A stretch of DNA of 64,000 bases from Lasiosphaeria ovina (Eukaryota > Ascomycota > Sordariomycetes > Sordariales > Lasiosphaeriaceae), in the NCBI GenBank assembly GCA_033439765.1, contig JAULSN010000003.1, positions 5,518,001-5,582,000 of the forward strand, in the 5' to 3' direction. The notes below the pieces were generated by a model that saw nothing but the letters and a program-made list of their open reading frames with translations, did no database searches and was not told where the DNA came from. Every line of letters begins with the position of its first letter. The stretch's first letter is position 1. Below, piece by piece: positions 1 through 64,000 of the stretch. The position numbers and the translations under genes are program-made.

Positions 1-727
1 ATAAATTTATTGCACAATCACTGCCCGTCCATGCCCGTGCATCTATCTATCTATTCTTGGATGGCATGTGGGTTCCCTGCTTGTCTTGCTTGTCGTGCAA
101 GTGCACTGTACATAGACGGCTCTGGCTGCAGCCCTCATTATAGGCTGAATCAGCGTCTGGTGCACGCCCACTTTGGCAAATAACCTCCTCGACGGCCAGG
201 GCCTAATTAACAAATTAGAGCTCGCCGAGAGACTTCGGATGCTCGTCGACCCCAGCACCGCTTGCCTATTGCGGGGCATTCCCACAGACCAGGATACATC
301 TCCCCACCGTCTCAACAGGCTGATGCTCGAGCCGCCATTACGGACTCTCTCCATGCCTGGCTCCAAGCGCGGCGGAGGAGACAGGTGACGGCTGGCCCGA
401 CCAAGACATTCGATGTGTTAGCCATCCCTCTGTACGACGTGTCCCGGGATGCCGGCTTTACTTATTAGGGCAAGGACTCGTGCACCGCAGCTAGGCCCCT
501 GCCTCGGATGCCGGACGAGACGAAGACGTATGAGACAGACATAAGCTTATGTCAAAGACGTATCCCGCTCTCCTGGGTCTCTCCCTCTTCGCTATTTAGG
601 GGGCAAGCCTAGCCAGGACTCGCGACTTTGTTGTTATTACACACTGGAGATCCCACCCCCCGTCCAGACCCCGTCCCTCACCTGAACGCCCTTCGATCAT
701 CGCCCAGCGTCGTCTTCGCCGCCCAAG
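1..727. other. Intergenic; P450 upstream region
   Basis: No coding frame here looks genuine. A short CTAT microsatellite lies near 41-54. The last hundred bases before the P450 start are pyrimidine-rich, as is common in fungal 5' leaders. No promoter element can be assigned with confidence. Confidence 0.5.
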
Positions 728-2513
728 ATGGAGGGCATCACTCTCGTCCTGCTCTACGTCGCCATCCCCAGTCTCCTATTCTCTGCCATCCAACAAATAC
801 TGTCATGGAGGAAGAAGACGCTCGGGTCGGAGCCCAAGTTCCCCGGACCGAAGCAGTACCCCATCGTTGGCCGCATCCATGACCTCCCCAGATTCTCCAT
901 GTGGCTGAAGTTCAAGGAGTGGGCGGACGAGCACGGCCCAATCTACCAGACCCACGCCCTGAATCAGACCTTTATCGTTGTGTCGGACGAGAAGATTGCC
1001 GAAGAGCTTCTGATCAAGAGGGGTCACATCTACTCGGGCCGCCCACAGATCAGGTCGCTCATCAAGCACAAGGATGGACCGGCATACTCTGCTCTCATGG
1101 ACCGCCACGGTATGTATTGTGTGGAGCGCTGCTAGACTCTCACCCTTTACTCATGCCCTACGCGATAGACATATGGAAGACGCAGCGCAAGTGGTCTCAT
1201 GCCGCCATGGCCGAGGCATATAAGCACCACTTCTACGGCCACGCCGAGAAGGAGATGAAGCGGTTTCTAGGCCTAATGTTGCTGGATCCGGCTCGCTTCC
1301 TGGAGTACACCCGAGAGTATTGCGGACGCGTCATGTCCAGGCTGGCCTGGGACGATGCAACACAAGGCAAGACCAATGGCGACAGCGCCGACAAGACGCT
1401 GCACTGCATGAGCGTGTCGGGGCCCATCACCAACACCGTGACGCCGCTTTGGTACATCCCTTCATTCATTAACCCGTGGTACAACTACGAGATCCAGCGG
1501 GAGAAGGAGCAGCGCGCATGGTGGGTCAACAACTACACGCTCGCCAAGTATCGCATGCAACAGGGCGAACTGCCCAGCGACACGTGGGCCTATCGGTACT
1601 TTGAGCAGCTCCGCCGCGAAGGGAACGAGAGTCTGGAGCAGGAACATGAACAAGAGGACTTTGCGAGCTGCATGATCGGCTTTCTGAATCTGGTGGGCGT
1701 CGTCACCATCAGCGGCCCGCTCAAGTTCTTCCTCATGGCCATGGCGCTGCACCCGGAGTGGCAGAAGAAGGCGCAGGACGAGATCGACAGAGTTTGCGGC
1801 GACCGGATGCCAACAATGCAGGACTTTGCCGACCTACCAACGGTCCGCGCTTGCCTCAAGGAGACCGTCCGGTGGAGGTCTGGTGTTCCGCTCGGTACGT
1901 TTGAAGGTTTCCAATGTAATGTTGATTATTCTTGTAACTGACTGGTTGTGCGCAGGTGTCCCACATCAAGCAGAGAGAGACGACGAGTACAGGGGGGTCA
2001 AGATCAAGAAGGGCACGATCATTCTTGCTTGCGAATGGTGAGTAACCTAGACCACTCCGGCAAACCGTCTCATCTTCCACAGCTTCTAACACGTATGCTT
2101 TCAGGACTCTCAACCGCGTACCCACCAAGTATCCCGATGGCGACAACTTCCGCCCCGAGCGCTGGCTCGAGGCTGGCTGGCCGACCTATCAGGAGCCTCT
2201 TACCCGGTATCCTAACTTCCGCGAGGGCCAAGCCATGCACACCTTTGGGTGGGGCCGGCGGACGTGTCTGGGCCAGAACATTGTCGACGACGAGACGTTT
2301 GTGTTTGCCGCCGGCACGCTGTGGGCTTTCAACTCGGGCCCCAAAATGTGCCCGCTCACCGGCAACCCCGTCCCAATCGACACGCAGGCGACCAACAGCC
2401 ACGTCATCCTCGAGCCCAGCCCGTTCCAGCTCTCCTTCAAGCCCCGGAGCCCAGAGCGTGCGAAGCACATCTTGGACGGATATCACTCAGTGCTCGGAGA
2501 GCTGAAGCTCTGA
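728..2513 (+). CDS. Cytochrome P450 monooxygenase, four exons
   Basis: Predicted exons are 728-1109, 1169-1894, 1956-2037 and 2105-2513, giving 532 aa, a normal length for a microsomal fungal P450. An N-terminal hydrophobic anchor (about residues 3-22) is followed by a basic and proline-rich hinge (KFPGPKQYP). The K-helix ExxR is present (E359-R362, in KETVR). PERW lies downstream, and the heme loop FGWGRRTCLG places the thiolate ligand at Cys451. The substrate is unknown; the layout resembles O-methylsterigmatocystin-oxidoreductase-type fungal P450s, but that is only family-level inference. The I-helix is odd: where AGxD/ET is expected the sequence is VGVVT, so Thr307 is kept and the acidic residue is lost. 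No biosynthetic partner gene lies next to it. Confidence 0.93.
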
Positions 2514-5500
2514 GAGAACTGCGTGGTAGAGGGAGACTGATAATTAGAGTGTAATCCATAACACCACCAGAGAAACGAACAGCACCCGCAAGAAATGGCT
2601 GGCAGACACATTATCCATTTTTTCTTTCTTTATAGTTTCTAATTATCTGATGGTCAGCGCGCTCTGGGCCAGTTTTTGCCCCTTAACTACTCTTCTTGTT
2701 TTACTGGCCTTGGGGAACATCGTAGCCGGGGAGTTGGGCAGAGTGGTTGTCATCCAAATCTCGCAGCACCTGTTATTAGTCGCATTTTACTTTTTGAAGT
2801 CTAGCCACTTATATTACCCCCCATTCCAGGCGTACTTGCTGCGGTATTTTTCATTGCGATTTTCACCGTTTGTATGTGAGGCACTTCTCGTTCTCTGTCC
2901 TGGTTTCACGTTACAAGCACAGTCGAAAACGTGCTCCAGCTACAGGCCCGAGGAGAAACTTTGCAAGCGAGTGTCAGCATCCTAGCCTGTTGAAAGCCGT
3001 TTTCACGAATACAACTAGGCAGAGTAGGCAGCGCTTAATGCGGCATCCTAACCAGACGTGCGGGAGAGCCTGACGTGGGATCCGAGTTTTCCCTTCGACC
3101 GGGCACGTATCCCAATTCCCAGAGGTCTGTCTAGCTGCAGATTGGGGACCCGACAGAAAAGAAAAATTTCCCGAGACTTTACTAGGATTCCTTGCTCGCG
3201 CGGTTGGCTCGGAAAATTTGCTCCTGTTGGGGTCTGCCCTGCCTGGACCTGCTGCTCGCTCACTCGCTCGCTCTGCCGGATCTACACCGTGCTTCGTGTC
3301 ACCGCACCTCTGGTTTTCCCGGAGACACGGCCACCCCTCCCCCAGAATCAGCTATTAGCTCGCGGCATAATCAATCCCCAAGGTTAGCGTATTTATGTAT
3401 GTATGTGTGTGTACCTCTGTGCTGCTGTCATCTGTACCATCTACCTCGCCGGGTACAGTACGGAGCATCAGTCCAGTTCCACCCCCTCCCCACGTTCGCA
3501 AACTCTATTGGCGGGCCGCCGGCCGCCTGGCTTGCTCCCTTGCTTACTCGTCAGACGACTTCAAACGAGCAAGTAAAATGTCGTGCAATACCCCCCCATT
3601 GACTGTCCGGGCGCGGACAGCCATCCAGACTGGCGGACCGTCTCACCAAATAGTATTAATCAACTCGGTGCTGGGCTGCGGTGCTGTCGATGAGGCAGTG
3701 GCTTTGTATACGCATGCCCAACACGCAGCCGGATGTGACGTGCTCCACCGGATGGCAATTACCGTTATTTCTCCAATCATTATACTCTCTCTCTCTCTAC
3801 CTGGAATAGGTATGTAGTTGGTTGCATCCCTTTGGCGCGCGCGCCGCCGCCCATCTGTTTTAATTAGTAATTATGACTGGCTCAGCATCCAAGCTAAAGA
3901 TAAACCGCCAGCTGGCCCTACCCACCGCTTCGCTTAGCAATGGGCAGGTATCTGAACCGACGAGTCACGTCGCGCCCTAGCCGAGAGCCAAGCATCGACC
4001 CAATCTATTCCCATAGTGAGCTGTTCGTCCCGTCGCGCCGGATCGTGCAGCAGTACCAGCGCCAGCGCCAGCGCCAGCTTTCCTTGCCGCCCCTGCGCCA
4101 AGGACCCGCTGCCCGCCGTGGGCAGGGAGCGGGTTTTGTGAATGGCCGCAGGGCGACTAGGTGTTGTTTGAGGAGGCGAATGCTCCTAGAATTCATCTCC
4201 TGTCAATTGCCCTCTGCCGTCGCCAGAAATGTCGTTGTTGTAATCAGGATATGAATGTGGACGTGGATGTGTGTAACCCCTTGCCGATCAATCGTCGAGC
4301 AAGCGTTCGGAGAGTTTTGCCTGTGTTGGCTTGTGGTGTGTTGGCTGGCGGTGTGTGCGTGCACTCATCCCTTTTATTTCGCACACTGCTCGCTCTATCC
4401 GTCATCACAGACCGAATCGACCTTCTCAGGAGGAAATGTGTTCCGAGACTTGTGGTGGGAAAGGTAATCAAGTTCGTAGATGGGTCTCTGCACCACTCAG
4501 ATGAATCGGATACGCGATGACCTGGCGCCAGCGTTGGGCGGGGACCGAAGCGGACAGGAAGACATGGCCAAGGCCCATGCCATGCAGATTGCGACGAAAA
4601 GACCAGAAAAAATGCACGCGAGACGAAAAAGCGGGCTCGCACGCAGTACCTGGGTCCGGCACGGTCGGTGGCGGGCGGGTTTGGGTTTCCGGTAAGAGAA
4701 TTTCATCTGCAATCACTGCACTCTGCAGAGGATGGAATAATAAACAGGATCCCAACCCAAAGTCCGAGCGATCAAGGGGCCCCACTCGCTCGCTCGCTCT
4801 CGCGTGCGTCCGTACCCGATACCATGGTCTCGAGGCTGGGCCATTTCATCTGTTCCTGAAATTCCCCCACCCCCAGTGCGAAGGTGGTCGCTTGTTGCAT
4901 TTTGCCGGATAGGATATGTGTGGGTGTGTGTGTGGGCTGGCGAGTGCTGGCCGGACCGACGAGCACTGATTCAGCCAGGCGAGATACCGATGGCGTGAGA
5001 AAAGCCAAGACTTGTTATCGGGAGAACCGGTGGCTTGTTATGGTGCCTGACCTTTCTTGGTTTTGTTCTGGTTGAAATGTGAGTATTCCTTGACGATCAG
5101 ATTGAAATTCACTGTGAACGAGAATAGAAAACAAGTAATGGAGGGTGAAGGACTCTTGTTCCTGCGATATCTGACCAAAATCAAGCTGTGATTACCAGAT
5201 GGAGCAATAATAACGATCGAAGGAGTGGAAATCTGTGTAAATGAAATAAAAGGTTTGTTAAAAGGTTTAATACACTTAATGTTGCATGTTGAGAATCGCT
5301 GCCTAATTGCTAGGCTATTAATTAGAGGCCTGGAGGGCAGTCAACGTACCCTTGATTCAATGGATACCTCCAAGTACCACAGACATACCAAAGGAATGAT
5401 TGGTATTGCTGAGTGACTCCAAAGTTAACCCTACTTCATGAGTGCAACGCCTGGCGATTGTTTGCTGTTTTGGTTTGGCCACCAGGTTTCATTCTTTGTT

Positions 5501-5907
5501 CAGAGATAGCGGATACCGCGGAAGTGTCGTGCGTTGCCGGAAACGACTTAGCCCTCTTGCAACTGTATGCCGCCCATAGGCACTAGGTTGGGTGATAGCT
5601 AGGCAGGTAGGTAGACAAAGAAAGAAATTAGAATGAGTTGCAACAAGAAAAAACGTCAAGTTTCTAGGTCTGCCTTTGATTTTCTCAGCTGGTGCATTTT
5701 TCTTCAACTTCTTTTGATCTCTTCAAGTCACCAGTTTCTCTCACGTCGCTCCTACTAGTTCTTTTTCTTTGCCATCTCAGACTTCAGCCCCGGCGGACAC
5801 TTCTGTTGTTCCGCGTCTCGGCTCTGGCCAGAATGAGTGCAGCGAATCCAGGCGAGACGTTCTATGAGATCTAGTCCTTGACCGACACCAACTGCAACCA
5901 GACAAAG
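2514..5907. other. Intergenic, about 3.4 kb, no supported gene
   Basis: Six-frame reading gives only short frames without recognisable domains or consistent splice signals. There are GT-rich stretches near 3395-3415 and 4915-4940 and a CT run near 3785-3800. Pyrimidine-rich sequence at 5690-5830 may be the 5' leader of the next gene. Confidence 0.5.
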
Positions 5908-7690
5908 ATGGCATCCGACCGCTGGTTCGACCAAGACGGGGACTACCGGGACGACAAGAGCGATTCTGGTGAGGATGTTTGGGAGCAGTACCACCCGGAC
6001 GAAGATGATTGGGACGAGGAGGAACCGCTGTCTCGACAAGACATCTTCAGGCGGAAGAAAACGCAAAGGCGTGACAAAGAAGAAGCTCAACCTGAACGAA
6101 GAAGACGAATCTGATTGGAACGACAATGCGTCTCTTGAGCAGGCAGGCGACGCAACGCGCAAGAGGAAACGAAATGCGGGGGCGCCGACACAAACTCGGA
6201 AAAAAGGGTCACATCCACTCCCTGCAGAAGCTCCTCCATCTACGCCTCGCAGTCGTTTAAAGAGGAAGAAGGAGGAGCCATCTGCTATTGTGGCGGACCA
6301 AGAACCATCGCCATCGGAACAAGCTAGCACATCACCCACAGAACGCCCGCCTGGTGCCGTGACTCAGCCCACCGACCGACTCGGCGCGACATCAGGCCAG
6401 CCCAGGAAGAGGAAGAAGGCCAAGCTACAGGTTGAAGCCCCAGCAGATATCCTGGTTGCACCGCCGCCTACCACTCGTCCCAGCCGAGCGAGGGCACCGC
6501 CAGCTCCCATTCAGGAGGATACCGACATGACAGTGATGGAAGCCGAGCCTAAGATGACACTCGGCCGCCGCAGAGGCACAAGACTTAGTCCAATCGCGTT
6601 GGAATCCGCGGCTCCTATTGCTGAAAAATGTCGAAAATATCATAATCGACGTCGTGCCCCCGGCGCCCGAACACTCGTCACCCGACGACCTGGAGCCTCC
6701 CTACCATCTCAGCCCGCCAGCAGCCCACCACGCCAACTTCAGCCCGCTACGACCCTCATCTGAAGAGCTCAACAGCCCCACCGTGCCCGGGATTCCCGAA
6801 GAGTTTGTCGGGCTGGTCGACTTTGGAACATGTCGTCCATGCCACAGGCGCTAGACAGCAGCGGCTCGTCCCCCTACCCGTATCCTCTCGACCTGGGGTC
6901 CACTACATCTCGCCCGGCCACCGCCGCAGCCCTAAGTTGGCCCGCGCAACTGCCGGCAAGGCCGTCGCCCCAGTGGACATAGACTCGCTCCCGCCGGCTA
7001 CCTCCTCCGACAGCGACTCGTCTCCAGGCCGCAGCAGCCGCGGTCCGTCCGACCCGATCCCTGGACGCTGCTGTACGACATCCAGTCGGGAACGAGCCGG
7101 CTTCGAACGGAGACGCGGGCGGCCCCGAGACGTCGAGGTTCCTGCGATCGACAGACGCCGTGGCGGGGCCGTTGCGCAGTGCGGAACGAACAGACCGCAG
7201 GGACTGGGCTCCACATAAATCGTCCCTTAGCAGAATGACGCTGGCATCCCTGCCGGAGCCGGATCCCCCAGTAGCATTGAACGATTCTATCTTGGGCGCT
7301 AATGACTACATCCCCCTCGAGTCGCCAGTGAGTCTCCGCCGGTCGGTCCGGGGTAGCAAGGCTGGCAAGAGAAAGACGAAGGTGCCGGCCGGTGGCCAAG
7401 AGGTAGTACGCGGCAAGCGTGCACAAAAAGGAAACAGGGCACCACAAACACCCGGAAAGGAGGAAACCGACAACAAGGGGTCGGCAGTGTCGACAGAGAC
7501 TGAAAGACTCCATTGCGAGTATCAGAACCACCTCAGCCCCAGCAGATGCAATGGGAAAGCATCGCCCCGCGCCCCCGACCGGAGCCGCGGCAGCGCTCGG
7601 CGTCAATAGTAGCCGCGGCAGTGTGGAGCAAGGCCATCGACGAGGACACTGCTACCACAAACCCCAAGCCGCCCGCCCCGCGGCCTCACG
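5908..7690 (+). pseudogene. Frame-broken 5' half of an uncharacterised low-complexity gene
   Basis: Protein-like sequence runs along this stretch but moves between frames. An acidic N-terminus (MASDRWFDQDGDYRDD) is in the frame of 5908. From about 6050 coding character moves to the +1 frame (Lys/Arg-rich, KKKLNLNEEDESDW). Near 6618, at an AAAAA run, it moves again (ENIIIDVVPPAPEHSS). At about 6830 it moves again (SSMPQALDSSGSSPYP), and at least two further switches occur between about 6980 and 7500 (SRMTLASLPEPDPPVALNDS). I see no GT...CTAAC...AG unit of normal length at the switch points, so indels are more likely than introns. The composition suggests a disordered nuclear protein with basic patches. 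No family is recognised. It seems to be continuous with the open frame at 7551-9605. Calling it a pseudogene is inference; sequencing indels or unusual introns remain possible. Confidence 0.45.
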
Positions 7691-8001
7691 GCGGCGGCTG
7701 GAAACATCTCCGGCGCGGCCGCGCTGGCCGCCACACCCGGGACACATCTACTGCGAGAGGTGCTTCCGCGGCGACTGCGCGCGGTGGCTGCGCATCCAGC
7801 ACAGCGCGCTGGATGCCGTGGAGGCGCTGGGCGGCGACGGCGCGCTGCGGGACCTGCGGGCCATGGGGCGGCAGCTCGAGCAGATGTGGCGGGACACGGT
7901 GACGTTTGCGAGCGCCGGTAACCATCATGCGGTGGACATCGAGGAGGAGCTGCGCAGGACGCTCAAGGACTTCGAGTACGAGACCGCGGTGAATTCGGTC
8001 C

Positions 8002-8037
<36 letters not shown>

Positions 8038-9605
8038 AGAGAGGCGGGAAGAGAAAGCAGGGAAAGAAGACGAGGCAGCAGCAGCGGCCGGCCCCGTCGT
8101 TGGCGGCGGCTATTGCTGCCGAGGCCGCTGGAGAGAGGGCCCGCATGAACCCAGTGCCCGTGCAGCGATCCCCGGCCGATGTGTTCCGCGACCTCCCTGC
8201 CGATGTTAGAGGGTTGTTACTTCTGCGCTATCTAGCAGCGGCACGGCGAGAGGAGAACATTTGGGGCAGAAACGCCGCCCACCGGGCTGCCGCGGCCACT
8301 GCCAAAAATAACATCGATGCGCTGCAGTGTCATATCGGCATGTCGACGCCAGAGCTAAAGCGGCTCGAGGTGCACTTCGGAAGCTTGCTTGGAGAAGCAA
8401 GGGCCCGCAGCAACTCCGCACATGAGCCGGATGGCCGGCAGCTGCGAGGACACAACTGGTGGTCGTTTGACGACACGTTGCTAGTAGCGCACCGGCAATT
8501 AGAAGCAGCAATGTCGGGGATGTCGGGGCTGTCGACGCCAGCACACCCGTCACCAGCACGCTCGTTGTCGACTCCGTGCTCGACGCGCGTCGAGGTGCAG
8601 TCGTCGATGAGCGCGCGCAGCGGCAGCCCCTTCCCGCCCGCTTCGTTGGCGTCGGCATTTGATAACACGCTGGCGAGTAAAGCGCGTTCTGTCGTGATCG
8701 ATGCGTTGACCAAGTCGGCAGCTGTTGCACGTGAAGCGGCGGAGCGCCTGGGAAGAAACATTCGGGGCGTGGACAAAAATGGCGCCGGTACACGGGCAGC
8801 GGGTGCGAACTCGCGAAGCCTGTTCAATCACGACCGCGACCACGATGAGCTGGACGACCTGCGGCGCACGGCGATAGCCGACATGCCCGGCAGCGCGGTC
8901 CTGTTACTGCGCATCGGGGAGGCCATTGCGCAGGTCCGCGCGAGGAGGCACGAGCCGCGGACCGAGGCGGAGTTCTTGGGCATCGACACTGTGTCTGTCC
9001 CAGCAGTTCATGAAGAATATTGGAGCGGAGATGTCGATGCCGAGGCCGGCCGTGAAGACGCCCCTCCCTCTCCACCAGCACGGAAGCGGCGGCGATCGCA
9101 GCGCTCTACTGTTGCCAAGACACGATCTGCTGCAAACAGCGACGTGGACCGAGGCTGCGACGCCCTGGTGCTGGCGTGCGTGAACTGCTCCGAGTCTGGG
9201 GCGGTGCACCGGCGAGCAGCACGGCAAACGCAGGTGGCCGGTGACGAGCGTATGCCGTGGATGAAGCCCCTGATGTGGGCATACGGCCTTGACGAAGGGA
9301 CCGCCGCGCGAATGGCGCCGGAGGATTTGTTCCTTCAGATTGCGCAACGGCCCGGGACACGAACCGTTCAGATTGCGGGTCTCCTGTTCCTGGTCGACGT
9401 GGCGGGCGGCGAGACCCGTGTCGTGCTGGTCGAGATGCGCAGCGTTTTTGACGACATCTGGAAGGAGAGAGCCGACAAAGCCGTGCCAAAACAAGAGAGC
9501 AATCACGGAGAGGACGGCGATAGCAAAGTTGCGGCCCCCCCGTTGCCGATGGGCTTGTGGGAGAAGTGGCAAGATGGGGAGTTGACGGGATATAGCATGC
9601 TGTGA
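7551..9605 (+). CDS. Uncharacterised protein, intact 3' part of a frame-broken gene
   Basis: The frame is open for more than 2 kb. The first in-frame ATG is at 7551 (684 codons to the stop at 9605), but convincing coding character starts near 7690 and the true start probably lies upstream in the broken region. Visible features are a Cys cluster CERCFRGDC just after the start, an Ala run of about 11 residues coded by a GCT/CTG microsatellite (8005-8037), and a basic stretch KRKQGKKTRQQQR. Long helical segments follow, with a Pro/Ser linker, a second basic patch (ARKRRRSQRS) and an ordered C-terminus (about 9260-9605). The two basic patches could serve as nuclear localisation signals, which is inference. 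No known domain is recognised. Confidence 0.5.
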
Positions 9606-12386
9606 GTTTGGCAAGGTGGTGGTGGTTTCTGGGCTCGTGTTCGGTTTGCTATGGACTGTACCATTAGAGGCATTGGATACATCCGACCTGCAAGCTGGAT
9701 AAGGGTTGCGGTGTTGGGATAAAGCCACCACGGCCTCGAATGCTTGTTTTAGCTTTGCTGGGGTGTCTTTTGGTGCCCCTTTACTAGCGTCACAGTTCCC
9801 TCGGGTTGTTTGACATCAACCCCTTTTTATGGCCTTTGGAGTAACGGGCGAATTCAGTACGTGCTGAGCTATAAGCAGCAACGGCATTAGACCTAGTCGC
9901 GTACCGCATTTGTACTCGACACGTCGAGTTGAAGCATTGTCATCTCGGTCGGAGGTTTCCATTTCGGGTCTTCGGCGAATACCAGCGTGCAGAGTCTTTC
10001 CTTCTTAAGACCCTCGACCCCATGTCCTCACTCAAGATGTCGCACTTCGGGAAGGCGCTTGGCTGTGTAACAAAAATCTTGCGCGCAGACCTCTCCACCG
10101 TCCTCCTTTTCTGCGGAACCGTGGAATGGGCAGTTTGCGTATTTGGTTGAGAAACTCGTCACCCAACAAGTGGACATGTCGTTGGTTTGCCAAGAGACAT
10201 GACAGCGATGCGATGGCGACGGACAACGATGACGTGCAGAGTGATCAGCATCGACTAGGGCCTTGGCGCACTTGGCAGGGCTGAGCTAGTTTGATCTCGT
10301 TGCAAGCCTGCCAAGCATCAAGATTCACTGGAAATGGAAGGAGAATATGTGCAGAGATTAGGCTGGTGAGAAACCTAACTGCAAACGGAAAATGGAAGCC
10401 ACAGAAGGCAGGTAATTCAGACTAAGATCACGGGTGCAATGTCAGAGGCATTGGCAGGTCGCACAGGGACTCTCCGTACGCCTGTCTCAGACACCGACCG
10501 GCCCTGAGACTTGCTCACACCGTGCTCCCTCGGTCCAGCAATTTGCCATCCGCATTTTGATCGGCTAAGGGCAGAAAGGGACAAGAGTTCAGACGGAAAG
10601 AAAAAATATACAACCAGCAGCGGAAACTGGACAAACCCCAATCACTCGTAACTCGGAAAGTTGGAGATGGGTAGAGTTTTTGTTGCGATTATCTTGAGTT
10701 GATCTGCAAATAAGATCGTCTCTTGGTCGGTGCAAAAAGTGGGTTTAGCTTCGAGATTCGAGTGCGTGTCCTTGCAAATCGGGGGCAAATCTTCAAGGGG
10801 CAAATTTGCAATCGGGAGCAGCGGATGGCTACAGGTGGCAGGCGCTCATGGTTAGCTAGAAGTGGCTGGCCCCAACGCCAAAGACTTTCACGGGACCACA
10901 GTAAAAATTTCGCTGGCCCGCGAAAAAGTATTCTTCCGGGGTATTGGGATTCAAGGAGCCGAGATGCCACTGCCCCAAGTTGAAAGCCATGCAGAAGAGG
11001 CGGATCGGACAAAGCTCGTCTCGCGAAGCGCGAGATAACCCGCACCTTGAACCTAACTAGTGAAGATCACGAAAATTCCCCGTATATTAAACCGGTGGAT
11101 AAGGAAGCCTGGTGGAGGCTGCAGATTGGAACTCCAAAGAGCACAAGTGTCAGGATGAGTATTCTGGACCGTTTCACGTCACAAAATGTCTGGACCCTAG
11201 GTGGGCCTTTGATGCAGGTACAAGATCACCCTTGGGGAAGGTGCTGTCTTCCCGGAGGGCAGTCTGGAAGCGTCCGAGTCGGCAAGTCGAATGCGCCTTC
11301 CCGGTTTGCCACGGCTACAGGCAGAATCTCGGAAACCTTCCAACAGTCCAATAACCTTTTGTCTTCTGCTAGGACTTGAACTCGGTAACTGTCCGATATC
11401 CAAACACAAAACACAGGGTTGAGGAGACGTGGAAGGTTCAATGCTTCATCAAAGTCTATGTTTACGGCTTCCTTTTCCCACCACGCAAGGTGTTCCATCA
11501 TTTCCGCGAACTTCGATAATGGGGAGATCAAGACCTGGTTGTCATATCGATTCTCGGAGACGATGTGCTTGAAGAGTTGGACCTGGCTAATGATGGTGGA
11601 GGCGCGACTGAAACCTTGGTCCAGCAATCGGCGAGCCATGTCAACCATGTTGAGTTTTGCCGGGCTGTCCTTCCCAACACCATGACACATGGTTTGTGTT
11701 CGGCTCTGTCAGGCCGTTCCTTCCCGAACTCGCGTCCTCCTCCTCACCCAAGATCGGCCCTGAAGGCCTGCACGAAGGGTGCTGCACGCAACTGGACCTG
11801 AGTTCCTGATATGCACTGGCTTCTTCTCTCTCCGCACAATCTCCATCCAACATCCCAGTGGATTTCTTATTTTGCAAGACTGTTTCCCCGTGAGGTAATG
11901 GCTTCCATGGCGTGGGCCCTGCAGCGCGGTTCTCCCGTCCATGCCTCGCGGGTACCTGCTTCTGGGCCTGCGAATTAGGCTCGGTGGCTGCTGCCATCAA
12001 CCCTCGTGCTCCCCTCCTTCTTAAGCCTGCGAGCTTGAATCGTAGTTCCTCGCCTTGCCTTTGTACTCTCACACCCTCTCTTGCTCTGTCTTTTGGCCAT
12101 TCTGCTCGTTCTATCCTCAGCTCTCGTCGCCACTCCTCGAGCCCTTGCCGAGCCCTTACAGAGATCGATCTTGGCTGGCTTTGCTGCAAACTCTCTGCAT
12201 TCCCTTCCTGGCTATCGAAATTTCGCTCTCGAGCTTTTGTCGAGGCTGGTTCCTCAAGTACCGATTACGCCCTCCTCGCACCCAACCCAACCGTTGTGGG
12301 AGTTTGGTCGTGGAGGCCATCCAGACGTGACAGCATCCCATTGTCTTGGTCAAACTATCAAAATAGGGAAAAGGGGGACCGGAGAG
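9606..12386. other. Intergenic with one doubtful ORF
   Basis: No supported gene apart from the weak minus-strand candidate at 11226-11690, listed separately. The sequence immediately before 12387 is open in the frame of the glycosyltransferase as far as a TTG at 12081. That is a chance upstream extension, since the membrane anchor follows the ATG at 12387. Confidence 0.45.
11226..11690 (-). CDS. Doubtful short ORF or gene fragment
   Basis: This is a 154-codon frame. About 85 residues (roughly 11400-11660) have ordinary globular-protein composition (MVDMARRLLDQGFSRAST, FAEMMEHLAWWEKEAV). I do not recognise the family. The last 50 residues (below about 11370) look less protein-like, so this may be one exon or a remnant of a larger gene. 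No partner exons with matching splice signals were found nearby. Chance ORF remains a realistic alternative. Confidence 0.22.
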   Translation of the reverse strand: MCHGVGKDSPAKLNMVDMARRLLDQGFSRASTIISQVQLFKHIVSENRYDNQVLISPLSKFAEMMEHLAWWEKEAVNIDFDEALNLPRLLNPVFCVWISDSYRVQVLAEDKRLLDCWKVSEILPVAVANREGAFDLPTRTLPDCPPGRQHLPQG

Positions 12387-14099
12387 ATGGGGATGGCGTC
12401 CGCAATGCCGGCGCTAAATCATCGATGCTTTAGCGCGCGGAACCCGTTGGCGAAGGCCCTTGCGCTTACAGCTTGCATCTTCATCATGAGTGCGCTACTC
12501 CTACGTTCCGATACAATCGATGTCCGGAAAGCCATCGAGAAGTCGGCGGCCTCGGCCAAAGAAGCAATATCTTCCCAGCGGCCGTTGGGGAATTACTACG
12601 ACGGGGGATGGGGGGCCGACTGGAGCGCACCGGTCGAGCAGGATAGCAGTCAACCGGCCGTTTCTCCCCCTTCGACAACTTCCAATTCATCGCACGTTAT
12701 GACTTGCGACTACGACATGGAACGGCTCAGAAATTGGCAGGAGAAGTACAAGATGCAAGAGGTGTTCGAATACACGAAGAGATATGTGCAGGTGGAGCGT
12801 AAAGACATTCCCAGGAAGTCCATAACGAGGCTAGAGCAAAAGTTCCTGCCCGAGCAGGCCAAGGTGGTGGACATCAACAAGCAATACCAGGCTGAGACAT
12901 GTCCGGAGCCGTTAGTAGCGCCCGTCCCGCGGTCCCCCTTCCCGGCTACGGCCAAGGCATTCGACTTCATGTTCGGCGTGTCCACCACCTACAAGCGATT
13001 CACGGACCCAAAAACAAGTCCGGTCAACGAGTGGACGTACTGGCTGACAGATGGCAATGGCACCTCGAACGGGGGGAAGCTGATCTTGATGCTGCTTGAC
13101 GCATCTGACGCCGACTTGGAAGATGCCGACGCCCAGGTGCGCAAGGAGGGCATCGACGTGGATGTGTACAAGTCGGATGCAACCTTGGAGATGGCGGTGC
13201 GCTACCTGACACTGGTGCCAACGTTGTATAATCACCCCGAGCGAAAGAACAAGAAATGGCTCGTCACCTGCGACGACGACACCTTCTTCCCCTCTTTTCA
13301 CGCGCTGGCCGAGAGATTCGAGCAGTACAACCACGAGGCGCCCATGTATATCGGCACGCTTTCCGAAGATATCAACAATGTCGCCCGTCACGGAACCCAA
13401 GCCTTCGGCGGCGCCGGGGTATTTCTCAGTGTTCCCATGGCCAAGGTGGTGGCGGAAAAGTACGACTCGTGCCGCACGCAGGAAAAGATCCGCCAGTCCA
13501 ACTCGGGCTGGGGACCGCAGGGCGACATCCTGCTGCGCAAGTGCATCTACGAGAACTCGAATACGAAGCTCACGACGCTGTGGGACCTGTGGCAGATCGA
13601 TCTGTACGGTGACCCGTCAGGCTTTTACGAGTCGGGCATCAAGCCGCTCTCGCTGCACCACTACCGCGGCGGCGGCTGGCACATCGCACACCCCTGGCAC
13701 TACACCAAGGTCGCACACGTGTGCGGCGAGGACTGCACCCTGCAGCGGTTCCAGACGGCGGACAACTTCATCATCTCTAATAGCTTTAGCGTGGCCTACT
13801 ACCCGCGGGGCATCGACTTTGATCTCAACCAGTTCGAGCGCACGTTTGGCCCCGCGCCGCAGGATAAGGGCTGGAATCTGGACTATATGCTCGGCCCCCA
13901 GCGGGATTCCCTGCATCGGACGGGCCGCAAGATCTCGTGGGACCTGCAGGAAGCGACGCTCAACGACGACGGCACCGTCAGCCAGATCTACGTGCGGAAG
14001 CACGACGACTGGCGCTGGAAGATGCCCGACGGCTCCGCCATGAGCACCCTAGACGGTCTTGTTGAGCTCATTTGGTTACCAGAAGGGAAACCGGAGTGA
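12387..14099 (+). CDS. GT31/DUF604-like glycosyltransferase, type II membrane protein
   Basis: The 570-aa single-exon protein begins with a short cytosolic tail, a hydrophobic signal anchor at about residues 21-41 (LAKALALTACIFIMSALLL) and a stem. The lumenal domain follows from about 180 (FDFMFGVSTTYKRF). The Asp triad of VTCDDDTFF, near residues 296-298, matches the DxD metal and nucleotide-sugar site of fringe-like GT31 enzymes. GGAGVFLS and GPQGDILLRKCI follow in the usual order for this fold. It probably works in the Golgi adding a hexose to a glycan or protein; donor and acceptor cannot be read from sequence. The start at 12387 was chosen because it places the anchor near the N-terminus; an ATG two codons later is equally possible. 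A convergent SYLF gene lies downstream. Confidence 0.86.
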   Translation: MGMASAMPALNHRCFSARNPLAKALALTACIFIMSALLLRSDTIDVRKAIEKSAASAKEAISSQRPLGNYYDGGWGADWSAPVEQDSSQPAVSPPSTTSNSSHVMTCDYDMERLRNWQEKYKMQEVFEYTKRYVQVERKDIPRKSITRLEQKFLPEQAKVVDINKQYQAETCPEPLVAPVPRSPFPATAKAFDFMFGVSTTYKRFTDPKTSPVNEWTYWLTDGNGTSNGGKLILMLLDASDADLEDADAQVRKEGIDVDVYKSDATLEMAVRYLTLVPTLYNHPERKNKKWLVTCDDDTFFPSFHALAERFEQYNHEAPMYIGTLSEDINNVARHGTQAFGGAGVFLSVPMAKVVAEKYDSCRTQEKIRQSNSGWGPQGDILLRKCIYENSNTKLTTLWDLWQIDLYGDPSGFYESGIKPLSLHHYRGGGWHIAHPWHYTKVAHVCGEDCTLQRFQTADNFIISNSFSVAYYPRGIDFDLNQFERTFGPAPQDKGWNLDYMLGPQRDSLHRTGRKISWDLQEATLNDDGTVSQIYVRKHDDWRWKMPDGSAMSTLDGLVELIWLPEGKPE

Positions 14100-14955
14100 C
14101 GGGACAGCTATGTTCAGCACGCTTTCCGTTCGACGTTTTCTGCTATTTCATCTGAAGCGGCACTGTGGATCTTATTTTCCGATCGCCCGTAATGTTGCCA
14201 ATTGGTACAGTCCATTGTGTCTAGCCAATCACTGCAAGTCGGCACTGGTTTGCTTCGCTTTTATTAGAGGCATGGGTTACTTAGGCGTATTATCGTTTTA
14301 GTCTCCTTGTGTTCCCATGACTACCCATCTCGTTTGGCCGCTACACGGCCACTGTCCCAACCCCTTCTCTCGACAGCTGCTAACAATATTAACAACTGTA
14401 TGGCGGAAAGACACTTGGGCGAAGGCAAGAAAGAAACATAGGATTGGGCGCAAGTTGGAGGCATATATAGAGCTGTCTGTTTGTATTGTCATTGGCTGTA
14501 TTACTCCCGGAATTTGGCACCGTCATATGGTAGGTTAGGAACGATTGGGATGGGTTAGTTTAGGACATTGTTCACTAGAAGTGTTCTGGCAAGACGACTG
14601 CCGGTAGGAAACCTTTCCAACGACGGAGAAAATGCGTGTACAATGGCTAGGTGTGGCAAGTCGACCACCAAGGCAGCCGTTACTTTGTACATAGTCACAA
14701 TATCGTTGGCAACGGGCAAGTCTGCAAACGGTACAAGCTTAACAATGTGTTTTGTTCAGGGGTATCGCAATGTCATCGTGTCTCTAGTCAATTTCCTACT
14801 ACTCGATAAAGAGTACCAATGCTACCCTGTCATAGGGGTCTCATCTCTCTCATCACTGTCGTTGCTCCCGAAACTGTCGAAAACGCCTGCTAATACCAAT
14901 CTGCTCTGCTTCTATTAACCAACATCTCGTCCGCGACTATCGTCAACGCTCTTCC
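14100..14955. other. Convergent intergenic region
   Basis: Shared 3' region between the plus-strand glycosyltransferase and the minus-strand SYLF gene. It is more AT-rich than the flanking genes. No additional gene is seen. Confidence 0.55.
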
Positions 14956-16804
14956 TCAGTGCTGCCCAGTCTTGGAGTCTGGGTTGCCCGGGCGGGGCAC
15001 TCCATCATCGACATAGGCGGGCGGCAGTTCCCCCCCGTGCATTGGCTCAGAGTATGCCGGAGGCGCAGCACTGAGCGGTTCCGCGTGGGCTGCCTCGGTG
15101 GCGGCTTCGGCGGCCTTGGCGTTGGCTGCCGCGGACGGCGGTGCGGTGTCATGCGCAGCCGACGGCCCGGCATTGCTACTGCTGCTGCTGCTGCCGCCGC
15201 CACCGACGTGCAGGTCTCGCATGCCAGCGGTGGCTCCGGAAACTCCGGAAGCTCCCACCACGCCGGGCCCCGTGGCCACGCCAGGACCAACATTCACGCC
15301 CGGTGCGTGCTGGCCTGCGTGGCCGGACTGGCCGTGCCAACCCTCGGCGCCCTTCAGCACATCGTATAGGCCTCTCGTGGCGGCGGGCCACGCGCCGGCC
15401 GGGCTGCTGGCGGGGATCTCGCCCTTGAGGATGTTGGCGACCGAGACGGGCGCGCCGTAGAAGGCCGCGTTGGCCTCCTTGCGCTCCGTCACCACCGTAC
15501 CGTCGATCTGGACGCCCGCGTAGAAGCCGCGCGACTTGACGTAGCTGTACACGGGCTTCTTGAGCGCCTCGCGGAACGGGCTCGGCTTGCGGAGCTTGCT
15601 CCCCTCGGTCGACCCGGGGGGGCGTGTGGGATCAGAACTCGACACGATCGGTGCGGGAGCCGTGTTCAGGCCTGTCGTGACCTCGGGCTGGGTAGGCGGC
15701 TGAGCGAAGACGGTTGGGTTTTCCTTGTTGTTGCTGCCGTCAGCAGGGGCCACGTCGCCGCCCGCTGCCGCTGTCTTGCTCTTCTGCGGGACGCCCCAGT
15801 CCATAGCACCGCCAGCGCCCCACGGTCCAGCTGTGACAGCCAAGTCCGAGCCCAGACTCATGCGCGTCGACGTGAAGGCCTCGAGCGCCTCCCGCGAGTT
15901 GATCACGACGACGCAGTCGTAGATATCTAGCCCAATGACGAAGCCCGCTCCGATGCTGTGCACCTGGATGCCGCTCGGCGGCGACCAGCTCCCGTCCGGC
16001 AGCCGCGCCACGAGGATGCCAGAGCCGCTAGCGCCCGCCACGTGGAACCCCGCCCGCACCGTCGTGAAGATGGCCAGGCCCTGCGCGCGCGCGATCACCT
16101 TGGAGGGAATTGTCAGGAGCACGCGCGGCTTCTTGCCCTTGGCCACGTCGCTGCTGGCCTTCTCGGTCGCAGTGGTGGGCGGCGATGGGAAGGAGGTGTT
16201 GGGCGGTTCGGTCGGGCCCGTCGCCTGGGCGGGAGGTGTTGGCGGCGCAGCATCGCTGTAGATGCCGTCTTCTGTTGGAGGGGGAAATGGTTAGCATGGG
16301 AAATTCCGTGTATCAGCGACAGAGACCGGCCGACGTACTGCAAAAGCTCTTCAATATCCGCGCTGCCTTTTCGACCTCCTTGTCCAGCGTGGTGGGCAGA
16401 AACGCTTCCGCCCCGATTTTGTTGGCCAGGGAATTGAGCGGGGCGGCTGCTTTGGAGCCCCAGCCAGCGAGCTTGCTGCCCCAGCTCGCCTTGGGGGTGC
16501 CAGCACCGTTGTTGCCTGGCGAGGGGAATTGCGGCGGATGCTCGCCGGTCGGCGTGGCACTGTAGATATCGTTGGCTTGCGCGGGGTCATACAGAGGGAT
16601 GTCATATTCGGGGATCGGGGTCTCGTCTGGGTGGTGAGGGACTTGAGGTCGAGGAGGATAAGGAGGGGCCTGCGGAGAGGGGTGCGCTGCTGCGGGAGGC
16701 GGGTGCGCTGCTGCTGGAGGCGGCGGACCCGGCGGGGGTGGAAAGAATTGTTCTTGCTGGGCGACAGCCGGATTGACCGGCTGCTTGTTGTTAATGTCGC
16801 TCAT
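14956..16804 (-). CDS. SYLF/Ysc84-type lipid-binding protein
   Basis: Two exons, 16339-16804 and 14956-16271, encode 593 aa. The N-terminal 100 residues are Pro/Ala-rich (PPPPGPPPPAAAHPPP). The SYLF (DUF500) domain follows: AARILKSFC joined across the intron to KDGIYSD, then IPSKVIARAQGLAIFTTVRAGF, SGIQVHSIGAGFVIGLDI and GRxAEA-like turns, ending near KSRGFYAGVQIDGT. SYLF domains bind phosphoinositides, and in yeast Ysc84/Lsb3 the domain also bundles actin at endocytic sites. Unlike those yeast proteins, no C-terminal SH3 domain is visible; the tail is Gly/Ala/Pro-rich and low-complexity. The splice joins SFC to KDG, a junction strongly conserved in the family as I know it. The upstream region is shared with the divergent Rei1-like gene. 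Confidence 0.9.
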
Positions 16805-17577
16805 TATGTGATTGACCTGCTTGATGTGGAAGACTATTGAGAGAAATGATGATACGAGGGGAAATGGTGTGGGGCGGGAAATAAGGTAGCTGAGGTTCTG
16901 GGAAAGATTGCTGCTAAGGTCGGGCTAAGGGAGAGGAGAACAAATAGCGAGAAATGGGCCGGCGGCTGGCCTTTTTCTTCTTTTTCCTGTTTCAGATTTC
17001 GGGTCGTCCTACGGGTTTGATATTGATGCCAACGCAAGATTCCGTTTCCTGCACACGCGTCCGTGGCCGCTGTGGACGATTTGAGTGGCTTAGCCAACTT
17101 GGCATCTCAGTCGCAGCCGCCATCTGTTGCGCAGCGTGTCTGGGTGGGGAGACCTTCTGCATCATCGCTGATGTCATTTCGTGGCTGAGCTTGATGGCCT
17201 GTGGCGACAGTGGCTGCCCCATATTACTGTAACACGCCATCTCCAGCTCAACACCCCGCATTCAGTCGGTTTTGGAGCGGATCGCCGACAGTCAGGCCGC
17301 CGACGGCCGTGACTCACTGGATTTAACCGTCCATCGCTTGAGGAGCGTCGGACTTTTCTGCACCTGCAATTCGCTGTGTAACTGGAGGTGCAGTCACAAT
17401 TACCGAGGGGACCTTCTATATCGTGTATATAGCTCGGGTCAAGTGTGCTCCCAATAAACCGGATTACACAAAAACCAGCGACCATTTTTTTACTTCCGTC
17501 CAGGTTAATAAACAGAACTTCCGTCTTTAGGACTCCGTATAAGCCCGCATCACCACCACTTGCCACACCCACGCATC
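16805..17577. promoter_or_regulatory. Divergent promoter region, SYLF gene and Rei1-like gene
   Basis: About 770 bp separates the two divergent ATGs. A TATATCGTGTATATA-like AT-rich palindromic element lies near 17416-17433. No other gene is seen. The assignment as a shared promoter is positional inference. Confidence 0.4.
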
Positions 17578-18750
17578 ATGAATACCTCTCCGCAGACAAT
17601 TTCGTCTGCTCTCAAAATATCATCAAACTTTTGCAACACCTGCAACGTCTCATTTGATACTGCCGAACTGCGCCGGAGTCATGCTAAAAGCCCTGTACAG
17701 TGAGTTTAACGCGGGTGCATTCGCAGGTTGCGGTTGCCCACTAATGTCCCTCACAGCGTTGAGAACGTTAGGAGACGCGTCGTTGGGCTGAGTCCCCTTG
17801 ACCCCGCTGCTGCTCAAGAAGTGATCCAGAAGAACGCTTCAATAAAACCGGACTCTTCTTCAGACGAAGCCGATCTCTCTTCAGATGAATCTGCCGAAGA
17901 TGATGTCGCTGAAGAGGCCGGCCCCGAATTTGTCGCCGAACAGTGTCTATTCTGCAACGAGGAAGCGGCAACATTCGACGACAACATGGCCCACATGCGG
18001 AAGGCGCATGGGCTATTTGTCCCAGATATCGGCCATCTTGCTGTTGACCTGGAAACCCTGATACAATACCTTCACCTCATAATCTTTTCTTATCACGAGT
18101 GTCTTTTTTGTCACTCGCAGCGAAGCACGGCAGAAGCCGCACAGCACCATATGCTAGGTAAACGGCATTGCATAATCGACATTACGTCGGACGACTCTGA
18201 ATATTTGGACTTTTACGACTTCATCGATGGAAAGGGCGACGGCTCGGGGGAGGATGGAGAGGAGCGAGAGTCTGCATCGCGAACTTCTAATGTTCCAATT
18301 CTTCAGTCTGACGACCGTTCGACCCGTTTGCCTTCGGGAAGAATCATCACCAACCGATCCACTGCAAGCGCTTCACAACACCGCCAGAAGTCGTCTCGAG
18401 TGGACGCGCAACAGAATTCTGCTCAATTAACTTCCACTCCCCAGCCGGAGGAGCAAAAGCAAGAGTCCAAGTCGGATTCCGACGCAGCTGCCCCTTCGGG
18501 TCAGCTTACGAAGAGTCAAAAGCGCGACCTCGCCCTGGTCAAGGGCTTGGGGGCGCTCAGTCTGTCTGACCAGGCGATGATGAGCCGGTTCTCGGCACCA
18601 GAGCAGCGATCCTTGATTGCCGCGAAGAAGCGAGAGACGGCCACGGCGCGGCGTGCCCAGACACGGTACCTGAGGCGGGTTGAGATGCTTGGGAACCAGA
18701 CGCTCATGAAGCACTTCACGAATGATGTTCCCGGGCCCAGGAATGGTTAG
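17578..18750 (+). CDS. Rei1/ZNF622-like cytoplasmic 60S biogenesis zinc-finger protein
   Basis: Exon 1 (17578-17699) and exon 2 (17757-18750) encode 371 aa; the 57-nt intron has donor GTGAGT and splits a His codon. The first C2H2 finger, FCNTCNVSFDTAELRRSH, spans the exon junction and is followed by VENVRRRVVGLSPL, a hallmark of this family. An acidic linker leads to a second finger (CLFCNEEA...HMRKAHG), the conserved FVPDIGHLAVDLETLIQYL block and a further finger ECLFCHSQRSTAEAAQHHM. In yeast, Rei1 and its paralogue Reh1 act on cytoplasmic pre-60S particles, helping release Arx1/Alb1 and probing the exit tunnel. The C-terminal third (Ser/Gln-rich linker, then basic helices) fits the ribosome-contacting tail. 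Which paralogue it represents cannot be told from this window. Confidence 0.92.
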
Positions 18751-21700
18751 TCTGTGGTTACTCGGGAACCATTGGTATAGAAACAATCCCCGTGTAAGAT
18801 CCTGGGAGTATATATTTCATTGGAGGAATACTGTGAAACCGAAACTGTGATACCAGCTTTCGAATCGCAGTTGGAAAGTAATTAATCGACACAACGGTAA
18901 CTGGAACCTAACCACAACTGCAACTAGTAGGACTAGAAGCGGGAACGGCAACGATCAAATAACCCCGAATCCTCTGAACAGAGAGCGCTTCTCTATCAGC
19001 CACTACACATCAGCCAGATAATAAACTATTCCGAGGCCTTCGTCTCCAGCATTGTCCGTACCATCCCGCCGTTTCGTTATTCCATTCTATTTCCATTCTC
19101 GTGCTCCTGATCACTTTCCTTACCTGTCTCTTCGCAGTTGCTCTGAGGCCCAGGGCTGCGCATTGTTTAGGGCTACGGAATGTAAAGCGCTTTGATCAGA
19201 TTCCCTCTGGGATTATGGACAGTCAGGAAAAACCAGACCATACCGTGCGTGGTGTTACCCGTATGTGCCAAAGTTACGATGTGAGCTAAGAGGGTAGGTA
19301 CTCGGCGTCTTTTGACCCAGATCCAACTTCTCAGAACCGGAATTGTATGTCTTATTGGACGCGAACCTGGCCCAGTTGTCGTGTTATTTGGCCCATCTTG
19401 CCAGAAATCGCAGGCTTAACATCCGATCAATCATATCGGACGAGTAATTACACGCATTGTTTCTCATTCTGGCAATTCCGCCAGATATGCTCGTTCCAAC
19501 TGCAGCCTGGTTTTCCTAGCAGGCACAGCCATCATCATTTCCAACCCGCAACCGGCTCAATTGGGCACAACCTACATTCGTCCATGGGCCGCTCTCTTCG
19601 ATGAGCAAGTTTTCCCACCAATCGCGGAGATCGTATGGGTAAGCGCTGGTAGCACCACGGGAGCCTCCTTTTCTTGGCCTGCACAGTCGTTCTAGAACAA
19701 AGCTCCAGAAAACCCAAGTGATTGGTAATTGCCTTACCCACAGCGCTGTGATGGTGTCGTGGCATAGGTTAATTATGCGTCCTGCGTTTCCCGTTTCATG
19801 CACGGCCGGCTGGCGAACGTCAATGGGGATGTCAGACAGGGAAAAAATACCCGGTTTTACTCGCTCGGCTAAAAGGGGCGAACGTGTAACCGATACCAAG
19901 ATCGCCATATATAGTAGTTCGGGATTTTTGCAGTATTACCTTCTGGTCACGGCATTGATGGGCGCGATCGGCGCCGTGGGTTGCTGTTTTCTGCTCGACG
20001 TGCATTTCCGCAACACCCACACAGGGCAAAGCTGTCAAACCGTCAGAGTGCGTGCCGACCCGGCGCACCGGGATGAGCGAAGTGACTCTGAAATAGAGAC
20101 AGATGTCAGTATATTACTGTCGCATCCGGAGGGTCTGGCTCCCCCTGGCTAGTGCCAAATGTCGCGCGACTCGCCTATCGCTCGCTTGTCGCTTGTTCGG
20201 GACGGAAGGTGCCTAAATACAAAGAGTGAAACAAAGTGACAGCTGTCAAAGTTGTTTGCAGTCGCATTCGCTAAATTGGAGCCCGACGTCATTTGCACTC
20301 CGAGGTCAGTCAATCTGTGAGTTTCAATCGCGAGGGTTGAAGCCACTTGTTCTGAGTCTCAAGCTCCCAGCAAGACCAGCGCAGCAGCCACCCACGACAT
20401 GATCATGTCTAGTGGGTAGGCTTCTTGTTACCCTGTCTCGTATTTTTTTCTTGCAGCGGACTTGGGAGCCCGCGGATTTGGCGGCGATGTGCGGACTTTT
20501 GCGGACCACGAGTCGGGGCCTGCAAACGCCCGAGAGACGAGACAGAACTTGTAACTGCGCTCAATTGGCCCGAGACCGCATGTTCAGGCACCCGCCTTCT
20601 TTCCGCTGACCGACGTTGGAGTTTTCAGATTGAATCCGCGTGGTCAAGTTGCGTGGCCTTCTCTAGCCCAGACGTTCGACATCCTGGGTTCGTTCCTGAA
20701 CGGGCGAGCAATCAACGGGCATTGGCCAGATCCATGACTATACGAGGCAGAAGTCCGCAACAACTTGTTCCAGAAGCGACAATGACAGGGCGCAGCCGAT
20801 GGGAGAGAAATTGGGCTCAAGCGGTGAACACGAGGTGTTGAGACGCACGCCTTGTCGGCCTTCCTCTTTGATTCTCGCATTCAGACCCGAGGATGTCGTG
20901 GCTAGGGCCCAGAACCCATATCACACGCAAGCTATTGACCGTTTACCGGGCTCCGCGTAGAAGCTAAACCGTTCGAGAAGGGAAAGTCATGCCACCTAGC
21001 GGCGCGTCGTGAGATTGTGTGCGGCGCGGCGCGGAGTCATGGGGGTTTGGAAGGGAGGGCGAAAATTAATTGACACCGAAACGGTGGCAAGAGGGCGAAC
21101 CCCAGGACCCAGGAGAGAGTCATCAATCCGCCCACGCATCGACGGACGGATTGTTTGCCCCGGCATCCCGCCGCACGTGGCAGGCAGGTATTTCGCGGGT
21201 GCGCGTTCTGGAATCCCGAAGCAGAGGGATGGTGAGAAGTTAGGTCGGAGAAGTGGCAGCGGCGCAGTCGGTGTCACCGTGCCAGCGTTGCGCTCCTTCC
21301 TACCTTGAGCTTTTACTCGCCGGCTGACAGCGTCGCAAGCGAAGATTACTGGCCACTGTGGCCAGGGAGGGCTCCGCGCTGATGGTAGGTAGGTAATTAG
21401 GTAACCAGCAACTGAGAAGTCCGTCGGGATTCGCACTCGCTACGAGTCGGGCGGTCAAATCCTTGGCCGAGATGGACTTGATTCTGATGGCTTGACCCTT
21501 GCTGGGGTCTCGGAGGCCGCGGAAGAGAAGTCACGAACGCCTTGTCAGGTCTGACCGTTGGATAATCGACACATGGGTTCGAATTGAACTATTGAATTCG
21601 AGTAGGTATGCAGCACACCCTTTCTTGCAAGTTGCAACTGGGGGGCCCAGCCTGTCCCACCCCCTCATTCGAGTAAGGCGGGGCACACCTTTGATTTGAA

Positions 21701-24700
21701 GTCGTGCATTTTTGGGTGAAGCTATTCAACATTGTTTGGAAAGTTGAAGGTGGTGGGGGTTCGATACATCCATGTTCACCGACTAACGCCACACTCTACT
21801 CACCGAGTTGACTACCTAGGTAGTTAGGTAGACTCTAGAACTAGTCAAGTCTAGCAGTCCGAATCTGCACCCTCTTCGGCATCACTTCCCGTTTTCCCGT
21901 CACCCGCAATCCGTGCTCTTTCAGCCCAACGTAAACTAGAAAGCCAATTCGGCTCCGCATCCCGAGCTTGTCGAGTCGGGATTACTCTGCCGCAGCACTA
22001 GGCCTGGAGTCTATTGCTCTCGTCTGCGCTGCTATTTTTTGTCTGATATGTCCCGCTTGTCGCTTAACTAATTATATCAAGATCCTGTCAACTCGATTAC
22101 CTAGTTCAGAGTCCTGCATGATTAGTCCCAAGGACATGACCCCGCGTATGGTTCCCGAAACAGGGGCTACCGGGCGTGTCTCACTGGCTTACTTACTCCA
22201 TGATTCGGCTCGATCTGTTGTGATAGGTAAGATAGTAAAAGCCGCACCCCGCAGGCAAGCGACTCGACCCACCCACTCTCCGCTTTACGCTCCTGCTGCC
22301 CAAGACGGTTTTTAGCGCAACCTTGCTGCCACGCGCGAGGCGAATAGCGTGATCTGTACCGGCCAATCCTTTTGCTTGGCGCCAGATGGATAAGGCTCCT
22401 CCCGTGGCTATACTTACATTACCCCTTCTAGACCCTTGGCTGGATTGCTGCTTGCTTCCCTCACGAGCTGAGATAAGAAGAGCATGGACAAGGTACTGTA
22501 CGAAATACGAGTATCGTCGGGCCTGGATCCCGATTTGCAGCCGCCTGCAAGCCACAGCTTGTTTCTTTATCTCTTCCCATGACGCCATCAGCGACTCCCT
22601 GATCCCGATGTAGGCGAGAAGGACATACCCCTGAGCAATGGGCGTGCGCATGCGAGCCCCTTTGTGCGCTGTTACGTTGTACAGCACGTTCCCCTGAACA
22701 TAGCCCGTCCCAGCTCTTACGAGCGGCCCGTCTCCAAGCTCAGCCGCTCTTCCCGTCCCCCGCTCTCTCCACTGGACACAAAGTCGATGCAGCCGTCTGC
22801 CGATCTTTCCCATGTTTGGAGTCAGAGGTGTATCCCAAAGTCAATAAACACGTGGTCGCGTACGACAAGACAAACCTGAAGACGGTAGCTTCGTTTTTAG
22901 CATGCTCTGTCGAGGGCACGCTACAACCCTTTGCCGCCAGGAAATAGAAAGATGTATGTGACGAGAAAACAAGATGTGGGGGGTGTTGACGCCAGCTACA
23001 TTCTTTATCAGTCCATCTCTTCTCGTTTGAAACAGTGCATATACACCGGACCAAAGGCCGAAGAAAGCAGGAACCCCGAATCGGGTGGCCGTGAATATCG
23101 TCCGTAAACACGCAATTTGCAACCTTACAAAAACCGCACGAGCAGCATACCTGTCTTGGGCCATCAGGTTCAGTGCGGAAGATGCATGGAGGGACAGGTT
23201 GAGACTTGAAAATCCGGCACCTGTCGGATCTCGGATCCTAGGAAGGACGCTGAGAAAGATCATCGTAAGTTCGACTGCCAACGCTATTGGGTAGTGCGGC
23301 ATCATAGGACACATCGGTCACCGAGTCACCATATCAAAGATTCTTGAAAGGCCGGCCGGCTACGGATAGTACGATGCTCACCTGGCCCGGATGGCTCGGG
23401 AAGAGACACACGACAAGCGAGTTGGCCACATTGGGTGGCATCGCGCTGAGATAATGATCTGGAACAGTGTTGCAGCCACGAGGACCACAGTGGCTGAGAA
23501 AAGAAATAATGGACAGGTGACAATGCCTCTTCTGGAAGAACGAGGATATTTCAGAACCTCATGTTTCAGTCGTAACTACAACACTGCGGCGTTGTAATGG
23601 GGGATGGGCACGACGGGATCGCGGATTCACAATGTTCCGCTCGCGGCGCCATTGCACCAGGAGGAAGACCTGATAGTCTTAGTATAGAGGTCGTAGAGAA
23701 GGAACGGTCACACGTGTGCCACCACCTGCTGCCTGCAGTCTGCCTGCCACTGTGGCCCTTGGCTCCCCACAATCCGGGCAGCAAGGCAGAGGAAGATGCC
23801 GAGCCGTGCCTGGTGGTCACCGCACAGTAACTACAGAGACATACTCTCAGAGCTCTTGCTGAGAATAGCCGTCCAGAAGGTAAGCGCATCGGTTGCGTCT
23901 TGTGTGCATGTTCCCTGCTGCACGCCCGGCCGCGGTGTGTGTGGCTACTGCGCGCCAAGTTGCCAACCAAAGATGCCGGGTTGCTGGTGCCGGCCAGTGC
24001 ATCTGTCTGCTGCCTCGACTGTGAAGACGAAGAAAGAAGTCAAGGGGCAATAAGGGGCTTGCATCGAGAGCGCCATTTACCAAAGCATTAGGAAAATGAA
24101 CCAGCATATTGACTTACTGGCCATTATTTCACGCCTGCATGTAATTATTTGTGGCATGGGAAGAAAGCCTAATCCATACTTCGTGGGGGGATAAATATCC
24201 ATGGCAGGGTATCCATCCGTAGGGAATGTAGAGGTGGGTAAAACTCCCCGCTTTTTATCTCGTGTCGTCCCGTCTTTCTCCAACCCAACCCATGCCGGGC
24301 GATTGGGCCAGCCACCCACAGTAGCGTTCAATTCCACTCTCTCCAAGACGGCATCTCCTTAGCTAATGCCCCATCTGCCGTGTCTTGTCGGGCCCAGAAA
24401 AGCTTGGTCCTGGCCCCTCATTGGGCAGGCAAGCGGACGGTCCAATAGACTGGCGATGATTATAAATTTAGAAGCGGCTCGGGACCGACTTTCTTCTGGA
24501 AGCGAGTCCGCAAAACCTCCTGTTATTTCCCTCAAGTTCTTGTCGCATTTGCCAGGCTCCCCATCTGTTCGCCGCCAGGCTGTGGTCCAAAAAAAAAATG
24601 CCCTGGTTTTCGTTGGAATCAGTTCCCCGGGGAGTTGAGGCCATAGTCGGGGCAATATGGTTCTTCAGGGTCGGCGGGGTGTGCGCGCGCGCCCCCAGCC

Positions 24701-27700
24701 CAATCACCTATGCATGGAGGATGAGGTGCGAAAAAGACCCGATACGGCCAGACTTGGCAGGGCGGTCTAACGGGTTTTCCAGGGTCTTCCCATCCACGGA
24801 TGTCAGAAGAGTAAGCCCGATGGGTGCCAAATGGCGGGGCGGAAGACCACCTGCAGCGCTCTCCACACCGAAGCGCCAACAGCCTACAGCACCCACAGCG
24901 CCCCATCACCAACGACATCGAGTGCCCTGAGGCACGGTCGACAGGGAGGAGACAGGCCCTACCTTAAACGGGACGAGGAAATTTGCAAACAAAAGTAGAA
25001 ATAAGAACGCCACCAACAAAAACGCCGTTTTTGCTCCATGTTTTTTTGGGGTTATTTCGCCGACATGGCCAAAGATCCATCCCGATCTGGTTCGCGGTAT
25101 GACCAAGCCTCACCGGTTCGGATGATGGGCTAAGCAACAGTAAGAGAGTGAGTAATAATCCTCAGCTGAGATTTGCGCCGAACCTCGCTTGCAATCGCTT
25201 GAGAATGGAATAAGCATCAAGCCACCTTACGGCGGCGGGGTGGCACGAGACCGTGGGAGCGCGGGTGGCTGCAGGCGTTTCTTTTTCAGCGCGCCTGCTC
25301 TTCCGCTGCCTCTACGGCCATACACGCGTTTCTCCCCTCCCACTCCCGGGCCGGAGCGCAGACCCATCGCCTATCAGCCTCCCGACGCACTAGGCTTCAG
25401 CGAGTTAGGGTGTTGCACTGGCCGGTTATTATTAAATTTTTGGTTTCCCGACCACAGACAAGCAATCCCCGCGGGACCGAGTACATTGCCTCTTTCCTCT
25501 CGGGATTTTGTTGCTATTTTTTGGTCCCCATTTTTTGACTCATTTTCTTTTTTCGTCTGCATCCTGCCCTTCTCATTCCGCGCTTTGAAGCAGCAAGGCA
25601 AAGACAGCCAAGACCAGTAGCCTGGAAATGACGGCTTCTCGCCCACCTGACTCCCGCGTCCCGTCTCCTGCCCGCGATACCTGTCGCACAAGTCGCAGCT
25701 GAGGTGGACCCGCTTCCCTTTTCCCCCCCGAGAGCGCCGCCGGCCACGACACCACTTGGCCGGTTTATGTGGGTGCCTCACCGCGGCGCGGTCGCCCTGT
25801 GCCTCGGGAGGGTTGCGGTGGAAAGTCAAGCCATGGTCATGGATGGGTCATATGTTGTTTTTCCCGCGGAAGCACTCTGTTCCATGTGCACCCCCAGTTT
25901 TGAGCTGTCGCCAAGCACCAGCGCAGCCAATGAGTGCCTGTCCCAAACGACTTCGCAGTCGAGCGGCAAGCCAATTTGCAAAACGATATCGGTAGGGCAG
26001 AATGCACTCTCCAGGTGAAAGTCAAATCCCGAGATTTGGCACCTGAAACGCGACATCTTATCAGCGCTCCTCTTGCTCAGCTACGGCGTCTCTCCCCTCA
26101 GCCCCTAGACCGGGTTTCTTTCCCGTTTCCAATTTAATCCCCTTCCCCCTTTTCTTTCCCTATTGCCTTCGCGATACGGACGGATTACGCTGGCCCCTTC
26201 GATGAGGTCGGACTTCGGGGGCGCTTGGCAGATGGACGGGATGACACTTCCCCACACACGCTACGACACTGGGGCGCGGCTGGTGCGCTTGGGGCAGGGT
26301 CTTGATGACTCTGGCGATCCGCGATCCTGTCTAGCGGATCCCAACTTTCTTGAGGTCCTCCACTTTGCTTTTGTTCCTTCCTCGCTGGCGCCAGCTGCCC
26401 AGGATATTGTCTCTTCTATCTCTTAGCTCGTGCTCCCGGTAAGATAGGTCGCAAGTTGGGCAAGTGCGAGTGAGGTTGGCCTGGTGCCGCCAAGCCTTAC
26501 CTACCTCCACTGGGCGCGGTTGTTCCGACGAAGGACCTGCCTGCCCTGAGGAATGACCTCAGCCCGAACCGTGCCTTCCTCGACCAACACCGCCATGAAT
26601 GTCACCGATGCCACACTCGAATCTCTCGGGCGCTCCTGCCGGCTGCCATCATACTGGCTGCACCAAGAAAAGAAAAAAAACTCGAAGCGTCAAGCCTTAC
26701 CAATTCTCGTATCGCAAACACCTTCTCCCTTGGAAGACAAGTCCCGAGCTTATGTCAGCCCCTGCCCAGGTCAGATGCGACGGCCCTTCTTCCTTCGCAC
26801 CAGCAATTGCCCAACCCGGCCGTGTCCAGAACAGAACAGCGCAGCAGCGAACCAAACATTCACTGCCCTGTGCTGTAGTCCGAAAAACGGGCACTGTAGC
26901 ACCAGGCAGCAAGGACTGCATTTCTTTCCCGTCTTGCCCTGCCTGCCTGCCTTCCATTGCCCTGCCCTGCCCTGTTGGACGGCACCGCCAGCGAAGAAAC
27001 CTACGGTATGGTCAGTGCTGCCGCTTGCGCTTTCCTGGTCTAGTTTTTGGTGGTGCTGCTGCTGGCTGCCGGTGCTAGGCACCTCACGGCGCTCCCCTGC
27101 CAAGAACGTGCCGTCCAGTCACGAGATCGTGGCCCATCAGGGTCCCATCTGCTGCCCTCCATGCACCCGACCTCATCCCGCACCGCACCGCGCCTCGCCT
27201 CACCTCACCTCTGCAAAGACACCTACTCTACCTTACATTACCTTAAGGCAGGTAGGTACCTATGCAGTGCTCCGCGTTGAGGTGGTCACTCCCCCAGACG
27301 CGCCTGTGGCTTTCCTATATCCCTCTGCAGTGCCAGGTTGCACACGAAAGATGGACGGACAGAGGGAAAGCCCCCTTGGAGCTGGAACCGCGCACGACAT
27401 CACTGTACCCAGGCACGCAGCGCAGCGCAGCGCAGCGCAGCGCAGCGGCAGCCAGTGCTGTTACCGCGTATCCATACCTCTGCCGGCCAAGCCAATACTC
27501 TGCTGCACACTGCAGCGTCGCTTATTGGAGCTACCTGAGTCCTGTCTTCGTCTTCAGTCAATGGATGTTAGGTGATGGTGGTCTCCTGGTTGTCGTCTAG
27601 GTACCTTGCTCCGTAGCTGTGCTGCGCTGCGTTGCTGCGTAGGGTAATCGCCGTCCGTGGTGGGAGCGAGCTGCCAGTGCCGATGCAAAGCTCAGGGACC

Positions 27701-28625
27701 CGTCATCTCCATGTCCGTGCTGCTATCGCATCTCAGTCTTGCTTTTTTTCCCTCCTCGAACGCCATGCAGCTCATGTGCAGCAACATCACCACACTATCG
27801 ATTTCGGCTACAGCTATCCGCGCCGGCACGCTCGAACATCGCCTACCTCTCGCCGCCCTCGTGTCTCTCAGACCTCGAGCACGACGCCCACTTCTTCAGC
27901 TCTCCGGCGGCACCCGAGTGCTATGCCCGATCGGGATATCAGTTCATCGAGTGTGCAACGCGGACCATGCTCTCAGCCAAAGCAGCACACCTCTTCATGC
28001 CGACGGCGTCTCGACGGGAACCTCGATCCCCGAGGGCGTCTACACACACCGCGGAATCTCCACTCTTTGCCTCGTGAATTCTGAAATCACGACGTGGACT
28101 AGCGTCCCCTCTCTACACCCTCATTCCCGTTCTGACCCCCTTTGTGGTGCCCGGAAGTCATGGATGCAAGAGCATCACTGGTCACGCCCGGCAGCTGTCT
28201 GCCCACGGAGAGTGGTTCCATCCATCGAGACTATCGATTCCTCGAGCCCTCAAGCCCCTCTCGGTCTACATGACCGGCCGTACCGAATCTATCACGCAAG
28301 TGCGTACCGTACCCTGCTCACCGCTGCCATTCTTCACCCACTTGGTCTGGACCAGGGTAGCACTTCCAATTTCCCAGCCAGCCTTCCCTTGGGGCTCATG
28401 GCTGTAGGGATCATTAACCTTCATCGGGACTCTCCCTAGTTCACTCAACCATGTCGACGAGTGTCAGACGAGATTCTCTATAAAGGCATCGACCATCCGG
28501 TCGTTCATCGTCTTCATACCTTCATCCCACAGCAGGACATCAGGCAAGGCCGTCCCCCCATCACTGGCATAGATAGTGTTTTTATTCTTCTTCTCTTCAT
28601 TCACTCACTTCCGCTACCATTCGTT
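18751..28625. other. Gene-poor region of about 9.9 kb
   Basis: I found no frame with a recognisable domain, no consistent splice structure, no terminal inverted repeats and no transposase or reverse-transcriptase motifs. The longest frames (26553-27575 plus, 22193-22813 minus, 27657-28439 plus) have low-complexity or chance-like composition. A (GCGCA)n microsatellite lies at 27416-27447, and short ACCTAGGTAG-like repeats lie near 21810-21835. The part next to the laccase (28.4-28.6 kb) presumably holds its promoter. A gene with very short exons or a noncoding RNA could be missed. Confidence 0.45.
27416..27447. repeat. (CGCAG)n pentanucleotide microsatellite
   Basis: About six tandem copies of a CGCAG unit in otherwise unique sequence within the gene-poor region. 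Confidence 0.85.
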
Positions 28626-30845
28626 ATGAAGTCCATCATCGGCGCGGCCGCCCTCCTCCTGGGCCTCCTTGCCCCGAGCGCTGTCCTCGGCGCCCCTCCC
28701 GTGACACCAATCCAGAGGGATCTACTCACGCCCATCGAGGAGAGAGATGAGTCGCGTGTAGACACGCTCCGCCATCGCGCGTCGACGTGCAACACGCCCA
28801 GCAACCGCGCGTGCTGGTCTTCGGGTTTCAACATCAACACCGACTACGAGGTGTCGACGCCGACCACCGGCGTCACTCGTCAGGTACGTGCTTGCTTACT
28901 AAGAATCAAAATCAAACAAGCGCTGACCTCGGCCAGTACACACTCACCTTCACTGAGGTGACCAACTGGGTGGGCCCAGATGGCGTCGTCGAGCCTATTC
29001 GTATGCTTGTAAATGGTTAGTTTGATTTCCACCTGCCTGTCGTGATGTGATTGGAGCATACTAACTGTTTCCCCTTTAGGAAAAATTCTCGGTACGTCCC
29101 TGCACCGGCCTATTACCCCGTCAGCCCTGCCACCACGGTCTGCTCTCGGAGACTAACCAGCCAATTAGGACCTACCATCGTCGCCGATTGGGGTGACAAC
29201 ATTCAGGTTACTGTAATTAACAATCTGGTGACCAACGGGTAAGCAGCCTTTGTGCGAGGTATACATACGTCCTGGACAGGGTACCATACTAACAGCAACA
29301 GCACGTCGGTCCACTGGCACGGTCTCCATCAGCGGACCTCAGTACTTCATGACGGCGCCAACGGCGTCACTGAGTGCCCCATCCCGCCCAAGGGAGGGTC
29401 CAAGGTGTACAAGTTCCGGGCAACGCAGTACGGCACGTCGTGGTACCACAGCCATTTCTCGGCCCAGTACGCCAACGGTGTCGTGGGAACAATCTTGATC
29501 AACGGGCCGGCGTCGCTGCCCTACGACATCGACCTCGGCGTGTTCCCGCTGAGCGACTATTACTACCAGTCGGCCGACGACCTTGTCATCCTGACAAAGA
29601 CGCAGGGTGCGCCTCCAAGCAGCAACGTCCTCTTCAACGGCACCGCCAAGCACCCCGTCACCGGCGCCGGCAGCTACGCCAACGTGACGCTGACCCCCGG
29701 CAAGCGCCACCGCCTTCGCCTCATCAACACGTCGGCCGAAAACCACTTCCAGGTCGCGCTTGTTGGCCACAGCATGACTGTTATCGCAACGGACCTCGTG
29801 CCCGTCAACGCTTTCACCACTAACAGCCTGCTCCTGGGCGTGGGCCAGCGCTACGACGTCACCATTGACGCCTCGCAGACGCCTGGCAACTACTGGTTCA
29901 ACGTGACTTTTGGCGGCTCCGGCTTCTGTGGCACCTCGGCTAACCCGTTTCCCGCCGCCATCTTCCACTATGCTGGCGCACCCGGCGGCTTGCCCACGGC
30001 CAAGGGCACCGCGACCGACCATAATTGCCTTGACAACCTCAACTTCAAGCCCGTCGTCCAGCGCAATGTTGTCGTTAGCAACTTCACCAAGCGCCCTGCC
30101 AATACGCTGCCCGTCACCCTCGAGGGTCCCCCCGGCCAGCCCCTGTTCGTCTGGAAGGTCAACGGCAGCTCCATCAACGTCGACTGGAACAAGCCTGTCG
30201 CCGAATATGTCCTAACCGGCAACACGAACTATCCCACGAGCGAGAACTTGGTTATTCTTGATCAGGCTAATGTGGTATGTGTGCTCGCGAATGAATGCAT
30301 AATGTCCCCCGCTAACACATCGCAGTGGACCTACTGGTTGATCGAGAACGACCCAGATGGCGCCTTCAGTCTGCCGCATCCCTTCCATCTCCACGTAAGC
30401 CGTTACCCAGTCTTTCGGCTTCTTCCTTTCCCCCTACTGACAAAAACAGGGCCACGACTTTCTTGTTCTCGGCCGCTCGCCCGACGTGACCCCGGCCTCG
30501 CAGACGCGCTTCCATTTCAGCCAATCCGACGTGGCCAGCCTCAACGGCAGCAACCCCGTGCGCCGCGACGTGGCAATGCTGCCCACCGGCGGCTGGCTGC
30601 TGATCGCCTTCCAAACCAACAACCCGGGCGCCTGGCTCATGCACTGCCACATCGCCTGGCACGTGTCCGGCGGACTGTCGGTCGACTTTTTGGAGCGCCG
30701 CGCTGACTTTAAGGCCCAAACGTCGGCTGCCGATACCGCGGCCTTCAACTCTAACTGCAACAAGTGGCGCGCCTACTTCCCTGCACAGGACCCATTCCCC
30801 AAGATCGACTCGGGGCTGCGCAAGGCCAAGTACATGCGGGAGTGA
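28626..30845 (+). CDS. Secreted laccase (multicopper oxidase)
   Basis: Seven exons (28626-28883, 28937-29015, 29080-29091, 29169-29238, 29302-30274, 30326-30394, 30450-30845) give 618 aa. A signal peptide (about residues 1-22) is followed by a propeptide ending near LRHR and a mature N-terminus beginning CNTPSNRACW. All four copper motifs are present: HWHG, WYHSHF, HPFHLHGHDF and HCHIAWHVSGGL, with Leu at the axial type-1 position. The protein closely resembles Melanocarpus albomyces-type ascomycete laccases along its whole length, including the C-terminal DSGL sequence, where those enzymes are cleaved. Here only eight residues (RKAKYMRE) follow DSGL. It should oxidise phenolics with reduction of oxygen to water, outside the cell. 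Exon 3 is only 12 nt long but is needed to keep frame; both flanking introns have CTAAC branch sites. Confidence 0.96.
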
Positions 30846-31979
30846 TTTTCTTTTTTGGACATAATGATTTTTAATGTTTGTTATTTATTTTGAACTTTTC
30901 TTGTCAGTCTTTTCCGGCCTAACCATGTTACCTTATCATGCTTTGGTGGCTGCTGTCTGTGGGACGAAATATGGAGACGGCTGTGCGTCAGATCTCTGCT
31001 CAAAATTTATCTGAGGGAACGATTTCGTTTGTACGAGTATAAATATCGGGTGCCCGGCCTGTCTGTTGGGCTGTAACGAGTCAAACGGAACGCTTGGAGT
31101 GGGAAATACACAAAAGGCCCAGTTTCGCAGTCAAAATTGAGAAATACCAGCTTCAGTTCATATTTATTCTCCTGCTATCGAGTACTTGCAATAGGTTTCA
31201 TGTCGGGGCATTGTTCCATGTAAGTTAGTACTCGGGTAGTTTCTCACGTATTACACGTGCTGTACCTCCTATGAAGTCGGCACAAGCGAGCCTCGGTGGA
31301 ATTTAAGGATCACATTCTATCAGCCAGCTCGAGAAGCCAAGTTATTAGAGACAAACCTAGTTTTCGCTCCACACATCCGAACTTTCGCAACGGCTAGTCT
31401 AGACGAAGCTCACCACAAGCCATGCCACGCGAACTGATGCGCAGCCGCGACCACCTAAGTCTAATGGTTTCGAGGTCGGTACCCCAATCCATCGCAACGG
31501 CTAATTAATTGGACGAAGCTCACCGCAAGCCAGCCCGGGCCATATACTGGTGCCCTGCCGCGGTACCATGCGCATCAAGATGTTGACTTTGCAAATCCTC
31601 CTCCGGAGGTGTATGTCATCCGTGCTCCTTTTTTCCCACCCCCCGAATTCTTCGTCTCTCCCCCCCGCTGTCGCTAATTAACTGGTCTCTTCCACTCCAT
31701 TCAGCCAACGCCTTCAAGAGTGCCAGTACCGCTCTTATCTCATTCCCCCCAGCATTGGCGCTGCCGCTCGCCCGCACCGCCGCGTACGTGGGCACAGCCC
31801 GCGGGCCCTCTGGATGCGACTTCTGGGCTTGTTCAGACGTCGTCAGTGACACTGCCGCCGTCGCAGGAACCTGAGAACTCGCACAATAATGCCGGCCGGA
31901 TTTGACGGCAAGAAAGAGGAATGCGACTAGGCACCTGCAGATAAGTAGTCTATTTTGCCGAGAGGACATAGTGCCAGAG
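30846..31979. other. Intergenic, laccase 3' side
   Basis: No coding frame is supported. The first 100 bases are T-rich and probably include the laccase 3' UTR. An imperfect direct duplication lies within it and is listed separately. Confidence 0.5.
31386..31535. repeat. Imperfect direct duplication of about 41-43 bp
   Basis: CGCAACGGCTA...GACGAAGCTCACC(A/G)CAAGCCA occurs at 31386-31426 and again at 31493-31535, with the starts about 107 bp apart. The copies differ by a small indel and by transitions including CCACA versus CCGCA. Origin and function are unknown. Confidence 0.7.
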
Positions 31980-32647
31980 CATCCTTTTTCCGTTTATTAG
32001 TAGCAAATCCATCCTTAGTTGTCTGCTACTTTAAATTGCTGCCTATTTACGGGGCTACCGAGTATAGGAGTTGCAAAGCAGGTACTTCATCTCTATATGA
32101 TTGGGGCGGTCTTTTTCGTAAGTGGCTCTAAAATGACTACGAGAGAAACGGGAAAGGATAGGAAACTAGGTAGCTAGATCAAAGGCGTGGGCCGATATGA
32201 ACCAGTTATTGCCTTTAATAATGTCAAAACAAGAGATAATTTGTGACTGTTCGCCGGCGGGAAAAGACAAGCAGGTACGCGGGCGACGGACGGCTCTAGT
32301 AGGTCTAACAGATCAGTAGCTGAAACCAGGGTAATCTCTTAGAAATAGATAAGAATTACCTACCGCGAACAATTATTAAGATATGTAGTACTATCACGTC
32401 CAGCGTCATAAGTACTCCGTAAGCCTGGTTTAAAAGCCCTCGTCTATCGCTATATAAACTCGAGTAATAGTTACCTAAGACCGTATATAGCAAAATCAGC
32501 GGTATATTACGTTATATAAATAATTCCTCGGAGTTTTAGTAATTATAATATAGTTATTTGCCATAGATAAGGAGTATATAATAAGGGCCTAAGAATGGGT
32601 GGTAGGTGGGGAGGAGGTTAAGCAATTATTAAGACCTAAATCGTATG
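31980..32647. repeat. TA-rich tract, probable RIP-degraded sequence
   Basis: Base composition shifts sharply from the GC-rich genes to TA-rich sequence with many TATA, TAAT and ATTA steps and no coding frame (for example around 32440-32600). This is what RIP leaves in repeated DNA of Sordariomycetes. It abuts the 3' end of the caspase-ankyrin gene. No transposon protein or terminal repeat can be recognised, so the original element is unknown. Confidence 0.5.
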
Positions 32648-33703
32648 TCATTTCAGTAGCCGTACCACCGCCTCGTGGCCGTTCGCAACCGCCCACGATA
32701 GCGGCGCCCAGCCCCTACTATCCTTCGCCTCGATACTGGCGCCCTTCTCGACTAGTAGCCGCACCACCGCCTCGTGGCCGTTCGCAGCCGCCTACGATAG
32801 CGGCGTCCGGCCCCTACTATCCTTCGCCTCGATACTGGCGCCCTTCTCGACTAGTAGCCGTACTACCGCCTCGTAGCCGTTCGTAACCGCCCATAATAGC
32901 GGCGTCCGGCCCCCACTATCCTTCGCCTCGATACTAGCGCCCTTCTCGACTAGTAGCCGTACCACCGCCTCGTAGCCGTTCGCGGCCGCTAATAATAACG
33001 GCGTCCGGTCGTAGCTACTACTATCCTTCGCCTCGATACTAGCGCCCTTCTCGACTAGCAGCCGCACTACCGCCTCGTAGCCGTTCGCGGCCGCTAATAA
33101 TAACGGCGTCCGGTCGTAGCTACTACTATCCTTCGCCTCGATACTAGCGCCCTTCTCGACTAGCAGCCGTACGACCGCCTCGTGGCCGTTCGTAGCCGCC
33201 CATAATAGCAGCGTCCGGCCCCCATTATCCTTCGCTTCAATATTAACGCCCTTCTCGACTAGTAGCCGTACCACCGCCTCGTGGCCGTTCTCAGCCGCCC
33301 ACGATAACGGCGTCCGGCCCCCACTATCCTTCGCCTCGATATTAGCGCCCTTCTCGACTAGTAGCTGTACCACCGCCAAGTGGCCGTTCGTAGCCGCCCA
33401 CGATAGCGGCGTCCGGCCCCTACTATCCTTCGCCTCGATACTAGCGCCCTTCTCGACTAGTAGCCGTACCACCGCCTCGTAGCCGTTCGCAGCCGCTAAG
33501 AATAGTAACGTCCGGCCCCTACTATCCTTCGCCTCGATACTAGCGCCCTTCTCGACTAGTAGCCGTACTACCGCCTCGTGGCCGTTCGTAGCCGCCCTCG
33601 ATAGCGGCGTCTGGTCGTAGTTATCCTTCGCCTCGATACTAGCGCCCTTCTCGACCAGCAGCCGTACCACCGCCTCGTGGCCGTTCGTAGCCGCCCACGA
33701 TAG
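32648..33703 (-). repeat. Tandem 99-bp ankyrin-coding repeats, with RIP-type substitutions
   Basis: Eleven head-to-tail units encode 33-residue ankyrin repeats of the form [20 protein letters not shown]; two units are 105 bp long (SSSYD insertion) and the last is partial. Copies are nearly identical. Many differences between copies are CpA to TpA or TpG to TpA on the plus strand (GTACCACC versus GTACTACC, CCCACGA versus CCTACGA, ACTGGCG versus ACTAGCG). The tenth unit carries an in-frame TAG at 32792-32794 in place of TGG. Confidence 0.9.
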
Positions 33704-35281
33704 CATATCCGCAAGTAATGTTGGCAGGTGCGCCTGTTCGTCAGCCTTGGGCTCCAAAGCCTTGGCGCGGCCAGCTAGGATATCCATCTCAGACGAATAA
33801 ATTGCCGGCCGCACCATGGGCCATAGCTGCCTCGGGCGCCATAGCTCTGTCGGAAGGCCCGATGGTGTTCGAGGACCCGACTGGGTTGGAGGACCCGACT
33901 GTGTCGTCTCTTCATAGTATGCGCTGTCTGTTGTATCGGGCACCTGTCGTCTTGGGGTTGTGACCACGCACTCTTCCTGTAGCGCGTCGGGTACGGGCTC
34001 CTTGAGCAGCAGATTTCCGGAGGTTGTAAAGCAAACAAAGTTGCAGCCCGGGATATTTTCTAGGTGGTCCCAGATAGGGACGGGGAGAGATATCATAACC
34101 ACGGTCGACAGGCCATGGTAGACGCCCTCGACATGAATTGTCTTTGTGTGTAAGGGAAACGCGGATAGCCATCTTCTGCAAGCAACGGCATCGTCGAGCC
34201 GGAGATCCTCGGTCAAGATGAGGCTTAGGATCACGCGTGGCGACACAGCTGGTTGCGAATTGACCGTGGGCTCTTCGTGGATCACAACCACCTCGCCTCC
34301 CTCGGTTGCGAGAGAAGATACTACGACGCTCGGCGGGCATCGGTCGTTTGATCGGATGTAGTGAACGGGCGTCCTCCTCCACTCAAACAACGAGCCGTCG
34401 GACGATATTTGCTCGGGCGGCATTTCCTTCAAGGCGACGAGCAGCTCGTTGTGCAGGCGAACGACAGAGAACTGGGTACGGCGCCATTTGCGCAGGACCC
34501 GGGTCAGGGCGTTTGTGAACGAGTGCGGCCCGGGAGGGGGGGCGAGAGACTCGAAGCCCGAGGCTGCTATCGTTTCGGAAAAGCCCTTGAGGGGCCTCGA
34601 GGCCGAGCCGGCCGCGCAGCAGCAGTCAAGCAGGAAAAGCGTATCAGATACCGCCTCGTGGAGAATATCCTCACAGCCGTTCCACTTTAGCTCGGCAAAA
34701 CGCTCATGCTTGACATTTCGAAGGCTTCGAGCGGTTAGTTAGTATACGCCGTATAATTAGAGGCTAACAACAGCCACACTCACTTGCGCCACACCACCTG
34801 CCTTCCCTCGTCAATCACACCATGGCCGGCATAGTACAGGATGAAGAGGTTGTGCTCGCTGTCATGGTCGTCGACCCAATTGGAGATGGTCTGGGTCAGC
34901 TTGCGAATGGGGCGCTCGACAGGAATTTGGCACTGCTGGACCTGGAACCCGTAATCGCGGTCCAGAACCTGGGCCAAGGCTTCGACCTCGCTGCCCACGC
35001 CGAGGTCTTCGTATTCCCACCGAAGCAGCAGCACGTTCACAGTTCGATTAGCAGCCTGAGAACAAAGTCAATATAGTTTCGAAGATGGGAATTAAGGGCA
35101 AACCCACGCTGTTCAGAGCGTCGACGATCTTGTCAAAGGCCCGGTGGTGGCATGCCGCAGCACTAATGTCATGCGTCGACGAGGGTGGGGTAATGGAGGC
35201 CTCAAACCCACGACTTCCGTCAGTCTCACCCGAGTCGCTCGACGACGAGCGAAGCCGCTTGAGAGAAGGCCGGCCGCTCAT
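32792..35281 (-). CDS. Caspase-like peptidase with C-terminal ankyrin repeats
   Basis: Exons 35108-35281, 34784-35055 and 32792-34724 encode 792 aa. A Ser-rich N-terminus precedes a caspase-fold (Peptidase_C14-like) domain at about residues 60-280: the core strand VNVLLLRWEYEDLG, the catalytic-His strand LFILYYAGHG (His136) and the catalytic-Cys strand TLFLLDCCCAAGS (Cys183-185). A linker of about 200 residues follows, with no P-loop or NACHT signature. Nine ankyrin repeats run from residue 490 to a TAG at 32792. Past that stop the frame continues for one more full and one partial repeat to a TGA at 32648-32650, so the protein may be prematurely truncated from about 840 aa. Fungal proteins joining an effector domain to near-identical repeats act in regulated cell death and allorecognition. 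Such a role here is inference. Confidence 0.82.
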
Positions 35282-35709
35282 GGCGCTTGTATATTAAGAC
35301 GGATCTTGCGACAGGTATCGATGACAATAAACCACTTGCTTTCATCTGACTTCGCAGAGATTGATCTCAACGAGGTGACAAGGAAAGAAAGTTGCGGGGG
35401 AACGGGATTCAGTCCAGCAGATAGTTATGGCCAGGCCAGGCGCAGGTGCAGGAGCTGTGCCACCCCCCACGCTGCATCTCGGTGCCGCATTGGCCACCGG
35501 GTCCAAGTGGCGGCGGCCAGAGCCTCGCGCTGTCGTTGAGACATGTTCAGAGTCTCGATGCCTCTCTCTAAAATAAAATGTGGTTAATACGGGCCAAGAA
35601 TCAAAGCTATCTACCTATCAAGCAACTAATTACAAGGGTAACAGACCAGCTTTTAATTGCCTTGTTTGGCAACACGTCCAGTAGTTCATATCGACCCAAG
35701 AACATCACA
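35282..35709. other. Intergenic
   Basis: About 430 bp between the start of the caspase-ankyrin gene and the stop of the MFS gene. No gene is seen; it should contain the promoter of the former. Confidence 0.5.
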
Positions 35710-37600
35710 TCACGAGCGTTGTCTCTTCTCTCTTTCCCTGTTCTCTTTCTGCTTCCTTTCCTCCTCCTGCCTCTCCTGCTCCTTCTTGAAGCGCTGATAC
35801 CGCTCCTCGCGCCACTTGGGCCCGTACTTCATCACGATCCAGACGGACGGGCTCGCGGCAATGACAAGCAGCCCGAAAAACAAATAGGCATACCCATAGC
35901 CAATCGCATCGATCAGGTACTGCACAATGGCACTCCCAACAGCGCTGAAAGCCGCGCGAGCGAGATTCCAGCTCGACGACACGCGGCCGGGGTTGTACGG
36001 GTAGAGGTCGACGAGCAGCGTGGTGAAGATGCTGACGGGCCCGGCGAGCCCGGCGCCGGCGAAGAACAGCACCACGAGCGGCGCCGCGAGGCTCGTGCCC
36101 GAGCTGACCACCCAGCCCCACGACAGGATGGCGGCGAAGGCGACGAGGGCCCACGGCCAGACGAGCCCGAGGCGGGCGCGCTCGATGGGGAACCGGCGCA
36201 GGTCGTCGCCGCGCTTGCGGTCCGGCGACACGCCCACGCTCTTGGCCACGCGCGCGTAGTTCCAGTTCAGCAGCCGGCCGACCACGGTCGCGCCGGCCAC
36301 GGACCCGGCCGCGAACGGGATGAAGCAGAGGCCGACCTGCGATGGGTGTGAGCCCTGATTTCCACCCCTCAGAGGTGTTGAAAGGGGTCATACCTGCACG
36401 TCGTTGAAGTTGTATCTCTTGCGGATCACGTCCTGCAGCGGCACCAGCATGGCGTAGTTGGTCATGACGAACAGCGACATGAAGAGCATGAGCAGCCCGA
36501 CGTCCTTTTCGAAGATGATGCGGATCGCCGCGAATATGTTTGGTATCGGGATTTTCCGTGGCCCGCGAGGCGGGAGCTGCTGGGATTCGATGTCGTCTCG
36601 GCGCTTGTTCCGGCTTCCGCAGCCAGACGCCAACGACGCGTTTAGTTTGGGAGGGGGGATGGAGCCGTTGCCGACGATTTTGCGGGCAGTCTGTCTCAGG
36701 GAATTAGCATGCAGTCCTCCTGCGGCAAGGCCGAGGAGAAACACGCACCTCTGGCACAAAGGGTATGTATATCGAAAGGAACAGGCCTGCGCCAATAATG
36801 AGAAACCAGAACGTGGAGCGCCAGCCCAGGAACTGCGTCAAGATGCCGCCGAGCACGGGAGCCAGCGCCGGGGCGAACATGACCGACGCCTGGACCGCCG
36901 TGACGAATCCCCCCCTCTCGGCCGATGTTGCAAAATCCGCCATCACCGCCGACCCGATGGCCACTGTTGCCGAGCTTCCCGTGCTCTGCATGGCGCGCAG
37001 CACCAGCAGCGCAGCGTAGTTGTCTTGCAGCGCGAGCCCGATATTGGCCCCGAGATAGATGGTAAACGTCAGCAGGTACACCGGGCGGCGGCCGATGCTG
37101 TCTGAGAGGTCGCCGAAGAACAACGGCGCAATGGCCTGCATGACCTGGTAAAGCGTCACGGAGAGATTGATGTCTGTTAATTGTCACGTTGTGTCAGCGT
37201 TGGTCGGCTAGCTAACATCGGATCGCAGTTACGTACCGGCTACCGACCGCCCGTACTCCTGCGCGATGGGAGTGATGCCGGGCAGGTAGATGAAGGAAGA
37301 AAAGGGCGAAAACAGGGTGCCGAAGGCCGTCATGATGACAAGGAAGATCTTCATGCGGCTCGAGAAGACGGTATAGAACGGGCCCTCGGGCTGCTGCGGG
37401 GTGGCGGGTGTCGGGCCGGCGCCGTTGCCGTTGCCGTTTCCGTTGCCGGTGCCTGGACCGGCCGATGATATCTCGTCGGCAGCGTCGGGGTGGGCTGTCT
37501 CGGCATCGCTCTTCTGGTCCGCTTGGGTGCCGCTAGTCACGTCAGGCGAGACAGGTCTTACCGAAGCCGCATCCGGCGTTTTCTCGGGGGGTTCACTCAT
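35710..37600 (-). CDS. MFS transporter, DHA1-type drug:H+ antiporter family
   Basis: Four exons (37237-37600, 36749-37173, 36394-36690, 35710-36336) encode 570 aa. A hydrophilic N-terminus with a (GN)n run precedes the first membrane segment (MKIFLVIMTAFGTLFSPF). The pattern of 12 hydrophobic helices is interrupted by a charged central loop (about residues 265-315). The MFS motif-A loop GDLSDSIGRRP lies between helices 2 and 3. The C-terminal cytosolic tail is strongly charged (RFKKEQERQEEERKQKEN). DHA1 proteins export drugs, organic acids or polyamines; the substrate here cannot be predicted. The start at 37600 was preferred to an ATG 28 codons upstream because it fits the family better. It is divergent from the PEBP gene. 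Confidence 0.9.
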
Positions 37601-38200
37601 GGCGCGGGGGCTGTTTCGGATGCAAGATACAAGAAGGAAAAAAGGGAGTGACGTAACGAGCGGCTGGGAGATATTTTCCTGCACACTGCAGTTAATCTCG
37701 AGATATTTTGCGGTGAGTTTGAAGCAGGAAGAGACGCAGCATTTGGCAATTAATTATATAATTTGCTTCTCCATCAATGGTACCCGACAATCAAGGCTGA
37801 AGGCGACTAGGGAGCCGCTGGAGTTAAGGAAACTTAATCGCCGCCCGCCAACGGCCAGTCACGTCACTGCCGAGCTCGGCGCCGATCAACAAATAGCAGG
37901 ACGCTATATCCGCACTTCTCCCGCTACAATCCCCGGAGAGATGGCCTTTAATATCCGTGGCCCAGGACTGACGAAAAATTCTTCTAACCCTCACGAAACA
38001 CTGTCAACTTCGCCGAGAAATCCAACGTCGGCGAGTCCTCCCAAGCCGTCTGGGTCTGCGTCTCCGTCAACTACCTGGCCAGTGTTGCCTTGTCCGTCCG
38101 TATCTTGGCGATTGCCGAATTATCCCCGTCTTATTACCGGCCGGGCCGAGCTCACCACCGTCACCTGCCCCAGAAACCCAAAACGACAAAGACGACCAAA
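37601..38200. promoter_or_regulatory. Divergent promoter region, MFS transporter and PEBP gene
   Basis: Six hundred bases separate the two ATGs. The sequence is mixed in composition, with an AT-rich core (TTAATTATATAATT, about 37748-37765). A shared promoter is positional inference. Confidence 0.4.
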
Positions 38201-38776
38201 ATGGGGAAAGAAGGACCCAGCGTAGCGCAGGTCCTGGCGCAGGCCGGCACGTCTCCGGCGCTGCGCATCCTGTTCCCAGACACGGCGGTGACGCAGGCGG
38301 GCAGCAGCATCAGCAAGGAGGCGGGCGCGCCGGCGCCGACGCTCGCCATCGCCGCATCAGCACTAGGCGGCAAGCCACCGGCGACAAAGTACATTGCCAT
38401 CTCGGTGGACCTCGACGCGCCGTTCGTGTCGTTCGCGGTGCTGGCGCCGGCGCTGCACGGCATCGACGCCGACCTCGTCGCGGCGTCGGCGCCCGACGCC
38501 GACGGCTTTGTTGCGCTCGACGCGGCCAGCCCCGACGCCGCGTGGAACCCCATGCCATGGGTCGGCCCCGGCCCGCCGAGCATCAGTGGGCCGCACAGAT
38601 ATGTGTTTCTGCTGTTTGCGCAGCCCGACGGCTTGGACGCCGCCAAGGTCAAGAGCCTGCTCGGCATCAAGGGCACGGGCCTGTGGCCGCGCGTGCGCTG
38701 GGACGAGGAGGCTGCCGAGAAGAAGCTTGGTGTCGGCGAGCTTTTGGCTGGCACCTTCTTCACTACCAAGGGTTAG
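38201..38776 (+). CDS. Phosphatidylethanolamine-binding protein (PEBP/Tfs1-like)
   Basis: This single-exon 191-aa protein has the two PEBP anion-pocket motifs: KYIAISVDLDAPF (a DPDxP variant with Leu for Pro) at about residue 66 and GPHRYVFLLFAQP at about residue 128. The strand order and C-terminal helix fit the family. In yeast the relative Tfs1 inhibits carboxypeptidase Y and affects Ras signalling; fungal PEBPs in general are small cytosolic ligand-binding proteins. An Ala-rich insert sits between the motifs (about 78-115). The ATG at 38201 follows an AAAATGG context, and the upstream in-frame sequence lacks family character. Confidence 0.88.
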   Translation: MGKEGPSVAQVLAQAGTSPALRILFPDTAVTQAGSSISKEAGAPAPTLAIAASALGGKPPATKYIAISVDLDAPFVSFAVLAPALHGIDADLVAASAPDADGFVALDAASPDAAWNPMPWVGPGPPSISGPHRYVFLLFAQPDGLDAAKVKSLLGIKGTGLWPRVRWDEEAAEKKLGVGELLAGTFFTTKG

Positions 38777-39427
38777 GGGGACGGGAGTGTTGGTGCTTGG
38801 GATTTCGAAGAATGCGTTTTGCTTAGGTTCAGATGACAGCTTGTGTGGATACCTAGATAATTATTTCTTTCAGCTAATTGACCAAAGACAAGATTGTGGG
38901 ACGGAAGCGGCAGTATACCTCTCTCACTTGGTATTCACGGTTTCCAAATTTGCAACATAATTCCGCTCGTGGCATGAAGTAATCCAGACCAGCGACAGGT
39001 CTTGGGCAAGAATGAGAGGTTCAACTGAGAGACTGACTTCGAGATCGAAATAGGCGTCCAAGATGATGAGACGTTCATTCGACAAGTGGCTCAGTTCCAT
39101 TCAACATCGGCTCCACTTCCATTGCTATTTTCAGACTACTCCAACAAGATGTCTTTGTCCCTGTCAAAGAACCCTCGGCCACAATGGGAAGTCGAGTCCT
39201 TTTGTTCCCGAAAACAAAGACCCTGTGCAGTCCTCTACGGCTGTAGACATAACAATAAATATACACGAGCCCCCGACTCAAGACAACCATGTTCCAGCCC
39301 CCTATCGATTGAACTTTTTCCACATATTCTCGTCCATTCCAAACGGGACACCAGATACAAACCATTCAAACACTCACTCACTCACCCACTCACAGGCAGC
39401 AGGACGGCTTAATTAGGTAAGGTAACC
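38777..39427. other. Intergenic
   Basis: No supported gene. The last 60 bases contain repeated CACTCACTC steps and a TTAATTAGGTAAGGTAACC stretch just before the next ATG. Confidence 0.5.
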
Positions 39428-40789
39428 ATGGCGACAGCACAACAAGCCGCCGTCTCTAACCAGCAGCTCACCGACGCCGTCTCTAACCAGCAGCTCACCG
39501 ACGCCGTGATAAAATCAGTTCTCGGCAACCTCGGCGTCGGCGACGGCCCGGGCCAAGACCGGCCCGACTCGGAAGAGGGCGAGACCATCGCCCTTTATGT
39601 CAAGACATACTGGAACACCGTCATCAGCAAGTACCCCGGCAGGGCGAACATCCGCTCAACCAGCACCAAACCCAAGCCGCCACGCGCCGCCCACGGCGGC
39701 AAGAGAAAGGTCGGCTTCGCCAAGCCCATGACGCGGGTCCACCTCATCGCCAGCGACGAGCTGCAGCACAGCTCGACAACCGGGGGCGCCATCTCGACCA
39801 GCCGCGCGTACGTGCGGGTGCCGAAGCGGGCGGTGCGCAAGCACACGAGCGCGGGGTGCGACGCGTGCGGGCCGCAGCACGGCCATGGCATCGCCGTGTG
39901 CCCGTGCCTGCCGCACGCGGCGGTGCTGCCGGCCGGCGAGTCCGAGATACAGTTCATCGCGATCATCCGCAACGTCGCCGACACCATGCGCACGTGGCTG
40001 GCGCGGTACGCGTCGCAGCGCGCCAAGCAGGACGGCGACGGGCTGGGCCCGGCCGACCGCGAGGCCGCCGACGCCGCGTACCTGCAGCTGGTGCAGGTGG
40101 GCTTCGAGGTGGCCGACATGGACCGCATGGCGCGCGGCGTCGTGGCCAGGCTGGCCGAGCTGCGCGCCAAGGTGCTGCGGCTAGGCACGCCAGCGATGCG
40201 CGCCAACGACTACGCGGCGGGCTTGGTGTCGCGCGGCGGGCCCGTGTGGCGCATCGAGGAGGTGCGGCAGGAGCTAGCGCGGCACCAGGCGGCGCTGCGC
40301 AGCGCGAGCGCCGAGGTGGCGCTGGGGTTGGCGGCGGTGGCGGCGGACGTGAAGGCGGTGGCGGACGCGGCCTTGTTCGAGAAGCAACGCATGCAGGAGT
40401 TCCTGGACGGCCTGGAGTGGGCGGCGCGGTGGGCGCTGTGGGCCGTGATTTGCCCGGCCGGCGTGCTGCATCTGACGAAGCTGCTCGGGCACGTGTTCAC
40501 CGGTGGGAACGTGTTCGCGCTGAGCCTGGCGCGGTCGTCGAAGCTGCTCCGGGAAGAGCAGAACCATGGCCATTTCCCTATCCTATCCCGGTCCATGCTA
40601 GCCGTCCAGCCCGAAATGCTGCCCCAGGTCAAGCAGGAGACCCAGGAGCTGCTGGATGTGGCAGTGCTCATTTATACCCACCTAGGGACTCTGGGCGAGA
40701 CTGACAGTATGGTGCGAGCAAATTATCAACGCTGGTATGCATCGTCTAAAACCAAAGAAGCGATGCAGTTTGCGGATAGCTACTTGTAA
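39428..40789 (+). CDS. Uncharacterised protein with coiled-coil-like helices
   Basis: This is a single 453-aa frame with high third-position GC. The N-terminus carries a perfect tandem duplication VSNQQLTDA-VSNQQLTDA. A Cys/His cluster, CDACGPQHGHGIAVCPC (about residues 143-159), could bind a metal, but no named finger matches. Residues 170-330 are Ala/Arg/Glu-rich and predicted by eye to be long amphipathic helices. A hydrophobic stretch WALWAVICPAGVLHL lies near residue 340. I do not recognise a family, and no neighbour hints at a role. Confidence 0.72.
   Translation: MATAQQAAVSNQQLTDAVSNQQLTDAVIKSVLGNLGVGDGPGQDRPDSEEGETIALYVKTYWNTVISKYPGRANIRSTSTKPKPPRAAHGGKRKVGFAKPMTRVHLIASDELQHSSTTGGAISTSRAYVRVPKRAVRKHTSAGCDACGPQHGHGIAVCPCLPHAAVLPAGESEIQFIAIIRNVADTMRTWLARYASQRAKQDGDGLGPADREAADAAYLQLVQVGFEVADMDRMARGVVARLAELRAKVLRLGTPAMRANDYAAGLVSRGGPVWRIEEVRQELARHQAALRSASAEVALGLAAVAADVKAVADAALFEKQRMQEFLDGLEWAARWALWAVICPAGVLHLTKLLGHVFTGGNVFALSLARSSKLLREEQNHGHFPILSRSMLAVQPEMLPQVKQETQELLDVAVLIYTHLGTLGETDSMVRANYQRWYASSKTKEAMQFADSYL
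39452..39505 (+). repeat. Perfect 27-bp tandem duplication within a CDS
   Basis: Two identical 27-bp units (starting GTCTCTAACCAGCAGCTCAC) encode VSNQQLTDA twice. Complete identity at silent positions implies a recent duplication. Confidence 0.95.
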
Positions 40790-41660
40790 TACGTTATTAA
40801 TTGATATAGTATATAAATATTTGCTTCATTTATTGAGATAACGTCCCATTCCCTGTGATATCTAGCACCATTGTCTCTTAATACTCTAAACCATTTCCAC
40901 ATTGTGAAGTCTTGAGAAATGTGTACACTAGTAATCTACGTCTAGTTCTACTTTGAAGGCTCTACGATTAACCAAAGAAATCTAAGGTAATACTCCATAT
41001 GCAAAGACATAACACGCATATAACAAAGACGGAACAAAGACACATTTTAATAATAACACAATAAAGGAAAGAGACAAAACAACGGTAGGCGTGATATTGA
41101 TTGTATTGGATTAACTCTGCCAACGGGAATATCCCCCTCCTGCAGCCCACAGGCCACCCGCACAATGCCACCCTAGCAACTACTTCTAGTTAAAACTTAG
41201 ATATAATCGTGCCAAGACAGCAATAAACAAGAATAAGTAGCCGTCATCTTTCAGGCTGGCTGGCTGCCTACCTGCCTGCCCGCTGACCACAAGTCATGGA
41301 GACGACCTGCAGCCGCAAAAAGAAAACACAAAAAAGACTCCAACGCCAGTGCCGGCCCGCTTCCCGGCTTCTCTTTGCTTCGAAACGCCAACGCAGATGA
41401 TTTCAAGTTCCTGGGTATCCCCAGACACAATGACAGTACGAAAAAGCCAACCAAAGAGAAAAATAGACAATATTGGACAGAAGAGGATGTATGAGACGAA
41501 AGTGGTAGTAAAACGTCGCAGAAGCAAAAAAAAAGTGCCCGCTTCCGCCAGTACCTCATGCCTGCGTGTATGCGTGAGGGGGATATCATGGTTGCCTTTC
41601 CTCGCTTTCCAAAACGAAAAACAAAAATGCTGTAAAATAAAGAAACACGAAGAGAAGATT
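40790..41660. other. Convergent intergenic region
   Basis: An AT-rich 3' region between the uncharacterised plus-strand gene and the end of the minus-strand NRPS-like gene. No gene is seen. Confidence 0.55.
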
Positions 41661-44600
41661 TTATCCAACAATCGGGGACATGCCCGTCTTACTAAAAACA
41701 CTATTCCGCTCTTTTTTGAGCGACTTTTTTGGCGAGTCGGACCCGTTCTTGTCGAAGAAGCGCGTGCCGTTGTTCTTGGGGCTGACGGCCGTCATGGGGC
41801 TGACGAGGTCCTCCTCCTCGCGGATGACGGGGCTGCCCGGGAGGGGCGCGGCGGGGTCCGTCTCGTCGTCGCCGCTGTGGTTGCTGCAGGCGCTGCTGCC
41901 GTCGGTCAGGCTGTCGGCCGAGCTCGTAGCGCCGCGTGAGCTTGTCTCGCGCACCATCAGTGCCACTACGCTCAGCATGTCCGACTCCTCCTCGGCAATG
42001 CCCTTGAAGGCCGGCAGATGCGGCAGCTGCGGCGGCTCGCGGGGGATCGGGCTCGCGCTGCTCCGGACGCCAAAGTCGATGCCGTTGTTGGAGCTGTTGG
42101 GCACGCCGGCCCGGTTGCTGTTGGCCGCGATGGTGTTGAGGCTGGCGCTCATGCCGGCGCTGATGTTGGCGTTGATGATCTTGGGCGATAGGGGGTTGAC
42201 CATCTCGGCCACCATGGCCGACGCGATACCGATGGCGACAGGCGTCGTCGAGGGGATCGACGACATGGGCGCCGACCCGGTCCGCCGCGATCCGGGCCCG
42301 TCGGATCGGCCGACGGTGCTGGCGAACCGGCGGATGCGGCTTCCGATGGCGGCCGGGGACACCGACACGTTTATGCTCGGTTTTCTGCGGTGGATCTGCG
42401 CCTGGGCTCTCGCATCTGCCTTCTCCCTCTCTCCCTCCTTCTCCCTTTCCTTGCCCTTTACAGCCTGGGTCGTCTGGGCCTTGATCTTGGAGGCAATCAG
42501 CTCGAACTGCTTGAGCATGGTCGGGTTGTCCACAATCTCCTCCATTGTGAGCTTCAGGCTCCCGCCGTCGATGCCCGCGAGGTTGATCCTGGGCAGCTCG
42601 CGGTTGAGTTGGGCCGTCAGCTGGGCGGCGGGAATGAGACTCCCCCAGAGGTCGAAGAACGCCGCGTTGTGGACCTGGGCTTCCGGCACGCCCAAGGTTC
42701 GAGGGTTGAGGATTGGCGTCCATGTCTGCGAGATGAGGGACTGGATGGCCTTGGCTTGGTCCGCCGAGAGGAAGTTGATGGCTTCCTCTCCCGAGATCAT
42801 GCCGGGCGATGCCAGCGCCGCATTTAAAGCGATGGGAATTCTCTTCTGCATGGTCCGATACTGGAAGCCGTTTGGAATGATGGGCTGCATGATGCTGACG
42901 CTAGTAAGCAGACTGACGGTCGTGTGCAGGTTGCGAAGCGTGTGCTCGGCAAACGGCTCGGGGATACGATCCGCGCAGAACGTAATCGAGAGCTCTACTC
43001 GGCCCGCGCCGCGCACAATCGACCTGACGAACAAGTCGGGGACGTCCTGGGCCTTGGACTCGACGACGGTAAACTTGCACGAAGCGGCGCCGAGATGAAA
43101 CGGCTTGTGCTCGTCGGGGTTGACAGCCGTGTCTTCGTATTGGTGCTGCACGAGCGTGCTGAACCGAGTCCAGTACGGCCACGGCGTGCACTTCTCCACG
43201 ATGCTGAGCGTTCCGAGATTCTCGTACGGGATGCCCGATATGCGCTGGGCGTGTATATGCTGGAGCAGGGTCAACGGGGTGAGTGCGTGCTCTTGGGGGA
43301 ACTGCACGCGGACGGGGATCGCGTTGACAGTCGGCCCCATGACCCCGGCAACCGGCTGGCCGCCCAACAACCTGACGTGACGGCCGTCGATGAGCTCGCC
43401 AAAGACGACATCGGGCGAGGCAGACAGAGCCGCGAGAACCATTGCCCAGGCGCCTTTCAGGACCGTCTCGAACGAGATGCCGAGGCTAGACAGCGAGCCA
43501 ATGTTCATCGAGTGTCGGATTGTCTTGATGTTTGTCGACAGCTGGTACGGGTGAGTATGTGCGACAACCTGCGTCATGGCGGCGCCTTCAAGCAGCGCCC
43601 GCCAGTGCTCTTCTGCCCCTTGCGCATTTACCATTTGCGACGACCGTATAAAGTCGCAGTAGGATGGCCTTCGGCGCGGGTTCTGAGACCCGTCGTACAA
43701 CCGCTTGAGGTCCTTGACCAAGAGCGCGATCGAGAGGTCGTCGTATTGGGCCTTGGTCAGCCGCATGACCAGGATCGACTGCTTGGTGCCGTCGAGGAAC
43801 ATGAACTTGGTCATGGGCGAGCAAAATGCGACTGGGGACAGCTGGTCTTTCCGGATCGTCTTTTCCATTACGCTCGTGAGGCGCCACGACGGGCAGGTAT
43901 CGCGGCGGAACTCGACGTCGGGGGACGCGAGGACGGCCTGGTAGACTCGGCGATTGTACGGGACAAAAACAGTGCGCAGGATCGGGTGGATTGCAACAAG
44001 GCTAACGCACGCGTCCTCGAGCTTTTTCGCATCTACAGCTCCAGAAAAGTTGAAGACCAGGTAGTTAATGTTGGCACGCCCCCGAAGCATGCCAGTCTCA
44101 ATATATCTGATCTGCACGGAAGACGCCTCTGCAACGTCCTTGATCGCGCTGCCGTCGACTCCAATCTTGGGAGCGATGACCTTCTCGATGAACGTGACGG
44201 CAGCATTATTCGGGGGGACCGGCGGTGGTGTGACGGGAATTGGGGACGAGTCCTGCACCACTTGTGGGGACTCGATAGTCATCATCGCCCTGCAGAGCTC
44301 GGTTAGGGTCGCGTTGCGCAGCACGTCGGCGATGGACACGGTGATTCCGTCTTGGCGGCAGGCGGCAATCAGCTGGGCCGCGAGGATCTCGTCGCCGCCA
44401 GCACCAAAAAAGGTGTCGAGCGCCCCGATCTTGGCTTCTTCGACGCCCAGAACTCTGGCCCAGACGGCTCTCATGCGCTCTTCGTTGTGCGTCAGAGGCA
44501 AGGGCTTGAGGGCGTTGAACTTGGCCTCGTTTGTGTTCGGCACCGCGGACAGGGCCAGGAGCTGCTCTTTCGACATGCCGTTTATCATCTTCTGCAGGCG

Positions 44601-47600
44601 CCGCCGGTTGACCTTGAGAGACGGCGTGATGGGGAGATGCTTGACGGGGATGAAAATTGACGGAATCATTGACGGCGCGACAGCGTTCTTCAGCCCCACG
44701 TCGACAAGCTGCTTCGCCATAGCAACCTGCTCTTTTGTCGCAGGACTCAACGATGCGAGGTTTTCTTCGCCGTCGAAAAGACTGTCGCCGAGTTCGATAA
44801 AGGCAGCAAGCACGGCATCAGACTTGGTCCCCCGAAACGTCATCGCGTCGACAATTACGTCGACTCCCTGGCCGAGACAGCGCCGGAGATACTGCTCGAT
44901 CTCGGTCGTATTCACCGGCTTGCCGTCGATCTCGGTATCTTCTCGTTTGCTGGAAATGAACTCCATCAGCCCGCCCTCGGTATACCTCGCACGGTGGCCC
45001 GTCTTGAAATATCGAGCCTTGCGGCCGGGCGTGGCCGCCAGTGGTGTCATCGGCGGCATCGTCGACTCTCTGTTCGGGTAAGCACATCCCAGAGTTGGGC
45101 CTTCCACCACGAGCTCACCAACTGCGCCGGTAGGTACACGTTTCTTGTGGTCCTCCGGGTTGACAATCAGCAGATTTCCAGAGAAGGGCCGACCAATGCT
45201 TCGCAAGTGATACGTGCCCAGAGCCTCGAGGAAGGATATGCCCAGAGGACAGACATCCTGCGGCCCGTAGGCCAAAATGACATTGACTTTGCCGTGCCAG
45301 GGAGCATATGTGTCATCGTCAAGACTTCGAGTCCGGAAGCAAACAACTTTGAGAGACGGCAAATTGGACGGCTCCAGCTTCCTCGACAGGAGGGGAGTCA
45401 TGTACGTCCAGTTAACCTGCATGCGGTTCACGGCGGCAGCAAAGTCATGCACCTTCTCCGTAGGCAACGGGATGCAGACACACCCACCACAAACAAGAGT
45501 GGTGAATATCTCGGTGATACATATGTCGACGTTGAACGAGGAGAGTTGCATGACACGACTGAGGGAGGTAATGCGGGCTGCGGGTCCTTGCCCCGACAGC
45601 GCCGTCGATAGTGCCGCGTGGCTAAAAGACATGCCCCGAGCCTCGCTAGACGACGTCGGAACAAAAAGGATGCAGGCAGGGTCCGCTGGCGCCGCCATCG
45701 AGGTCAAAGACCCCTGACTGCGCGGAAGCCCGTTCATCAACTCGTCGGTCAACGTTACGACCTTCTCAAAGAGATTTCCGAGGACCGGGGCCGCGTGTTC
45801 CGAGGCAATGGCGACTCTCGAATTGAGGCGCTCGAAGATGGGTTGGATCATGCTGAGCTCCAGAGCGTCGATGGGGACGAAGGCCGCGCCGGATCTAACA
45901 ACGTATGAGCATTAGGGAAAGCATAGCAAGAACGAGCGACTTACTTGAGAACGGCCAGCATGGCCACCGGGGCAAGCCGGGACTTCTCCATCACGACTGG
46001 AACCACGGAATGCGGCCCAACGCCAGCGTCCACGAGATGGTGCGCCAGCTTCGTCGCCTCTTCCTCGAGCTGCTCGTAGCTCAGATTACCGTCCCAGGAG
46101 CAAATAGCCTGTGCAGTCGGCTGCAGGGAAGCCTGGTTTGAGATGAGCTCGTGAATCAGATTCTGGGCCTGGCTCTCGGCGGTTGCCGGCGTCTGGGAGT
46201 CCCAGGCCAAAATCTGGGCATAGTCCCGGTCGCTGCAGAGATCAACCAACCCGATAGACGTGTTGTGCATGGTGAGAACCGCACGGATGGCTCGTCCAAA
46301 TGTATTTGCCACGTTGAGCGACTGCTCTGGGGCCATTACTCGTTGTCCCATATCCACGACCAAATTGCCGCCAGAGAAGCGTGTGTTGACAACGACATCC
46401 ACGTCAAATGTCTGCTGCAGCGACACAGGCTTCAGCTCGAAGCTCGATCTCGTGGTGAACTTGCTGTTCAGCCCCGCTGGCTCTTCCGTGAACGTCAAGC
46501 ACGAGTTGAACAGACGGTCGCCACCCTTCATACCCATTGCGTGCTGGAGCTCGGCCATGGTGAAATGCTGGTGAGGCAGGCTGGTAGCCATCTGGTCCTC
46601 GACCAGCTGGAGTGCGAGGTTCAACGGGGTATACGACGAGAGCTCGTAGTTGCACGGAACCGTGTTTGCAAACGAGCCAACGGCGTGGCGCATCCCCTTG
46701 ACCGAGTCATCGCGTCCCAGTGTCTGGTAGCCAAAGCACACTGTATTTGATCCGGCAAAGCAGCGCAACACAAGGCCCCACGCAAGGCGGAGGACTGCTC
46801 CGACCGTGATCTTGTGAGCCCGAGTGAATGCAGTCAGCTCCGTGGCAGCAATCTCGAGATCGAGGTTGGCGTTGGTAAACTTATGCTCCTCTGGCGCCAT
46901 GCTGAGCCGGGGAAATAAACAGGGCGAAACTTTGGCAAGTCTCTCGCGCCAGTAGCCAAGACTCGACTCTTGACGAACTCCCTTCAGGAAATCGAGATAG
47001 GAAGGATAGGAAAACTGGGCGGGATCCGAGAGCGCGCGCTCAGTGGCGTAGGCTCGTCTCAGGTCGTGGAGGAGTATGTGTATGCTTATAGACTGCAACT
47101 TGTTAGCATCAGACATGGACGAGAGTAGGCAAACTTACGTCGCAGAGCGCAGTGCTAATATCCAACTTCACAAAGGTCCTGGACGGAGCCTTGCAGACGG
47201 TGAGCCTGTGAAGCGGCTTTTTGTCTGTCGGCCTCAATTTGACGAGGTTGCTGAGTTCATACACGGGGTCCTCTGACGGCGCTGTGTCGATAAAAAGCAT
47301 TTCGGGGGAAGTGCGATGGAGGATGATCTTATCCCAGAGGCCGGTCTCGCTGATGCTCTCGGTGAAGACGGTTCTCAGCGCCGCATGTCGCATCGTGACT
47401 TGCTCCCATGCGGTGCAGATCTTCGAGTGGTCAATGGAGCCGCCATTGGGAGCAGCAAACTCGTAGATGGCGTGCAAATAGCACGCGTCGGGCCGCTGCG
47501 CCTGGCTGATCAATATGCTTTGCTGCACTGCGGTCACTGGGTATATGGTTTCGAGCTCTCGGACGCAAGTCAGATTCAGAGCCGCGAGCCGCTCCTTCCT

Positions 47601-50084
47601 GTGGAACTTTGCTAGGCTTTCGTAGGTGACGTCGAGGTGCGGAACATCGGAGAGCGTAATCTCATGTTGGTGATATCTTAGCCGCCCAATAGCCTCGAGC
47701 AGCAGGTGCTCGTAGTTCTGTATCCACTGCGAGATGCGACTTTGGTCTTTGGAGAAGCGGCTGTACAAGAACTTGACCTTGGCTGCTCCCTGGTTGATCA
47801 TCGCGCTGACCTCAAAGAGTGCGATGCGGCCGACATTCGGTCCGATATCCGACATCGGCGAGGCGAGCGTCCGGCCCGTGATTGGAAACTGCTCCATAAC
47901 CCCATTGTCGCGCTCCAGATGTTGTAAAGAGCCCGCGTAGCTGAAAATGATCTCGAAGGGCCAGTCATGTGAAAGGTCTGCTTTTTCGTAATCGTAGAAT
48001 CTAGAAGCAAAATATTGGGCACCCCTCGTTGGTATCGACCGCCGTATATCCTTGAGTCGCCGGAGGACGGCGATGAGGTCATCCGAAGTGTCGACCTTTT
48101 GGCTTATCGGACATAACGACGTAAACCACCCGACAGTCTCTGAGATGTCAATCTCGGTATTCCAAGGCTCTCTCCCGTGCTCCTGGTTCCACACGACCGG
48201 GACTGATCGGTCGTGAAATGTTTGGGCGAAAGATAGCATGAGGGCGGCGAGATAAATATCCACACAATCGGTCCTGAAGACAAGGTTGCATGACGTCTGT
48301 AATATTGAGGTGAGCTCGGGGCTCAGCGAAAAGCTAACCTCGAGAGCATCGCCATAGGTGTTTGGGGTCCCTTGCAGGCCCCAGTAATCATAGTCGCCCG
48401 GTTGGACGGGAAATGGCAGGAGATCTTGCGGCTCCCGCCCTTGCGCGTCGGCTTTCTGGACGTCTACCCAGTTGTGGAAAGGCATGGACTTCTGTGACAG
48501 CAAGTTCCCGTTCTCCAACATTTCGTCGAGGTCGTGGATGATGATGCGCCATGAGGGAAGGTCGACGGCGAGATGGTGTGCCGCAAGATAGACCATCTGC
48601 TGGCCGTCGTGGGTGGTGAGATAGTCGACAGCAAACACGGGGCCGTTCTCAATGTCGATCGAGTATTGCGTCTTTTCGAGGATATCTTCCAGTTCCCGGT
48701 CAGACCTTATCGCGCTGTGACAGAGGGAATAAGAGCCCGCCACCTCTGGCAGTATCCTCTGGGACCATCCAGCCATACCGCGACTGAAGCGCGACCGTAG
48801 CATGGGATGGTGGCCGACGACAGCTTCTATCGCGGCGGTGATGCTCTCAAACGTGAAGTGCTTCTTGAAGCGGAGGAGCATGCTCTGGTTAAAGCGATAG
48901 CTCCCCTCGCCACCCGTCCTGAGGTCGAGATCACCCCCCATGGCCGTCTTGAAGTAGAGATGCTGCATCGGGGACAGGTCGAAGGAGTCCAACGTCTCCT
49001 CGTCCCATTTTTGCGACATGGCACCTCGCGATGCCGCAAGCGCGGCGAGCTCGGATAATGTAGTCGAGCCGAGCACCTCGGCGGCGCTCAAGTAGATGGA
49101 TTCGTGCTTGCAACGCGCTACCAATTCGATGGCCGTCATCTCGTCCCCGCCGAGTTGGCAGAATGTGAAGTTTACGCCGATTTGGCCCGGCGGGACATCC
49201 AAGACCTTGCTTGCCAGTATCTGCAGCGACTTCTCCATGGCCGTCTGCGGGAGCTCGAGCATCTCGTGGCTACCCAGGCCCGTGGCTTGTTGATAGATGT
49301 CCTCGTTGATGTTCTGGGCCCACGTGCGAAGACGGCGGATGTCGACCTCGCCCGACTCAGTGAGGGGCATCACGTCCAGCACGATCCAGATATCCGGCAC
49401 GGCTTCGGACGGAAGGGCGGCCTCGGCGGTCTGCCTGAGGACGGCGACCTGGGTCCCGGCGAAGAGAGACTGAGACTGGGGGATGAGGTTGATGGCGGGA
49501 GGGCTGTCTTCGGCGGACGGCAGGGCCCCCGAGAGGGTGAGGAGGGCGACCAGCTTGCCCTCGAGCAGGCCGGCCTTTGGGCGCACGGTGGCTATCCGGT
49601 CGACGGCCGTTTGCGTGCCGAGCGCCTGCTCGATATCTGTTCTCTGCACGATCTGTGAGCCGGAGCTGGACTGGCTCGAGTTGCGCGAATGGCTCCCCTT
49701 GGCTTCGGATCGGGCGGAGAGGCGGCTGGCTTTGTGAATCTCGAGGGGCGCAATCATGACGGGCTCGAGCGTCTCTGCGTACTGTGACTGACGGGCACAG
49801 GGCGAGATGCAGGTCTGGAGCTCGGCGATGGTCGAGCAGCGGAGAATGTCGCGTATCTTGACGTCAATACCAACGTCCATGCAGGCCTTTCTGAGCACGG
49901 CAGCGCTCTTCTCGTCGCCTCCCAATTCCCTGAACGACTCGTGCACGCGTATGTTTCCCTGGTCGACGTCGAGTACCTGGGCCATGGCGACTAGGAACCT
50001 GCTATCGATCGATTCATCCTCCAGAAGCAGCCACGATGTCGAAGCGTCGATGCGCGGGGCGGCGAACCTCGGGGCGGCGTCCAT
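41661..50084 (-). CDS. NRPS-like megaprotein with degenerate carrier, adenylation and condensation sites
   Basis: Exons 47139-50084, 45945-47092 and 41661-45894 encode 2,775 aa with no internal stop. Domains in order are: carrier-like T1 (about 28-95), adenylation C-terminal subdomain (about 160-260), T2 (285-350), epimerization-like E (360-790), condensation C1 (about 850-1290), adenylation A (1300-1800), T3 (1840-1900), condensation C2 (about 1940-2375), T4 (2410-2490) and a disordered Ser-rich tail to 2775. T1, T2 and T3 read GGDE (58, 315 and 1867 where the pantetheinylated Ser should be); T4 reads LWGSLI. The A3 loop is FVPTSSSEARG instead of SGTTG-type, A7 is FKTGHR instead of RTGD, and the first A10 Lys is Glu246. 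C1 reads STALCDS and C2 TKAQYDD in place of HHxxxDG. The E domain keeps HHLAVDLPSW. As a classical peptide synthetase it should be inactive. A structural, binding or regulatory role is inference. Confidence 0.88.
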
Positions 50085-53000
50085 GCTGACTAGGCAGCGT
50101 CGGAGGCGGACCACACGCAAACACGCAAAACACACACACGAAAGGATGAAACGCAAACGACTGATGGGTATGGAAAAAGAAAGGCAGCCTGAGAAGCTTC
50201 TCAGGCGCTGGGCCGCATGGCACAGCAGGCAGTTGGCACGAGGTTCACGGGTCGAAAACACTGTGGCAAGACCATGGGGAGCGAGTGCCGGGTTTCGAGG
50301 GGGGGGTATGGTACATACAGGACGAGTCCGTAAGGGAATAAGGGGGGCAAAACGAGAGAGGGGGGAGGTGTGGGAGAGGAAAACCAGAAGGGACAACGGC
50401 GGCCAGAGAGTGTATCAGAAAGTGCTGGCCGCAGGGTTGCAGGCCGACGGATGCGCGAACCAGATGGACTCGACGTCCGCGCCGCACCGAGAGCCTTGGC
50501 AGCCGGCGATGAGTGAGCTTTGCCCAAGGGGCCGAAAGGGCAGGACAGCGACACGAGGGCGTGCACGCGGTGACGGCGAGTGGGCCAGAAAGACGGGGAG
50601 CCTTGCGTGGCTCCCGTCATCAAAGCCTCGCGGCCAATCAGGACCACACATGGCCGAGCTCTGCCGCGCAGCCGCAGGAGACTTTTTGGCTGATCGCCAG
50701 ATCTGGGCTGGACTTTTCGTTGCACAGTTGCACTAGCAGCACCTCCCTCTGGAGTCTGCGCACCTAGGTTGGCACCCACCACCGCCTACCACCGCCCGCC
50801 AGCCATTCATCAAAGGCTTTCCAGGCTTGCTGCGAAGGATGCCAGTGTGTGGTGCGCGACATGCACGACAGGCCGCAAAGGATCAAGTGTGTTTTCGCTG
50901 CGTCGAGATTTGCTTGCAGTTTGCATGCCCGGGCCTGGGGGCTAACAAGCTAAGGTAAGGAGGGCAGTTATTAGTCTGTCGCGGGATGGAGCCAGGCTTG
51001 CGTCCAGCGTGCTAGCAGCAACCAGGTCGCCCCAACCGATGCCACTCTCGAGTCTCACTCGCGGGCTCTACTGCGTACGTAACTACCAGTGCAACGGCAA
51101 CGCAGCCGCAGCAGATAAACAACCGCCATCGTATCGTCGTGTGTGAGATAGACTGGCAGTGGGAAACTTACCGTAGCAGGGAACTGAGACCTAGACTGCC
51201 GCTGCTCCACCCCAGGGGCAATGGCGAAGAAGGGACTGTACGGTATGGAGCACATCCATTCTTACAGTTCCCGGGGCCGTCCGCTCTGCGATGATGCGGC
51301 AATGCTGCGGCGGCGCGATGCAGGAACTGAGTCTAGATGGCTGCGGCAGCACGCCCTGGTAGCGAGCTGAGTGCAAGCCAAGCTTCGGGGTCGGACGAGC
51401 GAGGAGCAGCTGCAAAATTTCCGACCACTCGAGCGTCTGCAGGCGCGACGCAACATGGAAAGCTTTGCTTGGTGGAGTGTGGGCAGCCACTCAGTTGGAG
51501 TTGGGATGGAAGCTGCGTTGCAGGCAGCTGCCAACTTCACGGTGCCAAGCCTGCCTGGCTCGTTCCTGCCCCTGAGGAGGTGGTTGTGCAATGTGGGCGG
51601 GCGAGGACCTGAGTGGGGAACGCTGCTGCAGGAAGATTCCACTTTGGTGGCTGAGGGTTAGGCTGCGCATTTTTTGTGAAAGCCCTTTTTGTACAAGCTT
51701 CATAAGCTTTAAAAAGAAGTCGACCATTCCCGGCCAGGCGTAGCGCCCAGCGGCGGGCGGCAGTTTCAATTGTCGACCCAATGGATCCCACAAATGTTTC
51801 CAGGTTCCCAGGGAATTCCCGAGGGCCGTGCCTGGGGGAATGAACAATCCCCGCTTGGCACTTGCACATCCCGTCGTCATCCCCGCCAGGATCGGACCCG
51901 AGGGGTGAGCGGCCGATCTGGATTCCCCTTCCAATTGAGGTGAGGGCCAGACAAAGAAAATGAGCGGCTCCGACTTCAAACAATAGATTTCGGTGGGAGC
52001 CAACGTTTCTCTCTTGCGCTCAATGTTTTTGCTCGTGTTTTGGTGGATTACGCGCTGTGAATGCGGCAGTCTAGGCAACTGTCTTGTTCGTTGATCGGCG
52101 GATTTTCAGACTCTCTGTGGAAAACCCCCCGTGGCCCCCGCACTTCCATGATGGCAAATCTCGCGCGACCAGGCTTCAAATGCCTTGGTAGCCCAGAAAG
52201 GAAGGACGTTGTTCGACCTTTTATCTCTCGTCCCAAAACTCCCGCCCATCCTACGTTCCAGTCCCGCGGGATGAGTTTGAGGTGCCGTGGATTGCTGGAA
52301 CGTGGTCGCAATTTCAGGGCAGTTATGTCGGGATTGTTCCCAAGGTCTCGGGCCTTCAGGCACCCACAACATCTAGATTCCGCCGTTACACCAAAGACGT
52401 CGGTACCGCCACATCATCATCCGCCCGACGGGCTTTCCGGTTTGCATGTTCCTACTTTCTGCTCCGGTAATAATCCGCATCACTCGTCGATCTCGATTAT
52501 CTGTGTCGTTTTGTCGTCTGTTGTGGTGCGTCAGCGCCCGGTATTCCGAGTGCGGTGCGGACTGCGCATTCGGCGCCCCCACTGTCAGACTCCCCACCAG
52601 AGCGTCGTCACCTGCCCGGCCAAAAATGGAGCCGCCGGGATGCTCCAAGCCCGCCCGAAAGCCCGCCTAGAAACCTTGTGGTCCAATTCCCCGATGCCTG
52701 CAACTTGGAAGGCGACTACCTACATAAACCACCGAGTGTGATGAAAGTTCGAATTCATGCACGAGCTGGAACACTTCTCTAAACGGCAACCTTTTGCGTA
52801 AGACTCTGTATTCATTCTTTCGTAGAGAGAGAGTTGATGATTTCTGCCTGGAGGTTTTCGCTGCCTCTTAGCTCAAAATGTTCGAGTCGAACGGCTACTG
52901 CACCTCGCCACGCTCAAACGAGCAGCCTCAGCGTTTGTTCAACCGCCAGCGGTAGGTACGATGTTGCATCGCTCCCCCAAGGCCATGGGACCGACAGCCA

Positions 53001-53252
53001 GCCGGCGCTCCAGCATGTGGATTCCGGTACCTAGCCTAATGCGGGGTGAGCCGAACGGCGGACTGCCCCGGAACCGAGACCTCAACCCCACCTCGTTCCA
53101 CAGGCCCCATCACATTCTGCGCGCCGAGCAAAGCGCTTCGGGCCTTGCCCGACCCTGACAAAACCCAACACACAGACCTCCACGACTCCCGTAACCGATT
53201 CCTCAATTCTCCACCCGATAACCATCCGCAGCAGTCCTAGTTACCATCAATT
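50085..53252. other. Intergenic, upstream of the NRPS-like gene
   Basis: About 3.2 kb with no convincing gene; frames such as the minus strand at 51491-52078 look like chance. It should contain the NRPS-like promoter. An unusually long upstream region is compatible with complex regulation, but no site can be named. Confidence 0.45.
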
Positions 53253-53326
53253 GGTCGGATGGTGTAGTTGGTTATCACGTCAGTCTAACACACTGAAGGT
53301 CTCCGGTTCAAGCCCGGGTCTGATCA
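53253..53326 (+). tRNA. tRNA-Val (anticodon AAC)
   Basis: The cloverleaf folds completely. The acceptor GGTCGGA pairs with TCTGATC (two G-U pairs), discriminator A. The D arm is GTG...CAC, the anticodon stem TCAGT/ACTGA encloses the loop CTAACAC (anticodon AAC), the variable loop is AGGTC, and the T arm is TCCGG-TTCAAGC-CCGGG. There is no intron. A run of five T (53339-53343) downstream fits RNA polymerase III termination. Confidence 0.95.
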
Positions 53327-53699
53327 AATGAGCTTCTCTTTTTGGGCGACGCCCATATCCCTTTTTGCCACCTCACCACTTTGTTCTCCACTCTGTCGCT
53401 TTTTCTCTCGCCATCGTTATTTACCTGGGTTAGCAGCCTGCAAATATCTTGCTGAGAAATGACACATTCTGGTTTCTTGTTAACAGCTAATTTTGTTCAG
53501 AACAAATCTTAACCTAGGATTAGAAGGGAAACCTTCAACTTCACATGGCGGTAAAAGACCAGTTGCTTGAGGTTGGACATTTCCCTTGTTCGCTTGTATC
53601 TCATACTATAATACAAATCACATAGAAAAGAGATGATTAAATCTTCTCCCCATTTCAACCCCCCCCCGGGGGGGAATCTTTGAGTCACAAACTTAATAT
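53327..53699. other. Intergenic with a C9G7 palindrome
   Basis: No gene. A run of nine C followed by seven G at 53659-53674 forms a perfect GC hairpin without a loop; it could also be a site of sequencing or assembly error. Confidence 0.6.
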
Positions 53700-54074
53700 C
53701 TATCTTTCAGCTGACAGTTTGTGATACTCAACTACGCACTGATCACAGCGATAGTGGCCGCAGTAAGGACACGCCACTGTGGTACCAACCGCACTGAGTG
53801 AATCACCGCAATTGTGGCAAACCCACACACATATAAGACGACCCAACTTCTGCTTTGATCTCATATTCTTCTTCCTTTTGCTTGGACTCTGTTCGGGCAC
53901 CGGCTCAGCTTCGCCATGGATAGTCAGGTCTGGCGGCTCTTCCACCCTGACTTCCGGGGCTTGTTCTGATATGTGCACTCTTTTGAACAGCTGTAACTCT
54001 CGGGTCTTCAGGTAGAGAAGTTCTTGGAGCTTAGTTCCTTGGTTATCGGAAGTGTTGTCAGTGTTGGAGGCCAT
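53700..54074 (-). CDS. Small zinc-ribbon-like protein
   Basis: A 124-aa frame starts at ATG 54074. The N-terminal half is polar and helical, followed by a basic patch KRKKNMRSKQK. The C-terminal 45 residues hold three Cys pairs in WVCHNCG, ACPYCGHYRCDQC, which looks like a zinc ribbon. I do not recognise a named family. It starts 55 bp after the stop of the upstream HeLo-like/ubiquitin-like gene on the same strand. It could be a separate gene or a 3' exon group of that gene; the upstream gene also ends in a CPRC motif. No splice joining the two is obvious. Confidence 0.55.
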   Translation of the reverse strand: MASNTDNTSDNQGTKLQELLYLKTRELQLFKRVHISEQAPEVRVEEPPDLTIHGEAEPVPEQSPSKRKKNMRSKQKLGRLICVWVCHNCGDSLSAVGTTVACPYCGHYRCDQCVVEYHKLSAER

Positions 54075-54129
54075 CCTTGTTGCGAGCTCACGGTACCCGG
54101 TCCAGCATCCATATGTCGGGCTGAACAAG

Positions 54130-55742
54130 TCAGTATTCGGGTGGTAACTGAGGCGATAATGGACAGGGGATGGCAACAGACCACTCGACGAGCTCCACAA
54201 TACCGTCGTTTCCTCGGGAATCCAACGCGCTCTGGCAACGTGGGCAAAACTTCAGCCCCACGCTTGCCGTGTCATCTGCTGCCGTCTGCAGGGACATGAC
54301 GAGCTCCGCGCAAGGTTGCAGCTCCTTGTACCAGCCTGTCTGGTCTTTGGGCAACGTCATATGGTATGGCCTCTTCCGGCTGTGCAAGACCTTGTATTGT
54401 CCGACATTGACGAATCGCTCTCCAGGACGTTGTCCAAACTCCGTACGAAGATATGCCTCGAAGACCTACGTCAGATTGGTAACAGGGTTAGCCAAGTACA
54501 AAAATTTCTCGATTAATGTCATGGAATTAGATAGCCCAAGTTGAGATGCCGCAACTTACGTTCCAATGGCGAGCCATGCTGTACTGAAGCCTGTAGGTGT
54601 TGCCCAACATATCCTCAAAGTGCACACAATCCGTTGGAAGCAGCATAATACTCCTCGGGACGCGCTGGAACGCCTGCGCTGCCTTGAGCAAGATGTAGAC
54701 AATGCACCCCCTTCAAAGTCACTGGTTAGTTGGCACATCGAATAATCGGGACATGACGAGGTTAAACACCACCCACAAGAAATAGTCGCAGATTCTAGAA
54801 AACCCCATGAGAACCATGGAGAGCTGTGGCTCGGGGGAATCGGTTCCAGGCGAGGTTTGTAGGGGCCAGGCGGTGCGCATGATATGGTGATCCAGCCTTT
54901 GAATATCCACTCGCATTTGTTGAAGCTCCGTGCCTTGAGATCGCACCAAGGTCCCGGTTGCAAGCTGCTCCTGCAAAGCAAAATTCGGCTGCATTGCCGA
55001 CCTAGAAGCAATGTTAAGCATGCGACGCTCGACCTCCTGTATGTCGACTTTAAGTTCTCGGAGACTTGAGCTTTGGGAGTTAATAACGATATCTGACGCT
55101 GACTGTCTCTGCAGGGAGATATTCTGTAGCATTCTAGACGGAGACGCAGAGCATTGTGAGCTTCAATAATGTGGGGGTTTATTAATGGTCGGGGAGTGGT
55201 CAGTCTCACAGATTGAGGATATCGAGTAGAAACTGGATCCTGGACCGGACGGCGTCCACGTTCTGACTGATTTCGGCGAGCGTGTCCTTTCGGAGTGGGT
55301 AGATCGATCTCTTCACGGCCCGGTTCAGGCGCTTCCGGATGGAGAGGGCAGATACACCGCGCGCATTTGCCTCACCACCTGTCTCAGCGCCGGTTGCGGT
55401 CGAGGTTGGTACTGCGTCATCAGATCGTGTCGGGGTTTCCCCTCCACATCTCTCTAGATAGTCCAGCAGCTTCGATAAGCCAGTAGAGCATTGTGCGACA
55501 GTGTCCTCGAGCTGCCGCAATATCTCGGCCCTGTTATTGGAAACGAATGGCTCAATGCCCTCGAGGGCACTTCCGAGAAGAGCAAGAGAAGATTGGAGGC
55601 CTTCCAGTTTTGCGAAGACCTCCTTGGCGTCTTTGTCAAAGTCGCGATAGGCAGAGACGTACTGCTTGAGGCCTTTGCATATATCGATACCGAGACTCAC
55701 AAAGCTTGCTACGCCACTGGCGATGGAGATGGGGTCTGCCAT
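54130..55742 (-). CDS. HeLo-like N-terminal domain plus ubiquitin-like domain protein
   Basis: Exons 55210-55742, 54777-55133, 54560-54710 and 54130-54465 encode 458 aa. The start MADPISIASGVASFVSLGIDICKG, with the following helices, is typical of the fungal HeLo-like/STAND N-terminal domain found on NLR-type proteins (about residues 1-110). A linker with a basic patch leads to a coiled-coil-like segment (about 180-250) and a hydrophobic stretch (about 280-305). A ubiquitin-like domain follows, of the kind that reads H-FED-LG-TYRL and ends in TEFGQRPGERFVNVGQYKVL. The C-terminus has one CPRC pair. There is no NTPase or repeat domain, so it would be a signalling adaptor or executor rather than a receptor, which is inference. 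HeLo-like domains in other fungal proteins act at membranes in cell death. Confidence 0.78.
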
Positions 55743-56309
55743 GTTGGACTGCTTTGGCGAACGAACGAGACTTGTCGCACAGGTGTGGGATTTCTAATTA
55801 ACGGGATGGAGACAGGCGGACGAGGTGAAATCCCGAGAAGGCTTTGCAACCTATCTCCTCACCTGTGCGGTTGCTCAGCCCCATTATGGCTCATTCAAGG
55901 CTTTCTCAACACACCACCCCGAATCGACGTGGGAAGGCCTGATTGGCGAAGGCAACGGCCGAATCACATCGCATCAATTCTAGAAATTTTTAACAGCAGA
56001 TTAGCGAAACTCTGGAGTGGATAGATGCCATAATTCCACATGTTCGAACCTATCCTTAAGAGCTGGACATCATCAACCTCAGTCCTCAGCCGCACAGTCA
56101 CGTGTACCACCGCCACTCGCCCCTCAACCTCTCGACCTGCTCCGGCAACCCAACCCTCAGGTGTGATGCCTCCTCACCGGCCAGGCAGCGCCGCCAAAGC
56201 AACCCGCTTTCAGTCGATCCGCCACAACATCCAATGAATGCACTGGGCTGATCGCTGAGGCCGGCGAACATCAACAAGTGACTGCTCGATTAACCCGAAG
56301 ACTGAAGAG
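55743..56309. promoter_or_regulatory. Divergent upstream region
   Basis: Between the HeLo-like gene (minus) and the repeat protein (plus). No additional gene is seen. A shared promoter is positional inference. Confidence 0.35.
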
Positions 56310-57068
56310 ATGCCTGCACCTTCCCCGCCGCTCTCGGTGGCCGACCGCCTTGCCCGAGCAATGGGGCTTGGCCCGGAATCACAGCGCAATGCCGAGATAG
56401 AAACGAACCCCATCTCTGTAGCCGACCGTCTCGCCATCGCGATGGGCCGGAAGAGCAAGGACAAGAAAGGGAAGGCCAAAGCCGCACCCGCCGCCAAATC
56501 GACTGCATCGTCGAAACCGCCTCCAGCAGCAAAGCCTCAGCCCCCACAGGGGCCCCGCGAGCTGCACAGCGTCGCCCTGCGACCGCACGTCGAAATGGAT
56601 CCCGAGCAGCACCCCATCGTGATCATGCAGGAACTCCTGGGCCAGGCCCCCCTCCGCCCGCACGTCGAGCTGGATCCAGACCAGCACCCCGTAGCCATCA
56701 CTCCAGAGCTGGTGGGCGACGCCGTCCGGCCGCCAGTCGTCGAGCTAGATCCCGACCAGCATCCCGTCGCAGTCCTACCCGAGCTCCCCGCCCAGATCCC
56801 CCAAAGCAAGATTCCACCAGCAGCAGCGGTGATCGAAATAATCGACTCTACACAAGCCCACCACCCCGGGTCAGTCAAGCAGGACCTCGACCCCACCCCA
56901 TTCGCCGTCGAGCTGTCGGGGTACTCGCCGCAGCACGGCGGGGACGTGTCGGTCTCGGAGCTGGTCGAGCGGCAGGCGCGGATCCGGGAGCGGCGGCGGC
57001 GGCTGCTGGAGCTGGAGCAGCTCGAGCAGGAGGAGGAGGAGATCCGGCGGCGGCTTGCGGCTGTGTGA
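56310..57068 (+). CDS. Uncharacterised repeat protein with C-terminal coiled coil
   Basis: This is a 252-aa single frame. Two copies of an ISVADRLAIAMG-like helix occupy residues 8-20 and 35-47. A Lys/Ala/Pro-rich linker leads to three copies of a repeat of the form RPHVELDPDQHPVAITPEL (about 90-160). The C-terminus (about 218-250) is a charged coiled coil, RERRRRLLELEQLEQEEEE. No family is recognised. The repeats differ at several codons, so they are older than the 27-bp duplication in the gene at 39.4 kb. Single-exon structure and GC-rich codon use match the neighbours. Confidence 0.65.
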   Translation: MPAPSPPLSVADRLARAMGLGPESQRNAEIETNPISVADRLAIAMGRKSKDKKGKAKAAPAAKSTASSKPPPAAKPQPPQGPRELHSVALRPHVEMDPEQHPIVIMQELLGQAPLRPHVELDPDQHPVAITPELVGDAVRPPVVELDPDQHPVAVLPELPAQIPQSKIPPAAAVIEIIDSTQAHHPGSVKQDLDPTPFAVELSGYSPQHGGDVSVSELVERQARIRERRRRLLELEQLEQEEEEIRRRLAAV

Positions 57069-57087
57069 ATGAATGAATGAATGAATG
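57065..57087. repeat. (GAAT)n microsatellite overlapping a stop codon
   Basis: Five GAAT units begin at the last codon of the repeat protein. Slippage here would not change the protein because TGA precedes most of the run. Confidence 0.85.
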
Positions 57088-57899
57088 ATTCGGTTGGCAT
57101 TTGAGGCGGTTGGTCGATTCGGGTGGAGAGTTAATTTTGTGCTAGTGATTGCTAGGTCTAGTCGAGCTGGGCTGGGTTGATACCATGGCGGGAGGAATGA
57201 TCGATCGATCGGTATTTGAGTTGGAAATAATGGAAGCCTCAAAGAGTGGAAACTGCCAAAGTTTGGAGAAAGGTCGACGTACTTGATTTAATTATTTCTT
57301 AGTTGATGAACGGGTAATCAACAAAGTGGCGACTCAACTCTTGGGGAAAGTGAGCGTGGACCCGGTGCGGTTCATGGTTGGGAGCGCCTCTTGGTATGGT
57401 GTATCAGTAATGACGTTCAAAATTACATGAGTGATTTTCTTGGAAATACGGCGACTGATGCAAGGCGTAATTTCTATTTAGTATGTAATTACCGGTTCAA
57501 TAAAGAGGTATTTGGGCTATTTGAGCTGCTTCAGCTCAAAATTGCTCATGGTTTTGCCGATCTTCAAGTTAGGGATATCACAGGCCGGACTGGTACTAGA
57601 TAGTACTTGAGCAGTCAGATAGAAAACTGCAAATGGCAACACAAAATGTAACTTTCCTACTTGTTCAGGCCACAAGTACCGTCACGTTCCAAAGGAAGCC
57701 CGACAGTGATATTACATGTCAATTAGTGCTACTCTGTATTCACAAACCTAACCAACGAGACCCCCTAACAACACAATACCGTCGACAATTGTTGCCATGG
57801 TTTTGAGAAAAGAAACTACTCGTTACGGATCATACAGACTAATTTTCCTGCTCCATCCTCAAAGCCAAACAATCATAAAGTCATATGCGACTCCACCGT
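57069..57899. other. Convergent intergenic region
   Basis: An AT-richer 3' region between two convergent genes. A small plus-strand frame at 57391-57603 has no support. Confidence 0.5.
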
Positions 57900-60800
57900 T
57901 TACCAGAAGCCAGTGCCGCTCGGCTTCGGCTGAGCATCCTTGTTGAAGTACGAGCTGATGTCATTGTCCACGCCGCAGTTGTGGCACTTATGCACCACCT
58001 TTGGTGCACCGCCACTGCTGGCAGTATCATGAGGGGCAGCGCCGGAGCTGGCGCCGGCCGATGTTGCCCATGCCCCCGTCGCCGCAGCCAGTGCTGGGGC
58101 CGTGCCCTGTCCACTGGATCGCGCCGTCTGATGTCTTTCAGAGAAACCTTGAGCCTTGTGCTTCGGAGGAACAGGAGGCGCACTGTCCTTTTCGCTAGTG
58201 GGTGGTGAGCGCGTTACCGGGGCTGTCGTATCCTGGGACGTTCCAGGGGCGGGCGTCGAGCGAGGGGCAGTAGCAGTGTATGCGGCCGGCATCACTTCGG
58301 GGCTCATCTGACTGGAAGACTGCTCACGAGAATGAATCACGGCATCATTTCGCGGTCCCATGTGGGACGTGTCGAGCAAAGGCTCCTCTGGAGTGCTCTC
58401 AGTGCGGGGCGATGTATACGGAATGGCAGCAATGTGTCCGAATCCATGATCGGTGCCAGACTTTGTGCCGGTTGCCTGGGTGTTGGACTCACCCTGTCTT
58501 TGCGCGTATGTGTCCTCGCTGCGGCGGCGTTGGCTTGGCTGGACCTTGACGCCAGAAGGGGTTCCAGAGGGAAGCACGTTGTAGGGACCGGTAGAGCGTC
58601 CGGTCTTGTCCTGGACTGGCCCAGAATCTGAAGTAGCCCTATCCTTGTAGGCTGCGGATCCAAGAGCCGACGAGTCAGTCTTCACGCCAGACGATGTCCC
58701 AGAGGCCAAGACCTTGTAGTTGCCAGGTTCGTTTGTCGCGCCGTCCCGGGTCTCCAACGCAGCCGTGTTGCTCGAATCGGTCTTCACGCCGGATGGTGTG
58801 CCTGTGGCAAGCGTGTTGTACGAGCCGGATTCGTTGCTAGCGGTTCCGGACTGTGACTGGCCGGTGGAGCGGAATGGGGTTGAAGATTGCTGCTCGTGTT
58901 CTCCCTTGGCCTTGGGCGACCCCTCTCTGCGCGAGTGCATGTAGGCGCCGGCCGCTGCTGCGCCCGCTCCAGCCGCCAGGAGAGGTTTGGCCCGAGAACT
59001 TTCGTTGTCTTGGGACTCCTGAGAGTTCTCTGTTTGACGGGTTGCAGCCGGAGCATGAGCCGGGCTCCCAGTTGAGTATGTGTCCGGCGATGGGAGAGAT
59101 CCTGTGTGCCGAACGTGCCTCTCAGCGATGGGAACAGCGATGGGGTCTGCTGCACCGACACTACTTCTCATCTTGGCGTCATAGGGCTTCGTAATGGACC
59201 CGTCTTCTTTACCAAGAGCGGCTTGTTGGCGTCTGTAGTTCTCTTCCATGCCATCATGCTTGTCCCTGGAAGGAACAGGCACTGGGTCTACAGCGCCAGT
59301 GCTGCTTTTCATCCTGGCGTCATAGGGCATTGTGATCGAGTTGTCCTCATCGCCTATGGCAGCCTGCTGGCGGCGGTAATTCTCGTACATGTCGTTGCCC
59401 CTTGGTGACGACCCGGACTGTGGGCTTTTGTTAGACTCCTTGTCGTCTTTGTTGTGTTTGCGCAGCACGCTTGCGCCAGTGGCACCTGCAGCTGCTCCGG
59501 CCGCGATCTTTTCCTTCTCGTGTCTAGACCGGGGCTCAACAGCGTCATTCTGGGGCTCGGGTGCCAAAGTTTCGTCGCTATCCTTGTCATCCTTGTGGCG
59601 ATGGAAAATCCCGAGGATTTTGTGGTGCCTCTTCTCACCCTGGGCCTGGGGTGGGCTGTCCTCGCGGCTCTTCTTCTTCTTCACAGGAGACGACTCCTTA
59701 GGTTCCTTCTCCTGCTTCTGACGATGAGGGAGCACACCAGCGATGGCACCTGGCGGGCTGTGCTTGTCCTTTGAAGCAGCAGCGTCCTGGCTGACACCGC
59801 GGTTCGCGGTGGTGCTGTCTTCATCATTTCTGTGTCTGTGTTTGTGCTTGTCTGCCAGTTCGGATGCAGCAACTCCAGTTCCAGCACCAGCAGCACCCGC
59901 CACGAGAAGAGCCTCCTTAGTGTGCGAATCAGATCTCTCAGATGTCAATGTCTTGTCCGTGTTCTCTTTGTCGGTTAGAGGGAATGCTCGAGGGGCAGTC
60001 GAGTCATTGGTGACAGGGGCACCTGACAGTGCAGCACCAGAAGTGAGGGTGCCAACTTGTGGAGGAGAAGATGCCTTGGGGCTAGAGATGTCCGCGCCGG
60101 AGTCATTCACCAGAACATCATTTTTGGGAGACGTCGATTGATGCTCGGGGACGCCTGGCAATGGTGCAGCAAACGCGCGGCCAGAAGGGTGTTCAGCATG
60201 CCGCATGCTCTCCTCATCTTGGCTTCCGTGACCGATGACACTGTTATGCACACCGGTCTGGGGGTAGTCAGCCGCGTTGCCAGCAACGTGGGACGTCTCA
60301 GGCTCTGTTGGACGTGCTGGCAAGCGGTGGTGCTGGTCATGGTCGTCTCCCGGGCTACCATGGCCCGTGACCGTATTATAGATTCCTCCGCCCGCGGCCT
60401 TCGGCAAGCTGCCCCAGTAAGGGGGAGTGTTGCTGCCAGGAGCACGGGGCTGAGCTCCCGACTCGACGTTGTCGTCTGCAGCGGTACTGGTGCGCTGCTG
60501 GCCAATGGCGGCGTTATCGGCAGTGAACGCGCTACCGTTTTCGCGCGAAGTGTCCTGGGAAAATGCGCGCGGTGTGGGCTTTTGGGGGCCTGTCTCGAAA
60601 GGGGCAGGGGCCTTCTCTCGTGAAAAGAGGGCGCCGACGGTCTGAGGAGCGTAGGCGGCACCTTTGAGAGACTCATGAGTCGCGTCGTGGGAAATGGCTG
60701 GCTGCGCAGCCGTCGAGTCATGGCTGTCGAGAGGGTTTTTCTCCCGAGTGTAGAGACCGCCTCCGACGGCTTCCGAGTAGTCGCTGCGCCGTTGGGACTC

Positions 60801-60980
60801 GTCGCCATTGAAGGGGTCGACGCGGTCGCGCTCAGTTAGGCCCACGCCAGAGTCGGAGTACCCGTGGGTGCGCGGGTCTTGCGGCTTGTGCAGCTTGTTA
60901 CGCTGGTCTTTGTGCATGTTGACTTCGTCGGGGGTTGCAACGCCTGGGGTAATTGGATATTGGCCAGGGAGGTCGTCCAT
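57900..60980 (-). CDS. Large intrinsically disordered repeat protein
   Basis: This single frame of 1,026 aa is hydrophilic and low-complexity nearly throughout. Features include two GHGS(P/Q)-type repeats (YNTVTGHGSP and HNSVIGHGSQ), two NYRRQQAA-x-G-x-ED-x-SIT-x-PYDA repeats (about residues 525-615) and three YN-x-L-x-SGTPSGVK repeats (about 730-830). Three Ala/Gly segments sit within charged sequence: EALLVAGAAGAGTGVAAS, KIAAGAAAGATGAS and KPLLAAGAGAAAAGAY. The C-terminal 35 residues look ordered and carry HKCHNCGVDND. Composition recalls fungal stress-associated or scaffold-type proteins, but I cannot name a family. The ATG at 60980 opens the frame and is preceded by a normal leader. Confidence 0.78.
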   Translation of the reverse strand: MDDLPGQYPITPGVATPDEVNMHKDQRNKLHKPQDPRTHGYSDSGVGLTERDRVDPFNGDESQRRSDYSEAVGGGLYTREKNPLDSHDSTAAQPAISHDATHESLKGAAYAPQTVGALFSREKAPAPFETGPQKPTPRAFSQDTSRENGSAFTADNAAIGQQRTSTAADDNVESGAQPRAPGSNTPPYWGSLPKAAGGGIYNTVTGHGSPGDDHDQHHRLPARPTEPETSHVAGNAADYPQTGVHNSVIGHGSQDEESMRHAEHPSGRAFAAPLPGVPEHQSTSPKNDVLVNDSGADISSPKASSPPQVGTLTSGAALSGAPVTNDSTAPRAFPLTDKENTDKTLTSERSDSHTKEALLVAGAAGAGTGVAASELADKHKHRHRNDEDSTTANRGVSQDAAASKDKHSPPGAIAGVLPHRQKQEKEPKESSPVKKKKSREDSPPQAQGEKRHHKILGIFHRHKDDKDSDETLAPEPQNDAVEPRSRHEKEKIAAGAAAGATGASVLRKHNKDDKESNKSPQSGSSPRGNDMYENYRRQQAAIGDEDNSITMPYDARMKSSTGAVDPVPVPSRDKHDGMEENYRRQQAALGKEDGSITKPYDAKMRSSVGAADPIAVPIAERHVRHTGSLPSPDTYSTGSPAHAPAATRQTENSQESQDNESSRAKPLLAAGAGAAAAGAYMHSRREGSPKAKGEHEQQSSTPFRSTGQSQSGTASNESGSYNTLATGTPSGVKTDSSNTAALETRDGATNEPGNYKVLASGTSSGVKTDSSALGSAAYKDRATSDSGPVQDKTGRSTGPYNVLPSGTPSGVKVQPSQRRRSEDTYAQRQGESNTQATGTKSGTDHGFGHIAAIPYTSPRTESTPEEPLLDTSHMGPRNDAVIHSREQSSSQMSPEVMPAAYTATAPRSTPAPGTSQDTTAPVTRSPPTSEKDSAPPVPPKHKAQGFSERHQTARSSGQGTAPALAAATGAWATSAGASSGAAPHDTASSGGAPKVVHKCHNCGVDNDISSYFNKDAQPKPSGTGFW

Positions 60981-62111
60981 AGCGCGGAGTGACTTGCACG
61001 CACCTGGTCTCGTTGGTGACGTCGACGTGTAAGTTCAGGTACAGACCGGGGTTGTCGCACCGTGTAAATAAGCGTAAGCGATGGAATCAGTGCAAATGAG
61101 ATGGCAGGATGCTAATTGAGTGACAGGAGGAGAAGAAAAGGCTTTTGAACAGAACAGCAGGACGGGAACCTTCATAAATAGGTATGCGATGCGCTCCTGG
61201 CGTGCAGCAGCTTCGTCCATCGGCCGTGCTTCCCTATGACTTCAGCTTCCTGATGGCTCTGTGCGATGACCGCCCACGTTGACATCATCGGTGCGTAGCG
61301 AGCTCCGCTAGCGAGTCAACAGGCCAATCAAGCGCCGAAACGCTCCGCTGAAGCGCCAGAAGCGGAGCCACTATTTAACGTTTGGGCTTGGCGTGGGCCA
61401 ATTAGCGGCCCCGCCTGGCCCTGGGGAGTCGTGCATCACCTGTCCCTGAGTTCCTTGATTCCACAAAGCTGAGCGGCATGTCATGTGCGTCAGCGGTGGA
61501 CCGAAGGCCGGGGACATTACTGTGGAAATAAACCCTGGCCCGTTTCGGAATGGATTTGATCTCTGAAGTCCACTTCACGCAAGACTTCGTTTTGTTTCCA
61601 TTGAACACAACCTACGCAAGCCACTTACGCAGTGGCGCACCCCTTTCGCACCTGCTTCCATCTGTTCGGGCAGTCGCGTTTGAACTAAAAAAACAGTCGC
61701 ATTAAAGCAAGTCCTGCAATGCAAAATCAAGACATCGTCAATCAACAAGTACTCAGGTCTGATCAATATCTCATCAAATTTTTTATTTTTCCGGTGGGGG
61801 GGGGGGGTTTTCATTATAGGCGGTTATCACAGTTCAATCATTACTTCTATAGCCTTTACTCTGAACGAAAAAGTTATGTGTTACGTTAATTAATTCTTCG
61901 GCCCAACCTTCGATTCGCGTAGTTTCAAAACCTGATCAGTGCTACTAATATTCTAAGATCAATCGGAATTCTCTTTAAATTTCATGGATATGTCGCCATT
62001 AAATATATCTATATTGCGGAGTCTCTCGAATCCTCAACAATCATTGGGATTCACAATCGCCAGATGGTATCGGGACTTTGGTTACAAGGGGGTGATTTGG
62101 GAAGCGACCGG
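60981..62111. other. Intergenic, upstream of the disordered-protein gene
   Basis: No gene is seen. A poly-G run of 12 lies at 61796-61807 after a T-rich stretch; it may be an assembly weak point. GC-rich inverted motifs (AGCGAGCTCCGCTAGCGAG) lie near 61298-61316. Confidence 0.5.
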
Positions 62112-63950
62112 CTACCAAAGCGAATACCGTTCATCTTCTCCGAAGTCGTAATCCGTGTCATAGTCCTCTCCAACATCGGTGATTCCGTCTTCAGCTTCGC
62201 TGTCGGGTTCAACATCCCCATTCATCCAAATGACTCTGCGGTACTTGTGCTCCAGAACCTCGACATGTTCTTCATCGCTGCTGTAGTCCCACTCGTCGAG
62301 GTCATCGGCGTCGCTGTCTTGAACAACTCTGGATATCTTGTCAGCCCTGTTCAAAATCCTTGCCAAAATCCTCTTGGCTCTTGGACCGAGCCGGCTGTGG
62401 TCGGCGCCGTATTTGACAAGCAGCGTGACGAGTTTCCGGTTCCAGCTCCTGTCTTGTTTTCTGCACATGTCGAATGCGTTGTCGGTCTCTTCAGACCGCG
62501 GATATGTCTGAGGGGTCAAGTTGAAAAGAATTTGGCTCAGCAAGAACCAGGCCTTTGGCCTAGGCGTAGTATCACTCTGTCGGACAAAGTAGGGCACATT
62601 TGGGTCTGCTCCTGCACTGAGCATGGCTTCAGCAGCAACCAAGTCTCCCTCCCAGCACGCCCGGCCCAGAGCGGTGACGCCCTTAAAGTCGCGGGCTGAG
62701 GCCTTGGCGCCATTGGCCATGAGCTCGTGGATGACTTGTTTTTGATATTTCCGAAATGGCTTGGCGCTGTCAGAAATTCCGGGACCGATGCAGTCGAACA
62801 ATAGCAAGTCCGCCCGTGTTGTCTTCGAGAATGTTGGCCATTCAGTCCCAGTGCAACGTTCTCCGAGATCATCCCATCGTTCGTCGTACTGCTCCGACAT
62901 CAGGTCTTCAAGACCAACCTCACTCAAATGCGCCATCTCAGGGGAGACTATGGTAGAGCTCGTGGGCGTGCTGATCTGAATAGACTCGAGCGACGGAGTG
63001 AGAGTTCCGTCATCGGGCGGTTGGCTCGTCTCGTTTCCCAGGCTAGCGCCTGCGCGAATGAGTGCCAGCGCGACTTCAAAGTTCCCTGTCGAGCATGCCA
63101 AAGCAAGTACTCTACGCCCATGTTGGCTCTGCCAATTGATGTCGGCGCCGAGACTAAGGAGCATGTGGACGGCTGGGAGGCTTTTAGCGGACCCTTCGTA
63201 GGCCGCCATGCAGAGCGGCGTGAGATCCGAATTCCACAGCGGATCCCCAGCAGGTACATGATCTGGATTAACTTGGCGATCCGTGACAAGATACTCGACG
63301 ATGTCAGCTTGGCCGAATATCGCTGCCGTTTGTAGCGCACTTTGTCTCATGTTGACATCGTAATGTCGACCATTCTGAATATTCTTGACACCGGTGACCT
63401 GGTCTATATTGGCTCCCCTGTCGATCAGAGCCTTCGCGATGTCTTTAAAGCCGTGGCGGATGGCCACGAACAGGGGCCATCGAACTTCCAAAACGGGCCT
63501 GTAGCCTCGCACAAACTCCAACCTGTCGTCGTCGACGAACTCTTCAATCTTGGAAGCCTGTCGGCGGTACCATACACCGTTTACGTCGGCTCCTTTCTCG
63601 AGGAGAAGCGTGACTATTTCTTTGTGGCCTCCATCGATGGCGGCATGTATGGGCAGCCAGTCATCATAGAAGCGGCCCTTTCGTCGGCTGCTTACGAATC
63701 GAGTGTTTACGTCGGCTCCGGACTCCAGTGCACGCTTCACAAGTTCCAGGTCTCCGTCTCGGGCACCCCGATAGAGAGCATGCCGTGGGAAATTTGTAAT
63801 GAGTTCTTTCTCCACGATGTGGTGGACGTTTCGACAAGTATGTCCCAGAGATGCGAGATCCTCCACCCTGTCGAACTCCCCGGCGATAGCCAAGACAGAC
63901 TCGACAGGAAGATCCGCGAATCCACTCATCCTCGGTGGCGAGGGAGCCAT
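62112..63950 (-). CDS. F-box protein with ankyrin repeats
   Basis: This 612-aa single-exon protein has an N-terminal F-box (about residues 9-46: SGFADLPVESVLAIAGEF, then SLGHTCRNVHHI). Divergent ankyrin repeats follow: LYRGARDGDLELVKRALESG, PIHAAIDGGHKEIVTLLLEKG, LFVAIRHGFKDIAKALIDRG, QTAAIFGQADIVEYLV, CMAAYEGSAKSLPAVHMLLS, ALACSTGNFEVALALIRAG and, after a Ser/Thr-rich insert, GRACWEGDLVAAEAMLSAG. The tail is strongly acidic. F-box proteins usually bind Skp1 in SCF ubiquitin ligases with the repeats choosing the target; the target is unknown. Its ankyrin repeats are highly diverged, in contrast to the near-identical ones at 32.7-33.7 kb. Confidence 0.88.
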   Translation of the reverse strand: MAPSPPRMSGFADLPVESVLAIAGEFDRVEDLASLGHTCRNVHHIVEKELITNFPRHALYRGARDGDLELVKRALESGADVNTRFVSSRRKGRFYDDWLPIHAAIDGGHKEIVTLLLEKGADVNGVWYRRQASKIEEFVDDDRLEFVRGYRPVLEVRWPLFVAIRHGFKDIAKALIDRGANIDQVTGVKNIQNGRHYDVNMRQSALQTAAIFGQADIVEYLVTDRQVNPDHVPAGDPLWNSDLTPLCMAAYEGSAKSLPAVHMLLSLGADINWQSQHGRRVLALACSTGNFEVALALIRAGASLGNETSQPPDDGTLTPSLESIQISTPTSSTIVSPEMAHLSEVGLEDLMSEQYDERWDDLGERCTGTEWPTFSKTTRADLLLFDCIGPGISDSAKPFRKYQKQVIHELMANGAKASARDFKGVTALGRACWEGDLVAAEAMLSAGADPNVPYFVRQSDTTPRPKAWFLLSQILFNLTPQTYPRSEETDNAFDMCRKQDRSWNRKLVTLLVKYGADHSRLGPRAKRILARILNRADKISRVVQDSDADDLDEWDYSSDEEHVEVLEHKYRRVIWMNGDVEPDSEAEDGITDVGEDYDTDYDFGEDERYSLW

Positions 63951-64000
63951 TTTTGTAAGTGTGATGGCGTTTGGCCTTGTGTCTCTGAAGTGAATGTAGT

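Follow-up and report, generated by a model that had tools for sequence, protein, structure and literature searches.

A large NRPS-derived protein of Lasiosphaeria ovina with Ser-less carrier domains is probably an old pseudoenzyme that has been retained whole

Gene model and domain organization

The window analyzed here, 64,000 nucleotides of a Lasiosphaeria ovina contig, holds a large gene (pseudo-NRPS) with the layout of a nonribosomal peptide synthetase (NRPS) and carrier domains without the serine that a working NRPS needs, which raises the question of what such a protein is for. The gene has two short GT-AG introns (Table 1), and the statement of an earlier sequence-only reading that the frame is open over 2,775 codons is correct after splicing only, the longest single frame in the open reading frame list being shorter. 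A protein named Lasiosphaeria miniovina likewise has 2,775 aa and is 98% identical. The domains are ordered A remnant-T-E-C-A-T-C-T, plus the carrier-like T1, and by descent the protein belongs to the NRPS superfamily, its C, A and T domains being homologous to those of NRPSs and arranged in the same order, according to Pfam, collinearity, folds and a tree.

Table 1. Coordinates of the pseudo-NRPS gene and its domains and motifs (positions in the window; residues of the protein)
Feature	Positions	Strand	Residues and details	Basis
Whole gene	41661..50084	(-)	2,775 aa; exons 50084-47139, 47092-45945, 45894-41661	Spliced translation
T1, carrier-like	49800..50012	(-)	25-95; GGDE 55-58 at 49922-49911	Pfam PP-binding
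Remnant, adenylation domain C-terminal part	49260..49664	(-)	141-275	blastp vs A-domain C-terminal part of live-looking synthetases
T2, carrier-like	49020..49259	(-)	276-355; GGDE 312-315 at 49151-49140	Pfam; PCP-E fold
Epimerization-type domain	47595..49019	(-)	356-830; HHLAVD 48578-48561, NQEHGRE 48188-48168	Pfam Condensation; Foldseek
C1, condensation-type	46184..47567	(-)	840-1285; intron 47138-47093 inside; STALCD 47156-47139 replaces SHxxxD	Pfam
Adenylation-type domain	44484..46183	(-)	1286-1835; intron 45944-45895 inside	Pfam
A3 loop, degenerate	45671-45624	(-)	In adenylation-type domain	
A7, TGD changed to TGH	45005-44994	(-)	In adenylation-type domain	
T3, carrier-like	44274..44483	(-)	1836-1905; GGDE 1864-1867 at 44399-44388	Pfam
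C2, terminal condensation-type	42804..44138	(-)	1951-2395; TKAQYDD 43757-43737 replaces SHxxxDG	Pfam; tree
T4, terminal carrier-fold	42459..42803	(-)	2396-2510; DLWGSL	AlphaFold, Foldseek
C-terminal tail, Ser-rich	41664..42458	(-)	2511-2775	Motif counts vs shuffled tails
Conserved short motifs of tail			IRRFAST from 2552; DSLTDGSS from 2692; LVSPMTA from 2728	

Carrier domains

T1, T2 and T3 are genuine carriers by their Pfam PP-binding matches, and we confirm that all three lack the serine to which 4'-phosphopantetheine is attached, the spliced translation reading GGDE at each, so that the threefold Ser-to-Glu change reported from the sequence alone is upheld. The Glu codon is GAG in all three. 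The earlier remark that the T1 codon lies more than one step from any Ser codon is true but not particular to T1, as a change from any Glu codon to any Ser codon takes at least two nucleotide changes. T4, which had been counted as a fourth Ser-less carrier, has no Pfam match; its AlphaFold model (pLDDT 87) finds peptidyl and acyl carriers as best Foldseek matches (top 4mrt_C, probability 1.00, E 0.08; none with E <= 0.001). Since seven of eight live-looking collinear relatives carry the same WGS motif at this place, as VWGS, the T4 motif is inherited and does not represent a fourth loss.

Pfam carrier matches listed genome-wide number 62, three of them in the pseudo-NRPS gene. Among the others, a serine was seen by eye in 57 of 58 (58 of 59 matches, C2:190651 being left out), and the sole exception, reading LGGDI, is the last carrier in a different large NRPS. 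Within the family, 141 of the 164 aligned rows in which all three columns are filled have Ser at none of T1-T3.

Condensation, adenylation and epimerization-type domains

The losses extend to the other catalytic domains. The second His of HHxxxDG, needed in a working NRPS, has been replaced in pseudo-NRPS, by Thr at C1 and by Lys at C2, and across the family it is kept in 12 of 184 rows at C1 (lost in 172) and in none of 192 at C2. Neither the A3 loop nor the A7 Asp of a working adenylation domain is preserved: the loop, degenerate in pseudo-NRPS, is mostly lost across the family, and the Asp, which is His in pseudo-NRPS, is kept in 4 of 192 rows. Of 191 rows, 118 still have the A10 Lys, which counts against reading the protein as a pseudoenzyme.

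The epimerization-type domain retains HHxxxD, with the first His and the Asp, as well as the Arg of HGR, in 192 of 192 family rows, the second, catalytic His in 180 and the Trp of TVGWFT in 187 of 190. Together with T2, it has the tyrocidine and gramicidin PCP-E didomains as its top Foldseek matches. This retention of the catalytic His exceeds the needs of a purely structural role and is a further point against a pseudoenzyme; it would suit a domain that is still an enzyme in trans, acting on a carrier that belongs to a different synthetase or on a small molecule in free form, with the rest of the protein as a scaffold. The first Glu of EGHGRE, however, is catalytic according to work on bacterial E domains, and it is absent from pseudo-NRPS and lost in all 192 family rows (Gln in 177), whereas EG is found in 8/8 live-looking relatives. 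The position after it holds Glu in 179 of 192 rows, and this residue might substitute for the lost one. With the catalytic His itself replaced by Arg or Gln in 12 rows, we consider activity in trans unlikely on these alignments.

Evolution of the former serine positions

In the 107-row clade that holds pseudo-NRPS, T2 is acidic (Glu or Asp) in 104 of 105 filled rows, its former Ser column having changed five times, four of them from acid to acid. Such a pattern would fit Glu residues selected as mimics of phosphopantetheine, which would keep the individual carriers docked as if in the holo form, and it makes the fixed negative charge suggested earlier plausible at T2 only. The corresponding columns of T1 and T3, however, change 29 and 25 times against a per-column median of 12, which indicates relaxed evolution and rules out a universal Glu phosphomimic at these two carriers. 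T2 is itself varied in the other clade, which includes the named Xylariales (E, S, P, D, Q, A, K, T and others), and, with T1 and T3 also variable, the expectation that orthologues would share GGDE does not hold in general. Helix N-termini favor acidic residues anyway, and this preference may be the simpler explanation of T2 acidity. Glu is not a general replacement for Ser, T1 and T3 being free to vary and T2 alone being held acidic, and we regard the mimic as improbable.

Serine does persist in a minority of rows: at T1 in two only, with T1 degenerate in both; at T2 in 23, all in the clade with the named Xylariales; and at T3 in the proteins P0046, P0050 and P0106. Because of the T2 and T3 rows, some members might still be pantetheinylated, and one could imagine that certain lineages still make a product by way of the Xylariales-clade T2, pseudo-NRPS being a further-degraded version. 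P0106, which has Ser at both T2 and T3 and scores higher in Pfam (137.5 bits for AMP-binding), points in this direction, but it is without the A3 loop, the A7 Asp and the C2 catalytic His, and the usual Ile or Leu is missing after the T2 Ser in the 23 rows, so that we give this reading little credence.

Family conservation and constraint

Full-length relatives are found in many named Sordariomycete genera among the matches listed (the best 120 per protein search), pseudo-NRPS is kept whole by relatives in many fungal orders, and database names call many family members NRPS. A lone decayed copy is ruled out by these relatives, most of which are without the carrier Ser. Matched comparisons give 72-79% identity for the dead protein and 56-62% for a live-looking sibling, the latter values coming from different Corynascus species and an unspliced gene of the L. 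ovina genome. Together with the loss of Ser in most orthologues, this agrees with the earlier suggestion that the changes are selected or tolerated rather than signs of decay, inasmuch as they sit in a constrained protein. Of the 56 core substitutions that we count between pseudo-NRPS and the L. miniovina protein, 16 fall in the half of the columns that evolves more slowly, which speaks for a protein that is being kept. Gradual decay of a synthetase that the fungus can spare, with a frame that happens to be still unbroken, would explain the vanished active sites, a T1 that is badly degenerate in several lineages (which also tells against a pseudoenzyme) and the 84 sites that are invariant in the live-looking set but lost and variable in the family, yet it is scarcely credible beside full-length proteins in many genera, identity above that of the live-looking sibling, conserved tail motifs and 229 sites conserved between the family and live-looking relatives in the collinear part. 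Catalytic residues are lost and, as judged by protein comparison only, the fold appears to be under purifying selection, a combination that characterizes pseudoenzymes.

The Ser-rich C-terminal tail is probably disordered. S[ML]TxGSS occurs in 85 of 184 family tails, compared with 0.1 in shuffles, and in none of the 117 proteins that were new in the search for live relatives. The other 99 tails are without the strict motif, which counts against the pseudoenzyme reading.

Live-looking relatives and origin

The eight live-looking collinear NRPSs examined (P0198 type; 5.2-5.8 kaa) include proteins named Lasiodiplodia theobromae, Macrophomina phaseolina, Madurella fahalii and Leptodontidium sp. 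They share with pseudo-NRPS the order A'-T-E-C-A-T-C-T, the terminal WGS motif described above (in seven of the eight), and 40-60% identity at T3 and 38-43% at C2; T3 of pseudo-NRPS is 56% identical to that of P0198, which reads GGDS. Unlike pseudo-NRPS, all eight have GGDS at T2 and T3, the C1 and C2 His and otherwise intact C and A residues, and P0198 has about 2,900 extra N-terminal residues. A tree of the terminal C domain groups the family (26 representatives) in one clade (SH-aLRT 100), which joins seven WGS-type live-looking proteins with support 92.

Large Pes1/NRPS1-type synthetases (for example P0270, named Pes1 of Usnea florida, and C28:1060-1083 kb of the L. ovina genome) have homologous E and C domains and a related terminal C-T, which in several ends in a Ser-less carrier (LGGDI, LGGDF, LGGDL). 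They differ in their length (6.8-7.9 kaa) and in the GGDS of their upstream carriers, and the terminal-C tree places them outside the group that the family forms with the WGS-type proteins. The Pes1-like NRPS of L. ovina itself is superseded as direct parent by the P0198 type, which is closer over C2 and T3.

Genomic neighborhood

Among 20 neighboring reading frames (introns ignored, so that genes may be missed) there is no clear tailoring set, which argues against a biosynthetic cluster around pseudo-NRPS; Pfam identifies a multicopper oxidase, two ankyrin proteins, PEBP, Ysc84, C2H2 and Fringe-like proteins, and 13 of the 20 have no match. The NRPS clusters listed for N. crassa include one whose core gene is NCU04531 and which has a laccase, NCU04528 (PMC9239088). 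By elimination, our guess is that NCU04531 is the orthologue of pseudo-NRPS. The multicopper oxidase lies about 11 kb from pseudo-NRPS, in a genome with 25 matches to that family, and the pseudo-NRPS contig has no GCP-type spindle-pole gene, which is what we guess div-19 of the NCU04531 cluster to be; synteny with that cluster is therefore weak.

Discussion

Taken together, we think it likely from these comparisons that pseudo-NRPS is an old NRPS-derived pseudoenzyme, retained whole for a job other than peptide synthesis, and probably a ligand-binding or scaffold protein. Its ancestor would have been a live Pes1-related NRPS of about 5,500 aa, with the descendant shortened to the last part of the line and thiotemplate chemistry lost early in Sordariomycete history, as the architecture, the collinearity, the lost active sites and a tree following the named groups suggest. 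The E, C and A folds may then serve as a platform with at least one re-tuned, non-catalytic pocket. Seventeen sites are fixed differently in the family and the live-looking relatives, 10 of them in the A domain and six of these at residues 1551-1583, adjoining the A5 motif, and the A-domain pocket would be the best candidate site for a bound small molecule or for contacts with partner proteins. In one large clade the T2-E pair may be kept docked by the acidic T2, and the tail motifs may be where signaling proteins act. More tentatively, the NRPS line could have become, once and early in the Sordariomycetes, a conserved sensor or scaffold without catalytic function, with an A pocket re-tuned for a new ligand through the ten newly fixed residues and a tail that reports the bound state. 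If true, this would be a stand-alone pseudo-megasynthase.

Partial parallels are known. The X domains of glycopeptide NRPSs have a C fold that has lost HHxxxDG and act as a platform recruiting other enzymes (PMC8949500, in the part available to us); they resemble pseudo-NRPS in the fold and the lost motif, but each is a single domain within a bacterial synthetase that is otherwise live. Degenerate A domains occur in ferrichrome synthetases, S. pombe sib1 for one (PMC2644324, likewise in part), so that an A domain without core motifs is kept in a conserved NRPS, as in pseudo-NRPS, but there the remainder is live. In the openly licensed literature searched, as far as its texts were accessible, we found no description of the pseudo-NRPS family or of a stand-alone pseudo-megasynthase.

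Genome mining would count this family as biosynthetic genes, and many of its members have database names that say NRPS, although, judging from its sequences, this widespread family cannot make a peptide by the NRPS route. The question raised is what role a dead synthetase of 2,775 aa has in Neurospora, Podospora and their relatives, and the family would be a natural case of the reuse of carrier, C, E and A folds once their chemistry has been lost.

Domain architecture and loss of carrier serines

The pseudo-NRPS contains, in order, T1, an adenylation (A)-domain remnant, T2, an epimerization (E)-type domain, the condensation-type C1, A, T3, C2, T4, and a Ser-rich tail. As reported in the sequence-only reading, the carrier Ser is gone from T1 to T3, each of which has GGDE, with the Glu codon GAG three times. 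Ser is present in 57 of the 58 other Pfam carriers inspected in this genome (one further listed match was unread), indicating that three Ser-less carriers in one gene are not due to chance. The terminal carrier of the genome's large Pes1-type NRPS reads LGGDI, and that of some live-looking relatives LGGDI, LGGDF, or LGGDL, so that lack of Ser at this carrier may be the norm for the Pes1 type.

Features of the window and two loci elsewhere in the L. ovina genome
Feature	Position	Strand	Remarks
Pseudo-NRPS gene	50084 to 41661	minus	three exons, clean GT-AG introns; 2,775 aa, no internal stop
Multicopper oxidase reading frame	29252-30706
Match scoring equal to multicopper oxidase	C10:36838-37278		133.9 bits; open frame of 487 aa; perhaps a recent duplicate
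Large ankyrin-repeat reading frame	32792-34432
Large ankyrin-repeat reading frame	62112-63950
tRNA-Val	53252-53327		anticodon AAC
Low-complexity reading frame	57900-60980		1,026 aa; repeated segments, spotted by eye; no Pfam match in the Pfam scan
Terminal carrier of large Pes1-type NRPS	C28:1061027-1061209		LGGDI, without Ser; inside locus L009

A family with shared active-site losses

Among the matches listed by phmmer were a 2,775-aa protein from Lasiosphaeria miniovina (as named), 98% identical to that of the window, and full-length relatives named Podospora, Neurospora, Chaetomium, Coniochaeta, Pyricularia, Gaeumannomyces, Colletotrichum, Verticillium, Diaporthe, Cytospora, Lomentospora, Hypoxylon, and others. 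A Pseudomassariella protein as second query listed many more Xylaria, Hypoxylon, Apiospora, and related names. The best 120 matches listed for each search contain no Hypocreales protein, which is not evidence of absence. The family alignment has 193 rows (90%-identity clusters, not species, several of them partial), namely, the window's protein and the 192 of 197 returned proteins below 4,000 aa. FastTree separates 86 rows, including the named Xylariales, from 107 others, a split that, judged against the species tree, would fit vertical descent, as expected.

Among the 164 rows without a gap in any of the three columns, orthologues share the Ser loss in 141, which have no Ser at T1, T2, or T3, but not in the other 23, which keep at least one. 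The catalytic His of C2 is missing in 192/192 rows and that of C1 in 172/184 (retained in 12); the A3 loop is degenerate, with the A7 Asp retained in just 4/192 rows and the A10 Lys in 118/191. The roles of these C, A, and E residues are those established in bacterial domains. To judge from these motifs, there is a strong case that the pseudo-NRPS cannot work as a synthetase.

Two main alternatives would leave family members some activity. The E domain could still be live and work in trans, consistent with an HHxxxD motif whose first His and Asp are kept in 192/192 rows and second His in 180/192; the first Glu of EGHGRE, however, is gone in 192/192 rows (Gln in 177), although the adjoining residue is Glu in 179/192. 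Alternatively, T2 could still be modified in the Xylariales clade, since most of the 23 Ser-keeping rows have it at T2 and belong to the 86-row clade. Both Coniochaeta sp. 2T2.1 members (P0032 and P0033) have HR in place of HH in the E motif. In all seven Monosporascus members (P0191-P0197), Arg replaces the catalytic His of the E domain and there is no aligned T2, which may be a gene-model error or further loss.

Probable origin from live-looking synthetases

A third protein search listed live-looking relatives of 5.2 to 5.8 kaa among its matches, eight of them (P0201 being close to P0200) collinear with the window's protein across A remnant-T2-E-C1-A-T3-C2-T4. In contrast to the GGDE of the window's protein, T2 and T3 are GGDS in 8/8; the C1 and C2 His are present in 8/8, the E motif has EG in 8/8 and a complete HHxxxD in 6/8, and the A motifs look normal (the best A match of P0274 is in another module). 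T4, previously counted as a fourth Ser loss, drops out, since these relatives read VWGS in 7/8 (VWGN in one) and the WGS motif is thus inherited. In a terminal-C-domain tree, 26 family representatives form one clade (SH-aLRT 100) and join seven WGS-type live-looking proteins in a 33-row group (support 92, inner branching order unresolved) that excludes Pes1-type terminal C domains.

Constraint and retention

Constraint was gauged from protein comparisons as a stand-in for dN/dS. Over residues 1-2510, the window's protein is 71.7% identical to the Corynascus novoguineensis member and 71.9% to that of Podospora australis (74 to 79% over single domains), which are 76.4% identical to each other, versus 55.8 to 62.0% in six comparisons of a live-looking set (the own-genome Pes1-type synthetase, P0208 from Corynascus similis, and P0239 from P. 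australis); the Corynascus species differ, and live-gene orthology is based on the tree. Between the window's and L. miniovina proteins, the more slowly evolving half of the columns takes 16 of 56 core substitutions, versus 28 expected by halves. When 190 family rows are compared with the 8 collinear live-looking proteins over the shared stretch, 229 sites show conservation in both sets. At 84 sites that are invariant in the 8, the family has lost the residue and varies; at another 17, it has fixed a different one. Of these 17, 10 lie in the A domain, including six at residues 1551-1583, adjoining A5. The identities and the 229 sites bear out the earlier view insofar as the changes sit in a constrained protein.

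The proposal that Glu supplies a fixed negative charge fails at T1 and T3 and survives in part at T2. For the column that once held Ser, the 107-row clade shows 29 changes in T1 and 25 in T3, versus 5 in T2 (median, 12 per column). T1 and T3 are thus free to vary, and an acid is maintained at T2 in this clade only (Glu or Asp in 104/105 filled rows). An acidic charge could possibly hold T2 docked on E; helix capping would be the simpler reason.

Among the 184 tails that are 60 aa or longer, S[ML]TxGSS occurs in 85 (0.1 in shuffled tails), its strict form missing from the other 99, and a VSPLS-like motif in 83 (2.5 in shuffles). S[ML]TxGSS is found in 0/117 proteins newly returned by the live-relative search. 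Its presence in both main clades (44/105 and 41/79 tails) indicates that it is old.

Overall, these comparisons argue strongly that the pseudo-NRPS is retained for some role, and we favor a non-catalytic platform in which the A-domain pocket would be re-tuned and the tail regulated.
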